Shown: positions 1 to 64,000 of the stretch, one piece after another | Layout of the letters: every line of letters starts with the position of its first letter | How positions within the stretch are numbered: position 1 is the first letter of the stretch | Assembly: GCA_028713325.1 (NCBI GenBank) | Contig: JAQTON010000001.1 | Span: forward strand, 199,454 to 263,453 | Length of the DNA: 64,000 bases | Direction of reading: 5' to 3' | DNA from: Candidatus Altimarinota bacterium | GTDB lineage: Bacteria; Patescibacteriota; Gracilibacteria; BD1-5; UBA2023 | Program-made: the position numbers and the translations under genes | Notes under the pieces: model-generated | Databases searched by the model: none | What the model saw: only the letters and a program-made list of their open reading frames with translations | What the model was told of the DNA's origin: nothing

Positions 1-409
1 AAGCGATTGCATACGAAAGTATCGCATCGCCGTTAGTGAGAGTCACGGAAGAAGAAAGATCGATGTTTACTGCTGTTCCAACCGTCTCTGTCTGATTTGG
101 CACATCTCCCATTACTGGCACTACTTCCGCCGCATTTACCGTAAACTGAATGGCATCCGCATTACTCGCTCCGTCATTATCGGTTGCCGTTACCGTTATA
201 TTGTACGTTCCGGCAGTCGTCGGAGTTCCGGTAATAGCTCCTGTTGAAGTATTGAGAACAAGTCCCGGAGGAAGACTTCCCGAAGCGATTGCATACGAAA
301 GTATCGCATCGCCGTTAGTGAGAGTCACGGAAGAAGAAAGATCGATGTTTACTGCTGTTCCAACCGTCTCTGTCTGATTTGGCACATCTCCCATTACTGG
401 CACTACTTC
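1..409. repeat. Near-identical tandem repeat in the surface-protein gene
   Basis: Positions 1-127 are identical to 283-409, giving a repeat unit of 282 bp (94 codons). The unit encodes one Ig-like domain. At least two units are present and the array continues outside the window. DNA identity this high over a full overlap suggests recent duplication or ongoing recombination between units. Confidence 0.9.
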
Positions 410-2962
410 TGGAGGTAGTGTATTCTCGATATTTATTCCCGCGATGGTCTTCGTACCGGCAAGAAAGGCTGCAGCCTGTATTGGGGTTACGTTAAATGCT
501 CTCAAAATTTGAGCGGTTATCCTCACAGATCATTTTACCATATCGATACTGTAGAGAGAAAGTCCTCCTGCATCATTGACCGATACTGCTAGATTTTTAG
601 TGGCTCCTGTCGGAATTCCATCGGCGGTCATCTGCTGATTGAGTCCTTTGAAGTTTATGACAGCAAGTTTCCCTCATACAACACTGAGAAACGATGCATA
701 TCTCGCATCACTGATTCCGGCAACGGAAGTAACAGCGAATCCTCCGTTATCAAACTCCAGAGAGCTGATAAGTCCAGTAATTGGATCAAGATTTATCTTA
801 TCTCCAGGAAGAAATGTTGTCTGATCGATATACACTTCGGATACTTTTTGAGTCACTACTTGCGAAGTAATTTTATATCCGTCCGATAACCCTCGATCTC
901 GCTCCGCATCTGCATACGTCAAGTATTTCGAGCTCTTCGAAGTGGCAAAAAGTGGTGGAAATTTCGAAGCCTCGTTGATACCTGTCTCATCCTGGAGACC
1001 GAACGGATTATCTATGGTGAATTTCGCTCCTATCGATCGTACCGCTTTTTGACTCTTTCCATACGAAGTAAGTCCGGCAGAAACTGACCCTTCTCCGATA
1101 CTGAATTTCTTGGCAAGTTCGGCGCCTATAGTATAAACACTTCCTGTTTTTACATCTACAAAAACACTTCCTTTGATGGTTTGATCAGGAAAGAGAACAC
1201 TGAGCTTGGTTTTGAGACCCGCACTTATTTCGTTGTATCCGGCATTAGAGAGAAGAGTATCATATCTCGTATATCCGACGTTTGGAGCGATATCGAGTCG
1301 AATCTGTGACCCGCTGAAACTTTCATTCAAAAGTTGTCCGACATCGATGGCAGTATTGAGTTCTCCTTCTACTCGCTTTCCTCCTTGTAATCCTCCGTCG
1401 ATACGGAATTGCTGGAAGATGCTGTTAATATTCTGTGTAATATTTCCAACCTCTCCGACACTCAAAGATTCGAGTTTGAATGCTCGAACCGTTCCGGTGA
1501 GTTCTTTGACGATAGCTTCACGATTGAGGTCTTTATGAGTATAGCTTGCAGAAGTTCCGACCTGTTTTGGTGCGAGACGTTGCAGAGTTGTTGTCCCCGG
1601 GAAAGAATATTCGAGGTATCGTTTATAGGTTCCGTAATCCCACTTGATAGTATCTCCATTGTCGAGTTTGTGTCCGATGGAGAGGGCGAATTTCTCCATG
1701 TTTGATCCCTTTTCGATGTACACGCTTGCTCCGGTTTTCGCCATACCATAGAGCATTATGAGTTCCGCTGCCACACGGGAGTTCGCTCCCTGATTGGACG
1801 CTTCCATGATATACCCGATATCTGCTTTGACGTTGATTTTATCCGGAGAAATATCATCTTGATAGGAGAGTCCAAACTTACTTGGTTGTAAAATTACACC
1901 CATAGCGGACTGTTCTTTCAGATTTCCAGAGAGAACTTTTCCGTTTCCAGAAAGAAGTGTGGGGGAATTTTTTGTCTCTGAAACTTTTTTCGTTAGAGCT
2001 CATGTATCAGAAGTTTCCGAAATTGGACGCTCGAGAGCAACTATCTCAGAATTTACGGCATGAACCCAGTTTTGTATGACGGTTCGTGCCGTATTTTCAT
2101 CGAGTCCGGGAACGGATGTGATATTTTTTAAAGAAGCGAGAGGGAGGTTTGATATACCTTTATTGTATTCGTTTGCAAATGAAACAATCCCTGTTTCATC
2201 ATAAGCAGGCAGATCGAGTACTGCAACCGATTGACTATCGGTCATTCCGGGCAAGTTCGTATACACTATGGCGGATTTTCCACCCACTTGGAGCATACGA
2301 AGTCCCTCAGAACCAAAACTTTCAAGCACATTCGTAAAAACCGCAGAGATATTTTCATTCTTTAAAATACTGGCAATCTTCTGTGCGGTCGACTCGTCTG
2401 CCTTTCAAGAAACTTCCGCGTCTTGTAGACCAAGCCGAGAATTGAGGTACCACTGAAAATGTTTAAGGAGAAGATCGTTTCCTTTGAAGACACCTTGCAC
2501 CGTCCCCGAATAAACGGACGTTCCTTCCTTAAAGTATTCATTAAGCGTTGTCGATGGAGTGTATTCCACATTTCCCTTTACTACCCGAACTCCCTGTATC
2601 TTTTTCATCGTCGCGAGATTTTCGGAAAAATCTTTTTCCGTTCCGAGAACAAATGTCGCGTGAGGATTACTCGAGAAGTTGATGTTATATTTCAGAAGTT
2701 CTCTATCAGACATACGGTTCGCCGAAAGAGAGGCGGAGGAAGATTTTGCCGTGAGAGTTGTTTGAACTCCATCCTTTGTGGTATCCACTTGCTTTGCAAT
2801 CTGTGGTGAATGATTATTATCCAGAGAACTGGTGCTATTTTGCAGAGTATTCTGTTCTGCGTACGCAGCACTTCCAGTTGCAAGAGCTACAGCTAATGCT
2901 GCCGAAGAAAGATTATTGGAGAGAGATTTTCGGATAAATCCGGAACCGTTATTTGAGTTCAT
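1..2962 (-). CDS. Secreted surface protein with C-terminal Ig-like repeats (partial)
   Basis: The gene starts at ATG 2962 and runs off the window, so the C-terminus is missing. Three reading segments join through TGA read as Gly (near 2405, 2000, 674 and 532). The N-terminus has a signal peptide: basic start, then a hydrophobic stretch ending AAYA before residue about 36. The middle (roughly residues 300-750) alternates short beta-strand-like segments rich in Gly, Ser, Thr and Tyr. From about residue 840 there are two or more copies of a 94-residue domain containing LPPGL and TGTPTTAGTY, typical of the putative-Ig family (He_PIG). I infer an exported, surface-exposed, possibly adhesive protein. 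The function of the N-terminal region is not recognised. It lies directly downstream of a second secreted protein on the same strand. Confidence 0.75.
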
Positions 2963-3021
2963 AAAGAGAATAGTAGGATATAGGGAGAATAGAAATATTT
3001 TTAGTTACCGGGAGATTTTCT

Positions 3022-5832
3022 TTAAAAAATACCAAGACTGAATTTTTTCATATACAGAGCGGCTACTTGTTGCTCGGTGAGAGTTGCGTGAGTGAACAGT
3101 ATATTTTCTGAAAGGGGTTCAGGAGTGTGTTTTTTCAGAACTTCTGAAAGGGGTGCGGCAAACGGTTCCGTTCCCTTTGTCCCTTTGTCTCCGATGATGA
3201 GCGTAGCTTTCTTTCCTTCGGCCGTGAGAGTATTGAAATAGGATATCTTCCCGATATCACCGATAGTGAGGGTATTTCCGCTATATGCGATATGAGAAAG
3301 AGTTTTCCCCGAAATCCCCATACGAACATCCACTCCATTTTGAGAGAGAAATTTCATGATATCTCCAGAGACAGAGGTGATTTTGAGATATCCTCCTTCA
3401 TAGGATACTTTGAGCCCTTCGATACCGAGCATCTTTTCGAGTTTTTCCCCAAGATCTGCATTGTTTTTATTCAAAATAGTCGTTTCTCCGATTCCTTCCA
3501 GTCTCATAATCTCTGCCATCGTTTTTTTCGCTTGATGAGGGGTATATTTCATAGAAATTTTTGATGTCTCGATTCCTGGGATAAAAGGTATACCTATCAT
3601 CTTCGTAACGATACTGATTCCAATTCCCCACCCACTTATATTCCATCCTTTTTCCTCTTCGGTAGAAGCTTGAGTATTGAGGAATTTTGCTATGTAAAAC
3701 ATCTTTTCTTCCTCAATGATTCGTTGTTTTCCGCTCGCATTCATACTATCAAATCCCTGTATAGAGAGTCTTGTTTCGGTATCTCGGAGAGAATCCCAGA
3801 GAAATGTCACTTTTCCGTACTCTTTGGCAGAAATCATTTCTCGTATATGTTGCATACATACCTCGAGTGGAAGTGATACATCACAGGCAAATACCGTATC
3901 GAGAAGCTTGGAATATTCCGCTGTCTTTTTTTCAATAGCCACTTTCTTGTCTTCGCTAAATCTGAATCCAAGTCCAAAGATAGTGCTTTGGGTATTGATA
4001 AGCGAAAGGCTTCCTCCTATCTTAAAACTCTTTTCAGTCTGGTTGAAATCCACTATCCCCGCATTTTTCAATTCTTCCGTATTGGTGTTGCTAATATAGC
4101 CGAGGCTCAAAACCGGGAGGACATTATTTTGGGATCCGAGCCCAAGATTTATCCCTACGCCTCAACTTACAGCAGTTGTTTCGCTTATTTGTTTCGTTCC
4201 TGCATATTCCACTCCAATCATAACCATATTTCCTCCGTTGGCATTGTATATACCGGTACTGAGTTTGATACTGTCGATGAACTTTTTCTGTGCCTGAGAA
4301 ACACGCATATCCAGAGCTTGATTCGAATAATTTGCCTGTATTCCTCCGTGATTGGCTGAGAAATAGGAAGCAGAAATCATCGATAGCAAATTCATCGATT
4401 GAGCCATCACTTGATCTTCAAATGCCGGACTATTTACCGTTTTTTGAAGGGTATTGATCATATGAAGGTACTCCTGATCGCTAATCACACCGGTATTTTT
4501 CAATTTTATAAGCTCTGTTCCAAGATTTTTTGTTCCATCTTGGATTTTCGTAAAGAGTTTTCCTACGAGAGAATTCCCGAAGATGTGTCCCTTCGTCTGT
4601 TCCCATTTTTTGAGTCATTCTGATCCGTATCGGAGAACATACCCAACATCGGCTCCAGAGATATTGAGTCGGTAAAAAGCATCGCTAAACTGGATTTTTG
4701 CGAGGGGATTCGCCTGAAGAAATGCAACAAGATCGGCACGATTGCGAAGAGTGGTTTTTACTCATCCATACTGGAAAATATAGGAAAGATTATTATAGAA
4801 ATCCTCTCCTTTTTCTTCTACCGTCATTCGTGCTTCCGTTTCACTCAGAAGGATAGAAAGTTGTTGTCCAGAGAGAATTCCTCTATCTTTATCAGAAACT
4901 TTTCCGTCATTATTCGTGTCTGCGAGATAGTTAAGAACATTGGACGTATCAATGAGCTTTGACAGTATATCGATATTCCAAGCATCCTTGAGGCTTACAG
5001 AGCGATTTTTATAATATTCTTTCTGCTCCTTGGAATATACGGTTTCATTCACCTGAGATGTGGTAGAAACAAGTCCGCCAAGTGAAGTTTCCGGAAGATA
5101 GGCAGTGTCTTTATAGGAAGGAGTTTCCATTGAAGTTACACCCCCTTCCGCGAGAGTGGTTTGAAAAAATGCAGTAAATTTTATAAGTTTCTCGTTTTCC
5201 GGATTTATTTTCCCTATATACGCCACTTTTTGTGCATATGTCGGAAGCAGTTCCTTGATTTTTTTTGTTACATCCTCCATATATGTAATAGAGAGGTGTT
5301 CTTTCATTTTTGTTATATCCTGAGACATAACAAGGAGTTTTTTGTCGATGATTTTTGATTCCTCTTCGGAAGAAGCACTTTCTTTTTTCTGTATAAGAAT
5401 ATCTTGTTTTTCGAGAAGCGTTGCTATCTCCGGAAAAGTAGCAAGTACACTCAAATCCCCTTGATAGAGGGCATTGAAAATATCCAGATCGAACAAAAAG
5501 AACGTTTCTATATCCCGTTGCTCGTAGAATTCTACTTTTTTCTTTAAATTCTCTTCACTTGCTTTCTCTTCTCCCTTTTGTGTATTATTTGACGCTCAAA
5601 TTACAAGGGTATTTGTTAGGGTATCGTACCGAACACCCTTATAATCCCCTGCAGAAGAGAGGGTAGTTGCTATGTTGGATTGTATTTGAGTAGTGAGTCA
5701 TTCGGTAGAAGTGAGGAGAGGAGAGGTGTTTTTTACTCATTCTTCCGCTCATGCGTTACCAGAGAGGGCAACGAGAAGGCTCCCCGTAGTTATTGCGACT
5801 TTCGATAGAGAAGACCCATGACTATTTTTCAT
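3022..5832 (-). CDS. Secreted protein of unknown function with a dockerin-like calcium loop
   Basis: This is a 936-aa protein when TGA is read as Gly; standard reading cuts it into three pieces. ATG 5832 opens a classical signal peptide (MKNSHGSSLSKVAITTGSLL, then a likely cleavage near ALSGNAGA). Around residues 300-310 the segment DTNNDGKVSDKD has the spacing of an EF-hand or dockerin calcium-binding loop. The middle contains several repeated Gly-rich strands (for example GGVGINLGLGSQ). The rest matches no family I recognise. It lies just upstream of the Ig-repeat protein (59-bp gap) and shares its general composition, so the two probably form one surface-protein operon driven by the promoter at 5867-5894. 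Confidence 0.75.
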
Positions 5833-5866
5833 AAAATAATGTGTTATATATAAGGTAATTCGCTAA

Positions 5867-5894
5867 TTTATAATAAAAATACAAAATAAGTCAA
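5867..5894 (-). promoter_or_regulatory. Promoter of the surface-protein operon
   Basis: On the minus strand TTGACT is followed after 16 bp by TATAAA, about 35 bp upstream of ATG 5832. This matches a sigma-70-type promoter. A second TATAAT-like box lies a little further upstream. Confidence 0.55.
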
Positions 5895-5984
5895 ATTTTT
5901 CTGTTCATCCGGACGATTATATCAAATAATACACAAAAAAGCAAATTTCGGGAATCTTTTCAATTCTGTCTTCTTGAATTCATC

Positions 5985-6016
5985 AAAAAACTCTCTTTCG
6001 GCAAGGAAAGAGAGTT
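5985..6016 (-). terminator. Intrinsic terminator, probably the original tRNA-Phe terminator
   Basis: An 11-bp stem (AACTCTCTTTC / GAAAGAGAGTT) is followed on the minus strand by a run of T. It begins about 16 bp past a minus-strand TCGCCACCA, which equals the 3' end of the tRNA-Phe at 23345. The simplest reading is that this terminator belonged to the tRNA before the element inserted. Confidence 0.7.
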
Positions 6017-6030
6017 TTGGATTTACGGAA

Positions 6031-6040
6031 ATGGTGGCGA
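6031..6040. repeat. attL: left attachment-site repeat of the integrated element
   Basis: ATGGTGGCGA here is identical to 23344-23353. On the minus strand it reads TCGCCACCA, the last bases of tRNA-Phe including CCA. Beyond it on the chromosomal side lies a minus-strand terminator, as expected for the severed downstream flank of a tRNA gene. Confidence 0.75.
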
Positions 6041-6200
6041 CTGGTGGAGGAAGTAAGAACTGCATTACAGTCATCTGATATGATTCCTTATATACCGAAG
6101 CTTATCTAAATTTTATACCTAAGGTCGTCTCACTATATGAAATAGATAACCATAATTTTATAAAAAAAAGAAAAAGAGATCCTCTTCTTTGGTTTTCTTT

Positions 6201-6290
6201 TTGACAAAAACGACTCTTATATGCTATTATTTAATTGCGATAAGATAATAGACCAACGACTAGGAGGTTTTTCATATAAGAGTCTTTTTT
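6201..6290. promoter_or_regulatory. Promoter overlapped by a 12-bp inverted repeat
   Basis: TTGACA (6201-6206) and TATTAT (6225-6230) are separated by 18 bp. The arm GACTCTTATATG (6212-6223), between the two boxes, is perfectly complementary to CATATAAGAGTC (6273-6284), which is followed by six T. An inner pair CTATTAT/ATAATAG lies in the loop. It may be an operator, an attenuator or a bidirectional terminator at the element end. A Shine-Dalgarno-like AGGAGG at 6262 has no start codon at normal distance. Confidence 0.5.
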
Positions 6291-6315
6291 AGCTAATCAC
6301 TAACTAAGACCTTTT

Positions 6316-6525
6316 ATGGGAGCAATTATCAAGCTCACAGGTCTTAGTTTCTCTGAAATTGCTGATGTAATACAATGGGGAAGTTTTCTGGCAGACCCAA
6401 GCAATAAAACAGTGTTAAGCTGTTGTATTGTGTCAATCGTATTATTACTTTACAAAAACAAAGAAGCGATACGAAGATATATTATTCAGTGATTGGCATT
6501 GTTGAGTATATATCTTTGGTTGTAA
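6316..6525 (+). CDS. Small membrane protein of unknown function
   Basis: A 69-aa protein containing one in-frame TGA (Gly). It begins MGAIIKLTGLSFSEIADVIQ and has one clear hydrophobic helix (about residues 33-48, CIVSIVLLLY) with a second hydrophobic stretch at the C-terminus (LALLSIYLWL), so it is probably an integral membrane protein with two short spans. It is the first gene inside the left end of the element, preceded by a promoter and inverted repeat and followed by a hairpin terminator at 6542-6584. No family is recognised. Small membrane proteins of this type occur as toxins, holin-like proteins or defence effectors, but nothing here decides between these. Confidence 0.5.
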
Positions 6526-6541
6526 AATCAAAATCTTTTGA

Positions 6542-6584
6542 GTATCGCAAGTCCATTTTCGATTGACAATGGACTTTTTGATAC
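6542..6584 (+). terminator. Hairpin terminator after the small membrane protein
   Basis: Inner stem AAGTCCATT / AATGGACTT (6549-6557, 6568-6576) followed by TTT, with an outer GTATC/GATAC pair. It lies 16 bp after the stop codon of the small gene. Confidence 0.6.
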
Positions 6585-6680
6585 CCTTTTCAAGGGGTTG
6601 TAAATCTCCAAAAACGAGAACTTAATCAATTTCGTATTTGTGAATTGCGAAGCAGACGATAGTAAATTCGCATATAAAAT

Positions 6681-6709
6681 AAAAGAGCTGTCCGTGGAAC
6701 AGCTCTTTT
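6681..6709. terminator. Bidirectional hairpin terminator
   Basis: Perfect 11-bp stem AAAAGAGCTGT / ACAGCTCTTTT with a 7-nt loop and T-rich tails on both strands. It lies between the plus-strand small gene and the end of the minus-strand operon at 6767. Positions 6585-6680 hold no feature I can support. Confidence 0.75.
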
Positions 6710-6766
6710 ATGATAAAATCGAGATAGTCCCCATGACTGAGGTATTTTAAACGGAATATCGAATAT

Positions 6767-7297
6767 TTAAATATATCTTATTGTAATATTGATTTTTCAC
6801 TTTAATTCTTTGCTTATTTTTTGCCAAAAACCCATTCAATATACTGATGGCTCAACTATTATCTTATTGATGTTATAATGCTTACACAACTCTATTATGC
6901 TTAATTTCCCTAATCATTTCTCAATAGAGATCATTTTATCAATAAAAATACTTTTTCATTTCTCTAACTGCTTTTTGTTAACTTTAAAAAATACTTTATT
7001 TTTTCAATCTACAACTCATTTTATATAAATCTCATGATTATCAGATTTATCAATTTCTGTTATATAGGCTAACCTATACAAAAAACTACCTTTTGATTTT
7101 GATAATTTTATAAGTAAAGCCGGTAGGCTGATTATTTTAGATAAATAATTACGAAAATAAAATCATTTAAAGGGCGTGATTTCTTCCATTCATTTTTTGT
7201 AATTCTCATCCTTCGTACTAAAATATACATCCAAAATATTTTTTGCATCATTTATATTAATTTCCTCCTCTTTAAAGGTCATCTTTATATTTTCCAT
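6767..7297 (-). CDS. Orphan protein downstream of ietS, hidden by TGA codons
   Basis: With TGA as Gly this frame is open for 176 codons from ATG 7297 to TAA; with the standard code it is broken by about ten TGA codons and leaves no long ORF. The protein is rich in Lys, Ile and Asn, starts MENIKMTFKEEEININDAKN and ends KGKINITIRYI. There is no signal peptide, membrane span or motif I recognise. It follows ietS after 80 bp on the same strand and is followed by a terminator (6681-6709), so it is probably the last gene of the ietA-ietS transcript. A third, accessory component of that system is possible but unproven. Confidence 0.6.
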
Positions 7298-7377
7298 AAT
7301 TCTGTTTAAAGGGGCTGTTAATTCATAATTACAAATTTACTCCATAGGAGTTCTCACCATATAAAAAACAGGCTTTA

Positions 7378-9882
7378 TTAAAAAAGGCTTTCAATTTCAG
7401 TTTGGACTTGATTGACTTCTATCATTTGTTCATAAATTTGTATTGTTCCATCAAGTGATTCGAAGCTTACTGCAATTGCATACGGATAATCATTATCCGT
7501 ATCTTTCTCCCACCCGTTATGACCAATAACTCAAATAAAGAATGATTCAGGTAAATCATAAGCATTAATGATAGTCCAATCTTTCTGTGTGGCACTATTA
7601 CTTCTACTTATCTTGGCAACTTTACCATGTCTTTTATTATCTTGAATAATCCATTTGAAGCTATCAGTTCTTTGGCTGGATAAAGTATCCTCCATGGGAT
7701 CGTCAGTAGTAATAATTGGTTCAGACTCTTGCTTTTGTCATTCTTGTATGACTCTTGATCGGAATTCTTCAATAGTTTCTCATGGTTTGGATGAAATCCA
7801 ACTCATCCATGTAGATAGGTAAGATTTTGTACCTTTCCGAGTTCTTCGAGATTTGGATTTATATACCAATGTTACTTCGATTAAAACCTGAGCACTCATA
7901 CTTGGTCATCGAATTTCTACAGGAACATGAACAGCGTAGATATTGGCCTGTTTACCACTGATCTTCTTCGTATCATCTATGAAAGTGATTCTGTTAGAAT
8001 TATTCTGCAAGGCACGATTAATGTTTGGTAATCAATATCCATAGCGAGCGAGCTTATTGGCATTTTCATTTTTATCTTCGGTAATTTCAATCTCACTTGG
8101 CCATCTCGCAGACTGAATAAGTAGGGCTTTGTAAAAGAGAGTTGATTTTTCAGGGAAAGAATTTTGTATTTGAGCAAGTATATTGCATACTTTAGGTGCA
8201 GAGAATGAGGTACCAATTGAGTCTTTTGAATAAGCCTTTCCACCAGTGAGTGTGGAATTAGTGGTTTCAATCGATGTCGGTTCTTTCTGTCGCAAACCAT
8301 AAGGGGTGATTTTATCTACAACATATTCACCACCATATTCAACTAATTCTGGTTTGATGCTATCCCATATTCAAAATCATGATCTTGAGAAAGAAGATAT
8401 ATGATTTGCGGGAGATATTGATCTTTCATCCACTGTTTCAAAACCATTTGGGCATATAGAACCAACTGTTACTCCAAAAAGACTCTGTCATGGATTAGCA
8501 ATCCTGCATTCATTTTTATGTAAATATTCAGGATAGGATGATAAATGATGTCTTATCTGGGATCGGTCAAGATTTCAAGATGAAATAACGAAAAGTAAAT
8601 CATTCTCGTAACTTAATCTATCAATTTCAGCACTCCAAGAAGAAACATGAGTAGTTCGGCAGGCAGTACTGCTGTTCACGGATAAGTTAAATAAACGAGT
8701 GGAAGGTTTGTAAAAATCATCAGTTACTTGCTTCATTATATTCCCTATCATTACCCCCTTCGGGATTTTTCTGTCGTGGTCCAAAATTCTTGCATTTTCT
8801 ATCCAACAATTAGCCTTGTATGATCCTGTTCTTGGTATTCATGAAGGGTATATTACAACTCAGCCCACGCTGGTACCATGTCAATTAGCATCTCAAACAT
8901 TGGTATCATGTGGCAAATAACTACGTGAGTTAGCTCAACGAACCATGGAACTTAGGAGAATGTGATTTTCTTGAATTCCACTATCCATAACACATACTCC
9001 TGCGTTATCAGGCTCTGGCGATTCAAGGGTAATTAGCCCAATATCCTCTTCATTTTGAGATATGGTTGATATTGTATCAATATCCTCTTGTAGCTTTATC
9101 TCAAAGACAAAGGGGAAGATAATTGCAATATTCTTTAATCACTTACCGTTGATGTTTATAAAGTAGCAGAAACTATCTTCGAAATTAATTTGGTCGGTAA
9201 TAATTCCATTATACGCATTAACAATGGCTTCCAGTTGAGATTCGCGATCTATTTCTTTTTGGTAATTATCGTTTTCCCATTGTCTCATCTTTACTTCAAA
9301 ATCTATATCAGTATCACGAACTTTTCTTTTTGGGATAGGGATCTTTTGACATGCCACTCCAACCTCAATTTCGTATACCTCATCTTCGTTAATATTGTCC
9401 CATATCGCAGATAAATCTGCAGAAAGGATATGCTCCAGTCGCCATTGAATTCAACTGTCAATTTTCCATAACTGAGCAGCCTGATTTTTGGATCTTCAAT
9501 TTTGTTCCAGAAAATCAGTAATTTTCTTTTCTAATTTAGAAATGCTTATCGATGAACCTATGATATAACCATTTTCTTCTTCTGAAATGAGCTCGATCCC
9601 CAATCATTTTAATGCCTCTATTTTAATTTTTCATGTATCTATCTGTAAGAATAATGGTATCTCGTCATCATTTAAAATCCCTTCTAATCAACTTTCTTGA
9701 ACATATTCTGTCCAGGAGCTTTTTGCTTTATCTAAAGATTCCCTGAGTCCTCGTCCATGTCCAAATCTATTATTTAGATTGGCAATAGTCTGAGGATTTG
9801 TTTCAAATGGAATTCTTTTTATCTTACGCATTCACCCATGATTCACAGCAGAAAACTCTATGTGTTTGAAATCTCTTGGCAT
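7378..9882 (-). CDS. ietS: IetS-like subtilisin family (S8) serine protease
   Basis: 834 aa once about 21 in-frame TGA codons are read as Gly. The S8 triad is visible in order: Asp300 in VCVMDSG, His335 in NGHGTS, Ser559 in GTSFSAP, with the oxyanion Asn437 in SSGN. Several neighbouring glycines are TGA-encoded (NGHG, SSGN). The 290-residue N-terminal region and 250-residue C-terminal region are family-specific and unassigned. There is no signal peptide, so it acts in the cytoplasm. It starts 11 bp after the AAA+ ATPase gene. An AAA+ ATPase plus subtilisin-like protease is the described anti-phage pair IetAS, in which the ATPase is thought to control or feed the protease. Full catalytic residues argue that it is active. 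Confidence 0.8.
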
Positions 9883-9893
9883 GATGAAAAGAA

Positions 9894-10871
9894 TTATCGA
9901 GAAAGGTATTCATTAATTGCATACGTAAGGTGTTCCATGGTTACGGTATCACCACCCTCTAAAACAGCCGTTTTCCCAGCATTCTGAGTTAATTTTACAA
10001 TATCTGAGGCAGAAAATCCTACCAATTTTTTGGCGATAAGCTTAAAATTTATACTCTTGCTTACTTTCATGGCACTAAGTGTATTTTTGCAGAGCTGTGA
10101 AATTTCTTCTATTTCGGGTTTTTTAATTTCAATAACATCGTCAAATCGTCTAAACATTGCTGTATCAATAGAATCCTTTAAATTAGTTGTAGCGATTATA
10201 ATACCAGGAGAATCATAGTCCTCAAGCAAATTTAACATTACATTTACTATACGACTCATTTCACCAACATCCTGTTTATTATCCCGAGATTTTGCTATGA
10301 AATCGAATTCATCCAATAATAATACACATGGATATGTCTTGACTTGGTCAAAAACTTTTCGTAAATTAACTAAAGACTCGCCTAGAAAAGAGGATATTAT
10401 AACCTCAAAGTTTATTCTAAGAAATGGTAAGCCGATATCCCATGCCAATCTTTCTGCTCACATACTTTTTCCGCATCCAGGAGGTCAGTAAAACATGATC
10501 TTTTGTTTTGGTTTTAATCCACTTAGCAACAAGCGATCACGAGCAATATATTCCTTTTCGATACGTAAGAACTTCTTTTCAATCTCCTGAGATAAAATCA
10601 TATCATGTCGTAATTCCTCTCTATCAATCTTTGTTACTAGAGGAATATTGTTTCTAGAATTGAGAGGTGTGCTGAAAGTTAGTGGGTTTAATGAATGCTC
10701 TTCTCTTTTTGCTGTTACATTACTTTCCAAGATTTTCAATAATGAATTTGCAACATTCTTGTGTCATTTTTCTTTTTCTCTGGAGATTATATTATACGCA
10801 ATCTTAACAATATCATCCTCTGGTGATCACTTTATTGAGCGAAATAATCTCGTTAGGGTTGAAGTATCCAT
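9894..10871 (-). CDS. ietA: IetA-like AAA+ ATPase
   Basis: A 325-aa AAA+ protein. Walker A is GPPGCGKS at residues 129-136; its first Gly is a TGA codon. Walker B is LLLDEFDF near residues 184-191, followed by sensor-1 ATTN and an arginine-finger RRFD. The N-terminal 125 residues are a family-specific helical region and a C-terminal lid domain follows. The start ATG 10871 lies about 43 nt downstream of the predicted transcription start. Together with the S8 protease directly downstream it forms an IetAS defence pair. The closest fold is the FtsH/spastin-like AAA+ group, but there is no membrane span and no fused protease domain, so a housekeeping FtsH role is unlikely. Confidence 0.8.
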
Positions 10872-10920
10872 AAGATTGGAATTTATCCAGATAGTTTAAA
10901 GAAAACAAAAAATCGCCTCC

Positions 10921-10948
10921 ATTATATTAAGAAAGTTGAATTTGTAAA
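10921..10948 (-). promoter_or_regulatory. Promoter of the ietAS operon
   Basis: Minus strand TTTACA, 16-bp spacer, perfect TATAAT. The predicted transcript starts near 10914, giving a leader of about 43 nt before ietA. GGAGG lies just past the -10 box, too far from the start codon to be its ribosome-binding site. Confidence 0.65.
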
Positions 10949-11049
10949 ACTCATATTTCTTTTACTTGCTTAAAAAGCTTCTCCAAAAAAATCCTGTTAT
11001 AGAACACGAAAAAATAATACGAAAAAAGAAGGCAAAATAATCTTTTGGT

Positions 11050-12135
11050 CTACAGCTCCATTTTCTCTCCATTCTTCCTCATTATATCCTTTGTCTTTTC
11101 CATAAGAATATACTCGCTGTCGATGCCCCGAAGTTGTCCACTGAGGATTCAAAGTCGATTTTGCAATCTTTCTCCGTTCGCCATCTCCCAGTTCGTATTC
11201 TCGAGCAGAAGTTTGAGCTTTGCTCGGAATATCTTCGTGATTTTATAACGATCTTTTTCTCCTGTTTGATCCATGACAGAGAAATGGACTCGAATATCCG
11301 TCGAAGTATCTGGTTTTTCGAGCTTCAGACCGATGTATCCTTCTTTTGAGAGCTCTTCATCAAGGTATTTCTGCAAGATACCCACATTCATTCTTTTTAC
11401 TTGCGAAAACTTATCATAGAGTGGTTTTTGTTTCTTTTTCTGTTCTGAAATATCCAGTATTCTTCATATATCTTCATATAAATCCACAAACCACTGAAAC
11501 TGTTTCTCTGCTTTTTCCTTTGAGTAGCAAAACCGAGCTCTATCCTTCTCAAACTCAATGTCTAGTTCTTTTGGTGAGGATGACAGATCAATCTCTTCCT
11601 CGTCGTGACAGCGACAATTCTTGCAGAAAATAAAAACATGGAATGAATGTTCTCGAAGTTCTACATAAAGAGCCTCCGAATCAGCTTTGCAATTAGGACA
11701 TTTCTGTATCTTATATTCAATACTTTCTCCATTATCGTATATAGCCTTATATTTCACGCATTTATCACATCGAAACACGAATAATACATGAGTCTCAAGT
11801 TTCTCTTTGATCAGTGTCTTTATAGTCTTAGCGAAAAACCGTGTGGGCTTTCAACATTTATCACAACAAACTTTTTTGGGAATGAGAGTACTTTTGAGTA
11901 ATTCATCCTTCCTCCTATCTGAATCCATCCACCAACCGATTGTTTTTTCTCTATCTCGTCATAAAATCGAGGCTTCTTGTGCAATAAAAAACTGATCGAT
12001 ATTACTTGTAACAAGTCTCTTGCCAACATACTCAGGAGGCTTGTCACGATACTCTTTTTCTATCTTTCTACAAGCATCAACAACTCGGTGATCGTAGAGA
12101 TCCTGGTAATAATACTCTTCTTTTAAGTATCACAT
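11050..12135 (-). CDS. Multi-zinc-ribbon protein, third gene of the Type III R-M operon
   Basis: 361 aa (TGA = Gly), from ATG 12135 to TAG 11050. The central part holds a string of cysteine pairs, CCDKC, CDKC, CPNC and CKNC, which look like two zinc ribbons of the kind used for nucleic-acid binding. The C-terminal half is charged and probably helical. It begins 30 bp after the stop of res and reads in the same direction, so it is probably co-transcribed with mod and res. No standard Type III system needs a third subunit. It may be a regulator or target adaptor, or unrelated cargo. Function not recognised. Confidence 0.6.
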
Positions 12136-12165
12136 AGTAGTGTAATAAGAAAAGATAAATCGAGA

Positions 12166-14430
12166 TTACATTCTCTCCCATCCGCTCATATTATCCACTC
12201 AGTAATCGTCTTGAATGGATCGATAGAATGTGGGATTTGTTTCTCACTCGACTCGGATAAAGCCACAAATAGCCTTTTTTCATTGTGCTTTTAATTCTTC
12301 TGTATATTGAGCAAATGGGACATGTTTTGGACGGTCTTTTTCGAGAGTAAAACCATCTTTTGGATCGAATATACCGATGGTCCCATCTGTATATTGGACA
12401 ACGAAATCAGGAAAGAAATTCTGACTGTCCCCATTGGAATCTTTATAGATAAGGGAAAAGAATAGCTCTGACTTCACTCCGTTTCTATACCACCAGAGAA
12501 TATCTGAACTCTTCTCAAGATATTCCTCGATAAAGAGTTTTTCTCACTTCGAGAGTTTCCCAGTATAAAATGGCTCGAGAATGTTTTTGGTATATTTTAC
12601 TTCTATACTGTCTTCAGGAAATGCCGTAATAGTAGGAATACTCCAATCTCGGGAAATAATCTGAGTTTTCCGCTTGTCCTCAACCTCAGCTCTACGAACA
12701 GGAAGATATATCTCCTTTGCTTTTGTGAGAACATCCATGAAGAATTCCTTGTTTGAGAGAATGAGGCACTGGAAATAATACCGAGACGTTCCACGACCGA
12801 AAAAGTGTTCCTCGAGAGTTATGTAGAGAGCCTCTATAATCGCCTTGTAAGAACGAGCGATATTCGTGAACTGAGGACGAACCTGTTCACGACAAAACAC
12901 ATCGAATGCGAGCTTCACGAGTTCTTCCTCGGTCTTGGTCTCTATGGTTGTATTTGAATAAATCGCTTCGCCCGTATGGTGATCTATATCCACGAGTATT
13001 TTCCCATCAGTGATGAGATTATTTCGGATCATGACATTGTCCGTTTTGACTCACATTTCTTGGAGTTTCTTCATATTTGCAGGAAGCATTGCTATACTGT
13101 TTGAACCAATATGAGAGAGAAATGATTCAGTGAGGATGCGATAAAAAGAGAATCCGAGATCGTTGTACTCTGTACGGCGGAGGAAGGTGCTTGGAAGAGA
13201 GATATTTTCGTACACTTCTTTCCTCTTCGAGAATTTATCCTTGATGAGATTTTTCGCCATCTCGTGTATACCGATTTTCGCCCGTTCGAGATCCGTGTAA
13301 ACATAGGCAACATCGAGAATATGCTCGTTATAGTGCTTTTGTTCTGGCATACGAAGTATTCGTCCAACGGTCTGTATCTCGAAAGTGATAGATCCAATCT
13401 CACGAAACATCACGAGAATCTGTGCTCGGGGACAGTCCCACCCTGTCGCTATCGCCTGTTTGAATATGAGAACTTCTACGGGACTTTCATACGACTCTAT
13501 GCTATCAAGATTTTCTTTCTCATCCGAGAGCCAGATGGCAAGTTTCTTATTTGCGAGACTGATACCAAAATCCGTATCCAAAACCTGTTTTGTACGTTCC
13601 AGCTTGGTTTTATCCAACTCGCTCGTAGTCTTTGATTCACTCGGAAGCTGTATGAGAACCAGTGGTCGAACGCTCGATCCGATTTCTTCATACTTTGCCC
13701 GAAGCTCAGAGGCTTTCTTCAGGGCTTCATCAATAATGAATTTATCTGTCTCGCTCACATCTTTCGTATCTCATAATCCAGGATTGATGAGTACCTCCTT
13801 TTTTATCATCCCTGCTTCGATAACTTCCTCGATTTTCGTCTCTACTTTTGCATCGTAACCGACACTGTCTGGAGTAGCGGATACTTCTATCTGAAGCTTC
13901 GGCTTGATATAGTTCATAATGAGTTCCTGAGCTTTCGGAGTAGCGAGAGATCTATGACTCTCATCGACGATGAGGATAACCTCTCTTCCTGCCTCATGGG
14001 TATTTGCAAGATAGGTGGGGAGATTCTCATCTCGTTCGTTATCTTTCATCGCCAATACTTTCCACTCTCCTGTTGCACGATCGATGGATCGTATGGATTC
14101 CCAATTGATGAAAAGAATCTCATTTTTCTTCAGTTCTCGGTCGGTTATATCTGAAAGCTCAGAGAAATGAAGCGGAGAGCCTGCAAGATTTCGCTCGAAA
14201 CTTCTCTTGGATTGCCGAGAGAGATCATTGACAGAGATCCATACAAGGGCAAATTCTCGATCCTGTGGAGTCTCGGCAAGCCTTCGGAGGTACTCCTGCA
14301 TCATAATCGTCTTCCCACTCCCTGTTGGGGCTTTAAACACGATAGATTTAGCACCTTCATCGGATATGAGTCGGAGAGTAGCGTTAAAAAGCTCCTGTAC
14401 GTGTTTATCTTGGTAATTTTTGAGAATCAT
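12166..14430 (-). CDS. res: Type III restriction enzyme helicase/nuclease subunit
   Basis: 754 aa joined across four TGA codons. The N-terminal SF2 helicase part has Walker A APTGSGKT (residues 34-41), VDESH (Walker B/motif II), SATP (motif III) and QTVGRILRMPE (motif VI). The C-terminal part carries FFPDFVVQY followed by FDPKDG, the PD-(D/E)xK-type nuclease arrangement of Type III Res proteins. The start ATG lies 12 bp after the methyltransferase stop, so the two are translationally close. Res cuts DNA only in complex with Mod, after ATP-driven communication between head-to-head sites. All core motifs are present, so the enzyme looks intact. Confidence 0.85.
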
Positions 14431-14442
14431 AAAAGAGAAAGA

Positions 14443-16185
14443 TTAAAAGCCAAAAATCTTTTTGTAGGTTTCGAGTATCTCATCGGGGATAGTTTCGATA
14501 CGGAGTCTGTTGGAGAAATGAGCAAGTTCTTCCTGAAAAATCTCCATCCCCATAGAAAAGATATATGCAACGATAGGTTTAGTGGTGGTATCTGCAAGCT
14601 TTTGAAGCTTGATTATCTCATAGGGATGATACAGAACCGCAAGGATAGCTTCCTTGCTTTCAAAGACCTGAAAATATTCGTTTTCATTTTCAACCTGAAG
14701 GCGATTAAAACACGACTCTCGTATCTGAAGCATCTCGGTGCATCTTCCCATGAATTTTTTGCGAAGATCATCAATGGATTTTTCCATGCCAATAAAATCC
14801 GTTCGATAATAGCGGAGGTTTGCAGGAATCCCTGGAACATCTCCGTATCCCTGAATAACATTATGGATGCGAGGATAGGTCACCTCCTCGGCTATCTTGT
14901 TTTCATTGTTGGTACAGAGGATGAATTGTCTGTTTCATCCATCTTCTTTGTTAAGTTCAAGAACAGCGTGTCAGGTGGTTCAGGATCAGGCGAAGAAGTC
15001 GAGGATGACAGCATTTTCCTTATTGTGTATAACCGCCTTTATGCAGTCTTCCACAGCGTAGAGTGATTTTGGAAATGGAAATTTGTCAGAAATAATTTTG
15101 CTCAGTAGTTTCGATCAATAAATATTCGCATAATATTTCTTATCATCCCAAACTGTTCGATATGTAAATTCACTTTTTCTTCTCATTATTACATACTCTC
15201 AATCAATCTCTTTAACAAAAAGTTGATTCAAATTTTCTTGGACGCTATTTCTACTGAAAACCCATTTTCGCTCAATTCAATGACTGTCAATAGGATATAT
15301 GTAAATTTCTCCATTTGACTTGATTATATTTCCAGACTGAGGATGGAACTCTATATCACAAACGTCTCAAACTCAGATTATTTGACTATCTTTTATGATA
15401 ATTGGATAAAAACAAGTTTTGGCTAGTTTTCTTGCCGATGTTCATCCCCAGTCTCTCAGGGGAGATACTAAATCCTTTTCTCTTATGGTACTACCAATAG
15501 ATTTTGTTCAACTTGGATATACAAAATAAGCAAATTCATGAGTATAAGAAAAATTCTTTCACTGAACTCCTGCAGGATTGTGAACTATTACGATACTGTC
15601 TATGTCATAATCAGTGAATATTTCCCTCAGAAGTAATCATAATGTTGCATGTTCATTTTCATCTATTGTACATATTAAAACTCATGTTTCTTTTAGTAAC
15701 TTTTTGGCCAAAAGAAGCCTTTTGTTCATCATACATAGCCATTTGCTATGGCGGAAAGTATCATTATTATCAACATAGTCGTTGTTATATTTCCAATCCC
15801 TAGAACCAGTATTATATGGAGGATCTATGTAGATTACGTCTACTTTCTTCTCGTGTGTATATGCAAGTACCGAGAGAGCATGATAATTATCTCATTCGAT
15901 AAGAATATTAGTGGGCCCGTTCGGATTTTCATTAATAGATTTTGTCTCATCTCCTATAAGGACTGGGAGTTCAGTTCTGCATCGTTCGACAACATCCTCC
16001 AGTTTGTCCTCCCAGACAAGACCATAACGTTTTGATTTCTTGAGTTTTTTTAGTTCATCTTCGAGATCTTTGATTTTTCGTATGTATACTGATTGTTTCT
16101 CAGCTTTCATAGACTCTATGAAAGACTTGAGATGATCTACTGTTTGTCATTGGATCTGATAGGTAGATTGTAGATTTTGGGACAT
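14443..16185 (-). CDS. mod: Type III DNA-methyltransferase (Mod) subunit
   Basis: 580 aa with about 16 TGA codons read as Gly. The motif order DPPYNTG (residue 121 on) then FFAGSGTTG (397-405) is that of beta-class N6-adenine methyltransferases such as Type III Mod. All three glycines GxGxxG in the SAM-binding motif after FFA are TGA codons, which is strong evidence for the code. A coiled-coil-like N-terminus (residues 20-60) precedes the catalytic part; residues 160-370 would contain the target-recognition domain. Mod methylates the recognition site and supplies specificity to Res, encoded 12 bp downstream. Its ATG directly abuts the T-run of a hairpin terminator, suggesting controlled expression. 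Confidence 0.88.
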
Positions 16186-16215
16186 AAAAAGGCGTCTTAT
16201 GGAAATAAGAACGCC
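16186..16215 (-). terminator. Terminator-like hairpin abutting the mod start codon
   Basis: On the minus strand GGCGTTCTTAT and ATAAGACGCC form a stem with a TTCC loop, followed by TTTTT and then immediately ATG of mod. This position allows either transcription attenuation or occlusion of the ribosome-binding region. Confidence 0.6.
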
Positions 16216-16238
16216 GAAATCTTTGTGATTTAGTAGTC

Positions 16239-16400
16239 AGTTAGCACAACAAAAGCGAACAGCATATGCGCCTTGGCCGTGCTAACTAAACCGTTTTTCT
16301 GTGTGTATCGAAATACGAACAGATGGACTTACCATATGCTGTTCGCAATAGCTTCGATACACACAAAATGTGTACACAAAAAAATCGGGGTTTAGTTAGC
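16239..16400. promoter_or_regulatory. Interlaced inverted repeats between mod and the 456-aa gene
   Basis: Four perfect arm pairs lie in 162 bp: 16255-16268 with 16333-16346 (14 bp), 16300-16312 with 16353-16365 (13 bp), 16281-16292 with 16389-16400 (12 bp) and 16239-16247 with 16279-16287 (9 bp). On the minus (mod-sense) strand the arms occur in the order C D E D' C' E' F, so E-E' pairing is incompatible with C-C'/D-D', and F competes with C for C'. This fits an RNA switch ahead of the terminator at 16186-16215. No CDS is visible at 16216-16538. Confidence 0.65.
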
Positions 16401-16480
16401 CCGAGTACTATATATAAAAACAGATTGAATGCAAGATTCTTTTGATTTTAAGGCAAAAAAGATGGTAGATCGGAAAAGTC

Positions 16481-16507
16481 TTGCATTAAAGTGAAAGAGG
16501 ATATAAT
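16481..16507 (+). promoter_or_regulatory. Promoter of the 456-aa orphan gene
   Basis: TTGCAT (16481-16486) and a perfect TATAAT (16502-16507), spacer 15 bp, or 16 bp if CTTGCA is taken as the -35 box. The start codon is 31 bp downstream of the -10 box. Confidence 0.5.
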
Positions 16508-16538
16508 CGAGACATATTACTATGAAAATTAAAACATT

Positions 16539-17909
16539 ATGCTATTTAAACGTCCAAAAACAGAGTGTAAATTTAAACTGTATGAGGAGTATATCCCCGT
16601 AATACTGGATGTGGAGAACACAAAAGATAGAGATCTTTCGGACTATGAGGCGGTCTGGTATGAGATACTTCTCGATCCTATTTATTTTTGGTATTTAATG
16701 ATGATTCTTGAACTATATGAGGAGGATGAAGAAACTATAGAATTTTCATTGTCGCGTATAGGTGAAATTGGCAACTACGCTAAGACGGTAAACTCAAATG
16801 ATAATAAGGTAATAGAAAACAATGATTTAAAAGACTGGGATATCTGATGAGGAACATATGATATGATTCTTTTTCGTTTAATATATTTATCTGGAGCATT
16901 TCTTGCTTTTGATATAAAGTCAATAGAATTGATAGGGACGGCGAGTGAAATAGCAAAAGATATAATGAAAAAATCGTTAGTTTCAGGTGGAGAAAAGAGT
17001 GATATTGAGCTTGAATGGATATATTATATACTTTGAGTACTTAGATGAATAGAAGATAAACAATTCGATAAGTATTATAAAGTTAGATCTGTTCACGATT
17101 ACAAAAAAGCAAAAGAAAATAGCCTTAGTACACTCGATTCCTATACCATTTTTTCGAAAATCACTTGAGACAATAGGGATAAGAATGACTTTTGGGAAAT
17201 AATAAGTTTTTTATGAGAATATATGAAAGTGACTCTTGAGGTAGATAAAAAAAATATGGGTCAGCTTAGGGAATTTATAGATACCTCAGTTGAAGATATT
17301 ATGGATATGTCTCTCGATATACACTTTCTTCTCCGGAAATTTATCAAAATAGCGAAAGAATCAGAAATCATTGGATGGACGGTATTTATACCATTTTCAA
17401 AATGTATAGAAGCAGACTTTCCACTTTTGCAATTCATTTACTATCTTCAGAAGAATGAATGAGGTCACCTTATCTCATGGAACATAGAAGGAGATGTATG
17501 GGCAATATGAATTGGTGACCCAATAATTTCGCGTGCCTTGGGCATTAAAGGCTCTGATGATGATAAAATCGATACCTCTGAACTTATTTATAATGAAACA
17601 AAGGAACTTCTTTACTTTAAAAAGAAGCCTCTTCATCTTGGGGAAATGAATGAGACATTTGTAAAAGAATTTTTTGATTTATCTTTTGATCAAGATGCCG
17701 GTCTTAGTATAGAAGAACTTGTGGAGAGGTTGGAGCCAAATATTGAAAGTTTTACTCCTGAAAAAATCAAACAAGCTAAGAAGAGATTAAGTTATGATAG
17801 GGTTGATCTTTTGAATATAAAGATAACAAAACTTACATGACTCCCTAAATGTTTCAAGGTTATAAATAGTAAGATTAAGCTCTTGTTCCAAATTTCGGTC
17901 GAAAAATAG
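16539..17909 (+). CDS. Orphan 456-aa cytoplasmic protein of the element
   Basis: The frame runs from ATG 16539 to TAG 17907-17909 and is interrupted by about ten TGA codons, all read as Gly; four fragments seen with the standard code join exactly in one frame. The protein is acidic and helical, with stretches such as ILELYEEDEETIEFSLSRIGEIG and a Leu-rich middle, but has no signal peptide or long membrane span. I recognise no domain. It is divergent from the mod operon and shares the structured region 16186-16400 with it. It has its own promoter and a terminator at 17971-18008, so it is a separate transcription unit. It could be regulatory or a further defence cargo gene. Confidence 0.65.
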
Positions 17910-17970
17910 TCGAAAAGCAATCGAATCATATCGAATTTGAGGGATAATTATAGACAAATCAGCATTACAT

Positions 17971-18008
17971 TAGGCTTTATCACTGCGCGGTGGTAAAGCC
18001 TATTTTTT
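17971..18008 (+). terminator. Terminator after the 456-aa gene
   Basis: Stem TAGGCTTTA / TAAAGCCTA extended by TCAC/GTGG, loop TGCGCG, followed by TTTTTT. It separates the orphan gene from the replication module. Confidence 0.75.
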
Positions 18009-18023
18009 AATATCAAAATTACT

Positions 18024-18257
18024 ATGTCTAATTATTACTCTACAAGCGATCTCAACCTCGCTTCTGCCATTATTGTCTCTTGATACCAACTCAGTCATAT
18101 CCAGAAGGATAAAGGGAAGGGGTTGTTCTTCTTTGAACCATCCCATAAACTTGCGAAATTCACCGAAGATTACTTTCTTTGAAAGATTCGGCTCGATCCG
18201 ATGGAATATTCCGGTGCTATAAAAACACTGAAGAATTATCTCTATAACACTCCATAG
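18024..18257 (+). CDS. DUF5659-like small protein
   Basis: 77 aa, two TGA read as Gly. The opening YYSTSDLNLASAIIVSGYQL and the later FFFEPSHKLAKFTEDYF resemble the small DUF5659 proteins found in plasmids, phages and integrated elements of candidate-phyla bacteria. I made this link from memory of the family pattern, so it is tentative. It is the first gene of the replication module, followed after 4 bp by another small ORF and then by the primase-helicase. The function of the family is unknown; its constant position next to replication genes suggests a role in copy control or in template handling. Confidence 0.55.
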
Positions 18258-18261
18258 AACT

Positions 18262-18393
18262 ATGCTAACCCAGGACGAGGTGGTGTGATATCAGATGATA
18301 TACAAGAAGATTTACGGGGTAGAAATACCCAAAAGCGAAGCATACGAGCAAGGATTGAAACTTATCACTCTGCTTGAAGCTATTTTAAAATAA
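18262..18393 (+). CDS. Small hypothetical protein (43 aa)
   Basis: MLTQDEVVGYQMIYKKIYG and so on, with one TGA-Gly. It lies 4 bp after the DUF5659-like gene and 19 bp before the primase, in the same direction. The pattern YQMIYKKIYGVEIPKSEAYEQGLKLITLLEAI looks like one or two amphipathic helices. Small proteins of this shape accompany primases in many mobile elements, but no homologue is recognised. Coding is supported by tight packing and codon pattern rather than by a motif. Confidence 0.45.
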
Positions 18394-18412
18394 CCACTAA
18401 CTATAAATTTTT

Positions 18413-20545
18413 ATGAAAATTACTATTACAGAATATCTTTCCTCCAAAGGAATACAATTCTCAACTGCTTGAAAAGAACTTACTACACATTGTATTTTTA
18501 ATGACTGTGATGGAAATAGTCATGGGAAGGAAGCACACCTCTATATAGATAGTGAAACTGGATGTTATCAATGTAAAAAATGTCTGGAGCAGGGGAATAT
18601 CATCACGCTTATGAAACACTTCTGAGATGATCCGAAAGAGTATGAGATCGAAGGATATAATTCTCCCGAAAAAAAGGAATTAATTGACACGATAAAAAAG
18701 AGCATAACTATAACGGAAAAAGATGTAGAAAAATATCATAAGGCTCTTTCTACCAATATTCGAAATTACCTTAATGATCGAGGTATTTCAAACGAGACAA
18801 TCTCTGAGAGAAAGATTGGATATGGAAGCTTCTATGGGGCTAATTGGATTGTTATTCCGATTCGAGATTGTGATGGAAGTCTTCTCTTCTTTAAGCTTCG
18901 GAGAGATCCGTCAAAGCAAGAATGAAATAAATATATGTTTTTCCCAATTGGGGCCAGCGCGGTCCTTTACGGTTCGGAAAACCTATCGAATGGCGATGAT
19001 AGTATCGTTATCTGTGAAGGAGAATTCGATCAGATGATGCTTTTGCAACATGGAGTAACAGCAGTGACATCCACGGCATGAGCTGGTACATTTAAATCCG
19101 AATGGCTGGATGGATTCTGAAACTTCCAGAAAGTATATATTGCCTTCGATAATGATGATTCTGGAAAGAAGTGATCCGAGAGACTTTCTGGTATGATAAA
19201 GGCTCGTTATCCAGAAAAGGAAGTATATCTGACTTGCATTCCTGAGTCTTATGGAAAGGATATCACCGATTATTTCCAGAAAAAATGAACGGTCGATGAT
19301 CTCATGGGATTATATAGTGAGAGTGCTCGGGGTATAGATGTATCAAAATTCCCATCTTTAAAGTGAGAAGACATAATACAACTTTTGTGACTGACTATTA
19401 AGCATGATGACATAAACAAACTTGTTGTATTTCTTGCGATGCTCTCGGCATATACAGAGGATGCTCAGATAAATATTCTTCTCAATGCGCCATCCTCCTC
19501 GGGGAAGTCCTATATTCCTCTTGAGATAGCAAAACTCTTTCCAGAAGAAAGTGTAATGAAACTCCTTTATGTCTCTCAGAGTGCCTTCTTTCACGAGAAT
19601 GGAGAGTATGATAAAGAAAAGAATGAAAAACATATTCGCTTGGATCGGAAGATTATCATATTTATCGACCAACCAAGAACCGAACTTCTCGCAAGATTCC
19701 GCCCGCTTCTCTCTCACGATGAAAAAGTGATGATTTGCAAAATCACAGATAAGACATGACAATGAGGGAATAAGACTAAGAATATCGTGATTCATGGGTA
19801 TCCTGTAGCTATATTTTGTACCGCATCTACTGGACTCGATGAACAGGAAGCTACCCGTTTCTTATTACTCTCCCCAGAAACTCACAGTGAGAAGATTCAT
19901 GATACGATTCATTCGAAAATACAATCTGAATCCATAGAGAGCGAGTACCTCGAATCCATAGAAAATAATCCCGAAAGATTGCTCTTTAAGGAACGGATAG
20001 AGATGATAAAAGATGCCCGAATAGAATACATACGAATATCGAACTCTGATGAAGTGGAAAGACGTTTTTTGGAAGATAAAAAGTATCTCAAGCCAAGACA
20101 TCAAAGAGATGTGTGAAGATTTATGTCATTCATAAAAACATTCGCTCTTCTTAATCTCCCACATCGAAAGCGGGTTGGTAGTACTCTTTATACGGAGAAA
20201 GAAGATCTTGAGGAAGCCTGGAAAATATGGGAAAGTCTTGCGCCAGGTCAGGAGTATAATATCTCGCCCTATGCTATGCAGATTTACAAGGATGTATTTA
20301 TTCCGGCATACAAAGAATTCAATCAATCGAGAAAGATAGAGAAAGACCCTTTTGATAATGATGAATTAAAATGAGTTCCCCGCAGGTATATTCTCAAGAA
20401 ACATTCGGAAATATACGGTCGACCTCTCTCTGATGCTACTTGGAGACAAGAGATAGAGCCAACACTCGAGAATGCAGGGCTTATTACCAAGGAAACGATT
20501 GGGAAAACAATCTGTCTAAGCCCTGTTGAAGAGATGGAGATATAG
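18413..20545 (+). CDS. Mobile-element primase fused to a P-loop ATPase/helicase domain
   Basis: 710 aa joined across about 18 TGA codons. Domain order: an N-terminal CHC2-like zinc finger (residues about 24-62, HCIFNDCDG then CYQCKKC); a TOPRIM domain with VICEGEFDQ (catalytic Glu) near residue 200 and AFDNDDSGKKG (metal-binding Asp) near 245; then an ATPase domain with Walker A NAPSSSGKS near residue 360 and FIDQP as Walker B. This is the layout of primase-helicases of phages and plasmids, which lay down primers and unwind DNA at the element's own origin. It gives the element a replication capacity independent of host DnaG/DnaB. It is followed after 48 bp by an orphan gene. Confidence 0.75.
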
Positions 20546-20593
20546 TGAACAACATCGGGGTATAAATTTCATTATCATTAACTATATCATTTT

Positions 20594-21265
20594 ATGTCAA
20601 AGAAGATCAAAAAAGAGGTTATTCCAAAAGATAACAAAAAAGCTCTTATACTATCAGATCGAGCAAAGGAAGTAATCCAAAAACTGAAAGATCCGAGTGA
20701 ATTGAAAAGGATTATACAAAGCTATGGAAAATTTCCTGTAACACCAGAAGAAGGATATAAGAAATGAGCAGAACTACTGACAAAGTCTTTAGAATGAGGA
20801 AAACTTACAGAAGAAGAGAACAAGGAATTTACAAATATTGTTTTAGGAACAAACATTACCAAGAATCATCGTATGCTCTGAGAGGTTTCAATGGAAAACC
20901 AAGATAGAATGGCGACCATAGAAATGGCTGAAGATCTCATAGAAGAGTATGATTGTAAGACTACATCAGAACGGTCCTTATGTGAAATGGTAGTCAGTAG
21001 CTATGCGCAAGTATTAAAAATCAATCGCAAGATGAATAGCACTATAAATGCGGGTGAGTATCTATCCCATGAAAGAACTGCATATATTGGCGTTTTAAGT
21101 AAAGAGTTGGAAAGGGCAAATAGAAGTTATCTTTGTGCACTTAATACTCTTCGAGAGCTGAAGTCCCCGAACCTCAATATCCACATCAAAACCAAGACCG
21201 CTATTATCGGAACGAACCAACAATTTAATAATAATCTTCCTCCAAATGAAATCATTGCAGGTTAA
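20594..21265 (+). CDS. Hypothetical helical protein of the replication module
   Basis: 223 aa (three TGA = Gly) from ATG 20594. It is Lys/Glu-rich, predicted mainly helical, with a possible coiled coil around residues 140-185 (ERANRSYLCALNTLRELKSP) and no membrane span. The C-terminal HIKTKTAIIGTNQQFNNNLPP is a flexible tail. Its last 20 bp overlap the start of the following zinc-ribbon gene, which suggests coupled translation. No family recognised. The position between a primase and a recombinase suggests a role in packaging, replication or recombination control. Confidence 0.6.
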
Positions 21266-21575
21266 TTATTTCGGAAAAAATATAGTCCTTGAAAACTGTA
21301 AGAAAGTTAACATGAAGGATCTTCTAAAAACTGTTAAGGAACGCCTTAAGTATGAGCTTATGAGTGTTGAGGTGGAAGGGATAACTTTTATACAAACGAA
21401 GACAAATTATTGAGGCATACGATACTGGTTCTCGTGTCCAAAATGTGAGAGAAAAATTTCTGTACTCTATGAGAATCCAGCTACCCATACTCTCGAATGC
21501 AGGCTTTGTATCGGACTCAAGTACAAAAAACAGAGATTTAAGGGAATGATTGAAGAAAAGATTGGAAATCTTTAG
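21246..21575 (+). CDS. Small zinc-ribbon protein
   Basis: 109 aa, one TGA-Gly (NYGGIRYWF). It carries CPKC (near residue 66) and CRLC (near residue 91), a C4 zinc ribbon within a YWFSCPKCERKISVLY context that resembles DNA-binding ribbons of small transposon and phage proteins. The start ATG 21246 overlaps the previous gene by 20 bp; an internal ATG at about 21312 is an alternative. It is the last gene before the recombinase leader, so it may take part in recombination or in its regulation. Confidence 0.6.
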
Positions 21576-21590
21576 ATAAATCCATATAGT

Positions 21591-21716
21591 GTCCGTGCCA
21601 ACCTTTTACTATTGCAACCTTTTGAATCCAGAAATGGGTGATTGTCCGCTACATAGCATCTTCAAAAGATTGTTTATGTGGTAAAAGGTTTGGCGACCGG
21701 ACGATCACCCATTTTT
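21591..21716 (+). promoter_or_regulatory. Attenuator-like leader of the serine recombinase gene
   Basis: Two long arm pairs alternate in the order A B A' B'. A (GCCAACCTTTTAC, 21597-21609, extended upstream by GTCCG) pairs with 21681-21702. B (21632-21648) pairs with B' (21698-21714), which is followed by TTTTT and the start region. A' and B' share CGGAC (21698-21702), so the two pairings exclude each other: B-B' is a terminator and A-A' would be the antiterminator. An inner CTACATA/TATGTGG pair is also present. Confidence 0.65.
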
Positions 21717-21736
21717 ATATGCTTAAAATTATTACT

Positions 21737-23449
21737 ATGAACAATACACGTTTTGTGCTCTATGCACGCAAGTCTTCGGAAAGAGAAGATAGACAGATAC
21801 AATCGATTGATGATCAGATTAACTACTGGAACAAAAGAGCTAAAGAAGAGGGTATAGAGATTATCAAAATTTATACAGAAGAGAAATCAGCCAAAACTCC
21901 TGGACGAAGAGCTGAATTTTACACTATGTGTGACGATCTTGAAAAATGACACATAGACGGGGTTCTATGCTGGAAGCTTGATCGACTATCTCGTAATCCT
22001 GTGGATACGGGGAGGATTCAATATATGCTCCAAAGAACCAAGATTAAGCGGATAATTACGAGCGATCGTGTATATTATCCAGAAGATTCCTGACTTATAT
22101 TCAGCGTAGAAACAGGAATGGCGAATCAGTATATCTTAGACCTTTCCAAAAACTCGAAACGATGACTCCAAAGCAAGCTCGATAAGTGACACTTTCCTGG
22201 GATGGCCGTTCAATGATACCTGAATGATAGAATCAATAGAACGATAATCCCAGATCCAGAACGATTCAGTATGGTAAAGAAAATGTGGGAGATGCTTCTC
22301 TCGTGATGTTATTCGCCTCAGAAAATTCTCGAAACTGCGACACACGAATGGTGATATAGAAGCTTGAAGCGTAAAAAGACATGAGGAAAACCATTGGCCC
22401 TCTGCACACTGTATGATATATTCCGTAATCCATTTTATGCCGGGTATATGCGGTATAATGGACAACTGAAAAAATGAGATCATCATCCGATGATTACCTG
22501 GGAAGAGTTTCAAAAAGCTCAAAAGCTCTTTGGACATACAAAGTGAGAAACTGGTTCGATAAAAACAGAGAGACCGTCTATGCTTGAATTCTCATATACA
22601 TGAGTGGTGGTATGTGGGGAATGTGGATGTATGGTTACGGCAGAGAAGAAGACAAAGATACTACAAACAACTAAACAAGAAAAAAGCTACACATACTATC
22701 ACTGTACTCATAAGAAAAATTCCCCTACATTCCGATGTTCACAAACATGAGGAATTCCCGAGTGAGTTATGGAATCTCAGATTAAAGAGATTCTTGAGAG
22801 CATAGAAATTCATCCAGAGTACTTTGACTGGGTAAAAGAGGTTTTGTGAAGAAGATATAGTGAGGAGACCCAGGGGAGAGAATTAGTATTTGAGAGTGTG
22901 AATAAAGCGATAGAGAATGAGGAGAAGAAAAAGAATCGTCTCGTCAATATGAGGCTCAATGGAGAGTTTGACGATAATTATGCGGAGTATGAGCGACTTA
23001 AGAAAGAGATGGAAGAAGAATCTCAAAAGCTTCAGATTAGAAGGACTGAACTAGAAAGAGAATCTACAAACTGGACGGAGCTCATAGAGGACACTTTTGA
23101 TTTTGCAAAAATGGCAAGTGAGAAGTTCCAAAATGGGGATCTGGAAACAAAGAAACTTATTTTCCGATCATTGGGTTCGAACTGGACTTTAAAAGACGGA
23201 AAACTGCAAGCCAATCTGCATGATTGGTTTTTGCCGTTTAAAAACATGATAGATTTAGACTCTCCCGATTCCCGAAGGTTAGAACTGAACAAAAAACGCA
23301 CCAGCTTGCGGAAAGCTGATGCGTCTGATGATTGAATTCGACTATGGTGGCGAGGGGCAGAATTGAACTGCCGACACACGGCTTTTCAGGCCGCTGCTCT
23401 ACCACTGAGCTACCCCGCCGGGCGACAGTTATTATATGAAAAACTGTAG
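21737..23449 (+). CDS. Large serine recombinase (integrase) of the element
   Basis: With about 20 TGA codons as Gly the frame is open for 570 codons. The N-terminal resolvase domain has YARKSSE with catalytic Ser13, then the GVLCWKLDRLSRNP motif. A recombinase domain and a zinc ribbon (CGECGCM then HCTHKK and RCSQ) follow, then a coiled coil near residues 385-440. A start at ATG 21719 is also possible. Because TGA is not a stop here, the frame continues through the attachment site and antisense across the whole tRNA-Phe, ending at TAG 23447-23449; conserved protein ends near residue 530. It should catalyse integration into, and excision from, the tRNA. The C-terminal tail would change upon excision. 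Confidence 0.82.
23291..23323 (-). terminator. Terminator of tRNA-Phe, supplied by the element
   Basis: Minus strand CGCATCAGCTT / AAGCTGGTGCG (one G-U pair), loop TCCG, then TTTTTT. It starts 21 bp past the tRNA CCA and lies inside the 3' coding part of the recombinase gene. It functionally replaces the displaced terminator at 5985-6016. Confidence 0.75.
23344..23353. repeat. attR: right attachment-site repeat
   Basis: ATGGTGGCGA, identical to 6031-6040. It covers the CCA and the last acceptor-stem bases of tRNA-Phe; the element lies on the lower-coordinate side. Confidence 0.75.
23345..23419 (-). tRNA. tRNA-Phe(GAA)
   Basis: A complete cloverleaf on the minus strand: acceptor GGCGGGG/CCTCGCC with one G-U pair, D-arm GCTC-AGTGGTA-GAGC, anticodon loop CTGAAAA with anticodon GAA, T-arm with GTTCAAT, and encoded CCA. 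It is the integration target of the element. Confidence 0.92.
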
Positions 23450-23466
23450 GAATGCAAAAGATTTTT

Positions 23467-23592
23467 AGAGAATCTCTGAAAATCTCGATATTTGCACTCA
23501 AGCCTTACATTCCTCGCTCTCCGTACAAGTCGTACGGTTCGCTTCGAAACGCGGTTTTTGTACAAATCTCTTCGTTTTTGAGAGAGTCTCTT
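23467..23592 (+). repeat. Dispersed hairpin element, copy 1
   Basis: The core TCCTCGCTCTCCGTACA...GTACGGTTCGCTTCG spans 23511-23546. Outer arms AGAGAATCTCTGAAAA and TTTTTGAGAGAGTCTCT are imperfect inverted repeats. The same architecture recurs at 40520, 51158 and 52851. This copy lies between tRNA-Phe and the 3' end of dnaE. Confidence 0.7.
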
Positions 23593-23604
23593 TCTTATAT
23601 AATT

Positions 23605-26600
23605 TTACCATCCCTTTGCTGCCACCCATTCTTTAATTACTCCAATAGATTCAACCGATATTTTCGTGTCTTTTTTCTGTCATTGTATATCGATATATAT
23701 TTGAATGGATCCCTTTGTAAGTCCCTCCAAATAGGTTTTGAGATCCACGAGATCCTGTCGGCATGCGGAAGAGGGGACTGTGATGACGTGTTCTTTCGTG
23801 CGAACACAGGGGTTCACCCCTATGTCTTCCTCCTCTGTTTCTTGCAAATCTGTCTCCATAGGCAGGCTCTCTTTTATTTCCGACGTTCCGCTCTCCGTAT
23901 TCTCACCAACTTCTTCTGTAAAGCCCGAGAGATTTACAAGAGTCCTTGCATCGAAGAGATTCACGTCATTTGCCTGCTGTCGGATGGAAGTAATGGTCGA
24001 AGCACGAATGGTTTGGGCGGTGACGGCCATTTCTCCGTTTTCCTCGTTTCCTCGGAAAATACCCTCAACGAGAAGGATTTTATCTTCCTCAAGGAGGGGA
24101 GAGAGTACTTCATATTCTTTGGAAAATACCAATACGGTGAATTTGAAATCGAAACTATCACAGGTGGCGATGGCCATCATCTTTCCCGTTTTTGTCTGTA
24201 CCTGCCGAACCGAAGTGACGAGACCGATCAATCTCACTCGTTTCATCGCTTCTTTTTTCGTTTTTGCTGGAGTTCCGGTTCTTTTATCATTGATAACCTC
24301 TTCTCCTTCCGGGAGAGAAAGGGGTTGAGAGATATTTTCAGAGCGAACACTTAGATTCGCCCCTACGTTTTCTTCCACATCCCCCTCATGTTCCATTTCC
24401 ATAACGACCCGTTCCGACATTTTTTTCCGCCATAGGGCGATATGCTCCATTCCGATGGTTCGCTTGTCTATATAGGGCTTCAGTCCGTCGAGTCCGTGTC
24501 CGGAGACTCCGTATCCGATAGACTGTTTTTCTCCGCGAATTTTTTCTTCAAAAGTCAGAGCTTTGGCTTTCTCCAGAGAAAATCGAAGATGCTCGGTATT
24601 GTGATGTCCGAGATCAAAGAGTCCTATCTGGCTCGTTGCTTGCTTCTTTTCATTCTCTTTTTGTATCGCACTCATCTTCGTGATAGATGCGACGAGACTG
24701 GCACGATCCCCGAGACTATCCAACGCTCCGGAGAGAATCAGGGCTTCGAGTGCTTTTTTATTGATGACGTCCCCGCTGTTTCGTTCGATAAACTCATAGA
24801 TGGTGGTGTATGGTGAACCCTCACGATTGCGACGGATCGAGTCGATGGGTCCGTCTCAGAGTCCTTTGATGGCTTTGAGTCCGAAACGAATATGTTTTTT
24901 ATCGATAAACGTGAAGTGTTTCATAGACTCGTTCACATCCGGCGGGAGAATCTCGATTCCCTTGGATCTGCATTCTCCGATTTCCATGGTGATACGCTCC
25001 ATATCTTCCTCGTCCGATACCATGAGTGCCGTCATAAATTCGGTCGGATAATAGGCTTTCAGATAGGCGGTTTGATACGAGATCATCGCATAACAGGCGG
25101 CATGGGATTTGTTGAATCCGTATCCGGCAAACGGTTCGATGATATCCTCGAAGATATACTTCGCGAGCTCTTCCTTGTGTCCCTGAGCTTTCGCGGCATC
25201 GATGAATTTCCCCTTTTGTTCCATAAGGAGATCGATCTTTTTCTTTCCTATCGCACGACGGAGGATATCCGCTTCGCCGAGAGAAAATCCCGCAAAAGCC
25301 TGAACGAGTTGCATAATCTGTTCCTGATAAATGGCGATACCTTGAGTGGGCTTCAGAATGGCCTCGAGAGAAGGGTGCGGATAGGCAACTTTTTCACGAC
25401 CGTGTTTTCGGGCGATGTAGGTCGGGATATACGCAATCGGTCCGGGACGATAGAGCGAAAGCATCGCGATGATGTCTTCAAACACATTGGGTTTCAAATC
25501 TCTCAGATACTTACGCATTCCGGCGGATTCGAGCTGAAATACTCCAGTCGTATCTCCGTCCGCAAAGACCTTGAAAACCTTCTTGTCGTCGAAGGTGATG
25601 TCGAGAATATTCAAATCTTTTCCGTGATGGCTCTTGATAATCTTCAGACATCGTTCGATAATGGTGAGGTTTCGGAGTCCGAGAAAGTCCATTTTCAAAA
25701 GTCCGAGATCTTCCAGAGGTCCTGCGGAAAATTGCGTAACCGTCGTGTGTTCGTCTTTTGGCGGGTGTTGGAGGGAACAATAGTCAGTCATGGGCTTCGG
25801 TGCGATGATAACCGCACAGGCATGCACTCCGAGTTGTCGAATAGAACCTTCCAATCGGAGTGCATTGTCGATAACCATATGATACCGACTGTCCGTATCG
25901 TACGCTTTTTTGAATTCTATCGATTCTTCGAGAGCATCCTTGAGCTTGGTTCCCGGTTTTGACGGTATGGATGCGGCAAGCTTATTCATCTCGGCAAAGG
26001 GGATTCCGAGAGCTTTTCCCACATCTTTCACCGCCGCACGTGCCGCCATGGTTCCGAAGGTACAGATCTGTGCCACATGATCCGCTCCGTATTTTTCTCG
26101 AACATAGGAGATAACCTTATCTCGTCCCGTATCCGAGAAATCGACATCGATATCGGGCATGGATACACGAGAAGGATTCAGGAATCGTTCGAAGAGGAGT
26201 CCGTATGGGAGGGGATCGATATCGGTAATATTCGAAAGATACGCGAGAATCGCTCCCGCGGCGGATCCGCGACCCGGCCCCACGGGAACTCCGTTGTTTT
26301 TCGCATAGATGATGAAATCCGATACGATATTAAAATATCCGTTGAATCCCATGAGATCGACAACAACCAGTTCATACTCGAGACGATCGATAATCTCGGA
26401 TGCCGAAAAAAGCATATTTCGAGAGGAGAGTTTTTTCTCCAGTTCCGTAATCATCTCCTTTTTCCGATCGGTATAATAGCTCCATGCCAAATCCTTGAGT
26501 TCGTCGACGGACATCTCCATAAGTTTTTTGAGAGTTCCGGAGATATCTTTTTTATGGATGAATTCATTGATGGTAATCTCATCGAGTCAGAAGTTATACC

Positions 26601-27582
26601 GAAAATTGAGTCCCGAGATACAGATATATCGGAGATTCCATTCCTCCTCTCCGAGCTTCTTTATCCCGACAGGAAGACGATCGGTATATTCCCTATAGAG
26701 GACTTTCTCTTTTTCCCCGAGCTCAAATGTCGGTATGAGCGTTTCCCCGTAGGGGATATCGATACGGATTTTATCATTGATTTCGAGCGTGTTCCGTATC
26801 GCTTCCGGCACGTGGGCGAAAAGTTCCGCCATTTCTTCACCGCTTCGGAGGGCATAATTCCCTTCGATGAGGGTCGGACGATCCGGATCTTCGAGAGATC
26901 GCCCGTCTCCTATGCAGTAAAAAAGATCGCGAGCTTCCGCATCGCTCTGATCGATGTAATAGACATGATTCGTCGCAACCACTTTGTGTCCGTACGTACG
27001 CGAGAGTTTTATGAGATAATCGTTGATCTTCGGCTGATTCCCCCGATCCGGATGCTCCTGAAGTTCCAGATAGAAGTCGTCTTTTCCGAAAATTCCCTCG
27101 TAATAGGCGATTCTCTGACGGATGTATTCCTCGCTTTTTCCGGTCGTGATATGTTGGGGAATCTCTCCCATGATAGACCCGGAGAGCCCTATCAGATGAC
27201 CTTTGTATTTTTCGAGTAATTCAAAGTCGATTCTCGGTCGTCCGTTGTACATGCCGTGGAGCCATGATTCCGTCACCATATTGATGAGATTTTTATATCC
27301 CTCGATATTTTTTGCCAAAAGAACGATTTCGAAAAGTTCATTATCCTTGTCTCGATTCGTTTTTCATTTCTTGGAGATGGTCGCTTCCACTCCGATGATG
27401 GGATTCACCCCCGATTCTTTCGCCTTTTTATAGAATTCGAACGCTCCGTAGAGATTTCCCGCATCGGTGATGGCAAGACCCGGCATGGAGAGTTCTTTTG
27501 TCCGCTTGACAAAGGCTCCCGGTTTTCCGAGACCGGAAAGGAATGAATAGTGGGTATGGGTGTGAAGGTGAACGAAGGACAT
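23605..27582 (-). CDS. dnaE: DNA polymerase III alpha subunit
   Basis: 1325 aa with four TGA-Gly codons. It starts MSFVHLHTHTHYSFL, the PHP domain with its metal-binding histidines. The polymerase active site PDIDVDF lies near residues 476-482, preceded by GPGRGSAAG near 435. A helix-hairpin-helix region and an OB-fold (VRLIGLVTSVRQVQTKTGK, around residue 1110) follow, then a variable acidic C-terminal tail. It is the main replicative polymerase. The start ATG 27582 fits the family N-terminus; an upstream alternative TTG is unnecessary. The length is slightly above the usual 1150-1200 because of the C-terminal insertions. It stands alone between the tRNA and the kinase gene. Confidence 0.95.
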
Positions 27583-27626
27583 TATGGATTTTGACTTGTT
27601 AGTTTCTATAAAAAGTATGAGCAACC

Positions 27627-27665
27627 GTCATTGCGAGCGAAACAAAGTGAAGCGAGGGAATCTCC
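27627..27665. repeat. GTCATTGCGA-type interspersed repeat
   Basis: CGTCATTGCGAGCGAAACAA and the following AGTGAAGCGAGGGAATCTC resemble one arm of the larger copy at 58175-58263. This repeat type is common between genes in many bacterial genomes. It lies in the divergent gap between dnaE and the kinase gene. Confidence 0.6.
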
Positions 27666-27776
27666 CATATGATTATATTTTCGTGTAGTATATAGAAAAT
27701 TTGAAAAAACAAAAACTCTCTTGCTTTCTTTCGTTTTTTTCATACGATTCATTCATCTATTTTCTATCAAAAAATT

Positions 27777-28319
27777 ATGCAAAAAATGATTCTCGCACTT
27801 GCCGGAGAGATGGGCTGTGGAAAGGGAACGCTCACCAAATATCTGGTTGCTCAGTACGGTGCGGAAGTATACCGATTTTCCAATCCTCTTCGCGACATTC
27901 TCGATCGAATGCATCGCGAAAAGAGTCGTGACAGCATGCAACAGCTTTCCACGGCACTCAGGCAGGTTTTCGGGGAGGAAATCCTTTCCGAGATCGTTCT
28001 CGCGGATGTCGGTCAGAGCGAATCATCCTGTATCATCATCGACGGAGTACGCCGAGAAAGCGATATAAAATACCTCCGAAATCTTCAGGGTTTCAAACTT
28101 ATCTTTATCGATGCGGATTTGCAGACTCGCTATACCCGCATCACTTTTCGGGGAGAAAACAGTTCCGACACCACTAAAACCATCGAGGAATTTATCCGAG
28201 AATCCGAAGCGGAAGCAGAGTCGAGAATCCGGGGACTGAAGGAGATTTCGGATTTCATTTTGGAAAATAACGGTACCATGAAAGAATTGGAGGAACAGTT
28301 TGAAAAGGTGGTGAAATAA
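27777..28319 (+). CDS. P-loop nucleotide kinase-like protein
   Basis: 180 aa, no TGA codon. It begins MQKMILALAGEMGCGKGTLT with a Walker A GEMGCGKGT at residues 10-18, followed by RFSNPLRDIL and later CIIIDGVRRESDIKYL and a lid-like LQTRYTRITFRGENS. This pattern matches small nucleotide or dephospho-CoA kinases and archaeal adenylate-kinase-like proteins; the exact substrate cannot be decided from the sequence. The C-terminus is charged and helical. It is divergent from dnaE and upstream of aspS, with a 320-bp gap that contains the aspS leader. Confidence 0.6.
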   Translation: MQKMILALAGEMGCGKGTLTKYLVAQYGAEVYRFSNPLRDILDRMHREKSRDSMQQLSTALRQVFGEEILSEIVLADVGQSESSCIIIDGVRRESDIKYLRNLQGFKLIFIDADLQTRYTRITFRGENSSDTTKTIEEFIRESEAEAESRIRGLKEISDFILENNGTMKELEEQFEKVVK

Positions 28320-28389
28320 AGATATGAAAAGTGAAATTCTTTTGACTTTCCTCCCTATTTTCATACTATCTCTCCTATCAAAAGCACTT

Positions 28390-28620
28390 GAGCAGTCAAC
28401 ACCTGCGATGCTGGAGGAAGAAATCCCAAGTACTCGGGAAACTAGACCCTCACGGAAGCTCCCGTCATAGAGTAAATCAAGTAGGGATTGACCCTCAAGG
28501 ACTGCCTTCGGGAGTCTGTGTGTCTACCCGAAGCCTCGGTGGCACCTTCCCATATAGTATATGCGGGACCGAAGCACATAAAAACATTCGCTATCGCTGT
28601 TTTTGTGGGCTTTTTTGTTT
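28390..28620 (+). promoter_or_regulatory. Structured leader of aspS, possible T-box riboswitch
   Basis: Features seen: GATG and GGAGGAAGAAA near the start; a UUCG-capped hairpin GACTGCC-TTCG-GGAGTC about 25 nt before GGTGGCACC (28538-28546), which matches the core of the T-box sequence; and, further on, a terminator-like stem AGCACATAAAAACA / TGTTTTTGTGGGCT (12 of 14 paired) followed by TTTTTT, 20 bp before aspS. Asp codons GAC occur twice in the upstream part. The layout suits tRNA-Asp sensing, but I cannot fold it fully. The aspS frame stays open through it, which is probably incidental. Confidence 0.4.
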
Positions 28621-28639
28621 TCTTACCACTCTCATTTAT

Positions 28640-30403
28640 ATGCACCGAACACATACCTGCGGCGAACTTACCGCCATATATATTGGACAAGAAGTGACGC
28701 TCTCCGGATGGGTGGCGAATCGTCGCGACCACGGGGGTATTATATTCATCGACCTCAGGGACCGGTACGGAATCACACAAATGGTATTCGACCCGCAGGA
28801 TAATGAATCGGCTTGGAAGATAGCCGATACTTTCCGAAGCGAATACGTGGTAAAACTGACGGGGAAAGTACGACATCGCCCGGAAGGACAGACGAACAAG
28901 AACCTTATAACAGGAGAGATAGAAATTATCACTCTTCATGCAGAGATTCTTGCCGAGTCCAAAACCCCTCCGTTTGAGATATCCGATCATACGACCGCAA
29001 ATGAGGAAATCCGTTTCAAGCACCGATATCTCGATCTCAGACGAGCAAAGGTTCTTGAGAATGTGAAATTCCGTGCCATTATGAACCATTTTACTCGGAA
29101 TTGGTTTACGGACAAGGGCTTCACGGAAGTGCAGACTCCTATTTTCACCGTGAGTTCTCCGGAAGGGGCTCGGGACTTTCTCATCCCGTCGCGTCTGCAT
29201 AATGGGAAGTTCTACGCACTTCCGCAGGCACCGCAACAATACAAGCAACTCCTGATGGTTGGAGGAATAGACAAGTACTTCCAGATCGCTCCATGTTTTC
29301 GTGATGAAGATCCTCGGGCGGATCGACATTCGTGCGAGTTCTATCAGATCGACTGTGAGATGAGTTTCGTGGAACAGGAGGATATCTTCGAGGTGGCGGA
29401 ATCTTTCGTGAAAGACCTCATCGCGGGAATCTCTCCCGAGAAACATATCCGAGAAAACAAAGTCTACCGATTTACGCATAAAGAAGCAAAGAACTTGTAT
29501 GGAAGCGACAAACCGGATATTCGATTCGATCTCCATTTCGAGGATTTCACTTCTGATTTCCGAAACTCGGGATTCTCCGTATTTCAGGGAGCGGTTGCAG
29601 CCGGAGGAGTCGTGAAAGCGATGAAACTCGAAAATGTTGCTATGAGTCGGAGCGAAATTGATGCGATTACCGGAGTCGCTCAAGATAACGGTGCGAAGGG
29701 ACTTGCCTATATCATCTACGAAGCAGAAGGACCTCGAAGTCCGATTCTGAAGTTCTTTTCCGAGGCGGAGATGAAAGCTCTCGAAGAAAAACTTGCACCC
29801 AAAGCAGGGGATATGATATTTTTTGGAGCGGGGGAGTACGCACTCGTAACCAAGGTTCTCGGAGCGGTTCGTCTCGCCCTTCGTGACAAGTATAATCTTG
29901 CCGATCAGAATGAACTCGCATTTGCGTGGATAACCGATTTCCCGATATTTGAGAGAAAAGACGATGGAACGATTGATTTCGAACACAACCCATTCTCTAT
30001 GCCTCACGGAGGAGCAGCTGCATTTGACAACCCGGAGCCGACCGAGATTTACGGGATGCAGTACGATCTCGCCTGCAACGGATACGAGATACTCTCCGGG
30101 TCCATTCGAAACCATGACCTCAAAGCACTTGTGAAGGCTTTTAAAATGGTCGGAAAAGGGGAGGAGGAAGTGAAGGAAAAGTTCGGAGCGATGTACAATG
30201 CGTTCCAGTACGGAGTGCCTCCGCATGGAGGATTTGCCTTCGGATTCGACCGACTTCTCATGATTCTCAAAAACGAGGACAATATCCGTGAAGTTTATGC
30301 CTTTCCGAAATCCGGAAAAGCCGAAGATGTGATGATGAACGCACCGAATTATATCGATGATGCACAACTAAAAGAGTTGGGAATTGAAGTGAGAGGAGAA
30401 TAA
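28640..30403 (+). CDS. aspS: Aspartyl-tRNA synthetase
   Basis: 587 aa, a normal length for bacterial AspRS. The N-terminal OB-fold anticodon-binding domain contains LSGWVANRRDHGGIIFIDLRD. Class II motif 2 is FRDEDPRADRHSCEFYQIDCE, with DPRADR as flipping-loop residues; the bacterial GAD insertion lies near residues 300-410; motif 3 is GFAFGFDRLLMIL. The protein attaches aspartate to tRNA-Asp (and possibly tRNA-Asn, if Asp-tRNA amidation exists here). Start ATG 28640 is chosen because the family begins M-RTHxCGELT. No TGA codon is used. Expression may be controlled by the leader at 28390-28620. Confidence 0.96.
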   Translation: MHRTHTCGELTAIYIGQEVTLSGWVANRRDHGGIIFIDLRDRYGITQMVFDPQDNESAWKIADTFRSEYVVKLTGKVRHRPEGQTNKNLITGEIEIITLHAEILAESKTPPFEISDHTTANEEIRFKHRYLDLRRAKVLENVKFRAIMNHFTRNWFTDKGFTEVQTPIFTVSSPEGARDFLIPSRLHNGKFYALPQAPQQYKQLLMVGGIDKYFQIAPCFRDEDPRADRHSCEFYQIDCEMSFVEQEDIFEVAESFVKDLIAGISPEKHIRENKVYRFTHKEAKNLYGSDKPDIRFDLHFEDFTSDFRNSGFSVFQGAVAAGGVVKAMKLENVAMSRSEIDAITGVAQDNGAKGLAYIIYEAEGPRSPILKFFSEAEMKALEEKLAPKAGDMIFFGAGEYALVTKVLGAVRLALRDKYNLADQNELAFAWITDFPIFERKDDGTIDFEHNPFSMPHGGAAAFDNPEPTEIYGMQYDLACNGYEILSGSIRNHDLKALVKAFKMVGKGEEEVKEKFGAMYNAFQYGVPPHGGFAFGFDRLLMILKNEDNIREVYAFPKSGKAEDVMMNAPNYIDDAQLKELGIEVRGE

Positions 30404-30479
30404 ATATAAAATGAATATTTATACGAGATAATAAGTAATTTTTGTAAAAAAATCCTCATTTTTATTATGTAGCTCTCAT

Positions 30480-31388
30480 ATGAAACATTCTTGACAAGAG
30501 ATTGCCGTACCGTTTGAAAATGGTTGAAAATATGTTGGTTCCATGGAATCTTGAACGGAGATACATGATGTATTGCTTTGAACAGCAAAAACTTTTGCTA
30601 TGATTGATATCACGTGATCGGATCTCCCGGAAGTGTATGTACCATTTGGTATGTCTGATTCCTTGGGAATGGATGCAAGAAAAACGGAGAATAGATGAGA
30701 AATATCTATCGATCCCGTTATAGGGAAACCGAGTGAGGACGACTTATATGATCTGGATTTTGTTGGTAATAATTCTGAACCAAAAAATGAACCGGTAAAA
30801 GAGCTTGCTAAGCTGACAAAAAATACTAAGGTACTTGTTTCGAGGCTGGAAAAAATCAAAGGGACACTTGAATGAATACTGCCAAACTTTCTTCACTCTC
30901 AATTACGAGGAGATGTTATGGCAGACATATCTCAACAAGAGGCTGAATGGGATACTATGGAACTAGGAGATATGGTTATTCGTGGAGAAGAAGTAAGTAT
31001 GTGGAGCGAACTTCTGAGTAATGCTAAAAGAAGTGATTTTATTCCACAAAAAACGGTAACAGAGTTGGAAAGGGGAGAGATAGTGGAACTCATTATCGAT
31101 GGTTTTGAGAGTTTTCGGATTGTGAAAATACGAACAAGGGACAAAGAGGGATACTCCCTCAGTGTGATAGAGTTTGAAAGAGAAAGTCTAGTAAATAAGA
31201 ATCCCCAAAATAAGAGATGTATCAAAGCAAAAGGCAGTTATCTTATGCGACTTCCTCTTCTCGAAGGGGGAGTTATCTCTCTTTTGAATAATAAAATGGA
31301 GTGTGTCGCAAGCCATAAAATACAACGAATATTTCTGAACAAACAACAAGGCTCTCTTTTGAAAGGATTCTTCAAACTTCTGTCTTAG
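30480..31388 (+). CDS. Hypothetical 302-aa protein
   Basis: The frame from ATG 30480 to TAG joins across eight TGA codons; standard reading shows only the last half. There is no signal peptide or membrane span. The middle has an acidic, Asn-rich linker and a short helical segment (LTKNTKVLVSRLEKIKGTL); the C-terminal half is rich in beta-type sequence (ELIIDGFESFRIVKIRTRD). No family recognised. It stands alone, 76 bp downstream of aspS, and is followed by a hypothetical gene on the opposite strand. Confidence 0.6.
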
Positions 31389-31533
31389 AAAAACTGGAAA
31401 AAACTGAGGACTGAAGTAATATGAAGGCAATTGAAATAAAGAACAATTTTTTGATAAAATGCCCTCATATTCACAGTACAACTCTCGTAGAGTTATGCCG
31501 ATAAAATAGCATCGGATAATCTAAAAAAATATA

Positions 31534-32121
31534 TTAATTAACAGGAATTTTGCATGTTACTGTCGATTCGACCGTAACGTTTCCGCCACAAATCCCACCA
31601 AACTGTTGATAATTTATAAAATTACTCCCATCCCAATAAACCAATCAGTACAAACCACCACATGATGTACCATGCGTGGTAGTGGTATGAGAAAGGAAAG
31701 TTCATCCCGGGTGATATTTGGCACAAAGATATTGCCCATCGCCATTGCGTAATTCTCTTGCCCATCATAAAGCACTCGAAATATTCATATATGTATAGAT
31801 ACAACCCTCCGTTGCATCCAAGGTTCCTCATTTGGATAAACACTTATAATCACTTTTTAGAAGATAGTCTGAGGCGGGAAATCCTCCAAGTTTTGCACTA
31901 TTTTTTACTTCCCCGGTCGTATCGGTTATATAGTTTCCAGATTGCAGAATATTATTGAAAATCACAGTAAATTTCCCACCTGTCGTCTCTGATCCCCCAG
32001 GATTTCCACTCGGCCAACTAATGTTGGCATATACAATTCAAAGAACCACTACTATAAAAAGCACTGCCGTAATTATGGCATTTGCTACTTTTTTCCCAAA
32101 CCAAGAAAGAAACTGTTTCAT
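31534..32121 (-). CDS. Membrane-anchored exported protein of unknown function
   Basis: 195 aa with six TGA-Gly codons. A single N-terminal hydrophobic helix (ANAIITAVLFIVVVLGIVYA, residues about 13-32) acts as an uncleaved anchor or signal peptide. The outside domain is rich in Gly, Thr, Tyr and Cys (CLSKGG, CIYTY, YLCAKYH, SCGGLYG, ICGG, TCKI), consistent with disulfide bonds. The pattern resembles minor pilin-like or surface proteins of these phyla, but it lacks the GFTLxE prepilin motif. It is divergent from the lipoprotein gene at 32260. Function unknown. Confidence 0.6.
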
Positions 32122-32259
32122 ATAGATGAAATTTTGAAATTAAAATTCTTCAGAAGAAGTATATCATTTTTCTTACAAATCAAAATTTTATTTTGTATTT
32201 TTTTGAAAAACTCACTTTTTTCATATACTCATTCCTGGTTTCATATCATTTTCTTCTCT

Positions 32260-33717
32260 ATGTATCACAAAAGTATTGTATTCATGAGTCTCTCGCTCAT
32301 CTCTCTCCTCACTTCCTGTACTTTTCCATTCTCTTCTCCTGCTGAGACGGAAAATGTGGTGCAAACTTCTTCCGGAGTTTTGGAGGAATGAGTAGAACAC
32401 ACGCAGACGGGACAAACGAAAGATGAGCGTCTTCAGGAATCAAAAAGACGGATAAATTTTCGTTCCATTATCCGAAAGGGGGATTATTTTTCGCTCAAAA
32501 GCGATAGAGAAACTGCACTTCGGTACTATCTCAATGCATATCTTCGATTGAAGGACGACAACGTTTTGGAGCGGAAGATTGCATGAGCCTACTTTGATTT
32601 GAAAGATTTTAGCAATGCGTATAAGTACTATATAAAAGTTCCATTCGTCGACCTCGAAGACGAAGAAAAAAAGAAGATGCTCTCGGCACTTATGTTTGAT
32701 GAGAGTATTGCAATAAAAAGTATCGAGATTCGGAAGCTTGGACTTTCGCAGGATGAAACAGATTATTATTCGTATATAGAGAATTGCTATACCGGGATTC
32801 ACAATTGTGTCGTCTCTCTCGACTCCTATTCCGGGAGCTATGAACCGACACGGAAACTCAAGAATATCATAGACACGTATATGAAAGTGAGCTCCGATTT
32901 TCATTATCGCAACATCCTTCTGGCGGGAGCTTTTTTCGAGTTCAAAGAATATCTTGCCGGAGCGAAAATCGCTGCGGAGATCGCAGAAAAGCGTCCGGAT
33001 TATAAGATTGCTTACAAGATAGCGGGGTATTGCAACTATGAGCTCGGAAAGTACAAAGAGGCAAATACTCATCTCGGAAAGTATTATGCCTTTGATACGA
33101 AAGACGTTTCCACTGCTTATACGCTCGGACTAACCAATTATTATCTTGAAGATTACGCCACGTCCAATCTTTATTTCAATACGGCGGTTATGAACGGATA
33201 TACCCCAAAAACAGAGCTGGAACGAAGACTTGTTTATAATTATTATACGCTGGGGGATAAAAAGGGGATGTTTAAGATTTTCAGGTATCTTCTCAGAGAA
33301 TCGGATGTCGGGGAAGATGATTTTATCATCGCAGTACATATCGCTACGGAAGAAAACGATCGATCGAAAGGTTTTCTTTGGGTAAATCAAGGGATAGAAA
33401 AATTCATTGATTCCGATATGCTCTATGCACTTAGAGGAAATCTCTATCTTCTGAACGATGATTTGGATCATTCGGCAGAGGATTTGAACAAGGCATATTC
33501 CATAAATGCTCGAAATCCTGCCACCACCCTCGGGTTTGCCAAGTTGCATTTTGTAAAAAATAATTATACTTCTGCCAAAGAATACATACAATCTACGAAA
33601 GAAATCGACCCAGATGGGATATTCGGAGAAGAAGCAGAGGAGCTTCTGAAGAAAATAGAGGATGCCGAAACGGCGAACGGAAGCGGAACATTAAATATGA
33701 GTGGAAGCGAAAATTAG
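32260..33717 (+). CDS. TPR-repeat lipoprotein
   Basis: 485 aa with two TGA-Gly codons. The N-terminus MYHKSIVFMSLSLISLLTSC is a lipoprotein signal with lipobox LLTSC and acylated Cys20. The mature part begins with a Ser/Glu linker and then helical repeats of the tetratricopeptide type (for example YKIAGYCNYELGKYKEANTH and LRGNLYLLNDDLDHSAEDLN). It is therefore a membrane-tethered, outward-facing protein-interaction scaffold. It lies downstream of a divergent exported protein and upstream of a helical hypothetical protein. The partner is unknown; assembly of surface structures such as pili is one possibility. Confidence 0.75.
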
Positions 33718-33802
33718 AAAAACATTCAAAAAGAGATTTTTCAATCCTACTCGGCATAATAAACACTCTATTTCTTCTTTTAATTTATAATATACACACA
33801 CT

Positions 33803-34384
33803 ATGTCTCATGAACGAAAAGACTCTTCTCAGGAAATAAAAAAACCGGCTCCCATCGAACAACAAGCGGGTATTTTAAAAAACAAGGAGAAAATCGAACT
33901 CGAAAATCAGATTGTTGATACCTTAAGGAGTCTCAATAGTCACATGACCAAAAAAGAGATTCTTGCTCTGATTCACCGCATCGAGGTAGGGAAAGGACTT
34001 GAAGGACTTCGAGGAGAGCTCGAAAAAGAGAAGAAACTTGAAGGATCAGATATTTCCGATGAGGCATTGGAGGATATACTCAGTCTCTTTCGTGAGATCG
34101 AACAAGTAGCAGGATCTGAGCTCAAAGAATTGAAACTGGAACTCAGCCGGCTGAATGTTTCGAAAGAATATACGGTTGATACAGCTATTTATCTGAGTTC
34201 CCGATTTCCTTGGATCAAGAAACTCGAGGACAGCAAGCTTGGTGAAAATATCATTATAGATCTCGTGGGAATCGGAGTAGGAGCACTTGATTCCGTACAT
34301 GCGATACTCAAGTTTCTCCTTACGCTTCTCGGAGATCTGGTAATGTTGCCGAAACAGATAATTACCGAAATAAGAAAAAAATAA
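33803..34384 (+). CDS. Hypothetical coiled-coil protein
   Basis: 193 aa, no TGA codon. The first 30 residues are polar and disordered; residues 30-125 are strongly charged and predicted coiled coil (LEGLRGELEKEKKLEGSDIS). A hydrophobic segment IIIDLVGIGVGALDSVHAIL followed by FLLTLLGDLVMLP near the C-terminus could associate with the membrane. No homologue is recognised. It ends 9 bp before a bidirectional terminator shared with the convergent pilC. Confidence 0.6.
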   Translation: MSHERKDSSQEIKKPAPIEQQAGILKNKEKIELENQIVDTLRSLNSHMTKKEILALIHRIEVGKGLEGLRGELEKEKKLEGSDISDEALEDILSLFREIEQVAGSELKELKLELSRLNVSKEYTVDTAIYLSSRFPWIKKLEDSKLGENIIIDLVGIGVGALDSVHAILKFLLTLLGDLVMLPKQIITEIRKK

Positions 34385-34392
34385 AAACGTAA

Positions 34393-34427
34393 AAAATACC
34401 ATTCCGAGTCTTCGGAATGGTATTTTT
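34393..34427. terminator. Bidirectional terminator between the coiled-coil gene and pilC
   Basis: Stem AAAATACCATTCCGA with TCGGAATGGTATTTT and a short loop, with T-rich tails on both strands. Confidence 0.85.
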
Positions 34428-34438
34428 GTGTTGTAAAT

Positions 34439-35542
34439 TTAGGCAACTGTTTCTGTAATCTTGAGTACTGCCGAGAATATTCCAAAGGCAAACCAGAGGA
34501 CGAATATGCCGGCTATAAGGATGGCAAGAGGTTCGATGAAGCGAACGAGTACTGCGATGGAGCTATCCACTTCTCTTGTATATTGAGCTGCAAGCTTATG
34601 ACATACTTTGTTGATGGTTGAAGTACGTTCCCCTGCAGCGATAATCTGGTAGAAATCCTGCGTGAATACTTTGAAATCCGGATCTGATTCCTCGATGCTT
34701 TCGGCTATCTTTTTTCCATTTTGTACTTTTTTTGAAATCTCTTCTATTTTTTCTTGAAAGATGACATTATTACTTCCTTCTCCTGTGAGTCCAAGAGTAC
34801 GGATAATAGGTATGCCCGCTTCAAGGAGAAGAGAGAGGGTGGAAGCAACTCGTACGATAGTATAGTTACGATATACATCTCCCACTACCGGAATTTTAAG
34901 ATAGAGTGCATCGAGCGAACGCCGCCCCGTCATGCTTTTTGCATAAGCCTGAAATGAAAGTACCCCTACGATCAGAAGGATGATAATTCCCCAAAAATTT
35001 CCTTCTATAAAACGACTCGTGGATACGAGGGCTTGAGTCGCAAACGGAAGTTCTACTCCGGTATTCATAAAAAGCGGTTCCAGTTTTGGTATGATATAGG
35101 TCATTATGGTCATAATGGCCCCGAGAAGAAAGAGGACGATGATGAACGGATAAGTAAGAGCTCCTTTTACTTTCGATTTGAGTTCTTCTTGATTCCGGAG
35201 TTCATTCGCGAGGCTCACAAAGGAGTGTTGCATCGTACCAGACTGTTCCCCAGCCTCTATAATCGCCACTTCTCTCTTATCAAAGATATTTGGAAGCTTC
35301 TTCATGGCGATACTGAAGCTATCTCAGGATTCCACAAAAACGAGAAGATTCATAATCTCCACCTCCATTTTTATATTTCTGTTTTTATCCAGAAATGAAT
35401 AAAGGGAAGCGATAACCGGTACTCATCCGTCCACCATATTTGCGAGGTGCTCGTAGAAGAGAGCCTTTTCCTTGATGCTGATACGGTGCCAGAATCGTAC
35501 TTCACGTACCTCCTGAATAGCTGCTGTTGAATTTGTTTTCAT
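34439..35542 (-). CDS. pilC: Type IV pilus inner-membrane platform protein PilC/GspF
   Basis: 367 aa with two TGA-Gly codons in the N-terminal half (MVDGGVPVIA and FVESGDSFS). Two T2SSF domains are present; the hallmark EAGEQSGTM occurs near residue 100 and a matching IIAAGERTSTI in the second repeat. Three membrane helices (GALTYPFIIVLFLLGAIMTI, WGIIILLIVGVL, ILIAGIFVLWFAFGIF) fit the family. It forms the inner-membrane platform on which the PilB/PilT motors act to assemble pili. It is the third gene of a minus-strand cluster with two PilN/PilO-like genes upstream (gaps of 18 and 42 bp). No motor gene is visible in the window. Confidence 0.88.
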
Positions 35543-35560
35543 AAAATAGGAAACTAATGA

Positions 35561-36112
35561 TTATTCGAAATAGTACATACTGAGTTCTATGTTTGCCGAA
35601 ACCGGTTCATTTTTTGTCGTATCAAGCGGGAAGTTCAGATTCTTGATGATGTAGGATTTCTTATTTGTCTTGCTGTTCGTGAGATAGTTAAGGAAATTAT
35701 TGAGAGCGTTTATATCTTGCACTTTAAATGACAGGGAGATATTTGCAAGTGAGAGTCCATTTGGGGATTTCTCTCCTTTGGATATGGAAATATTTGCGAT
35801 ATTTACTCCGTTCATAGGGGCAAAGAGGCTATCGAGAACAGTGTCTTCTCGGAAATCGCCCGCATATCGTTCGATGTCATTCTGAAGTTCCGCATCATTT
35901 TCGATATTTTTTGCCATCTCTTGCAATCGCTCGAGAGATCATTTTTTCTCACTCACTTCTTTTTTCGTTGTTTCCAGTGTATCCTTTTTTTCTATGTACC
36001 CGTATCCTTGGTCCATGGTAAAAAAGAATCCGATGACGATGCTACAAGCAAGAAGTGCAAGTGAAATCATCTGTTTTTTATTTTTTTCTTTATCTTGAAG
36101 AGTTGTTTGCAT
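35561..36112 (-). CDS. PilO-like type IV pilus assembly protein
   Basis: 183 aa with one TGA-Gly. It has one membrane helix near the N-terminus (MISLALLACSIVIGFFFTM, residues 15-33), a coiled coil (residues 40-75) and a periplasmic-type alpha/beta domain ending in NIELSMYYFE. This topology is that of PilO, which together with PilN links the cytoplasmic ring to the pilus machine. Sequence similarity is weak, so the call rests on topology and on its position 18 bp upstream of pilC. Confidence 0.6.
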
Positions 36113-36154
36113 GATAGGTAATTATAAAGGATAATAGGTGTATAAAAAGTGAAA

Positions 36155-36724
36155 TTATTTTACGTTTCCTACGTTAAATTCCAGAGAAAATGATCGTTTC
36201 TGTTCATATCCGGAAACGGAAAGCACGGGGGCAAGCTGGAAGATATACCCGGATCCGGTTCGATAGTCTCTCACAAGATTTGATATCTTTTTCACTCCAT
36301 CATCTCCGACAAGCACTGTTTCCGGCATGGACACGGCGGAAGTGACAACTTTGCCATTTTCATAGGAGAATCCAGAGAAAATCATCTTATATTTTTTGGA
36401 TATACCCTGAAGCTCATTTATGTATGTTTGCACTTCACTTGCCTTAATGGCGTTCCGAATATCGGATTTGTTCCCGGTAACAAGTTCCGCGGCGATGATT
36501 TTTTTATCGCTTTTTATCTTCTCTATGCTGTTGATATAGTGAGCAATCTCGTTTTTATTTGCCTCAATAGAAGAGGAAAGTCTCATATTCTCAAAAAAGA
36601 GAAAAGCGGAAATGGCACACACAATAGCGAAAAATGTGGCCGAAAGAACGAGAAGAACATCTAAACGAGATTTTTTATCCAAATCCTTTTGTTCCATCGT
36701 TTCTATAGTTGTCGTTGTTTTCAT
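36155..36724 (-). CDS. PilN/PilO-like type IV pilus assembly protein
   Basis: 189 aa, no TGA codon. Cytoplasmic N-terminus of about 25 residues, one membrane helix (VLLVLSATFFAIVCAISAFL), a coiled coil and an extracytoplasmic domain ending SLEFNVGNVK. The topology matches PilN or PilO and it heads the pilus cluster (gap 42 bp to the next gene). The start ATG 36724 (MKTTTTIETMEQ) is preferred over an upstream TTG because it gives a normal short cytoplasmic tail. Which of the two roles it plays cannot be told from sequence. Confidence 0.55.
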   Translation of the reverse strand: MKTTTTIETMEQKDLDKKSRLDVLLVLSATFFAIVCAISAFLFFENMRLSSSIEANKNEIAHYINSIEKIKSDKKIIAAELVTGNKSDIRNAIKASEVQTYINELQGISKKYKMIFSGFSYENGKVVTSAVSMPETVLVGDDGVKKISNLVRDYRTGSGYIFQLAPVLSVSGYEQKRSFSLEFNVGNVK

Positions 36725-36773
36725 AGATAAAATATGTAAGAAATAAATATATACCAAAAACAAAGTGTTCGAA

Positions 36774-36791
36774 GCTCGCCGCTAGGCGAGC
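36774..36791. other. Short perfect hairpin in the divergent gap
   Basis: GCTCGCC-GCTA-GGCGAGC forms a strong hairpin without a T-run. It lies between the pil cluster and the tsaE promoter. Its role is unclear; it may be a DNA or RNA structural element. Confidence 0.4.
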
Positions 36792-36855
36792 AAGTTAATC
36801 TCAGAGAAAAAATTTCTGATAAAAACTTGGAAGTTGGTTATTTGGGTATGTCGAG

Positions 36856-36883
36856 TTGATATTATCATATAATTTTATATAAT
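36856..36883 (+). promoter_or_regulatory. Promoter of tsaE, suggesting a leaderless mRNA
   Basis: TTGATA, 16-bp spacer, perfect TATAAT (36878-36883). Transcription would start 6-8 bp later, on or next to the ATG at 36891. An earlier in-frame ATG at 36882 lies inside the -10 box, so it cannot be the start if this promoter is used. Confidence 0.6.
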
Positions 36884-36890
36884 GCAAATT

Positions 36891-37316
36891 ATGCAAGAAA
36901 AAATTATCTACACCCTCACAAAAGAAAATTTATCATGACTTCCCATCTCTCCAAAAAAAGGAGAGAGGATATTTCTTCGAGGGGATCTGGGGTCCGGGAA
37001 AACGACTCTATCGAGACATATCATATCCTCTCTTCTGGGCACACAAACACCGGTGAAGAGTCCAACGTACATATACTACAATAGGTATGGGGAGAATATT
37101 TATCATTTTGACCTCTACCGTCTCCAGTCCTATGATGATTTCGTGAATATCGGAGGAGAGGAGATACTCGATAATCTGGAAAATATCTGCCTCATCGAGT
37201 GGCCGGAACTGCTTGCGGAGAGGTATGAACCGACGATAGATATAGAGATACTGAAAACAGAAAAAGAAGATGAGAGGAAACTGGGAATCGCGTTATTCCA
37301 TTCAAGATTATCGTAA
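36891..37316 (+). CDS. tsaE: tRNA N6-threonylcarbamoyladenosine biosynthesis ATPase TsaE
   Basis: 141 aa with one TGA-Gly. Walker A is GDLGSGKTT (residues 30-38), followed by the family motif SPTYIYYNRY and the FDLYRL segment; IEWPE is near residue 105. TsaE works with TsaB and TsaD to place t6A at position 37 of ANN-reading tRNAs; neither partner is in the window. The protein is of normal length. It is probably translated from a leaderless transcript (see promoter). Confidence 0.88.
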
Positions 37317-37443
37317 CTTTATGTTTCTGGAAAATAACAAATATCATTTTCAGTGATTTATTTTTTTGTATAAAAACTCATTTGCATTTTATCTTTAATA
37401 AGATACAATTTCCTCGTTTCTTTATCTTCTCGCTATTTTCGGT

Positions 37444-39374
37444 ATGAAAACACTCAACGATAATACTAGACAATCATCCAAACTCTCCGGTTTCACTCTC
37501 ATAGAACTCATAGTAGTGATTACCATCCTCGTCATCCTCGGAACCATCGCTTTCACGAGTCTGACCGGATTCTCATGAAATGCCCGCGATTCCGACCGAG
37601 TGACGACTCTCCGCAACATAGAGAGCGGACTCGATCTGTACCAGATAAAGACGGGATCTTATCCGATTCCCGAAAACATCACCGGAACCGGAATGATAGG
37701 CACCATCGTTCTTTCTTCCGTCGGAATCATCGGAGACACTATTTCCCGTAATGTCCGTATAAACAAAACCCCCGTTGATCCCCTCTCCAAAGCCAGCTAT
37801 GTCTATGGAACGAATTCCTCTCAATCCCAGTACCAGATAGCCACCACTCTGGAGAATGCCATAGCATATAATACTTTCCCCACCATCCAAGCCGTCTACG
37901 CCGATTCTTCCCTCCAAGCCCGAGTCAACGGAAACTACTCCGGATATATCAAGTACCAGAGTGGTTCGGAAACCTGGATCGCCAATATCCCTTCCCTCCT
38001 CTTCAATAATACCGGATCGGTGAGTTTATTTTCAACAGGGACGTATTTCGTCGTGAACAAACAACCGAATCTTCCCTACAAGCTGGATATACATACCGTG
38101 ATTCAGAACAAGGATGGAAATCAAATGGTACAGGCTATCACCGGAACGGGGATTGCGACTCTTACTTGAGTGAATATCACAGGGGTTACAACTGCTTCGG
38201 GAGTATCTTTTCTATTTAGCGGTTCGCTATTGGCGAGTTTCGGTGGGGATGTGGGGAGTGTACAGACGGTGATACTAGGAGGAGATGTGGGTGGAGGAAC
38301 GACTCCAGTATCTACAACGGTTCCATGAGCACCAACTTCTCTCACTGGTACTGGATGAAATACTCAGGTAGCTCTTTCTTGGACTCTTCCGACAAACGAT
38401 GGTGGAGCTATTATCACTAATTACAAAGTCTACTGGGGAACTATTACAGGAATTTATACGAGTTCTTGACTCACCGGAAGTGCTACTGCGAATTATACCG
38501 TCACGGGACTTACGAATGGAACAACGTACTACTTTACAATTGCGACAATAAATAATGTAGGGGAAGGAGTAAAGAGTGAAGAAATATCGAAGATTCCAGT
38601 CGCGCCTCATTTTGTGGCAACCGGTGGAGTGATAACCTACAGTGGAGGATATACGATTCATACATTTACAAGTAATGGGACATTTACACCAAATGGAACA
38701 GGAACGGTTGAATATTTAGTTGTGGGTGGAGGAGGATGATGAGGATGAGGTTATATTGTTCAGTGACGTGGATGAGGATGAGGTGGTGCCGGTGGTTATT
38801 TAACTAGCACAGGAAACAGTGTTTCCTCAATAGAATATGCAGTTGTTGTAGGTGCCGGTGGTGCCGGTGGTGCCGCTTCAAATATAGGGACAAAAGGTGG
38901 TAACTCTTCATTTAACTCAATAATTTCCGATGGTGGGGGTTATGAGCAGCTTACAATGAATATTGTTGTGGTCGAGCCGGCGGTAATGGAGGTTCCGGCG
39001 GATGAGGGGCTTATGGAAATGGTGGAAATCCTATATCTGGACAGGGTTATGCTTGATTTTCGAATGCAGGGGCATGAGGTGGTTGAGGAGGAGCTGCAGG
39101 AACACCTTCAAATTATCTAGGTGGAAACGGTTTAAATAATAATATTATTGGCTCTAATACATACTATGCGTGAGGATGAGGAGCAGGATTTGATTCTTCT
39201 GGTGGAATCCTTACAGGAGGTCTTGGGGGATGAGGAGCAGGAGGTAATTCTGGTCAGCACTGAACTAATTGAGTGAATAATACGGGATGAGGAGGATGAG
39301 GAGGATGAGGAGCGGGTGGTTCCGGTGGAGCGGGTGGTTCCGGAATCGTCATTATTCGATATCTGACGAACTAA
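37444..39374 (+). CDS. Glycine-rich prepilin-like protein with fibronectin III domain, frameshifted
   Basis: N-terminal class III prepilin signal GFTLIELIVVITILVILG with the methylated Phe after Gly, then a pilin-like globular region (residues 50-240), an FnIII-like domain (TVPGAPTSLTGTGG to TYYFTIATINN, about 300-385) and a very Gly-rich tail in which many glycines are TGA (GGATGA runs). The ATG frame is open only to TAG 39118-39120 (558 aa) and after about residue 500 stops looking Gly-rich. The +1/-1 shifted frame from about 38940 restores the Gly-rich pattern to TAA 39372-39374. A G5 tract at 38935-38939 marks the shift. This is either a sequencing error, a mutation or phase variation. 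Confidence 0.7.
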
Positions 39375-39408
39375 AAAAGTCCATTAAGGAGAAAAGAATC
39401 ATAAAAAT

Positions 39409-39436
39409 TTGACTCTTGAACCTTTTTCTATACAAT
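39409..39436 (+). promoter_or_regulatory. Promoter of the rpsT-infC-rpmI-rplT cluster
   Basis: TTGACT, 16-bp spacer, TACAAT. The predicted start lies about 65 nt upstream of rpsT. Confidence 0.6.
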
Positions 39437-39509
39437 ACCCGTACTTTTTTAGTCCTATGCTATTTTTAATAGCTCAGACGTATTTATTTTTCTATTATTA
39501 TTCTACTCC

Positions 39510-39779
39510 ATGCCAAATACTTCGTCGGCAAAAAAGGCTCTCAAACAGAGTCAGACAAAAGCCTCCAGAAATCGTCGCTTCAATGCTCTTTACAAGGAAA
39601 CTCTCAAAGCTTTTCAAAAGTCTCTTGCATCTGGATCTGCAGATGGTCTCGAACTCCTTGCGAAACTCTATTCTCGCATCGATACTCTCGTAAAGAAAAA
39701 TATCCTCCACATCAACAACGGTTCGAGAAAGAAATCTCGTTTCGCAAAGATGCTTAAAGCTGTATCTATTAAGTCATAA
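39510..39779 (+). CDS. rpsT: 30S ribosomal protein S20
   Basis: 89 aa. It starts MPNTSSAKKALKQSQTKASR, a typical S20 N-terminus (P-N-x-x-SAxKxxR), and is basic and helical throughout, with the family's C-terminal SRKKSRFAKML. Binds 16S rRNA in the body of the small subunit. No TGA codon. It is followed after 3 bp by infC, so the two are probably translated from one message. S20 next to IF-3 is unusual; more often infC-rpmI-rplT stands alone. Confidence 0.92.
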   Translation: MPNTSSAKKALKQSQTKASRNRRFNALYKETLKAFQKSLASGSADGLELLAKLYSRIDTLVKKNILHINNGSRKKSRFAKMLKAVSIKS

Positions 39780-39782
39780 TCG

Positions 39783-40289
39783 ATGGCTCCAAAAGCAAAA
39801 CGCACCAATGAAAACATTCGAGCCGACAAGGTTCAGGTGATCGCTGAATCCTGAGAACAGCTTGGTATTATGTCTCTTTCCGAGGCTATTAACAAGGCAA
39901 GTGCTCTCGATATGGATATCGTGGAGATAGGGATGCAAGGTGGTGTTCTTCTTACAAAGATGATGGATTATGGAAAGTTTCTGTTCAAACAACAGAAGGC
40001 TCAAAATAAATCTCATTCCAAAAAGACGGATGTCAAAACCATCAAGCTCACCTATAAGATAGGGGATCATGATTTGGAGATACGGAAGATTCAGGCTGTA
40101 AAGTTTGCAAAGGAAGGACATCCTTTAAAGATTATCCTTTCACTCAAGGGACGGGAAAATCGGTATGAAGATATCGCGATGGACAAGGTCAATGAATTCG
40201 TCACTTCGCTTGCGGATGTGTATAAGGCGGATGGGAAGGTTATGAAAGCGGGAAATAATTTTTCCATTCTCCTTCATCTCAAAAAATAA
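39783..40289 (+). CDS. infC: Translation initiation factor IF-3
   Basis: 168 aa. The N-terminal domain has [20 protein letters not shown], in which the Gly of the conserved GEQLG is a TGA codon. The lysine-rich linker and the C-terminal domain ([20 protein letters not shown]) match the family. IF-3 monitors initiator tRNA and start-codon choice and prevents premature subunit joining. Gap of 29 bp to rpmI; it forms the classic infC-rpmI-rplT order. The start ATG 39783 gives the family-length N-terminus. The start codon here is ATG, not the rare codon used for autoregulation in enterobacteria. Confidence 0.95.
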
Positions 40290-40318
40290 TAATTTATTTC
40301 TTATATAACTTCATTTTT

Positions 40319-40519
40319 ATGAAACAGAAAACTCACTCAGGAGCAAAAAAACGAGTAAAGGTTACCGGAACAGGAAAGTTCATATTTGCCCATTCTTGTA
40401 AACGACATCTTCTCTCCGACAAGAGCAAGAAAGCAAAGGGACGAAACAAATATGGTATCGTCGCTCACGCAACGAACAAGTTGGCAGCACAGCGATGTCT
40501 CCCATACGGAGTAAAATAA
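40319..40519 (+). CDS. rpmI: 50S ribosomal protein L35
   Basis: 66 aa, starting [20 protein letters not shown], the standard L35 N-terminus (K-T-x-x-GAxKR). Very basic. It lies between infC and rplT as in most bacteria. A dispersed hairpin element (40520-40641) directly follows its stop codon and separates it from rplT. Confidence 0.95.
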
Positions 40520-40641
40520 AGAAGTCTCTGAAAAACTCGTCCTTCAAGATTAAATCTTCGCTTCCTCGTTTTCCGTACAGTTGTATGGTTCACTCCGGTT
40601 CTCGATTTGCACTTGAATTACTTCGTTTTTGAGAAACTTCT
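40520..40641 (+). repeat. Dispersed hairpin element, copy 2
   Basis: The core TCCTCGTTTTCCGTACAGTTGTATGGTTCACTCCGG lies at 40563-40598 (two short halves around GTACAG). Outer arms AGAAGTCTCTGAAAAACTC and its partner GAGTTTCTC-like GTTTTTGAGAAACTTC pair. It lies inside the rpmI-rplT operon, so it is transcribed. Confidence 0.7.
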
Positions 40642-40680
40642 GGGAAATTCAAACTCATTACTAATAACTAATCAATACAT

Positions 40681-41025
40681 ATGGTACGCGTAAAACGTGG
40701 TCTTATGACCAAGAAACGACACAATAATGTCATCGCTCGTGCGAAAGGATTTCGAATGATGAACGGGAATGTATTCACAAGGGCAAAGAATGCTCTTATG
40801 AAGGCAGGAACCAATGCCTATATCGGACGACGTCTCAAGAAACGAGATTTTCGTGGTCTCTGGACGATACGCATAAACAATGCGGTTCGTACTCTCGGAC
40901 TCAATTACTCGACTTTCATCAATCTTCTCTACAAGAAGAACGTAAAGATCGACCGAAAGGCTCTCTCGAATCTTGCCATCAGTCATCCAGCTGTATTCGC
41001 AAAAATCGTTGACTTCGTAAAATAA
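40681..41025 (+). CDS. rplT: 50S ribosomal protein L20
   Basis: 114 aa, starting MVRVKRGLMTKKRHNNVIAR and containing the family motifs AKGFRMMNGNVF and YIGRRLKKRDFRGLW. It binds 23S rRNA early in assembly and in many bacteria regulates its own operon. It is separated from rpmI by 160 bp that contain a hairpin element, a candidate site for such regulation. It ends next to a strong terminator. Confidence 0.95.
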   Translation: MVRVKRGLMTKKRHNNVIARAKGFRMMNGNVFTRAKNALMKAGTNAYIGRRLKKRDFRGLWTIRINNAVRTLGLNYSTFINLLYKKNVKIDRKALSNLAISHPAVFAKIVDFVK

Positions 41026-41028
41026 AAA

Positions 41029-41055
41029 AAGCCCCGCCGGAAGGTGGGGTTTATT
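41029..41055 (+). terminator. Terminator after rplT
   Basis: Stem AAGCCCCGCC / GGTGGGGTTT with loop GGAA, immediately after the rplT stop. The tail reads TTATT. Confidence 0.75.
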
Positions 41056-41072
41056 AAAGGTATGATATTCGG

Positions 41073-41483
41073 TTATTTCGGTGACGAGCACGGAATCGTT
41101 TCGATTCGGTCCGGACTGTTCTGAAAAACCGGATATTCATGAAAGAAAATGTTATTTTTCGCCTCGTAGTACTGAACGGTAATAATACAGTCTATTCCAA
41201 TCCCGCTACGCGTTGTTGATTTTCGTAGCTTGCCACTTTCATCCGGAATTTCCGAGGTTCTTGCGATAACTTCGTTATGGTAATACAGGGCGTTATCACC
41301 GAAACACAGCGGAAAGGTATAGTAGACACCCCCTACGAGCACCGCCCCCCAGAACAAAAATTGCGTAGCTATCATGAGTATTTCTTTGGTTTCGTGATAG
41401 ATACTTATCAAGGCATAGTAAACCTTGTTACCAAAACGTTCACCAAAGAGGGTGCATTTTTTACGAACAATATCATTTGTCAT
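41073..41483 (-). CDS. Hypothetical protein with one membrane segment
   Basis: 136 aa, no TGA codon, from ATG 41483. Residues 38-58 (IATQFLFWGAVLVGGVYYTF) form a membrane helix; the rest is polar with two cysteines. There is a basic N-terminus that would remain inside, with the C-terminal 75 residues outside. No family recognised. It is convergent with rplT and divergent from yidD. It could instead be a chance frame, but a normal start, the hydrophobic segment and lack of overlap support coding. Confidence 0.5.
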   Translation of the reverse strand: MTNDIVRKKCTLFGERFGNKVYYALISIYHETKEILMIATQFLFWGAVLVGGVYYTFPLCFGDNALYYHNEVIARTSEIPDESGKLRKSTTRSGIGIDCIITVQYYEAKNNIFFHEYPVFQNSPDRIETIPCSSPK

Positions 41484-41543
41484 TTTGTTTACTCCTCCAA
41501 TTGAAAGGTATATTATTTATATCTAAAACTTACACAAAGTCAA

Positions 41544-41789
41544 ATGTTTTCCCGTTTTCTCATTGCTCTCGTTCGTCTCTATCAGCGATTTCTCTCTCCC
41601 GACCACTCTCTCTGGGCTCAGGCTTTGAATCGTCCGCCGTATTGCAAGCACATCCCGAGTTGCAGCGAGTATATGGTGGAATCCATCGAGAAAAAGGGGG
41701 TAGTGCGAGGCGTTCCGAAGGGAATTTGGCGAGTGCTTCGGTGTAATCCGTGGAGTAGGGGTGGATATGATCCGGTGGAGAAAAAATAA
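41544..41789 (+). CDS. yidD: Membrane protein insertion efficiency factor YidD
   Basis: 81 aa with the family pattern LIALVRLYQRFLSP, CKHIPSCSEYMVESI and GIWRVLRCNPWSRGGYDPV. YidD helps YidC insert and process membrane proteins; it is a small membrane-associated protein with conserved cysteines. Here it is not next to yidC or rpmH/rnpA, its most common neighbours. No TGA codon is used. Confidence 0.92.
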   Translation: MFSRFLIALVRLYQRFLSPDHSLWAQALNRPPYCKHIPSCSEYMVESIEKKGVVRGVPKGIWRVLRCNPWSRGGYDPVEKK

Positions 41790-41844
41790 TTGCCTTTCCC
41801 ATCATTCTCGTTATAATCTCTCCATTATTTCTTGCACCCATTCC

Positions 41845-42444
41845 ATGATAGATATTCTCATACAATCCGACATTACTCTCTTGAATTATCTCCGCTCTTT
41901 TATCGATCCGACATCAGCACTTCAGGTGAAACTCATTCATGTTGGTTCGGATATTGAAATAGCACTCGTTATGCTCGTTCTTGTAGGTCTCTGGCTCTAT
42001 GGAGTGTATAAGAAAAATAATCAATTCAAGATAGATGCTCTTATGATACTCTATTCTATCGGATTCGCATTTCTCGTCTATATTTTCCTCAATCTCGGAC
42101 TTCCTCTTCGACCTCGTCCGGAAACGGTTTCTGCGATTCGTCCGCTCGTGGATCATCTCCCGGATAACTCTTTTCCTTCGGGGCATGCCATATTCTTCGG
42201 AGCGTCCGTGCTCGCGGCATTCTATTATACTCGGGCGTGGATTGCATGGATACTTCTCATAACCGGTATCTTTATGGTATTTTCCCGAATATTTGCGGGG
42301 ATTCATTATCCAGGAGATATTTTCATAGGGACTCTCATCGGAGTTATCGGGGCGGTTGCGGTATATGAAATTCGCGATAAAAAGTTTATGACCGATTATC
42401 TGCTCGTATATCCGGTGAAGATTGCAAGGTTTTTTCGGTTATAG
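41845..42444 (+). CDS. PAP2-family membrane phosphatase
   Basis: 199 aa with five to six membrane helices. The PAP2 signature is present: GLPLRPRP (first motif), FPSGHA (second, with catalytic His) and SRIFAGIHYPGDI (third, with nucleophile His). Such enzymes remove phosphate from lipid phosphates, for example undecaprenyl pyrophosphate recycling or phosphatidic acid. The substrate cannot be assigned. Start ATG 41845 is preferred over the longer frame overlapping yidD because it gives a normal N-terminus just before the first helix. Confidence 0.85.
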   Translation: MIDILIQSDITLLNYLRSFIDPTSALQVKLIHVGSDIEIALVMLVLVGLWLYGVYKKNNQFKIDALMILYSIGFAFLVYIFLNLGLPLRPRPETVSAIRPLVDHLPDNSFPSGHAIFFGASVLAAFYYTRAWIAWILLITGIFMVFSRIFAGIHYPGDIFIGTLIGVIGAVAVYEIRDKKFMTDYLLVYPVKIARFFRL

Positions 42445-42488
42445 AGTATAATGGTAGGTAATACTTATTAGATGTTGTTTTTTCGAAT

Positions 42489-42791
42489 ATGCAGGAATTA
42501 TTATTTGTATATGGAACACTGAAAAATCCTGAGATACAACAGGAAATAATAGGGAAGAATCCTATTATGGAACTGGATATACTGGAAAATCATACGATAG
42601 TGCAATATGCATTTTCTGATGGAATATATCCTATTGCAGTGGAAGCAATGGACAAAAATATCGAAGGATTCATTCTTTTTGTCTCCTTACTTGATTTTAT
42701 AGTATTGGATGAATATGAAGGAAGTGGCTATAAAAGAGTAAAAATCCTACTAAAAAGCAGGAGGGAGGCATGGATTTATATGAAAAATTAA
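42489..42791 (+). CDS. Gamma-glutamylcyclotransferase-like protein
   Basis: 100 aa, starting MQELLFVYGTLKNPEIQQEI. The FVYGTL motif at residues 6-11 and the DEYEGSGYKRVKI segment near the C-terminus mark the GGCT/AIG2-like fold (the Glu in DEYEG is the expected catalytic acid). These enzymes cyclise gamma-glutamyl or related amine groups; the exact substrate is unknown. The length is close to the shorter AIG2-like proteins. No TGA codon. Confidence 0.8.
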   Translation: MQELLFVYGTLKNPEIQQEIIGKNPIMELDILENHTIVQYAFSDGIYPIAVEAMDKNIEGFILFVSLLDFIVLDEYEGSGYKRVKILLKSRREAWIYMKN

Positions 42792-42819
42792 TTAATTTCT
42801 TTACTTGTAACTTTCTAAT

Positions 42820-43416
42820 ATGTTCCATCAAATCCTCCAGGTTCTCCTCGATTTTTTTGGAGGACTCTCGTATACGTCCGTATTCTTCCTTATGGCACTG
42901 GAATCGAGCATCTTCCCGGTTCCGTCTGAAGCGGTCATGATCCCGGCGGGATATCTCGCTCGGACGAATGGACTCGATTTTTGGTTTCTGCTTACTGCAG
43001 GAACGTTCGGGAGTATGTTTGGAGCGACAGTGAACTACTATGTTCTCGGTCAGTGGATCGGAAAACCGTTTCTGGAAAAGTATGGAAAATATTTTCTCAT
43101 CAACCATAGAAAGTATCTCCAGGCTGAGACGCTTTTTCTTCGGAATGCTCGACTCTATACCTTTCTCGGGAGGTTTATTCCGGTTGTTCGTCATCTCATC
43201 TCCATTCCTGCGGGAATCTTTCGGATGAATTTTCCGATATTTCTCCTATTGACGGGATTGGGAGCCGGTATCTGGTGTTTGATACTTATGCTTTCCGGGT
43301 ACTATTTCGGACAGGAAGTGGCGGATATATTTTCGAAATATACGAAAGAAACGAGCATCGTAGTAGTAATCGGACTTGTTATATGGGGAATATGGTTTCT
43401 CCGGAAGAAGAAATAA
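42820..43416 (+). CDS. DedA-family membrane protein
   Basis: 198 aa with four or five membrane helices. The SNARE-associated/DedA hallmarks are ESSIFPVPSE near residue 29 and GRFIPVVRHLISIPAGIFRM near residue 117. Members of the family are thought to move undecaprenyl phosphate or phospholipids between membrane leaflets. It is the last gene before a strong terminator, convergent with rpoC. No TGA codon. Confidence 0.88.
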   Translation: MFHQILQVLLDFFGGLSYTSVFFLMALESSIFPVPSEAVMIPAGYLARTNGLDFWFLLTAGTFGSMFGATVNYYVLGQWIGKPFLEKYGKYFLINHRKYLQAETLFLRNARLYTFLGRFIPVVRHLISIPAGIFRMNFPIFLLLTGLGAGIWCLILMLSGYYFGQEVADIFSKYTKETSIVVVIGLVIWGIWFLRKKK

Positions 43417-43420
43417 TTAA

Positions 43421-43457
43421 AAAATCCCATCCCGAATATTCGGGATGGGATTTTTTT
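43421..43457. terminator. Bidirectional terminator between dedA-like gene and rpoC
   Basis: Stem AAAATCCCATCCCGAA / TTCGGGATGGGATTTT with a very short loop and T-rich tails on both strands. The same stem type recurs at 56187-56227. Confidence 0.88.
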
Positions 43458-43477
43458 GTGAGTCTTATATTCTTTTA

Positions 43478-46400
43478 CTATTCTGCAGGTACATACCCTT
43501 CCTCTGTATTTTTTCGTTCATAGGTATGGCGACTTGAGAATTCATCCTCTGTTTCGGTTCCGAAGTATTCTCCGACATCTCGATTGTTCTCAAAGTAGGA
43601 AAGTGTTGGGATCAAACGTCCGATAATAACGTTTTCTTTGAGACCTTCCAGTTTGTCAATCTTTCGAGTGGTGGAGGCATCCACGAGAACACGAACAGTT
43701 TCTTGAAACGACGCTGCCGAGAGCCAAGAGTCCGTGAAGAGGGATATCTTCGTAAGACCCAAGAGGAGTCGTGTTCCGATGGCCTGTTTTTGAGCACTTT
43801 CGGACATAACGCCATTTTCTTTCTTGAATTTGATGATATCGACGATATCTCCAGGGAAGAAAGATGAATCTCCGGCATTGGTAATCTTTACTTTTGAGAA
43901 CATCTGTCGGATGATGAGCTCGATATGCTTGGAATTAACCGTTTGTCCTTGAGAAGAATAGATTCCCTTGATTTCTCCGACGATATAGAGTTGGGTTTTG
44001 AGAACTCCGGCAATTTCCATCAAGTGGTGGATATTGATATGTCCTTCGGTGAGCTTGTCTCCAATCTGCACGATATTTCCTTCTTGTACGAGGAGATTTC
44101 GACCGGACTCCACGGTATATTCGCGAGTTTGCGGTTCTTCGTCTCGAATGGAAATAACGCTATTTTCAATCTTTATTACTACTCCTCCTTGCTCAGCATT
44201 GAGTTTTACCTTCGATTCCTTGGATTTAGCGAGAATTTGTTTCGGAGTAATCTTGTCTCCTTTCTTTACCTGTACGACATAACTGTCATCCGGAAGGTAA
44301 TAATCTTTGGTCACGAGTTCGTGAGCTTGGATAGTCACCACCACATTCTTTCCTTCATGGTGAATGAGAGCAACCTCTCCATCGAGTTCAGAGATAGCGG
44401 ATTCATACTTTGGATTACGTGCCTCGAAGAGTTCTTCAACACGGGTAAGACCCGTGGTGATGTCTCCTCCGGCGGTTGCAACTCCTCCCGAGTGGAACGT
44501 ACGCATGGTAAGCTGTGTTCCCGGCTCTCCGATGGATTGAGCGGCGATAATACCGATAGGTGTACCAAATTCTGCAATAGTATTGTGTGCGAGGTCGAGT
44601 CCATAACATTTTTGACATACCCCTTCTTCCGTTTCACACGTGAGAATAGATCGAACGCAAACAGATTCCACTCATGATTCCATAAGCGTCTTGATGAATT
44701 CTTTATCTATAACGGTTCCGGCAGGAGCGAGAACTGTTTTTCCGAGCATAACGTCTTTTGCAAGAAATTTCGCATAGATGCGTTCTTCGAAGGATTCACC
44801 GAAGATAGATTTGGAAGTTGCCTTCACAATCTCTTCATAATGGTGAGTTCCACAGTCGGCACTACGAACGAGGATATTCTGAGCTGCATCAACGAGACGT
44901 CGTGTGAGGTACCCGGATTGAGCGGTTTTAAGTGCCGTATCTGCCTTACCTTTACGTCCTCCGTGAGTCGCGATAAAGTATTCGAGTGTCGAGAATCCTT
45001 CTTTTAGATTGGACTTGATTGGAAGTTCGATAGTCTTACCGGATGGAGATGCAACGAGTCCTTTCATACCACAGAGCTGAGTAAGATTTCCCCAGTTACC
45101 TCGGGCTCCAGAATCGATCATATTGTAGATAGGATTCTCCGCCTTGAAGAATGGTTTCATGACTTTCTCTATTTCTCCCTTCACTTTACTCCAAACTTTC
45201 ACGGATTGTTCGTATCGTTCTTTTTCTGTCAAAAATCCATTCCAGAATCGTTTTTGAATTTCCTTAATCTTTTCTTCTCCGTCCTTGATGAACGTATGTT
45301 TCGTATCGGGGATGATCATATCATCCTTGGAAATCGTGAGCCCGGAGATAGTGGCGTATTTAAATCCGATATTTTTAATCTCATTGGAGAAGAATGCCGT
45401 TTCTTCACTTCCGAAAATCAGGAAGCTTCTCGCGAGAAGTTTCTTCAAAACTCCTTTTGCAAGCGTATCGTTGACATACCCAAGTTCTTTCGGAATAATC
45501 TCATTGAAGAGGAATCGCCCGTAGGTAGTGGTGATAATTTCCCCATCTATACGCATCTTGATAGGCGTATGGAGAGTGATAGCCTTGTTGTCGTACGCAT
45601 GAGTCGCATCTTCTCCGGAGTTGAAGGCGAGAGTCGCTTCTCCCGGGGAGAGTCGAGTGAGGTAATAACATCCGAGAATCATATCCTTCTCCGGCATAAC
45701 GATTGGTTCGCCATTGGACGGATTCAACATATTCTTTGACGTAATCATGAGTTCGCGAGCTTCTCGTTGTGCTTCTTCGGTGAGAGGAAGATGCACCGCC
45801 ATTTGATCTCCGTCGAAATCCGCATTGAAGGCGGTACAACAGAGAGGATGGAGTTGAATAGCCTTTCCTTCGATAAGAACCGGCTTGAAAGCTTGAATAC
45901 CGAGTCGGTGAAGAGTCGGAGCACGATTGAGAAGTACGTGCTTTCCTTCGATGACATTATCGAGAGCATCCCAAACCTCTTTCCCTTTCTCTTCGATGAT
46001 TTTTTCTGCGTGTTTTACATTGTACGCCATCTCTTGTGCGATAAGTTTCCCGATAACGAATGGTCTAAAGAGAATGAGAGCAAGAGTTTTCGGAAGTCCA
46101 CACTCGTTCATCTTGAGTTTTGGTCCCACGACGATTACGGAACGTCCGGAATAATCTACCCGTTTTCCGAGAAGATTCTGACGGAATCGACCCTGCTTTC
46201 CTTTGAGTACATCCGCGAGAGACTTCAGTTTCTTCTTGGTTGCACTCGTATACCCGGGACGATTCGAACGAACATCCCCACTTATAAGCATATCAACTGC
46301 CTCCTGAAGCATACGTTTCTCATTCTTGAGGATAACCTCTGGAGCTCCGAGTTCCACAAGCTTACGAAGACGATTGTTTCGGTTGATGACTCGACGATAG

Positions 46401-47488
46401 AGATCATTCAAATCACTGGAAGCGTATCGTCCTCCATCGAGCTGAATCATCGGACGAAGATCCGGTGGAAGGATTTGAAGAGCATCGAGGATAAAATGTT
46501 CCGGTTTCTGATTCGATTTGAAAAGACTCGAAGCGAGCTTGAGTTTCTGGAGAATCTTTTTTTGTTTTGATTTCGGAGCGGATTTGAGTTCTTTTTGATA
46601 ATCAGAGATAAATTTCTTGATATCGATTCTCTGGAGGAGCGTCTTGATGTGTTCTGCACCCGTTCCACCCTTAAACACATGAGGGAATTTGTCATACATG
46701 ATACGATAATCGAATTCTCCGATAACCGTCGATTCTTTGAGACTCTTCAAGAGATCTTTCATTCGATTGTATTCGTCATCGAGATGATCGAGCTGTTTCG
46801 TCAATGCCGCTTCTGTTTCGTTGAAAAACTTTCTCGAAATTTCCTTCGCTTCGAGCTGAAGTTTTGCGGTATTGATATCCTGATTGATGTGCTTTTGAAG
46901 TTCCACTTTGGAAGTTTTGTACGCAACATCGAGTTCTTTAAGACTCTCTTCTTTCTTATCCTCAAATACATCGGTAATGATATAGGAAGCGAAGTATACA
47001 ACTTGTTCGAGCTTCTTTACGGAGATATCCAAAAGGAGACCGATACGGGAAGGTACGGATTTGAGATACCAGATATGAGCGACTGGGGCAGCAAGCTCGA
47101 TATGTCCGGTACGCTGACGGCGAACCTGACTCGTAGTCACTTCCACTCCACAACGTTCACAAACGATACCCTTGTATCGGATTCGTTTGTATTTTCCACA
47201 GGCACATTCGAAGTTTTTTCGAGGTCCGAATATTTGCTCGCAGAAAAGTCCCGCACGTTCCGGACGCTGAGTACGGTAGTTGATAGTTTCTGAAATGAGA
47301 ACTTCTCCATAGGAAAGAGATCGAATCTGTTCCTTGGATGCAAGACCGATACTGATCCCGGCGAGATTATCGAGGGTTTTTCCCTGAGTAATATCTCGTC
47401 GTCCCGCATATTTCTCAATCTGAGAGTAATCAGTAATTTTGTCATTTAAGAAGTTCTCGAAATTTTTATCTTTGAAATCTGGAATCAT
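43478..47488 (-). CDS. rpoC: RNA polymerase subunit beta'
   Basis: 1336 aa. The N-terminal zinc site is [19 protein letters not shown] (near residue 95), the catalytic triple-Asp loop NADFDGDQM is near residues 555-563, and a second zinc site has [11 protein letters not shown]. The trigger-loop region reads [16 protein letters not shown]. One TGA (44672-44674) is read as Gly in MES-G-VESVC; there the standard code would cut off about 400 residues. It forms, with RpoB, the catalytic centre. It follows rpoB after 47 bp. Confidence 0.96.
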
Positions 47489-47535
47489 AAGGAAGGTAAT
47501 TTAGTAATTAAGAATGAACAATGAAGAACGAAGAA

Positions 47536-50500
47536 CTATTCCGTTTCTTCCTCAATTTTTACTGGAGCATCGCCTTCTACTTTTTCTTCAATCGATGGAA
47601 TATCGAGTTCTATATCGTACTGTCCTTCGAGTTTCTCGAGTTCAGAGTAACGTTCCGTCATAATTGCTTCTTGTTCTTCCAACTCTCCTTTTTCCAAAAG
47701 TTCGATATTGAGATTCAATGCCTGAAGTTCACGCAAAAGTACATTAAACGACTCTGGAATATTTGGTCGGCGGATTCGTTTTCCTTTGACAATCGCTTCA
47801 TAGGATTGTGCACGTCCGTTGATATCATCGGATTTGATGGTGAGCATCTCTTGAAGAATATTGGCAGCACCGTACCCTTCGAGAGCCCATACTTCCATCT
47901 CCCCGAGACGCTGTCCTCCGTTCTGTGCTTTACCTCCGAGCGGTTGTTGGGTTACCATAGAGTATGGTCCGACGCTTCGGGCATGGATCTTGTCTTCGAC
48001 GAGATGATGAAGTTTCAACATATATTTCACTCCGACCATGGTTTTTTCTTTGAACGGTTCTCCGGTTTTTCCGTCGAAGAGTTGTACTTTTCCATCTCGG
48101 GGAATTCCCGCTACTTCCATGAGATCTCCGATTTTATCAACCGATATACCATTGAGAATAGGAGTAGCAATAGTGATTCCAAGTTTCTGAGCTGCAGCTC
48201 CAAGGTGAGTTTCCAATATCTGTCCGATATTCATACGGGAGATAACTCCGAGTGGATTCAAGATGATATCCACAGGTGTTCCATCCTCCATAAACGGCAT
48301 ATCTTCGGGAGGTACGACTCGAGAAACGATACCCTTGTTTCCATGACGACCCGCCATTTTATCTCCGACCTCCATTTTACGAGTCTGAGCTACGTATACC
48401 TTGATCTGTTCAAATACTCCGGTTGGGAGATTGTCTCCGTTTTCACGACGAAGGACGTGGGTTCCGATAACTTTTCCTCCGGATCCGGCTGGAATCACGA
48501 GAGAAGAGTCTTTTACATCTTTGGATTTGTCTCCGAAAATCGCTCGAAGGAGTCGTTCTTCGGGAGAGAGTTCGATTTCTCCCTTGGGAGTCACCTTTCC
48601 GACGAGGATATCGCCACCCATAACATAGGCACCGATTCGGACGATACCGCCTTCATCGAGATCCTTGAGTTTATTGGTCGCAACATTGGGGATATCATTG
48701 GTAGTCTGTTCAGGCCCGAGTTTCGTTTCACGAACATCGAGTACATATTCATTGATATGAACCGAAGTAAAATAATCATTCTGCATTACGCGAGCATTGA
48801 TGATGATCGCATCCTCGAAGTTGTATCCTTCCCATGGCATATATGCAACGGTCAAGTTCTTACCGATCGCGAGTTCTCCGTTTTGGATGGATTGTCCATC
48901 GGCAAGAATCATTCCCTTGGTAATCTTCTGTCCTCCGGATACTCGTGCTTTTTGATGAATGAGCATATCGTGATTGGATCTTTCGAAAGTTCGAAGTTCG
49001 TAGAGGGCTTTTTTCCCACTCTTGTAAAGTACGGAAATATGTTTCGCATCCACTCCGATAATCTCTCCGTCTTCTTCGGCTTGCACCACATATCCGGATT
49101 TTTCACCGATGAGTCGTTCCATTCCGGTTCCGACAATAGGAGCTTCCGCTCGTACGAGCGGAACCGCCTGTCGCATCATGTTCGTTCCCATTTCGGCACG
49201 AGTCGCATCGTCATGTTCCAAAAATGGAATGAGTGCAGTCGATTCACTCATGATCTGTTTCGGAGAAACGTCAATATGAGTAATTTCACGAACGTACTCG
49301 GTCGTTGCCTCAGAATTCTTACGAGCAGGGATGCGGGTTTCTGTAAAGTTTCCGTATTCATCCGTTTTAGAATTTGCCTCCGCAATAATAAGTTTCCGTT
49401 CCTGGTACGCATCCACATATTCGTAATCCGTCGTCAAGAATCCTCGAATTTCGATGGTTTCTCCGGTAAATTGTTCCTTGAGTTTCTTCGCATCCGCTTC
49501 AGTGATATACGTTTTTTCTGCGATGAGTACTTTTCCTTTTGCATCGGTAAGGTCATCCAGAGTGATTCGATTTATTGCAGATTTTCCATCGTTTGCAACG
49601 GTGTGTTGAATCTTTCGAAACGGAGTGGTGATAAAACCGTGTTTATCCACTCGAGCATAACTCGAGAAGTGGAGTACGAGACCGATATTCGGTCCTTCCG
49701 GTGTTGCGATAGGACATATTCGTCCGTACTGAGTCGGATGTACGTCACGTACCTCAAACGAAGCTCGTTCTCGGGTCAATCCTCCGACTCCGAGAGCCGT
49801 AACACGACGCTTATGAGCGAGCTCGGAAATAGGATTGGATTGATCCATGAACTGAGAGAGTTGGGAAGTTCCGAAGAATTCCTTCATAACAGCCGTCAAA
49901 GGACGGGAATTGATGAAAGTTCCAGCCGTTGCATCAGCAAGCTCGACAATCGTCATACGATCTTTCGCAATCTTCTCCATTCGGGCAAGACCCACTTTTA
50001 CTTTATCGTACACAAGTTCTCCGACCGAGCGAACTCGACGGTTTTCGAGATGATCGATATCGTCCCATTCAAATCCGGGAAGTTCCTCGTTGAGAGAGAG
50101 GAGATATCGGAGACCCGCTACGAGATCTTCTTTGGAAAGGAATTTTCCGTTCTCATCCTCGTACTGTGTTGCGATACCGAGTTTTCGTCCGATTTTGAGC
50201 CGAGCAACCGCTCCGAGATCGAATTTCTTCGTATCAAAGAAAGTCGTTTTAAAGAGCTCTTCTACTCGTTCATCGGTTCCGAGATCTCCCGGACGAAGGA
50301 GTTTGTAGATGGCATAGAGAGCTTCCATACGAGTTTTCGTCTTATCCTTCTCAAGAGTGGGACCGATGTGTTTGGAGATAAAATCCTTATTATCTGCAAA
50401 TGCTGCGATAATCTCCGCGTCGGATTCGAGTCCGAAAGCACGAAGGATGACAGAAATGGCGATTTTACGTTTCTTGTCGATTTTTACATTGATAGCTCCC

Positions 50501-51069
50501 TTTTTTTCCATCTCGATTTCGAACCAACTTCCTTTCTGAGGAATTACTTTCATAGCGAAAGTCCCCGGAACCTTGGAATCGGGAGTGAAGAATATACCCG
50601 TTGATCGGATAATCTGGTTGATGATTACACGCTCGATACCGTTGACGATAAACGTTCCTTGTTCTGTCATCATAGGAACCCCTCCCATATAAACGTCCTG
50701 TTCTTTGATTTCTCCCGATTCTTTGTTGAGCATCTCAAGACGAGCCTTCATAGGTGCTTCGTAGTTGAGGTTCTTTCTCTTGCAATCAGACACACTGAAT
50801 TTTGGTTCTTCGATAGTGAGACCCTTATAGTAGATATCAATTTTCTCTCCCGAGAAATCTTGAATAGGGAAGACCTCTTCAAAAGCCTTGTTGAGTTTGA
50901 CATTTAAAAAGTCATGATAACTATCGAGCTGAACTTCGATGAGTTCCGGGAGTTCGAGAATAGACCGATCATCCGTAAAAAAATACCGTCCACTTGTTTC
51001 ATAGAGTGCTCCGAGATTTTCCGGAGTAACCTTAGTAGTGGAGGTGATAGACCCTTGTTTTTTTGCCAT
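47536..51069 (-). CDS. rpoB: RNA polymerase subunit beta
   Basis: 1177 aa without any TGA codon. It shows the family order: FSDDRSILELPELIEVQL at the start, the rifampicin region (GTSQLSQFMDQSNPISELAH, near residues 400-420; note FGTSQLSQFMDQ), KMAGRHGNKGIVS and the C-terminal GKAQNGGQRLGEMEVWALEG. Rifampicin-contact residues look like the normal sensitive type at the visible positions. The gene has its own promoter and a leader of about 265 nt containing a dispersed hairpin element. Confidence 0.97.
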   Translation of the reverse strand: MAKKQGSITSTTKVTPENLGALYETSGRYFFTDDRSILELPELIEVQLDSYHDFLNVKLNKAFEEVFPIQDFSGEKIDIYYKGLTIEEPKFSVSDCKRKNLNYEAPMKARLEMLNKESGEIKEQDVYMGGVPMMTEQGTFIVNGIERVIINQIIRSTGIFFTPDSKVPGTFAMKVIPQKGSWFEIEMEKKGAINVKIDKKRKIAISVILRAFGLESDAEIIAAFADNKDFISKHIGPTLEKDKTKTRMEALYAIYKLLRPGDLGTDERVEELFKTTFFDTKKFDLGAVARLKIGRKLGIATQYEDENGKFLSKEDLVAGLRYLLSLNEELPGFEWDDIDHLENRRVRSVGELVYDKVKVGLARMEKIAKDRMTIVELADATAGTFINSRPLTAVMKEFFGTSQLSQFMDQSNPISELAHKRRVTALGVGGLTRERASFEVRDVHPTQYGRICPIATPEGPNIGLVLHFSSYARVDKHGFITTPFRKIQHTVANDGKSAINRITLDDLTDAKGKVLIAEKTYITEADAKKLKEQFTGETIEIRGFLTTDYEYVDAYQERKLIIAEANSKTDEYGNFTETRIPARKNSEATTEYVREITHIDVSPKQIMSESTALIPFLEHDDATRAEMGTNMMRQAVPLVRAEAPIVGTGMERLIGEKSGYVVQAEEDGEIIGVDAKHISVLYKSGKKALYELRTFERSNHDMLIHQKARVSGGQKITKGMILADGQSIQNGELAIGKNLTVAYMPWEGYNFEDAIIINARVMQNDYFTSVHINEYVLDVRETKLGPEQTTNDIPNVATNKLKDLDEGGIVRIGAYVMGGDILVGKVTPKGEIELSPEERLLRAIFGDKSKDVKDSSLVIPAGSGGKVIGTHVLRRENGDNLPTGVFEQIKVYVAQTRKMEVGDKMAGRHGNKGIVSRVVPPEDMPFMEDGTPVDIILNPLGVISRMNIGQILETHLGAAAQKLGITIATPILNGISVDKIGDLMEVAGIPRDGKVQLFDGKTGEPFKEKTMVGVKYMLKLHHLVEDKIHARSVGPYSMVTQQPLGGKAQNGGQRLGEMEVWALEGYGAANILQEMLTIKSDDINGRAQSYEAIVKGKRIRRPNIPESFNVLLRELQALNLNIELLEKGELEEQEAIMTERYSELEKLEGQYDIELDIPSIEEKVEGDAPVKIEEETE

Positions 51070-51157
51070 AAATAGAGAGTTTTTATAGAGAATTAAAAGA
51101 AAGGATTTTTATGAAAAGTAGTGGGAGGACACAAGGATGGTACTACTGAGAATTGAG

Positions 51158-51272
51158 GCTTATCAAAAGCGAAGAAATTTTTGGGAAAATTGCGTACCGG
51201 AGTGAATCGTACGACTGTACAGAGAACGAGGAAACGTAAAATTTTCACGAAAAGATCCAGTTTTTCATAAGT
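51158..51272 (-). repeat. Dispersed hairpin element, copy 3, in the rpoB leader
   Basis: On the minus strand the core reads TCCTCGTTCTCTGTACAG-TCGTACGATTCACTCCGG (51197-51232). Outer arms CTTATGAAAAAC and GCTTTTGATAAG pair. It lies 90 nt before rpoB, within the predicted transcript. Confidence 0.7.
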
Positions 51273-51339
51273 CCTTTATACGCAAAAAATTGCCCCCATC
51301 GGCAGAAGAACACAGTCGAGACGGGTGCATACGCGGGGT

Positions 51340-51367
51340 ATTATAGGGGGAATGGAGAAAAATGCAA
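51340..51367 (-). promoter_or_regulatory. Promoter of rpoBC
   Basis: Minus strand TTGCAT, 16-bp spacer, TATAAT. The leader contains a small hairpin TGCC-GATGGG-GGCA followed by AATTTTTT (near 51285), then hairpin element copy 3. The remaining leader sequence holds no gene. Confidence 0.6.
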
Positions 51368-51386
51368 AAGAAAGTTTGTTTTAATT

Positions 51387-52337
51387 TTAATTCACGTTTT
51401 TCTGAACCCAGATACTTCCATTGTAGAACCAAATCGTTCCATCATCTCTAAAATCCCACTGTTTTTGACTCGGAGTCACTATTTTGAATAAATCATTTTC
51501 CATTCGTATGTTACCGATAAGACTGGTGGTAACCGTAGAATGAATACCAATCAGTCCATTAACATCAAGTTTTTGGGTCGGACTCGTCGTACCGATTCCG
51601 ACATTACCACTCTCATCAATCAACAAGCCCGTGTTGAATGATTGATTGGTTGCAGATGTGTCGTGGGTTTGTAGTTGCAAACGCGATCCATAGCTAGATG
51701 GCGAATTGGAATAAGAAACGATTCTTGAGCCATATTGACCAGTTGTTGAAGGTCCAATCTTAATTGCAATACCATCTGTCCAGGCAACGGCAGCTCCACC
51801 AATAACATTCATTGCATACTGTACTCCTGAAGTAGCAGGGCCATTTATTTGAAGTGGGGCTTGCGGACTTGCTGTTCCAATACCCACATTTCCACCAGTT
51901 GGTTGGAGAATTAGATTCGGATATGCGGCTAAAGGTGAGCCTGTTTGTAAAATCATTGCCTGTGTTCCACCTTCCACACCACTGGCTTTAAAATCCAATC
52001 GTGGAGTCCTTCCGGCGGAAGTAGTCTGAAAAGTTCCTATGGTACGGGAGTCTCCGGCTGTCGTTTCATCTACAGTGAGTTTCACTCCCGGACTCGTCGT
52101 CCCGATTCCCACATTCCCTCCAGAAGAGGATATATTCGCAGTTCTCGTATCCAGTTCGAATACCCCATCTATAATGTGATTCCAACTACTCGCAGTAAGT
52201 CCCGAACCACTCCCTACTTTATCGGCATTCGATAATCCGCTCGATAACAGAGCATATCCCACAGACAACACCATAAGAGTACCGAAGAATACGAGAGCGG
52301 AATACACCGATTTCTTCCAAAAAGAAAGATTTTTCAT
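51387..52337 (-). CDS. Exported protein with GNVGIGTTSP repeats
   Basis: 316 aa. One N-terminal membrane helix (SALVFFGTLMVLSVGYALLS, residues 13-32) serves as a signal anchor. The motif GNVGIGT(T/A)SP occurs three times (near residues 74, 149 and 249), each followed by xKLxV-type strands; this is the pattern of trimeric tail-fibre-like or surface-stalk repeats. Before the end there is DGTIWFYNGSIWVQ. I infer a trimeric surface fibre or adhesin. No TGA codon. It is upstream of the rpoB promoter on the same strand and probably has its own transcript. Confidence 0.65.
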   Translation of the reverse strand: MKNLSFWKKSVYSALVFFGTLMVLSVGYALLSSGLSNADKVGSGSGLTASSWNHIIDGVFELDTRTANISSSGGNVGIGTTSPGVKLTVDETTAGDSRTIGTFQTTSAGRTPRLDFKASGVEGGTQAMILQTGSPLAAYPNLILQPTGGNVGIGTASPQAPLQINGPATSGVQYAMNVIGGAAVAWTDGIAIKIGPSTTGQYGSRIVSYSNSPSSYGSRLQLQTHDTSATNQSFNTGLLIDESGNVGIGTTSPTQKLDVNGLIGIHSTVTTSLIGNIRMENDLFKIVTPSQKQWDFRDDGTIWFYNGSIWVQKNVN

Positions 52338-52413
52338 AAAAAAGAGAAAATAAGAAACTAAACTCCCATCATTATCGCACTTTTTTTTTGCAAATCAAGT
52401 TTCATTTCTTTAA

Positions 52414-52848
52414 ATGAAGAATCTTTTTGCCTTCCCTTCAAAAATCCCTATACTTCTCTTCATTATCTTTTTAACTCTCGTACGTATGTTTTTCTCCGAA
52501 GAATATCTCTCTGAAACCGAAAAGATTGACCGTATTTACAAGATGCTTCGTGCCGAGCGACGAGGACGAATCTTCAAACTTATTATCAAACTTGCCCTCT
52601 TGGGGCTCGTTGTCTACGGGTACTACTATCTGAGTCTCCCGGAGCATGCGGATGTTCGCAAGAATATCACCGATACTCTGCAGGCGAAAGCGACCGAGTT
52701 TATTCTCCCGATGGTCGGAGGGATGGTGCAAGATTTGACGCAGAGTATGTGAATTCCGAGTCAAGCCCCCGCTTCCGGTAAAGTTAAACTCCCCGCAAAT
52801 ATCACTCCCGAGATGATCAAAGCGGTACAGGATGCGATGAAGAAATAA
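52414..52848 (+). CDS. Hypothetical protein with two membrane helices
   Basis: 144 aa with one TGA-Gly (SMGIPSQAP). An N-terminal hydrophobic stretch (IPILLFIIFLTLVRMFF) and a second helix (IFKLIIKLALLGLVVYGYYYL) bracket a charged cytoplasmic loop. The C-terminal region has KLPANITPEMIKAVQDAMKK, an amphipathic helix. No family recognised. It is divergent from the GNVGIGT-repeat protein and ends two bases before a dispersed hairpin element. Confidence 0.6.
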
Positions 52849-52850
52849 AA

Positions 52851-53000
52851 AGGAATCTCTTGCAAAATGTGCATTTCGCACTCAAATCTTGCTTTCCTCA
52901 CTCTCTGTACAGAGTAGTACAGTTCGCTTTGGTTAACCCACAAGGGGAGTTAAATAGCTTCGATTTTCATACGAACTTCATCATTTTTCAGGAGATTCCA
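52851..53000 (+). repeat. Dispersed hairpin element, copy 4
   Basis: Core TCCTCACTCTCTGTACAG then AGTAGTACAGTTCGCTTTGG (52895-52932). The outer arms GGAATCTCTTGCAAAATG and CATTTTTCAGGAGATTCC pair almost perfectly. A small insertion (CCCACAAGGGGAG) lies in the right half. Confidence 0.7.
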
Positions 53001-53035
53001 AACTTTGTGCAAAATAAATTTTCAAAAACTCTTCT

Positions 53036-54736
53036 CTACTTTATTTTCTTGTTCCACTCCAGTACCGAAGCGGCTCCGTTTTTCATGCCTTCTGCGATTT
53101 TTTCCGGAGGAAGAATCTCGGCGACTATTCGGTTTCCGAATCATTCGAACTTCTTCTGGAGGTTGCCGTAATAGGCGGTGTATGCTCCGATATTCGTAAT
53201 CCAAACATATCCGAATACGGCGAGGAGAAGAGTGCTCCAAAGCCGCATTCCGAGATTATACTGGATTCCTGCCTTAAAAGTATAGTCGTCTATGAAGTAC
53301 ATTTTGAGATATATTCCAGTGAGTATAACTCCCGGTATATAGACGAGCGGTGGAAGGAGGAGATATCCGAGTCCCAAAAACAATAGGAAAAGCATAACGA
53401 GGGAGAATCCTATTTTTATTTTCTCTAGTGTACGATTTTTATTGTTGAAATTGATATATACTTCGAGTTCGTTCAGGAAACGACTGAGGGGGATATACTC
53501 GTTTTCATAGGAATTGGCGAAAAGAAAGAGGAGGATATAGGAGAATTTATAGAATTCTTTTTTGTCGAGAGTCATAGCACCGGCGACGAGCTTCAGGATT
53601 ATCGGCAAGAGGATAGGGGAGACGATGCTCGATTCCAATTTAAGAATAAGATCTTTAAAATTGAGAATATGCTTGAAGTATTCCTGATTTTTCAGCTTGC
53701 TTGCTTCCTCATCTTTTTCGATACCGATCGTATTTATCGAAAGTTCTTGCATCCCTTTGAGACGAAGCCAATTATGTTTCGTAAGAAACTGTTCCTGACC
53801 ATCTGCTTTGTCCTCTTTTATAAACGGAAGGCTCGTATCGAAAAATATATATCGGATATCGGGGTAGTGAAGATTGGCGATTTCTTTAAAGGCGAATATA
53901 CGAAGCTCTTCTCTGTCTTGAACGGAGAGATTGAAACTTTCAAATATAGTCTCCAACTCCTTTCGGAAAGTCTCTTTTTCATAAGGGAAATGAGGAATAA
54001 GCTCCATAACTTTATTCCGTGCGTTTATAATGCGTTCCTCGCAAATCATATGGAGGCTTCTTTGCTCAAAGTTGGAACTTGCGTGACAGAGGGTATTTTG
54101 TTTCTCCCATCGTTTTTCAAGGTATTTGCTTTCCCGATAGGTGTCTATGATAATCTGTATGAGTGTTTTAATCGCGATAAATTCATCGCCGTCCATTATA
54201 TTTTTATTAAACTTTTCCAAAAGATCTTTTTTATCGATAGTGTATTCTTGAACGGTTCCGGTGCTGTTCTTTTTTGTGAATGTAACCGCATCGAATCTAT
54301 CGCTGCAATGATGTATATCCCGTAAAAGCGGATAGGCAAGCTCCATCCAGACATGATGATACTTGGAGTCATGATAGAGTTCGTTGATAAAACTGTCATT
54401 ATCAAAAGAGGAAAAACTCTGTGAGATAAAACTCGCAAGAGAATTTATGAAGAAAGCGAACTTTTCACGGATTTCATTCGCCTTGAATATGAGATCGAGG
54501 GGATTTCTCGAAAGCGTGAGCCGTTTGATATCTCGGTATACTTCATCGATACTGAGAGAATACTCTCCGAAAGAGAGCATCTTATCTTGCTCTATATTTT
54601 TTGCATTGCCCGGAGATGTTGTTTTTTGTTCATCATCAGATATAAGTCCGGTGATTGCTGGTGATTGATTACTTCTGGTATCAGGAGTATCGGTTCCTCC
54701 CCAATCATCGGGAACGGTATTGAGTAAAGCTCACAT
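53036..54736 (-). CDS. Hypothetical 566-aa membrane-associated protein
   Basis: The frame from ATG 54736 to TAG joins across two TGA codons. The first 50 residues are polar and Ser/Thr/Pro-rich; residues 60-400 are helical and charged, with repeated hydrophobic heptads. Near the C-terminus there are two or three membrane helices (IGFSLVMLFLLFLGLGYLLL, PLVYIPGVILTGIYL and LLLAVFGYVWITNIGAYTAYY). A short polar tail follows. No motif is recognised. It faces the 144-aa gene, with a hairpin element between the two ends. Confidence 0.65.
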
Positions 54737-54929
54737 ATGTTTTTGTTTTTATTAAATACTTCTGTAGTGTACCATATTTCTTTGTATAAAACCAAATAAA
54801 AACATATTGACAGATGAAATTATGTATTTCTAAGCATAGGTACACGAATTTTCTTTTTGAGAATATATTTGCAAAAATCATAATTATGACTATCATAACC
54901 TCTCTTATATTTATTAACTTTTCACACGT

Positions 54930-55475
54930 ATGAAAAAAGGAAATATGTTCTTGCTCGGAGCTGGTTACCTTGCAGGATTGCTCATAGCTTTGAAGTTCAA
55001 TAAAAAATCTCCGGCAACTCTCGAAAAAGACTTTTCGGCTGGGGACGAGAAGTATAGTGCCATCGGAAAAAACCTTCTGGATATTCATAAGAATCTTTTT
55101 GAAACGGCTCAAGAGACTCTATTCTCTCCCGAGAATAAGAAGCTGATAGCAGAGTACAAGGAACGATTTCTCGTAGAACTCGATATGTTTCGAAAAGAAT
55201 CGGAGATAAAACTGGAAGAATGGAAGAAGAAAGGATTCGATAAAAAAGACGAAGTGGAAGCAGATCTTCAGGGTCTCTACAATCGCCGAATGGAACTTCT
55301 CGAACAAGCGAAAAAGAAGGGACTCAAACTCCTTGAAGAAACTCGAGAAGACGGTGCGGATATGATTGAGGAAGGAAAGAAGGTAACAAACCGAGTATTT
55401 GACCAAGCAAAGAAACAATTGGACGCAATGTATGTTGATATGAAAGCGAAATTGGCCAAGAAAACTGGAAAATAG
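54930..55475 (+). CDS. YtxH-like membrane-anchored coiled-coil protein
   Basis: 181 aa, no TGA codon. It starts MKKGNMFLLGAGYLAGLLIA, a Gly-rich membrane helix as in YtxH-type proteins, followed by 150 residues of charged amphipathic helix with coiled-coil potential (LEEWKKKGFDKKDEVEADL-like segments and LLEETREDGADMIEEGKK). Such proteins are often cell-envelope stress proteins, but the assignment is by pattern only. It is upstream of grpE, in the same direction. Confidence 0.5.
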   Translation: MKKGNMFLLGAGYLAGLLIALKFNKKSPATLEKDFSAGDEKYSAIGKNLLDIHKNLFETAQETLFSPENKKLIAEYKERFLVELDMFRKESEIKLEEWKKKGFDKKDEVEADLQGLYNRRMELLEQAKKKGLKLLEETREDGADMIEEGKKVTNRVFDQAKKQLDAMYVDMKAKLAKKTGK

Positions 55476-55495
55476 ACTTTAACCATTATTCATTC

Positions 55496-55580
55496 GTCAT
55501 TCTGAATTCATTTCAGAATCTTCCATTTTCCTGATTTCAAGATGAGGCGGAAGATTCCGGATCGTAGTCCGGAATGACGA
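55496..55580. repeat. GTCATTCTGAATTC-type inverted repeat
   Basis: GTCATTCTGAATTCATTTCAG, then AATCTTCC, pair with GGAAGATT and CCGGAATGAC of the other arm, forming a long imperfect palindrome between the YtxH-like gene and grpE. It is a second repeat family, distinct from the hairpin elements. Confidence 0.6.
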
Positions 55581-55617
55581 GTTTTTATTTTTTCGTTATT
55601 TTGTAAATACACTCACT

Positions 55618-56175
55618 ATGACCCAGAAAGATACTACTTCAGACGAAACTCTTGACCTTGAAGCGGAGCTTCAGCAGGAGATTGACAACGCAACCGAAGC
55701 GGAAGCGGAAGTTGAGTCCGATCTCGAAAGCGGGCAGATATACCAAGCGGAGGAGGAACTTGAGCGTCTTCGAGGTTCTCTTTCTCGTGCTCAGGCGGAT
55801 TATTCCAATCTCCTCAAGCGTGTGGAACGAGATAAATCCGAAATGACCTCGTTTATCACTGCCAATATCGTCAAGAAATTTCTTCCGACGGTCGATAACC
55901 TTGAGCGGGCTCTCGCCTCCGTTCCATCTGATATCGCCGAACAAAAATGGACTGACGGGATTCGTGCCACGCTTCAGGGGCTCGCGAAGCAACTGGAAAC
56001 CATGGGGGTATTGTCTTTTGAATCTGTCGGACAAGAAGCGGATTCTGAGCGACATGAAGTGATGAGTCAGACTAAGGGAAAAGAGGGAATCATCATCACG
56101 GAGTTCGAGAAAGGATACACACTCCATGATCGAGTCATCCGCCATGCGAAAGTGATTGTCGGAAGCGGAGAATAG
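55618..56175 (+). CDS. grpE: Nucleotide exchange factor GrpE
   Basis: 185 aa, normal length. An acidic N-terminal region is followed by the long helix (EEELERLRGSLSRAQADYSN) and the beta-domain with SFESVGQEADSERHEVMSQ and EKGYTLHDRVIRHAKVIVG, which match the family. It releases ADP from DnaK and may sense heat. No TGA. dnaK and dnaJ are not in the window. It ends before a strong bidirectional terminator. Confidence 0.94.
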   Translation: MTQKDTTSDETLDLEAELQQEIDNATEAEAEVESDLESGQIYQAEEELERLRGSLSRAQADYSNLLKRVERDKSEMTSFITANIVKKFLPTVDNLERALASVPSDIAEQKWTDGIRATLQGLAKQLETMGVLSFESVGQEADSERHEVMSQTKGKEGIIITEFEKGYTLHDRVIRHAKVIVGSGE

Positions 56176-56186
56176 AACATGATTTA

Positions 56187-56227
56187 AAAAAATCTCATCC
56201 CGAATATTCGGGATGAGATTTTTTTTC
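56187..56227. terminator. Bidirectional terminator after grpE
   Basis: Stem AAAAATCTCATCCCGAA / TTCGGGATGAGATTTTT with short loop. Serves grpE and the convergent hypothetical gene at 56228. Confidence 0.88.
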
Positions 56228-56788
56228 TTACACGATAGTTGTTTTTTCTTGAAATTTTTCCATAACAGCACTTGCATTTGCCTGTTCTTTTTCCGCATCT
56301 CTTTTGACCAATAGTTGCTTTTGTTCTTTTTCCGCATCTCTTTTGATTTTTTCTGCCAATTGAAGCTCTTTTATCTTTTTTCAAAGATTTTTTGCTTCCT
56401 GTAGTGTTTTGCTATAAACATCGCTGTTTTGTTTTTGTTCGGCAATCAAAGTGCCGACTTCGGGCTGGAGTTCATTGAGGAATTCCTGATAGAGAGCAAT
56501 CTTTTCTTTCATATCGGTTGTTTTTGCTATCTGCTCGGAGAGTTGTTTTCTCTCCTCTGTGATTTCTGGAGTTCGTCCAGAGTTTCATGCTTTATCTATC
56601 TCCCTTTTGAATCGTACGTCTATTCCTGTATTGATATCTTCCGGATTCGATCCTTTTATATCAAGATCTCCAAGAACGAACATTTCTTTCGGAGTGAGTT
56701 TATATTTTTCAGTAATTTCTGCATCAATATGCTTACGATCCTTATTTTTCTCTGGTTCTTCCATAATATTTTTTAATACTTCCGCCAT
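56228..56788 (-). CDS. Hypothetical highly charged coiled-coil protein
   Basis: 186 aa joined across two TGA-Gly codons. It is Lys/Glu/Gln-rich and helical throughout, with repeated KRDAEKEQ (two copies, near residues 155-175) and an N-terminal MAEVLKNIMEEPEKNKDRKH. Likely a long coiled coil. No signal peptide or membrane span. Function unknown. Near-repeat DNA (CTTTTTCCGCATCTCTTTTG, twice, at about 56289 and 56329) encodes the KRDAEKEQ copies. Confidence 0.55.
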
Positions 56789-56851
56789 ATGATGATGATT
56801 AAAAATAATACATCCATCCTATCACACATTGTATAAAAAAGCAAAAAATCA

Positions 56852-58108
56852 CTATTTCCTCAAAGACTTTCGGATAATGTCGATAAGGAGTGCAGTATCG
56901 AAATCCGCGAAAAGTTCGCGATTTCCGTCTATATTGAAGGTGGGAAGCCAAAAGGAAGTTTTGTGCATATGAGCGATTATCTGGTTGTTCGGTGGGATTT
57001 CTGAGACAGTACTGTACCAGTTATTTTGTCAAGCAGTCACTATTCTCGGAAGATTTCCCGTAAACCCCGACCAGACATTCGGTTGGGCAAAGGTGTTGAT
57101 GAAGCAGCTGTTGGTGAGGGATTTGACCATATTGATCCCTCCGCCGTCGATTCCCGCGACGAACGAAAAAAGTGCAATTCGTTTCGTGAATTCCTGGAGC
57201 GAATACGTATTTTTTTCTATCGCCACATTGGAAGGAAAAGGTTCTTGCACGAATATATCGTGGAGGAGATTCGTGTTGTCGTCGAGTACGGTGACAGTTT
57301 CTTCGGGGAAAGCGATAGCCACTTCGCGGATAATCCGTCTCCATGTTTTAATCGGGAGATTACGAAATTCTTTCACTCCGACAAACAGACATATTCCCGA
57401 TCGCACCGCATTCGGATCATAATCGTAAAATGTTCCGATATGTTCGCAGATGAAATCCCGAAAAGAGCCGTCGAGTGCAAATACTTTTGAGATAACCTCT
57501 ATGTAGCTCTCTATGAGATTCTCTTTGGCGTAGTGAACATACGAGTGATCGAGAGCGATATCGAGGATATGGGATCCCCAAAAGATATTCGGTCCTGCGA
57601 CTGTGGGATTGTGAAGTTCTTTGTATTTGAGAATGGTATTGAGATCGCCGCCTCCCATATCGAAGAACAAAATCCGCTCATCCCGATTGCTTCCATGCGT
57701 CCAGCGGAACAGAAGGGTTTTACGGAGGAAATTCATGTGCTTGAGAATCATTCGGGAAAGCTTTGATTCGTAATCGTCGATGCTTTTCGGCTCCTCTACG
57801 ACACGCACACCATTCTCCTTGTCTTCCAGATCTTGGAGCAGGAAACGATTGTACTTGGAGACGAGTATGATAATCTCGGCGGTACAACCGTGGGTACGGA
57901 GCCACTCTATAAGGAGTTTGATAAAGGGTTTCGAGATAATTGCGTCGCCGATACGGTCGGAACGATTGAGATAAAAGGTTTTCAGTTTCTCTAAATCTAC
58001 GGTTTTCGGTTTTTTCATCCGTACGATACAAAACCCTATCCAAACCCCGATATGACTCGCGATTTTGAGAAGAAAGAGATGGGTATGGAGGAGAAATGAT
58101 TGGAGCAT
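56852..58108 (-). CDS. Glycosyltransferase family 9-like protein
   Basis: 418 aa; one TGA-Gly near residue 363. An N-terminal hydrophobic region (LLHTHLFLLKIASHIGVWIGF) may anchor it to the membrane. LNRSDRIGDAIISKPFIKLL near residue 45 matches the nucleotide-sugar heptosyltransferase N-terminus (RxxxGDxxxxxP), and VAGIDGGGINMVKSL near the C-terminus is the equivalent of the D(S/G)GxxH region. GT9 enzymes transfer heptose-like sugars from an activated donor; the acceptor here is unknown, since no lipopolysaccharide is expected. The start ATG 58108 is preferred over an upstream TTG. A GT4 gene lies upstream on the same strand. Confidence 0.65.
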
Positions 58109-58174
58109 AAATATCAAGAGTATTAATAGTGTAAAAAATAATTTGACTTAGTAATGTGGAAATAATTAATATCT

Positions 58175-58263
58175 GTCATTGCGAACGAAACGAAGTGAAG
58201 TGCGGCAATCTCTATGGTAGTATTCAAATGAGAGATTGCCACGTCGTACCTCCTCGCAATGAC
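58175..58263. repeat. GTCATTGCGA-type palindromic repeat
   Basis: GTCATTGCGAACGAAACGAA pairs imperfectly with the far end TCCTCGCAATGAC, and an inner GGCAATCTC pairs with GAGATTGCC. It lies between two glycosyltransferase genes. Same family as 27627-27665. Confidence 0.65.
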
Positions 58264-58272
58264 AAATCTATA

Positions 58273-59460
58273 CTAGAAAAACTTTTCTCGCACGATTTTC
58301 TCGAAGCTCTCCAGTGAGAATTTTTGGGCACGTTCGATGCAATCGTCTTTCATGGAAAGGGCGGTTTTGCGATCGAGTTTTCGCACGGCTTGTATGAGTT
58401 CTTCTTTGGTTGCCTCGGGGGAGATGAGAATCCCTGTTTTCCCGTCGATAATCGTTTCTCGGATTCCTCCCTCGTCGACTCCTATGACCGGAACTCCACA
58501 TGCCATGGATTCGAGAGCGACCATCCCGAAGTCCTCGTTCTTTGCGATGAATACAGTAGCGATGGCTCATGCGACATAACGGGGAAGTTTGTTATTGTCC
58601 GCGAGAGTGAGGAAAGAAATATTGGAATACCCTTTCGCGAGAGTCATAATCTCGTCTTTCTGCGGGTCGTTCTCGCCGTAAATGACGAGGAGTTTTCGAT
58701 CTGGCATTTCCCGAAATGCCTCGACGGTGCGAGCGACACGTTTTAAGCTTGAAAGTTTGGAGAAACTGATGTAGTAATTCTTCACTCCTCATTCTACCAA
58801 AAGAGAGGAAGAAATGGAAGATAGTTGATTGGATCCCCGCATTCGCGAGGATGACGAGTCTATTCATTTTCTTTCTGGAATGGGTACGAAAACTTGCATA
58901 TCGACCGGAGGATGGAGTATCCGACTCTCGCGACCGAGGTATTTTCGGATGGCATTTTGGAGATTGACAGAGTTGGTATAGATTTCATCCACCTGCTCCA
59001 GTTCTCGTCGATACATCCGTTCGAAAACCGCTCGGATGATGATATAGGCGGGACGGAGGAGAAGCGGAACTTTTCGGTAATAAAATTCCCTCTGATCGAA
59101 GAGATAGCGGGGGATGGAGTGTGCGTAGTAGATTTTCCTCGCATCTTTCCTTGCATTGCGGATGGCGGAGAGCGAGTCATTGCTGAATATGACGGTGTCG
59201 TACTCTTGCAGGAACTTCGTATGGAAGAGGACTCGGTATTTCAGATAGAGCTGACGGAATCATCCAGAGTATTTGTCTTCTCCGAATGCAAGGAGCTTTC
59301 CCGTGAAACCCATGGATTCAGGTTCCAGTCCGTCCGCACTGAAAAAGAGCGCCGAGAGATCCGCTCCGAGTGCTTTTGCGAACATGATATTGAAACGCTC
59401 GGCTCCACCGCGGTACAGGAACATATCGTGGATGAGGCAGATTTTGTTTTTTGGAGGCAT
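58273..59460 (-). CDS. Glycosyltransferase family 4 (GT-B) enzyme
   Basis: 395 aa, with four or five TGA-Gly codons. The N-terminus ICLIHDMFLYRGGAERFNIM has the GGAE motif of the acceptor side; the C-terminal ALESMACGVPVIGVDEGGI has the E-x7-E motif that binds the nucleotide sugar. It transfers sugar from a nucleotide donor and probably works on surface glycans together with the GT9-like gene downstream. Between residues about 200 and 225 a Ser-rich, low-complexity stretch (DSSSSRMRGSNQLSSISSS) coincides with DNA resembling an intergenic repeat (GCATTCGCGAGGATGACGAG), so it may be an inserted repeat kept in frame. Confidence 0.8.
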
Positions 59461-59470
59461 AAGGATTTTT

Positions 59471-59746
59471 TTACTCCCAAGTATTTTGATACTTATAAAC
59501 TGAAAGTATTGTTACCGCAATCTTACTTACCTCATATACTATCTTATATCTGTATTTCGTCTCAATCACTTCTCGTATGGATCAATCGATCGTCTTTCAG
59601 ATATATGGGAACTCAGAAAGTAAAGCGATGGTTTTTTGAATCGATTGCACGGTTTTTATCGAATAAATGGGACTGTCTTGTGCGATAAAATCGCTTATGG
59701 ATTTCAAATCCTGTTTGACTTTATGAGAATAGAGTATTTTAAGCAT
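59471..59746 (-). CDS. RelE/ParE-family toxin
   Basis: 91 aa with two TGA-Gly codons, invisible as an ORF under the standard code. The pattern KVKQDLKSISDFIAQDSPIY, ALLSEFPYIGKTIDGSIREV and YRYKIVYEVSKIAVTIL-VYKY follows the ParE/RelE toxin fold, including the conserved R-E-V and Y-R-I-x-Y elements. ParE members inhibit gyrase and RelE members cleave mRNA; this cannot be decided here. The start overlaps the upstream antitoxin-like gene by 8 bp, a classic toxin-antitoxin arrangement. Confidence 0.7.
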
Positions 59747-59912
59747 TTACCGAATATTGAGCGAATAGTTCGTTTTTTATAAAACTATCCATCTCGGACT
59801 GTGAAACAGTCTCTCATTTTTGAGATTGTTGTAATCCAAGTTCGATTCATTGTATCTGTTCAAAAGAATACCCTTTTTCCTTGAGAATTTTGGCTGTTGC
59901 GATTGATAGCAT
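59739..59912 (-). CDS. Putative antitoxin of the ParE-like toxin
   Basis: 57 aa from ATG 59912, or 76 aa from a TTG at 59969 (starting at LNFDQKAYNQNRVF). Two TGA-Gly codons. Predicted helical and acidic at the C-terminus (SQSEMDSFIKNELF). It overlaps the start of the toxin by 8 bp. No DNA-binding motif is clear, so the call rests on position, size and composition. The longer form would be more typical in length for an antitoxin. Confidence 0.5.
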
Positions 59913-60001
59913 AATTTGAATAATGAGGAATACTCTGTTTTGATTATAGGCTTTTTGATCGAAATTCAAAACCTTTTTAAAATCTCCATTTTTTTACCAT
60001 A

Positions 60002-60193
60002 CTATTTGAGAGATTTGAGATAGGATGCAACTTCTGTCGCGGGAACACCGTCTCAGAAATCGACCATTGTTTCCCAATTATCTTCCGTACTCTCTTTTTG
60101 AGAAAAGAAATCCATATTTTCGAGTTTTTTATACTCATTCATAGTAATCTTCACGAGGACAGTCTGTGCATCTCTATCGAGGATTTGAGCCAT
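60002..60193 (-). CDS. Small hypothetical protein upstream of the toxin-antitoxin pair
   Basis: 63 aa with one TGA-Gly. It begins MAQILDRDAQTVLVKITMNE, a strand followed by YKKLENMDFF and a second helical part (GVPATEVASYLKSLK). The start resembles short antitoxin-type DNA-binding or dimerisation strands. It ends 32 bp before the longest possible start of the antitoxin-like gene. It may be part of the same operon; function unknown. Confidence 0.5.
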
Positions 60194-60273
60194 AATCTCT
60201 AAAGTTTTACGATATAAATCTCCTTCATTATATCCAAAATACAGAAAATACAACCGAAAAAAATACACCAAAA

Positions 60274-60305
60274 TAAAACCTCCCCCGTTTCGGGAGAGGT
60301 TTTTA
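60274..60305. terminator. Terminator of the prepilin gene
   Basis: Stem AAAACCTC-CCCCG / CGGGAGAGGTTTT, T-rich tails on both strands. It lies 28 bp past the stop of the prepilin gene. Confidence 0.8.
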
Positions 60306-60332
60306 AAAAGACAAGATTCAATACTTCTAAAA

Positions 60333-61091
60333 TTAGTCAAGAGAGTAAGGAAGAATTGTCTTACCATTCTCAACAGCTGTACTAAGAGCACTAGCTGCTC
60401 CAATAAGACCTGCGGATTCAAGAGCACCAAGAACAAATCCTGATGAGCTTGCAAGATCACCAGTGAAAGTAATTCTTGAAAGATCACCAGAAATTCCAGC
60501 AACCGTACCAGTGTGACTAGCACCATCAATAAGAATATCTCCTATCTTGAAAGTTCCAAGACCATTTGTGAGAGTAATAATACTTCCGGATACCGTTCCG
60601 CTTGCCGTATTTGCAGTAGTACGAGCTCGATATGATCCCATTACGAGAGCCGTCTTCGATTCTTCAAGGGAAGCGGCGAGTTCGTAAGCGGAACCAACGA
60701 GAGAAGTTGCTCCCATACGATATTCTGTATCTTTAGTAGGATCCTGGAATTTAGTTTTATCTATTCCGAGAACGGTGTATCCCACATTTCCAGCGGCATA
60801 TTTATTAGTTACAGCAGCACCACCAGCTAAACTGATTGAAGTTAGGTTATTACCAGTACCAGAAATCATATTCAAGTAAGAAATACCACTCTTTGCCTGT
60901 TGAACCATAATTTGTTGGTTGATCTGGTTCAGATCGGACGTTCTCTGTGAATCTCGGGCACTTGCCGACATACCTCCGAGATTGAGGAAGGCGATAGTAC
61001 CAAGAATTACGAGAATCGTTATAACAACGATAAGCTCCACAAGTGTAAACCCTTTAACGTTCGTAGACGTCTGTATTTTCTGTGTAATCAT
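60333..61091 (-). CDS. Type IV prepilin (major-pilin-like)
   Basis: 252 aa, no TGA codon. The prepilin signal KGFTLVELIVVITILVILG begins at residue 13, with cleavage after Gly and a methylated Phe. The hydrophobic helix continues to about residue 36 and is followed by the globular domain rich in Gly, Thr and Ala. The signal nearly matches that of the Gly-rich prepilin at 37444, so both are probably handled by the same peptidase and assembled by the PilC platform at 34439. Strong codon bias and a dedicated terminator suggest high expression. Confidence 0.85.
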   Translation of the reverse strand: MITQKIQTSTNVKGFTLVELIVVITILVILGTIAFLNLGGMSASARDSQRTSDLNQINQQIMVQQAKSGISYLNMISGTGNNLTSISLAGGAAVTNKYAAGNVGYTVLGIDKTKFQDPTKDTEYRMGATSLVGSAYELAASLEESKTALVMGSYRARTTANTASGTVSGSIITLTNGLGTFKIGDILIDGASHTGTVAGISGDLSRITFTGDLASSSGFVLGALESAGLIGAASALSTAVENGKTILPYSLD

Positions 61092-61705
61092 AAAAAAGAA
61101 AAAGAAAAAGAATAAAAATAAATTACCCCACTATGTATGAAAGCTTTTTTATGAGGTGCTCTAAAGCTAAAGATAGTAGAACACACATTTTATAAAAAGT
61201 CAATTTTTTTATAACTTTTTATAAAAACTTTCATAAAGAGGAGTATAGATGTTATTTGGTAAAAATCAAAAGATTTGTGATTATTGTGTGATTATTTTGG
61301 GAATGAGGGATTCTTTTTTCTGTAGAGTCGATTTCGTCTTTCAGACGAACTCTCGCTTCGAAAAACTCCTTGTGACGAAAAGCCAAATCGTTGGCTTTTT
61401 TCCCGATTTGCTTCGCTCATCGGTTTTCCTCGGAATACAAAGGACTATGACACTCTTTTTTATCGTGTCTCGTCGCTTTGTAGAAAACCTCGTCATCTAT
61501 GGTTTCGAATCCCTCTCTTGATTCCCAGGAATGAGGGATTCTTTTTTCTTTCGTTGCACTTCAGAAAAACGCCTTGCAACAAAATGTGCCATTCAAGGCA
61601 CATTTACCTATCTCCTTCGTCGATAGGGTTGCTACGGTTTCGAATCCCTCTCTATTTCAAAATTTGCCACATAAAAACCCCCTTTCGGGGGTATTTTGTG
61701 ACAAA
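61092..61705. repeat. Gene-free region with copies of the tRNA-Gln 3' end
   Basis: TTGGGAATGAGGGATTC at 61297-61313 is identical to 61709-61725 inside tRNA-Gln. GGAATGAGGGATTC recurs at 61528-61541, and these two extra copies share the following CTTTTTTCT. GGTTTCGAATCCCTCTC occurs at about 61501 and 61637, the complementary T-arm sequence. ORFs here are short and repetitive, so I do not call a gene. The 61092-61296 part is AT-rich and holds the prepilin promoter region, with no further feature seen. Confidence 0.65.
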
Positions 61706-61779
61706 TGGTTGGGAATGAGGGATTCGAACCCCCGATGCCGGAGTCAGAGTCCGGAGCCTTACCACTTGGCTAATTCCCA
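61706..61779 (-). tRNA. tRNA-Gln(CTG)
   Basis: Minus strand: acceptor TGGGAAT/ATTCCCA, D-arm GCC-AAGTGGTAA-GGC, anticodon stem CCGGA/TCCGG with loop CTCTGAC (anticodon CTG), T-arm GGGGG-TTCGAAT-CCCTC and encoded CCA. It decodes CAG. Confidence 0.88.
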
Positions 61780-61814
61780 ATAGAATTGATAATGAGATTT
61801 CAGGGTTCTCACCC

Positions 61815-61880
61815 TGCGGGATTCTCACCCCCGAATGCCGGACTGCAGAGTCCTATGCTTACCACTTGGCTAATTAAGAG
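61815..61880 (-). pseudogene. Degenerate tRNA-Gln-like sequence
   Basis: The 5' half TTAATTAGCCAAGTGGTAAGC copies the tRNA-Gln D-arm region and GGCATTCGGGGGTGAGAATCC resembles its variable region and T-arm. The T-loop is altered (TTC to TGAG), the anticodon arm collapses to GGACT-CTGC-AGTCC and the 3' acceptor strand does not pair. It is therefore probably non-functional. Confidence 0.55.
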
Positions 61881-62057
61881 TAGATTTGGTACGGCGGGGA
61901 TTATATGAAAAAAAAGAGGATACGCAAATCTTTCTCTTACAAAATATTAGAGCATGCTTCCTTTTGTCGCATGTATAAAAAATTCTCGACAAGCCACCTT
62001 TTTATGAAGATTTATAAGAAAATGTGCAAGCCAGAGAGGCACTCACTCTTTTTCTTC

Positions 62058-62456
62058 TCAGTTTTTAGAGAACTCAAAAATAATAACATCTCTGAGGTTC
62101 TCGGGAATGGGTATGTTTGTATTGAGATGTTGCTCTTCGCAGAAATTCTCATATTCAGTGGTGAATTGTTCTACGAGTGCATCATAGGGATCTTTTAAAA
62201 TCTCATGTACCATCAGTTCCGTTTCTTGTATCTGTTCCTCGATTTCTGGAGAGGGAATCTGTATTTGTTCGAGCAATTTCTTCGCTTCCGTGATATCACC
62301 TTTGCAAAGGTATTTTGCAAGAGTGTTGATCTGTGCTGTTCGGTAACTCGATTGACATGAGTCGACAATATAGTCTATCTCCTCGGATCTTTCTTCCAAA
62401 CAATCTTTTGCTCTTTGAAGGAGATTTTCTTGATTTATAGGGGTGTTTATGGACAT
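62058..62456 (-). CDS. Hypothetical 132-aa helical protein
   Basis: Starts at ATG 62456 (MSINTPINQENLLQRAKDCL); the longer frame extending to 62576 would run into the divergent promoter region, so this start is preferred. It is acidic and predicted all-helical, with short helical repeats (ITEAKKLLEQIQIPSPEIEEQIQETELMV). No family recognised, no TGA codon. It is divergent from earP with a gap of 143 bp. Confidence 0.55.
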   Translation of the reverse strand: MSINTPINQENLLQRAKDCLEERSEEIDYIVDSCQSSYRTAQINTLAKYLCKGDITEAKKLLEQIQIPSPEIEEQIQETELMVHEILKDPYDALVEQFTTEYENFCEEQHLNTNIPIPENLRDVIIFEFSKN

Positions 62457-62599
62457 GGGAGAGATATTTTCATAATAAAACGCTCTTACTATATCATATA
62501 GTGGTAAAAAGTGCAAAAAATTCCGAAGATTTTTCTTGTTTTGACCTTTTTCTTCTATTTCATATACTCTCATCATATAACTCTCACTTAAACATCCTC

Positions 62600-63676
62600 A
62601 TGAATCTCTCATCTCTTACATCCATTGATTTCTCCGTCTCGGTCGTAGATAATTACGGCGATATGGGTTTCGCGGTGAATCTAGCACTCTCACTCCATGA
62701 AAGGTATCCGAATCTTTGTATCCGTTTTTTTTCGGATGACGAAATTCTCTTCCGAAAATTTTTCCCTGAAAATACCCCAGAGTGGATGGAATATATGCCG
62801 CTCGGAGCATTGAGCCAATCAAATCCTCCGCCTCCGGCGAAACTCCTATGCAGTTTCTTCGATTATCCGATCCAAAAGGAGTATCTTGCTAAATTTCCAT
62901 ACTCGAAAACGATCGTATCGTTTTCGTATTTCCTCCTTCACAGTTGATTGGAATCGCTCCATAGAACCAGATATTCGCTCGAAAGCGGATACGATACGGT
63001 TATTCACTTTATTCCCTCACTTTTGCCATGAGGATGAGGGATTATCATCAATCCTCTTATTGAGAAGGGAAAGAGAGAACTTTTAAAATCATCGAAAATA
63101 GAGGCAAGGAGAAAATTTTTAGAATGTCATGCATTGCAAGGAGTATGCGAGAAAAAATGGATTTCCGTTTTCGTTTACCAAAATACTTTGGAAAATATAG
63201 CGGAGAGCATATATTCCGCACCGGAAGACACAGTGTTCTTTATCTTCTGAGATGATTCTGGACTCATAGAGAAAAAGAATGAAAACATCATCCATATGCC
63301 GTTTCTCTCCCTCACGGATTATGGCATATTCCAGTCGCTCTGCGATGCGAACATAGTCCGAGGGGAGAATAGCCTCTGTCAGGGGCTTATCTCGGGGAAG
63401 CCCGTGCTTTGGGACATCTACAAGGAGAAAAATGGGGCGCATACGGAGAAAATCGAGGATTACCTTCTATTTCTTGGGAAACAATTTCCAGAAGCCGACT
63501 GGGGTGATTATGTCCGTATGATGTGGGGATTTAATGGCCCGAAAGAGCAAGAATGAGCTTTTCTGGATTACGTTTCCTGATACGAAGGATATGGGGAGGT
63601 TTTTGGAAGGATTTCGGAGTATATGAGAGGGGAGTGTGATTTGGTGGAGAAACTAGAGAACATACTAAAAAAATAG
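62600..63676 (+). CDS. earP: EF-P arginine rhamnosyltransferase EarP
   Basis: 358 aa joined across seven TGA-Gly codons. The N-terminal VSVVDNYGDMGFAVNLALSL (Asp17, Asp21) equals the EarP signature VVDNFGDIG, and the C-terminal IVRGENSLCQGLISGKPVLW (Glu256) equals its RGEDS-GKPxxW motif, which binds the nucleotide-sugar. EarP transfers rhamnose from dTDP-rhamnose to an arginine of EF-P and is best known from beta- and gamma-proteobacteria. The gene for EF-P is its convergent neighbour, which supports the call. A TGA-encoded Gly-rich stretch (LLPGGGGII) lies near residue 150. Confidence 0.85.
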
Positions 63677-63703
63677 TCCCGAACATTCGGGACTATTTTT
63701 TTA
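63667..63703. terminator. Bidirectional terminator between earP and efp
   Basis: Stem AAATAGTCCCGAA / TTCGGGACTATTT with loop CA, T-rich tails on both sides. Confidence 0.88.
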
Positions 63704-63706
63704 GTA

Positions 63707-64000
63707 TTATTTTGCTCGTTCTTGGTATTCACCTGTTTCCGTATTGACCATGATGTCTTCTCCGGCATTCACAAATCCTGGGATTTTGATAGCGTATCCG
63801 GTGTTGGTTACGGCATCCTTGGTAATCTTTCCGTCGGCAGTATTCCCTTTGACGCTTGGATCACACTCCGTAATAGTAAGTCGCACGGTGAGCGGAAGGA
63901 GGATTCCTACGAATTTCCCTTCGTACTGCTGTACGTCTACTCGAAGACCTTCCGTGAGGAACCATTTCATATCTCCGATATTGTCCTCGGAAAGTTCGAT
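63707..64000 (-). CDS. efp: Translation elongation factor P (partial, C-terminal part)
   Basis: The last 97 residues are in the window; the N-terminal half lies beyond position 64000. MKWFLTEGLRVDVQQYEGKF and the C-terminal GYAIKIPGFVNAGEDIMVNT match domains II-III of EF-P (usual length about 185 aa), ending with TGEYQERAK. EF-P relieves ribosome stalling at proline runs. The modified residue in the domain-I loop, which should be Arg if EarP is its enzyme, lies outside the window and cannot be checked here. Confidence 0.9.
   Translation of the reverse strand: MELSEDNIGDMKWFLTEGLRVDVQQYEGKFVGILLPLTVRLTITECDPSVKGNTADGKITKDAVTNTGYAIKIPGFVNAGEDIMVNTETGEYQERAK

Follow-up and report, generated by a model that had tools for sequence, protein, structure and literature searches.

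What is the role of the interlaced inverted repeats in front of mod, the methyltransferase gene of a type III restriction–modification (R–M) system in Candidatus Altimarinota bacterium (contig JAQTON010000001.1)? We considered this question in a 64 000-nt stretch of that contig, called the window; all positions given without a locus name are window positions. A first-pass annotation had described interlaced hairpins and a terminator abutting the mod start codon, and had compared them with an attenuator or a pseudoknot switch. Our answer is similar: the repeats belong to a structured leader RNA that would work as a cis-acting transcription attenuator, a reading to which we assign a probability of about two in three, with termination deduced from sequence.

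A sensible reading of the window genes requires TGA to be translated as glycine (genetic code 25); the examined genes are continuous only in this code, and gene calls made with table 11 break both mod and res. The two genes are 12 bases apart, have a single leader in front of both and apparently form one operon:

12166..14430, minus strand: res, type III restriction subunit (PF04851, 1.2e-20 in Pfam; REase_III, 8.8e-20 in PADLOC)
14443..16185, minus strand: mod, type III N6/N4 adenine methyltransferase read in code 25 (PF01555, 1.3e-28 in Pfam; MTase_III, 4.8e-77 in PADLOC), the first gene behind the leader

The operon lies in a genomic island (window 6767-23449) that also carries the following genes:

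7378-9882: IetS defence homologue
9894-10871: IetA defence homologue
18413-20545: primase-like protein
21638-23449: serine recombinase, with a frame that overruns the tRNA-Phe gene
23345-23419, minus strand: tRNA-Phe gene, inside the serine recombinase frame

No direct repeat (att) of at least 14 bases to the tRNA region was found within the window. The tested proteins near the repeats included no relaxase, with the primase and the serine recombinase nearby; also, neither the plus-strand ORF 16539-17909 nor the operon genes had a match to a regulator family such as the helix-turn-helix C regulators. Two further groups of repeats were seen in the window. An inverted repeat of 22 nt (16425-16446 / 16469-16490, 77% complementary) overlaps the −35 region of mod and sits between mod and the plus-strand ORF at 16539. 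At about 6210-6370, a promoter-like TTGACA and nested inverted repeats (GACTCTTATATG/CATATAAGAGTC followed by a T-run; also ACTAAGACCT/AGGTCTTAGT) surround the ATG of a 69-aa ORF; this element was not among the matches to the leader family described below.

The mod leader runs from 16400 to 16186 on the minus strand (about 215 nt). On the gene-sense strand its order is F – C[E'] – D5'–E–D3' – terminator hairpin – U5 – AUG, with the following parts:

16407..16434, minus strand: promoter, −35 TTGCAT (16429-16434), 16-nt spacer, −10 TATAGT (16407-16412); exact pattern match and family conservation
16375..16400, minus strand: F, predicted RNA 5' end (+1 = 16400); can pair with D5' or T5'
16353..16368, minus strand: 5' arm of the C stem, from the inverted-repeat search
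16333..16346, minus strand: E', apical part of hairpin C, a 14-nt perfect complement of E; covaries in 52 leaders
16297..16312, minus strand: 3' arm of the C stem, from the inverted-repeat search
16278..16292, minus strand: D5', pairs with F or D3'; inverted-repeat search and family comparison
16255..16268, minus strand: E, located within the loop of hairpin D, partner of E'; family covariation
16239..16247, minus strand: D3', nearly identical to F, partner of D5'
16210..16227, minus strand: T5', 5' flank and 5' arm of the terminator hairpin, the alternative partner of F (antiterminator pairing)
16186..16215, minus strand: terminator-like hairpin GGCGTTCTTATTTCCATAAGACGCC followed by U5, directly adjacent to the start codon; position conserved in nearly all of 52 leaders

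Every arm listed in the first-pass annotation was recovered by the repeat search. Its C/C' correspond to D3'/D5' (16239-16247/16279-16287 in plus-strand coordinates) and its D/D' to an inner GCG/CGC stem; E/E' (16255-16268/16333-16346) are complementary at 14 of 14 positions, and F (16389-16403) is complementary to 16278-16292 at 14 of 15. Two pairings were absent from the earlier list: a long hairpin (16297-16312/16353-16368, 15 of 16 complementary) and a second, 18-nt pairing of F (16375-16392 with 16210-16227, 78% complementary) that overlaps the 5' arm of the terminator. All the arms and hairpins are thus present, except that the left arm of the apparent F hairpin (16401-16404) falls into the promoter and, given the predicted start at 16400, would not be transcribed. 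The terminator hairpin occupies 16191-16215; five U residues end at 16186 and the ATG of mod comes next, at 16185. Folding of the minus-strand leader, which the earlier annotation had suggested, gave −86.3 kcal/mol as compared with −49.0 ± 4.3 kcal/mol for 200 shuffles (z −8.6); the plus strand folds less strongly (z −6.3).

A strict consensus scan of the window copy listed neither a promoter nor a terminator, in our reading because the −35 box is TTGCAT and the terminator stem is bulged; the evidence for both elements is their conservation across the family. A search of Rfam at E ≤ 1 with the window region and 18 further leader loci gave no credible family. Reading of the leader sequences revealed no conserved leader peptide, with short frames in some leaders only.

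Do similar leaders exist elsewhere? A DNA search led to a second locus in the same genome, with similarity confined to the terminator and the initial codons. On visual inspection, this locus has arms of different sequence in an unchanged order, in front of an EcoRI-type methylase. Searches with the promoter pattern and PF13651 together then brought up about 19 EcoRI-type methylase loci that have a leader, in two families of the order; two PF13651 loci of the order (L017 and L019) had none. L017 is free of TGA codons and may be a foreign contig. A covariance model, R1, that covers only the part from hairpin D to the AUG was run on 76 genomes of the order and produced 53 matches in 32 of them; a single genome had as many as ten matches, weak to strong, at E ≤ 0.5, and the genome of the window had three at E < 0.01. 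Six weak extra matches were inspected, and two of them (L122 and L126) lack the leader. In total, 52 leaders of the same layout were recovered from one order of code-25 Gracilibacteria.

A pattern of the D hairpin, run over 84 980 species genomes, matched 18 stretches, all of Gracilibacteria type (labelled Candidatus Gracilibacteria, Patescibacteria UBA7396 or uncultured bacterium); viral contigs had zero matches. In a 287-genome sample of the phylum only the genome of the window was hit, the other 286 having no match at E ≤ 0.001 with few candidates scored per genome. Exact DNA similarity between loci covers only the terminator foot or the promoter, therefore BLAST alone misses the family. 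These leaders of about 215 bases are an undescribed RNA family, found so far only in Gracilibacteria. Three leader-like copies were seen in one 28-kb contig (L099 and L103, contig DKNE01000021) before unrelated small accessory genes; the copy at about 807 of L099 is reduced to its 3' half.

The order F-C[E']-D5'-E-D3'-T-AUG is kept in all 52 leaders; arm sequences differ between loci while complementarity is kept. As a MAFFT alignment of whole leaders misplaces arms between alleles, we located the arms leader by leader through complementarity and tested pairing per locus rather than by column counts. The mean score of E':E was 36.0 for a leader's own arms vs 15.9 for shuffled arms. For F:D5', 346 of 396 positions beyond the common heptamer pair, as compared with 202 ± 10 when partners are permuted among loci; the changed pairs are at position 3 of F (C-G in 34, U-A in 10) and at positions 8-14. 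The leaders are phylogenetically related, so that pair counts are not independent events. The covariation in homologous leaders that the earlier annotation had put forward as a check is thus present, and it extends to mutually exclusive pairings.

The mismatches tell on which strand selection acts. With G-U and A-C penalised alike, the G-U to A-C counts on the sense strand were 67:7 for E':E, 67:9 for F:D5' and 106:6 for D5':D3'. Under selection on double-stranded DNA, G-U and A-C would be equally likely, and a reading of the opposite strand would swap them. The target of selection is therefore the sense RNA or, in formal terms, single-stranded DNA of the same sense. F:D5' and D5':D3' share a core, and variation in both is G-U-biased; as judged from the sequences, selection also covers both members of this exclusive pair.

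Both ends of the leader are in a fixed register. A TTGCAA-N16-TATACT-like promoter (TTGCNN-N16-TATANT) is situated 6-7 nt before F in nearly all of the 52 leaders, and therefore F is the predicted 5' end of the RNA. At the other end, a terminator hairpin with a U-run lies at most a few nucleotides before the ATG, again in nearly all leaders; the hairpins are weak and A/U-rich in three copies that precede pilin-like or accessory genes (L081, L083 and L084). In the genome of the window, rpsO has a promoter (L016:1501-1534) with the same TTGC-N16-CATATAGT-CTCGG pattern but no hairpins, so the pattern seems to be that of a strong promoter used generally in the lineage.

The pairing of F with the terminator foot, F:T5', is the weakest-supported of the helices. 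Its core is paired in 41-44 of 44 leaders: GCC in F meets GG in T5', and GCU mostly meets AG. The pairing is general over 7-8 nt only; beyond these, 99 positions pair vs 83 ± 5 with permuted partners, about 3 SD. It extends over 12-13 nt in L056, and in L124 GCCAAGA of F is matched by UCUUGGC of T5'. In most loci the overlap with the terminator stem is the first 2-3 nt. A pairing of D3' with T5' is possible in many loci; where the parts of F that pair with D5' and with the terminator differ (L002, L008, L014, L020, L026 and L056), the foot is matched by F and not by D3'.

In predicted energies, hairpin D with the terminator and hairpin D with F:T5' are isoenergetic: means over 47 leaders were −64.5 and −64.4 kcal/mol, and the window leader had −80.2 and −80.7 kcal/mol, respectively. 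The fold with F:D5' and the terminator is about 5 kcal/mol above D with the terminator, in a calculation that ignores the E':E pseudoknot. In this folding model, isoenergetic folds are as would be expected of a poised switch.

These sequence features are those of an attenuator: a promoter upstream of the leader and a gene start at its end, a hairpin and U-run before the start codon, an antiterminator that overlaps the stem, and a third strand exclusive with it. The exclusive pairings covary and the terminator hairpin stands at the start codon in nearly all 52 leaders, which supports well the attenuator or pseudoknot-switch reading of the first pass. One could picture the switch as follows. RNA polymerase would start at F, which would pair first with D5' (14-20 bp), while hairpin C carries E'. 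The emerging E could pair with E', and the emerging D3', as a near-copy of F, could displace F from D5'. The freed F would then pair with T5' and open the basal pairs of the terminator, leading to read-through into mod-res (ON). If D5' keeps hold of F, probably aided by the crossing E':E helix, the terminator would form and transcription would stop just before the start codon (OFF). Since E':E crosses F:D5', it would be a natural control point. Termination, the assignment of folds to ON and OFF and the role of E':E are what we infer; the exclusive covarying helices, their strand and the registers of promoter to F and terminator to AUG are read from the sequences themselves.

The same architecture could act on translation: the hairpin that abuts the AUG would occlude the ribosome, and F:T5' would relieve it by opening the hairpin base. 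The hairpin is indeed within a few nucleotides of the AUG in nearly all loci, with no Shine-Dalgarno sequence in between; however, occlusion does not need the U-run that follows the hairpins. We therefore regard control of translation instead of termination as unlikely.

A methyltransferase gene comes first behind 31 of the 52 leaders (EcoRI-type 19, N6/N4-type including type III Mod 9, C5-cytosine 3), a share that may be inflated as R1 was trained on EcoRI-type loci. Other leaders precede an HsdR-like (HsdR-type) gene (L052), a Tsp45I-type restriction enzyme followed by its methylase (L075), a gene with a weak HNH match (L082), N-methylated pilin-like proteins (L071 and L083) and an S74-domain protein (L081); several more precede exported or unknown proteins. 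L067, L078, L081 and L124 carry paralogous membrane-anchored proteins, each with its own leader and with a motif like AYTNLxTQxDGATITxxIWN; one of these paralogues has an S74 endosialidase-chaperone domain. The purpose suggested earlier, methylation ahead of restriction after transfer to a new host, finds no support here: mod and res are 12 bases apart behind one leader, whole operons stand behind leaders, a restriction gene comes first in two loci, and genes of pilin-like or exported proteins have the leader too.

Could the leader be a stand-alone small RNA with its own terminator, acting in trans (e.g. on other leader copies), with the gene read by leak? It has a defined promoter and terminator and occurs in several copies per genome; F of one copy is complementary to D5' or T5' of related copies, and L076 is followed by a 24-codon frame only. 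Still, nearly every copy is a few nucleotides before a start codon, a placement that makes sense only for a role in cis, and the arms of the three copies in the genome of the window differ from each other. We think such a role decidedly improbable.

Leaders recur as units. In two genomes of one genus, L076:431-651 and L080:3162-3387 are 94.7% identical with unrelated flanks, the homology starting at the predicted +1 and ending 15 nt past the ATG. Between L014, which precedes an EcoRI-type methylase, and L056, which precedes a type III Mod, 85% is shared, and this is limited to the interval −21 to +15. Conversely, closely similar starts are seen in the Mod proteins of the window and of L066, behind leaders whose arms differ. 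Thus, leaders and genes have been reassorted. One could speculate, tentatively and at rather long odds, that the leader is mobile, a reusable module that extends from the promoter to roughly codon five and is copied before unrelated accessory genes, uniting R–M systems, pilin-like adhesins and exported proteins under one RNA switch, possibly with terminated leaders of one locus acting on others.

Recurrence before unrelated genes, as well as the many inverted repeats beside an island with a primase and a serine recombinase, may suggest elements that work as DNA: protein operators, an oriT/ori or attC-like recombination hairpins. We hold this to be very improbable. Operators and oriT/ori, which the first pass had named as what could overturn its view, do not account for the G-U excess on the gene-sense strand, since double-stranded sites lack such asymmetry; the register to promoter and AUG is fixed, and the copies precede accessory genes of many kinds. 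An attC/integron reading, prompted by the recurring modules, was dropped on the sense-strand G-U bias and the conserved promoter. Least probable of all is a metabolite riboswitch (for S-adenosylmethionine, e.g., given the methyltransferases): a multi-helix pseudoknotted leader with an expression platform before methyltransferase genes would suit it, but alignment inspection places the conserved letters inside helices with no invariant unpaired ligand-binding core apparent, Rfam gives no match, and the target genes have no common pathway.

If the attenuator reading is true, this would be the first cis-acting attenuator RNA for R–M systems, as far as the reviews and literature searched show; it would also be a structured regulatory RNA family that Rfam lacks, from bacteria whose genetic code is reassigned. 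Methylases of several unrelated families, restriction enzymes and pilin-like proteins all have the leader in front of them, which suggests a shared regulon that would connect DNA defence with the cell surface in these bacteria of small genome size.

In attenuators of the trp and erm types, competing ordered segments decide whether an intrinsic terminator forms before the gene. On this general comparison, the Gracilibacteria leader is alike in having ordered competing pairings before a terminator; it differs in that no conserved leader peptide was seen, the RNA begins with the antiterminator strand, an extra helix (E':E) crosses the others, arm sequences vary by locus and the U-run touches the AUG. 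EAR and put are cis-acting pseudoknotted or antitermination RNAs. The leader resembles them, in general terms, as a structured RNA that may govern terminator read-through; unlike them, it has as antiterminator a strand that base-pairs with the foot of the terminator, and it has no Rfam match.

For R–M systems, two reviews describe regulation by C proteins, autorepression by the methylase, methylation of promoters and antisense RNAs, the latter transcribed from reverse promoters in EcoRI and Eco29kI (PMC3874152, PMC12707154). Term searches of both found no attenuator, leader or riboswitch control of R–M (PMC3874152, PMC12707154); a search of full-text literature for a link between R–M and attenuators, in open-access papers where absence is no proof of novelty, returned nothing relevant. 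The leader described here shares with the known cases its place before R–M genes, EcoRI-type methylases included, and, with the antisense cases, regulation based on RNA; unlike them, it would act in cis as the sense strand, through a terminator and purely intramolecular pairing.
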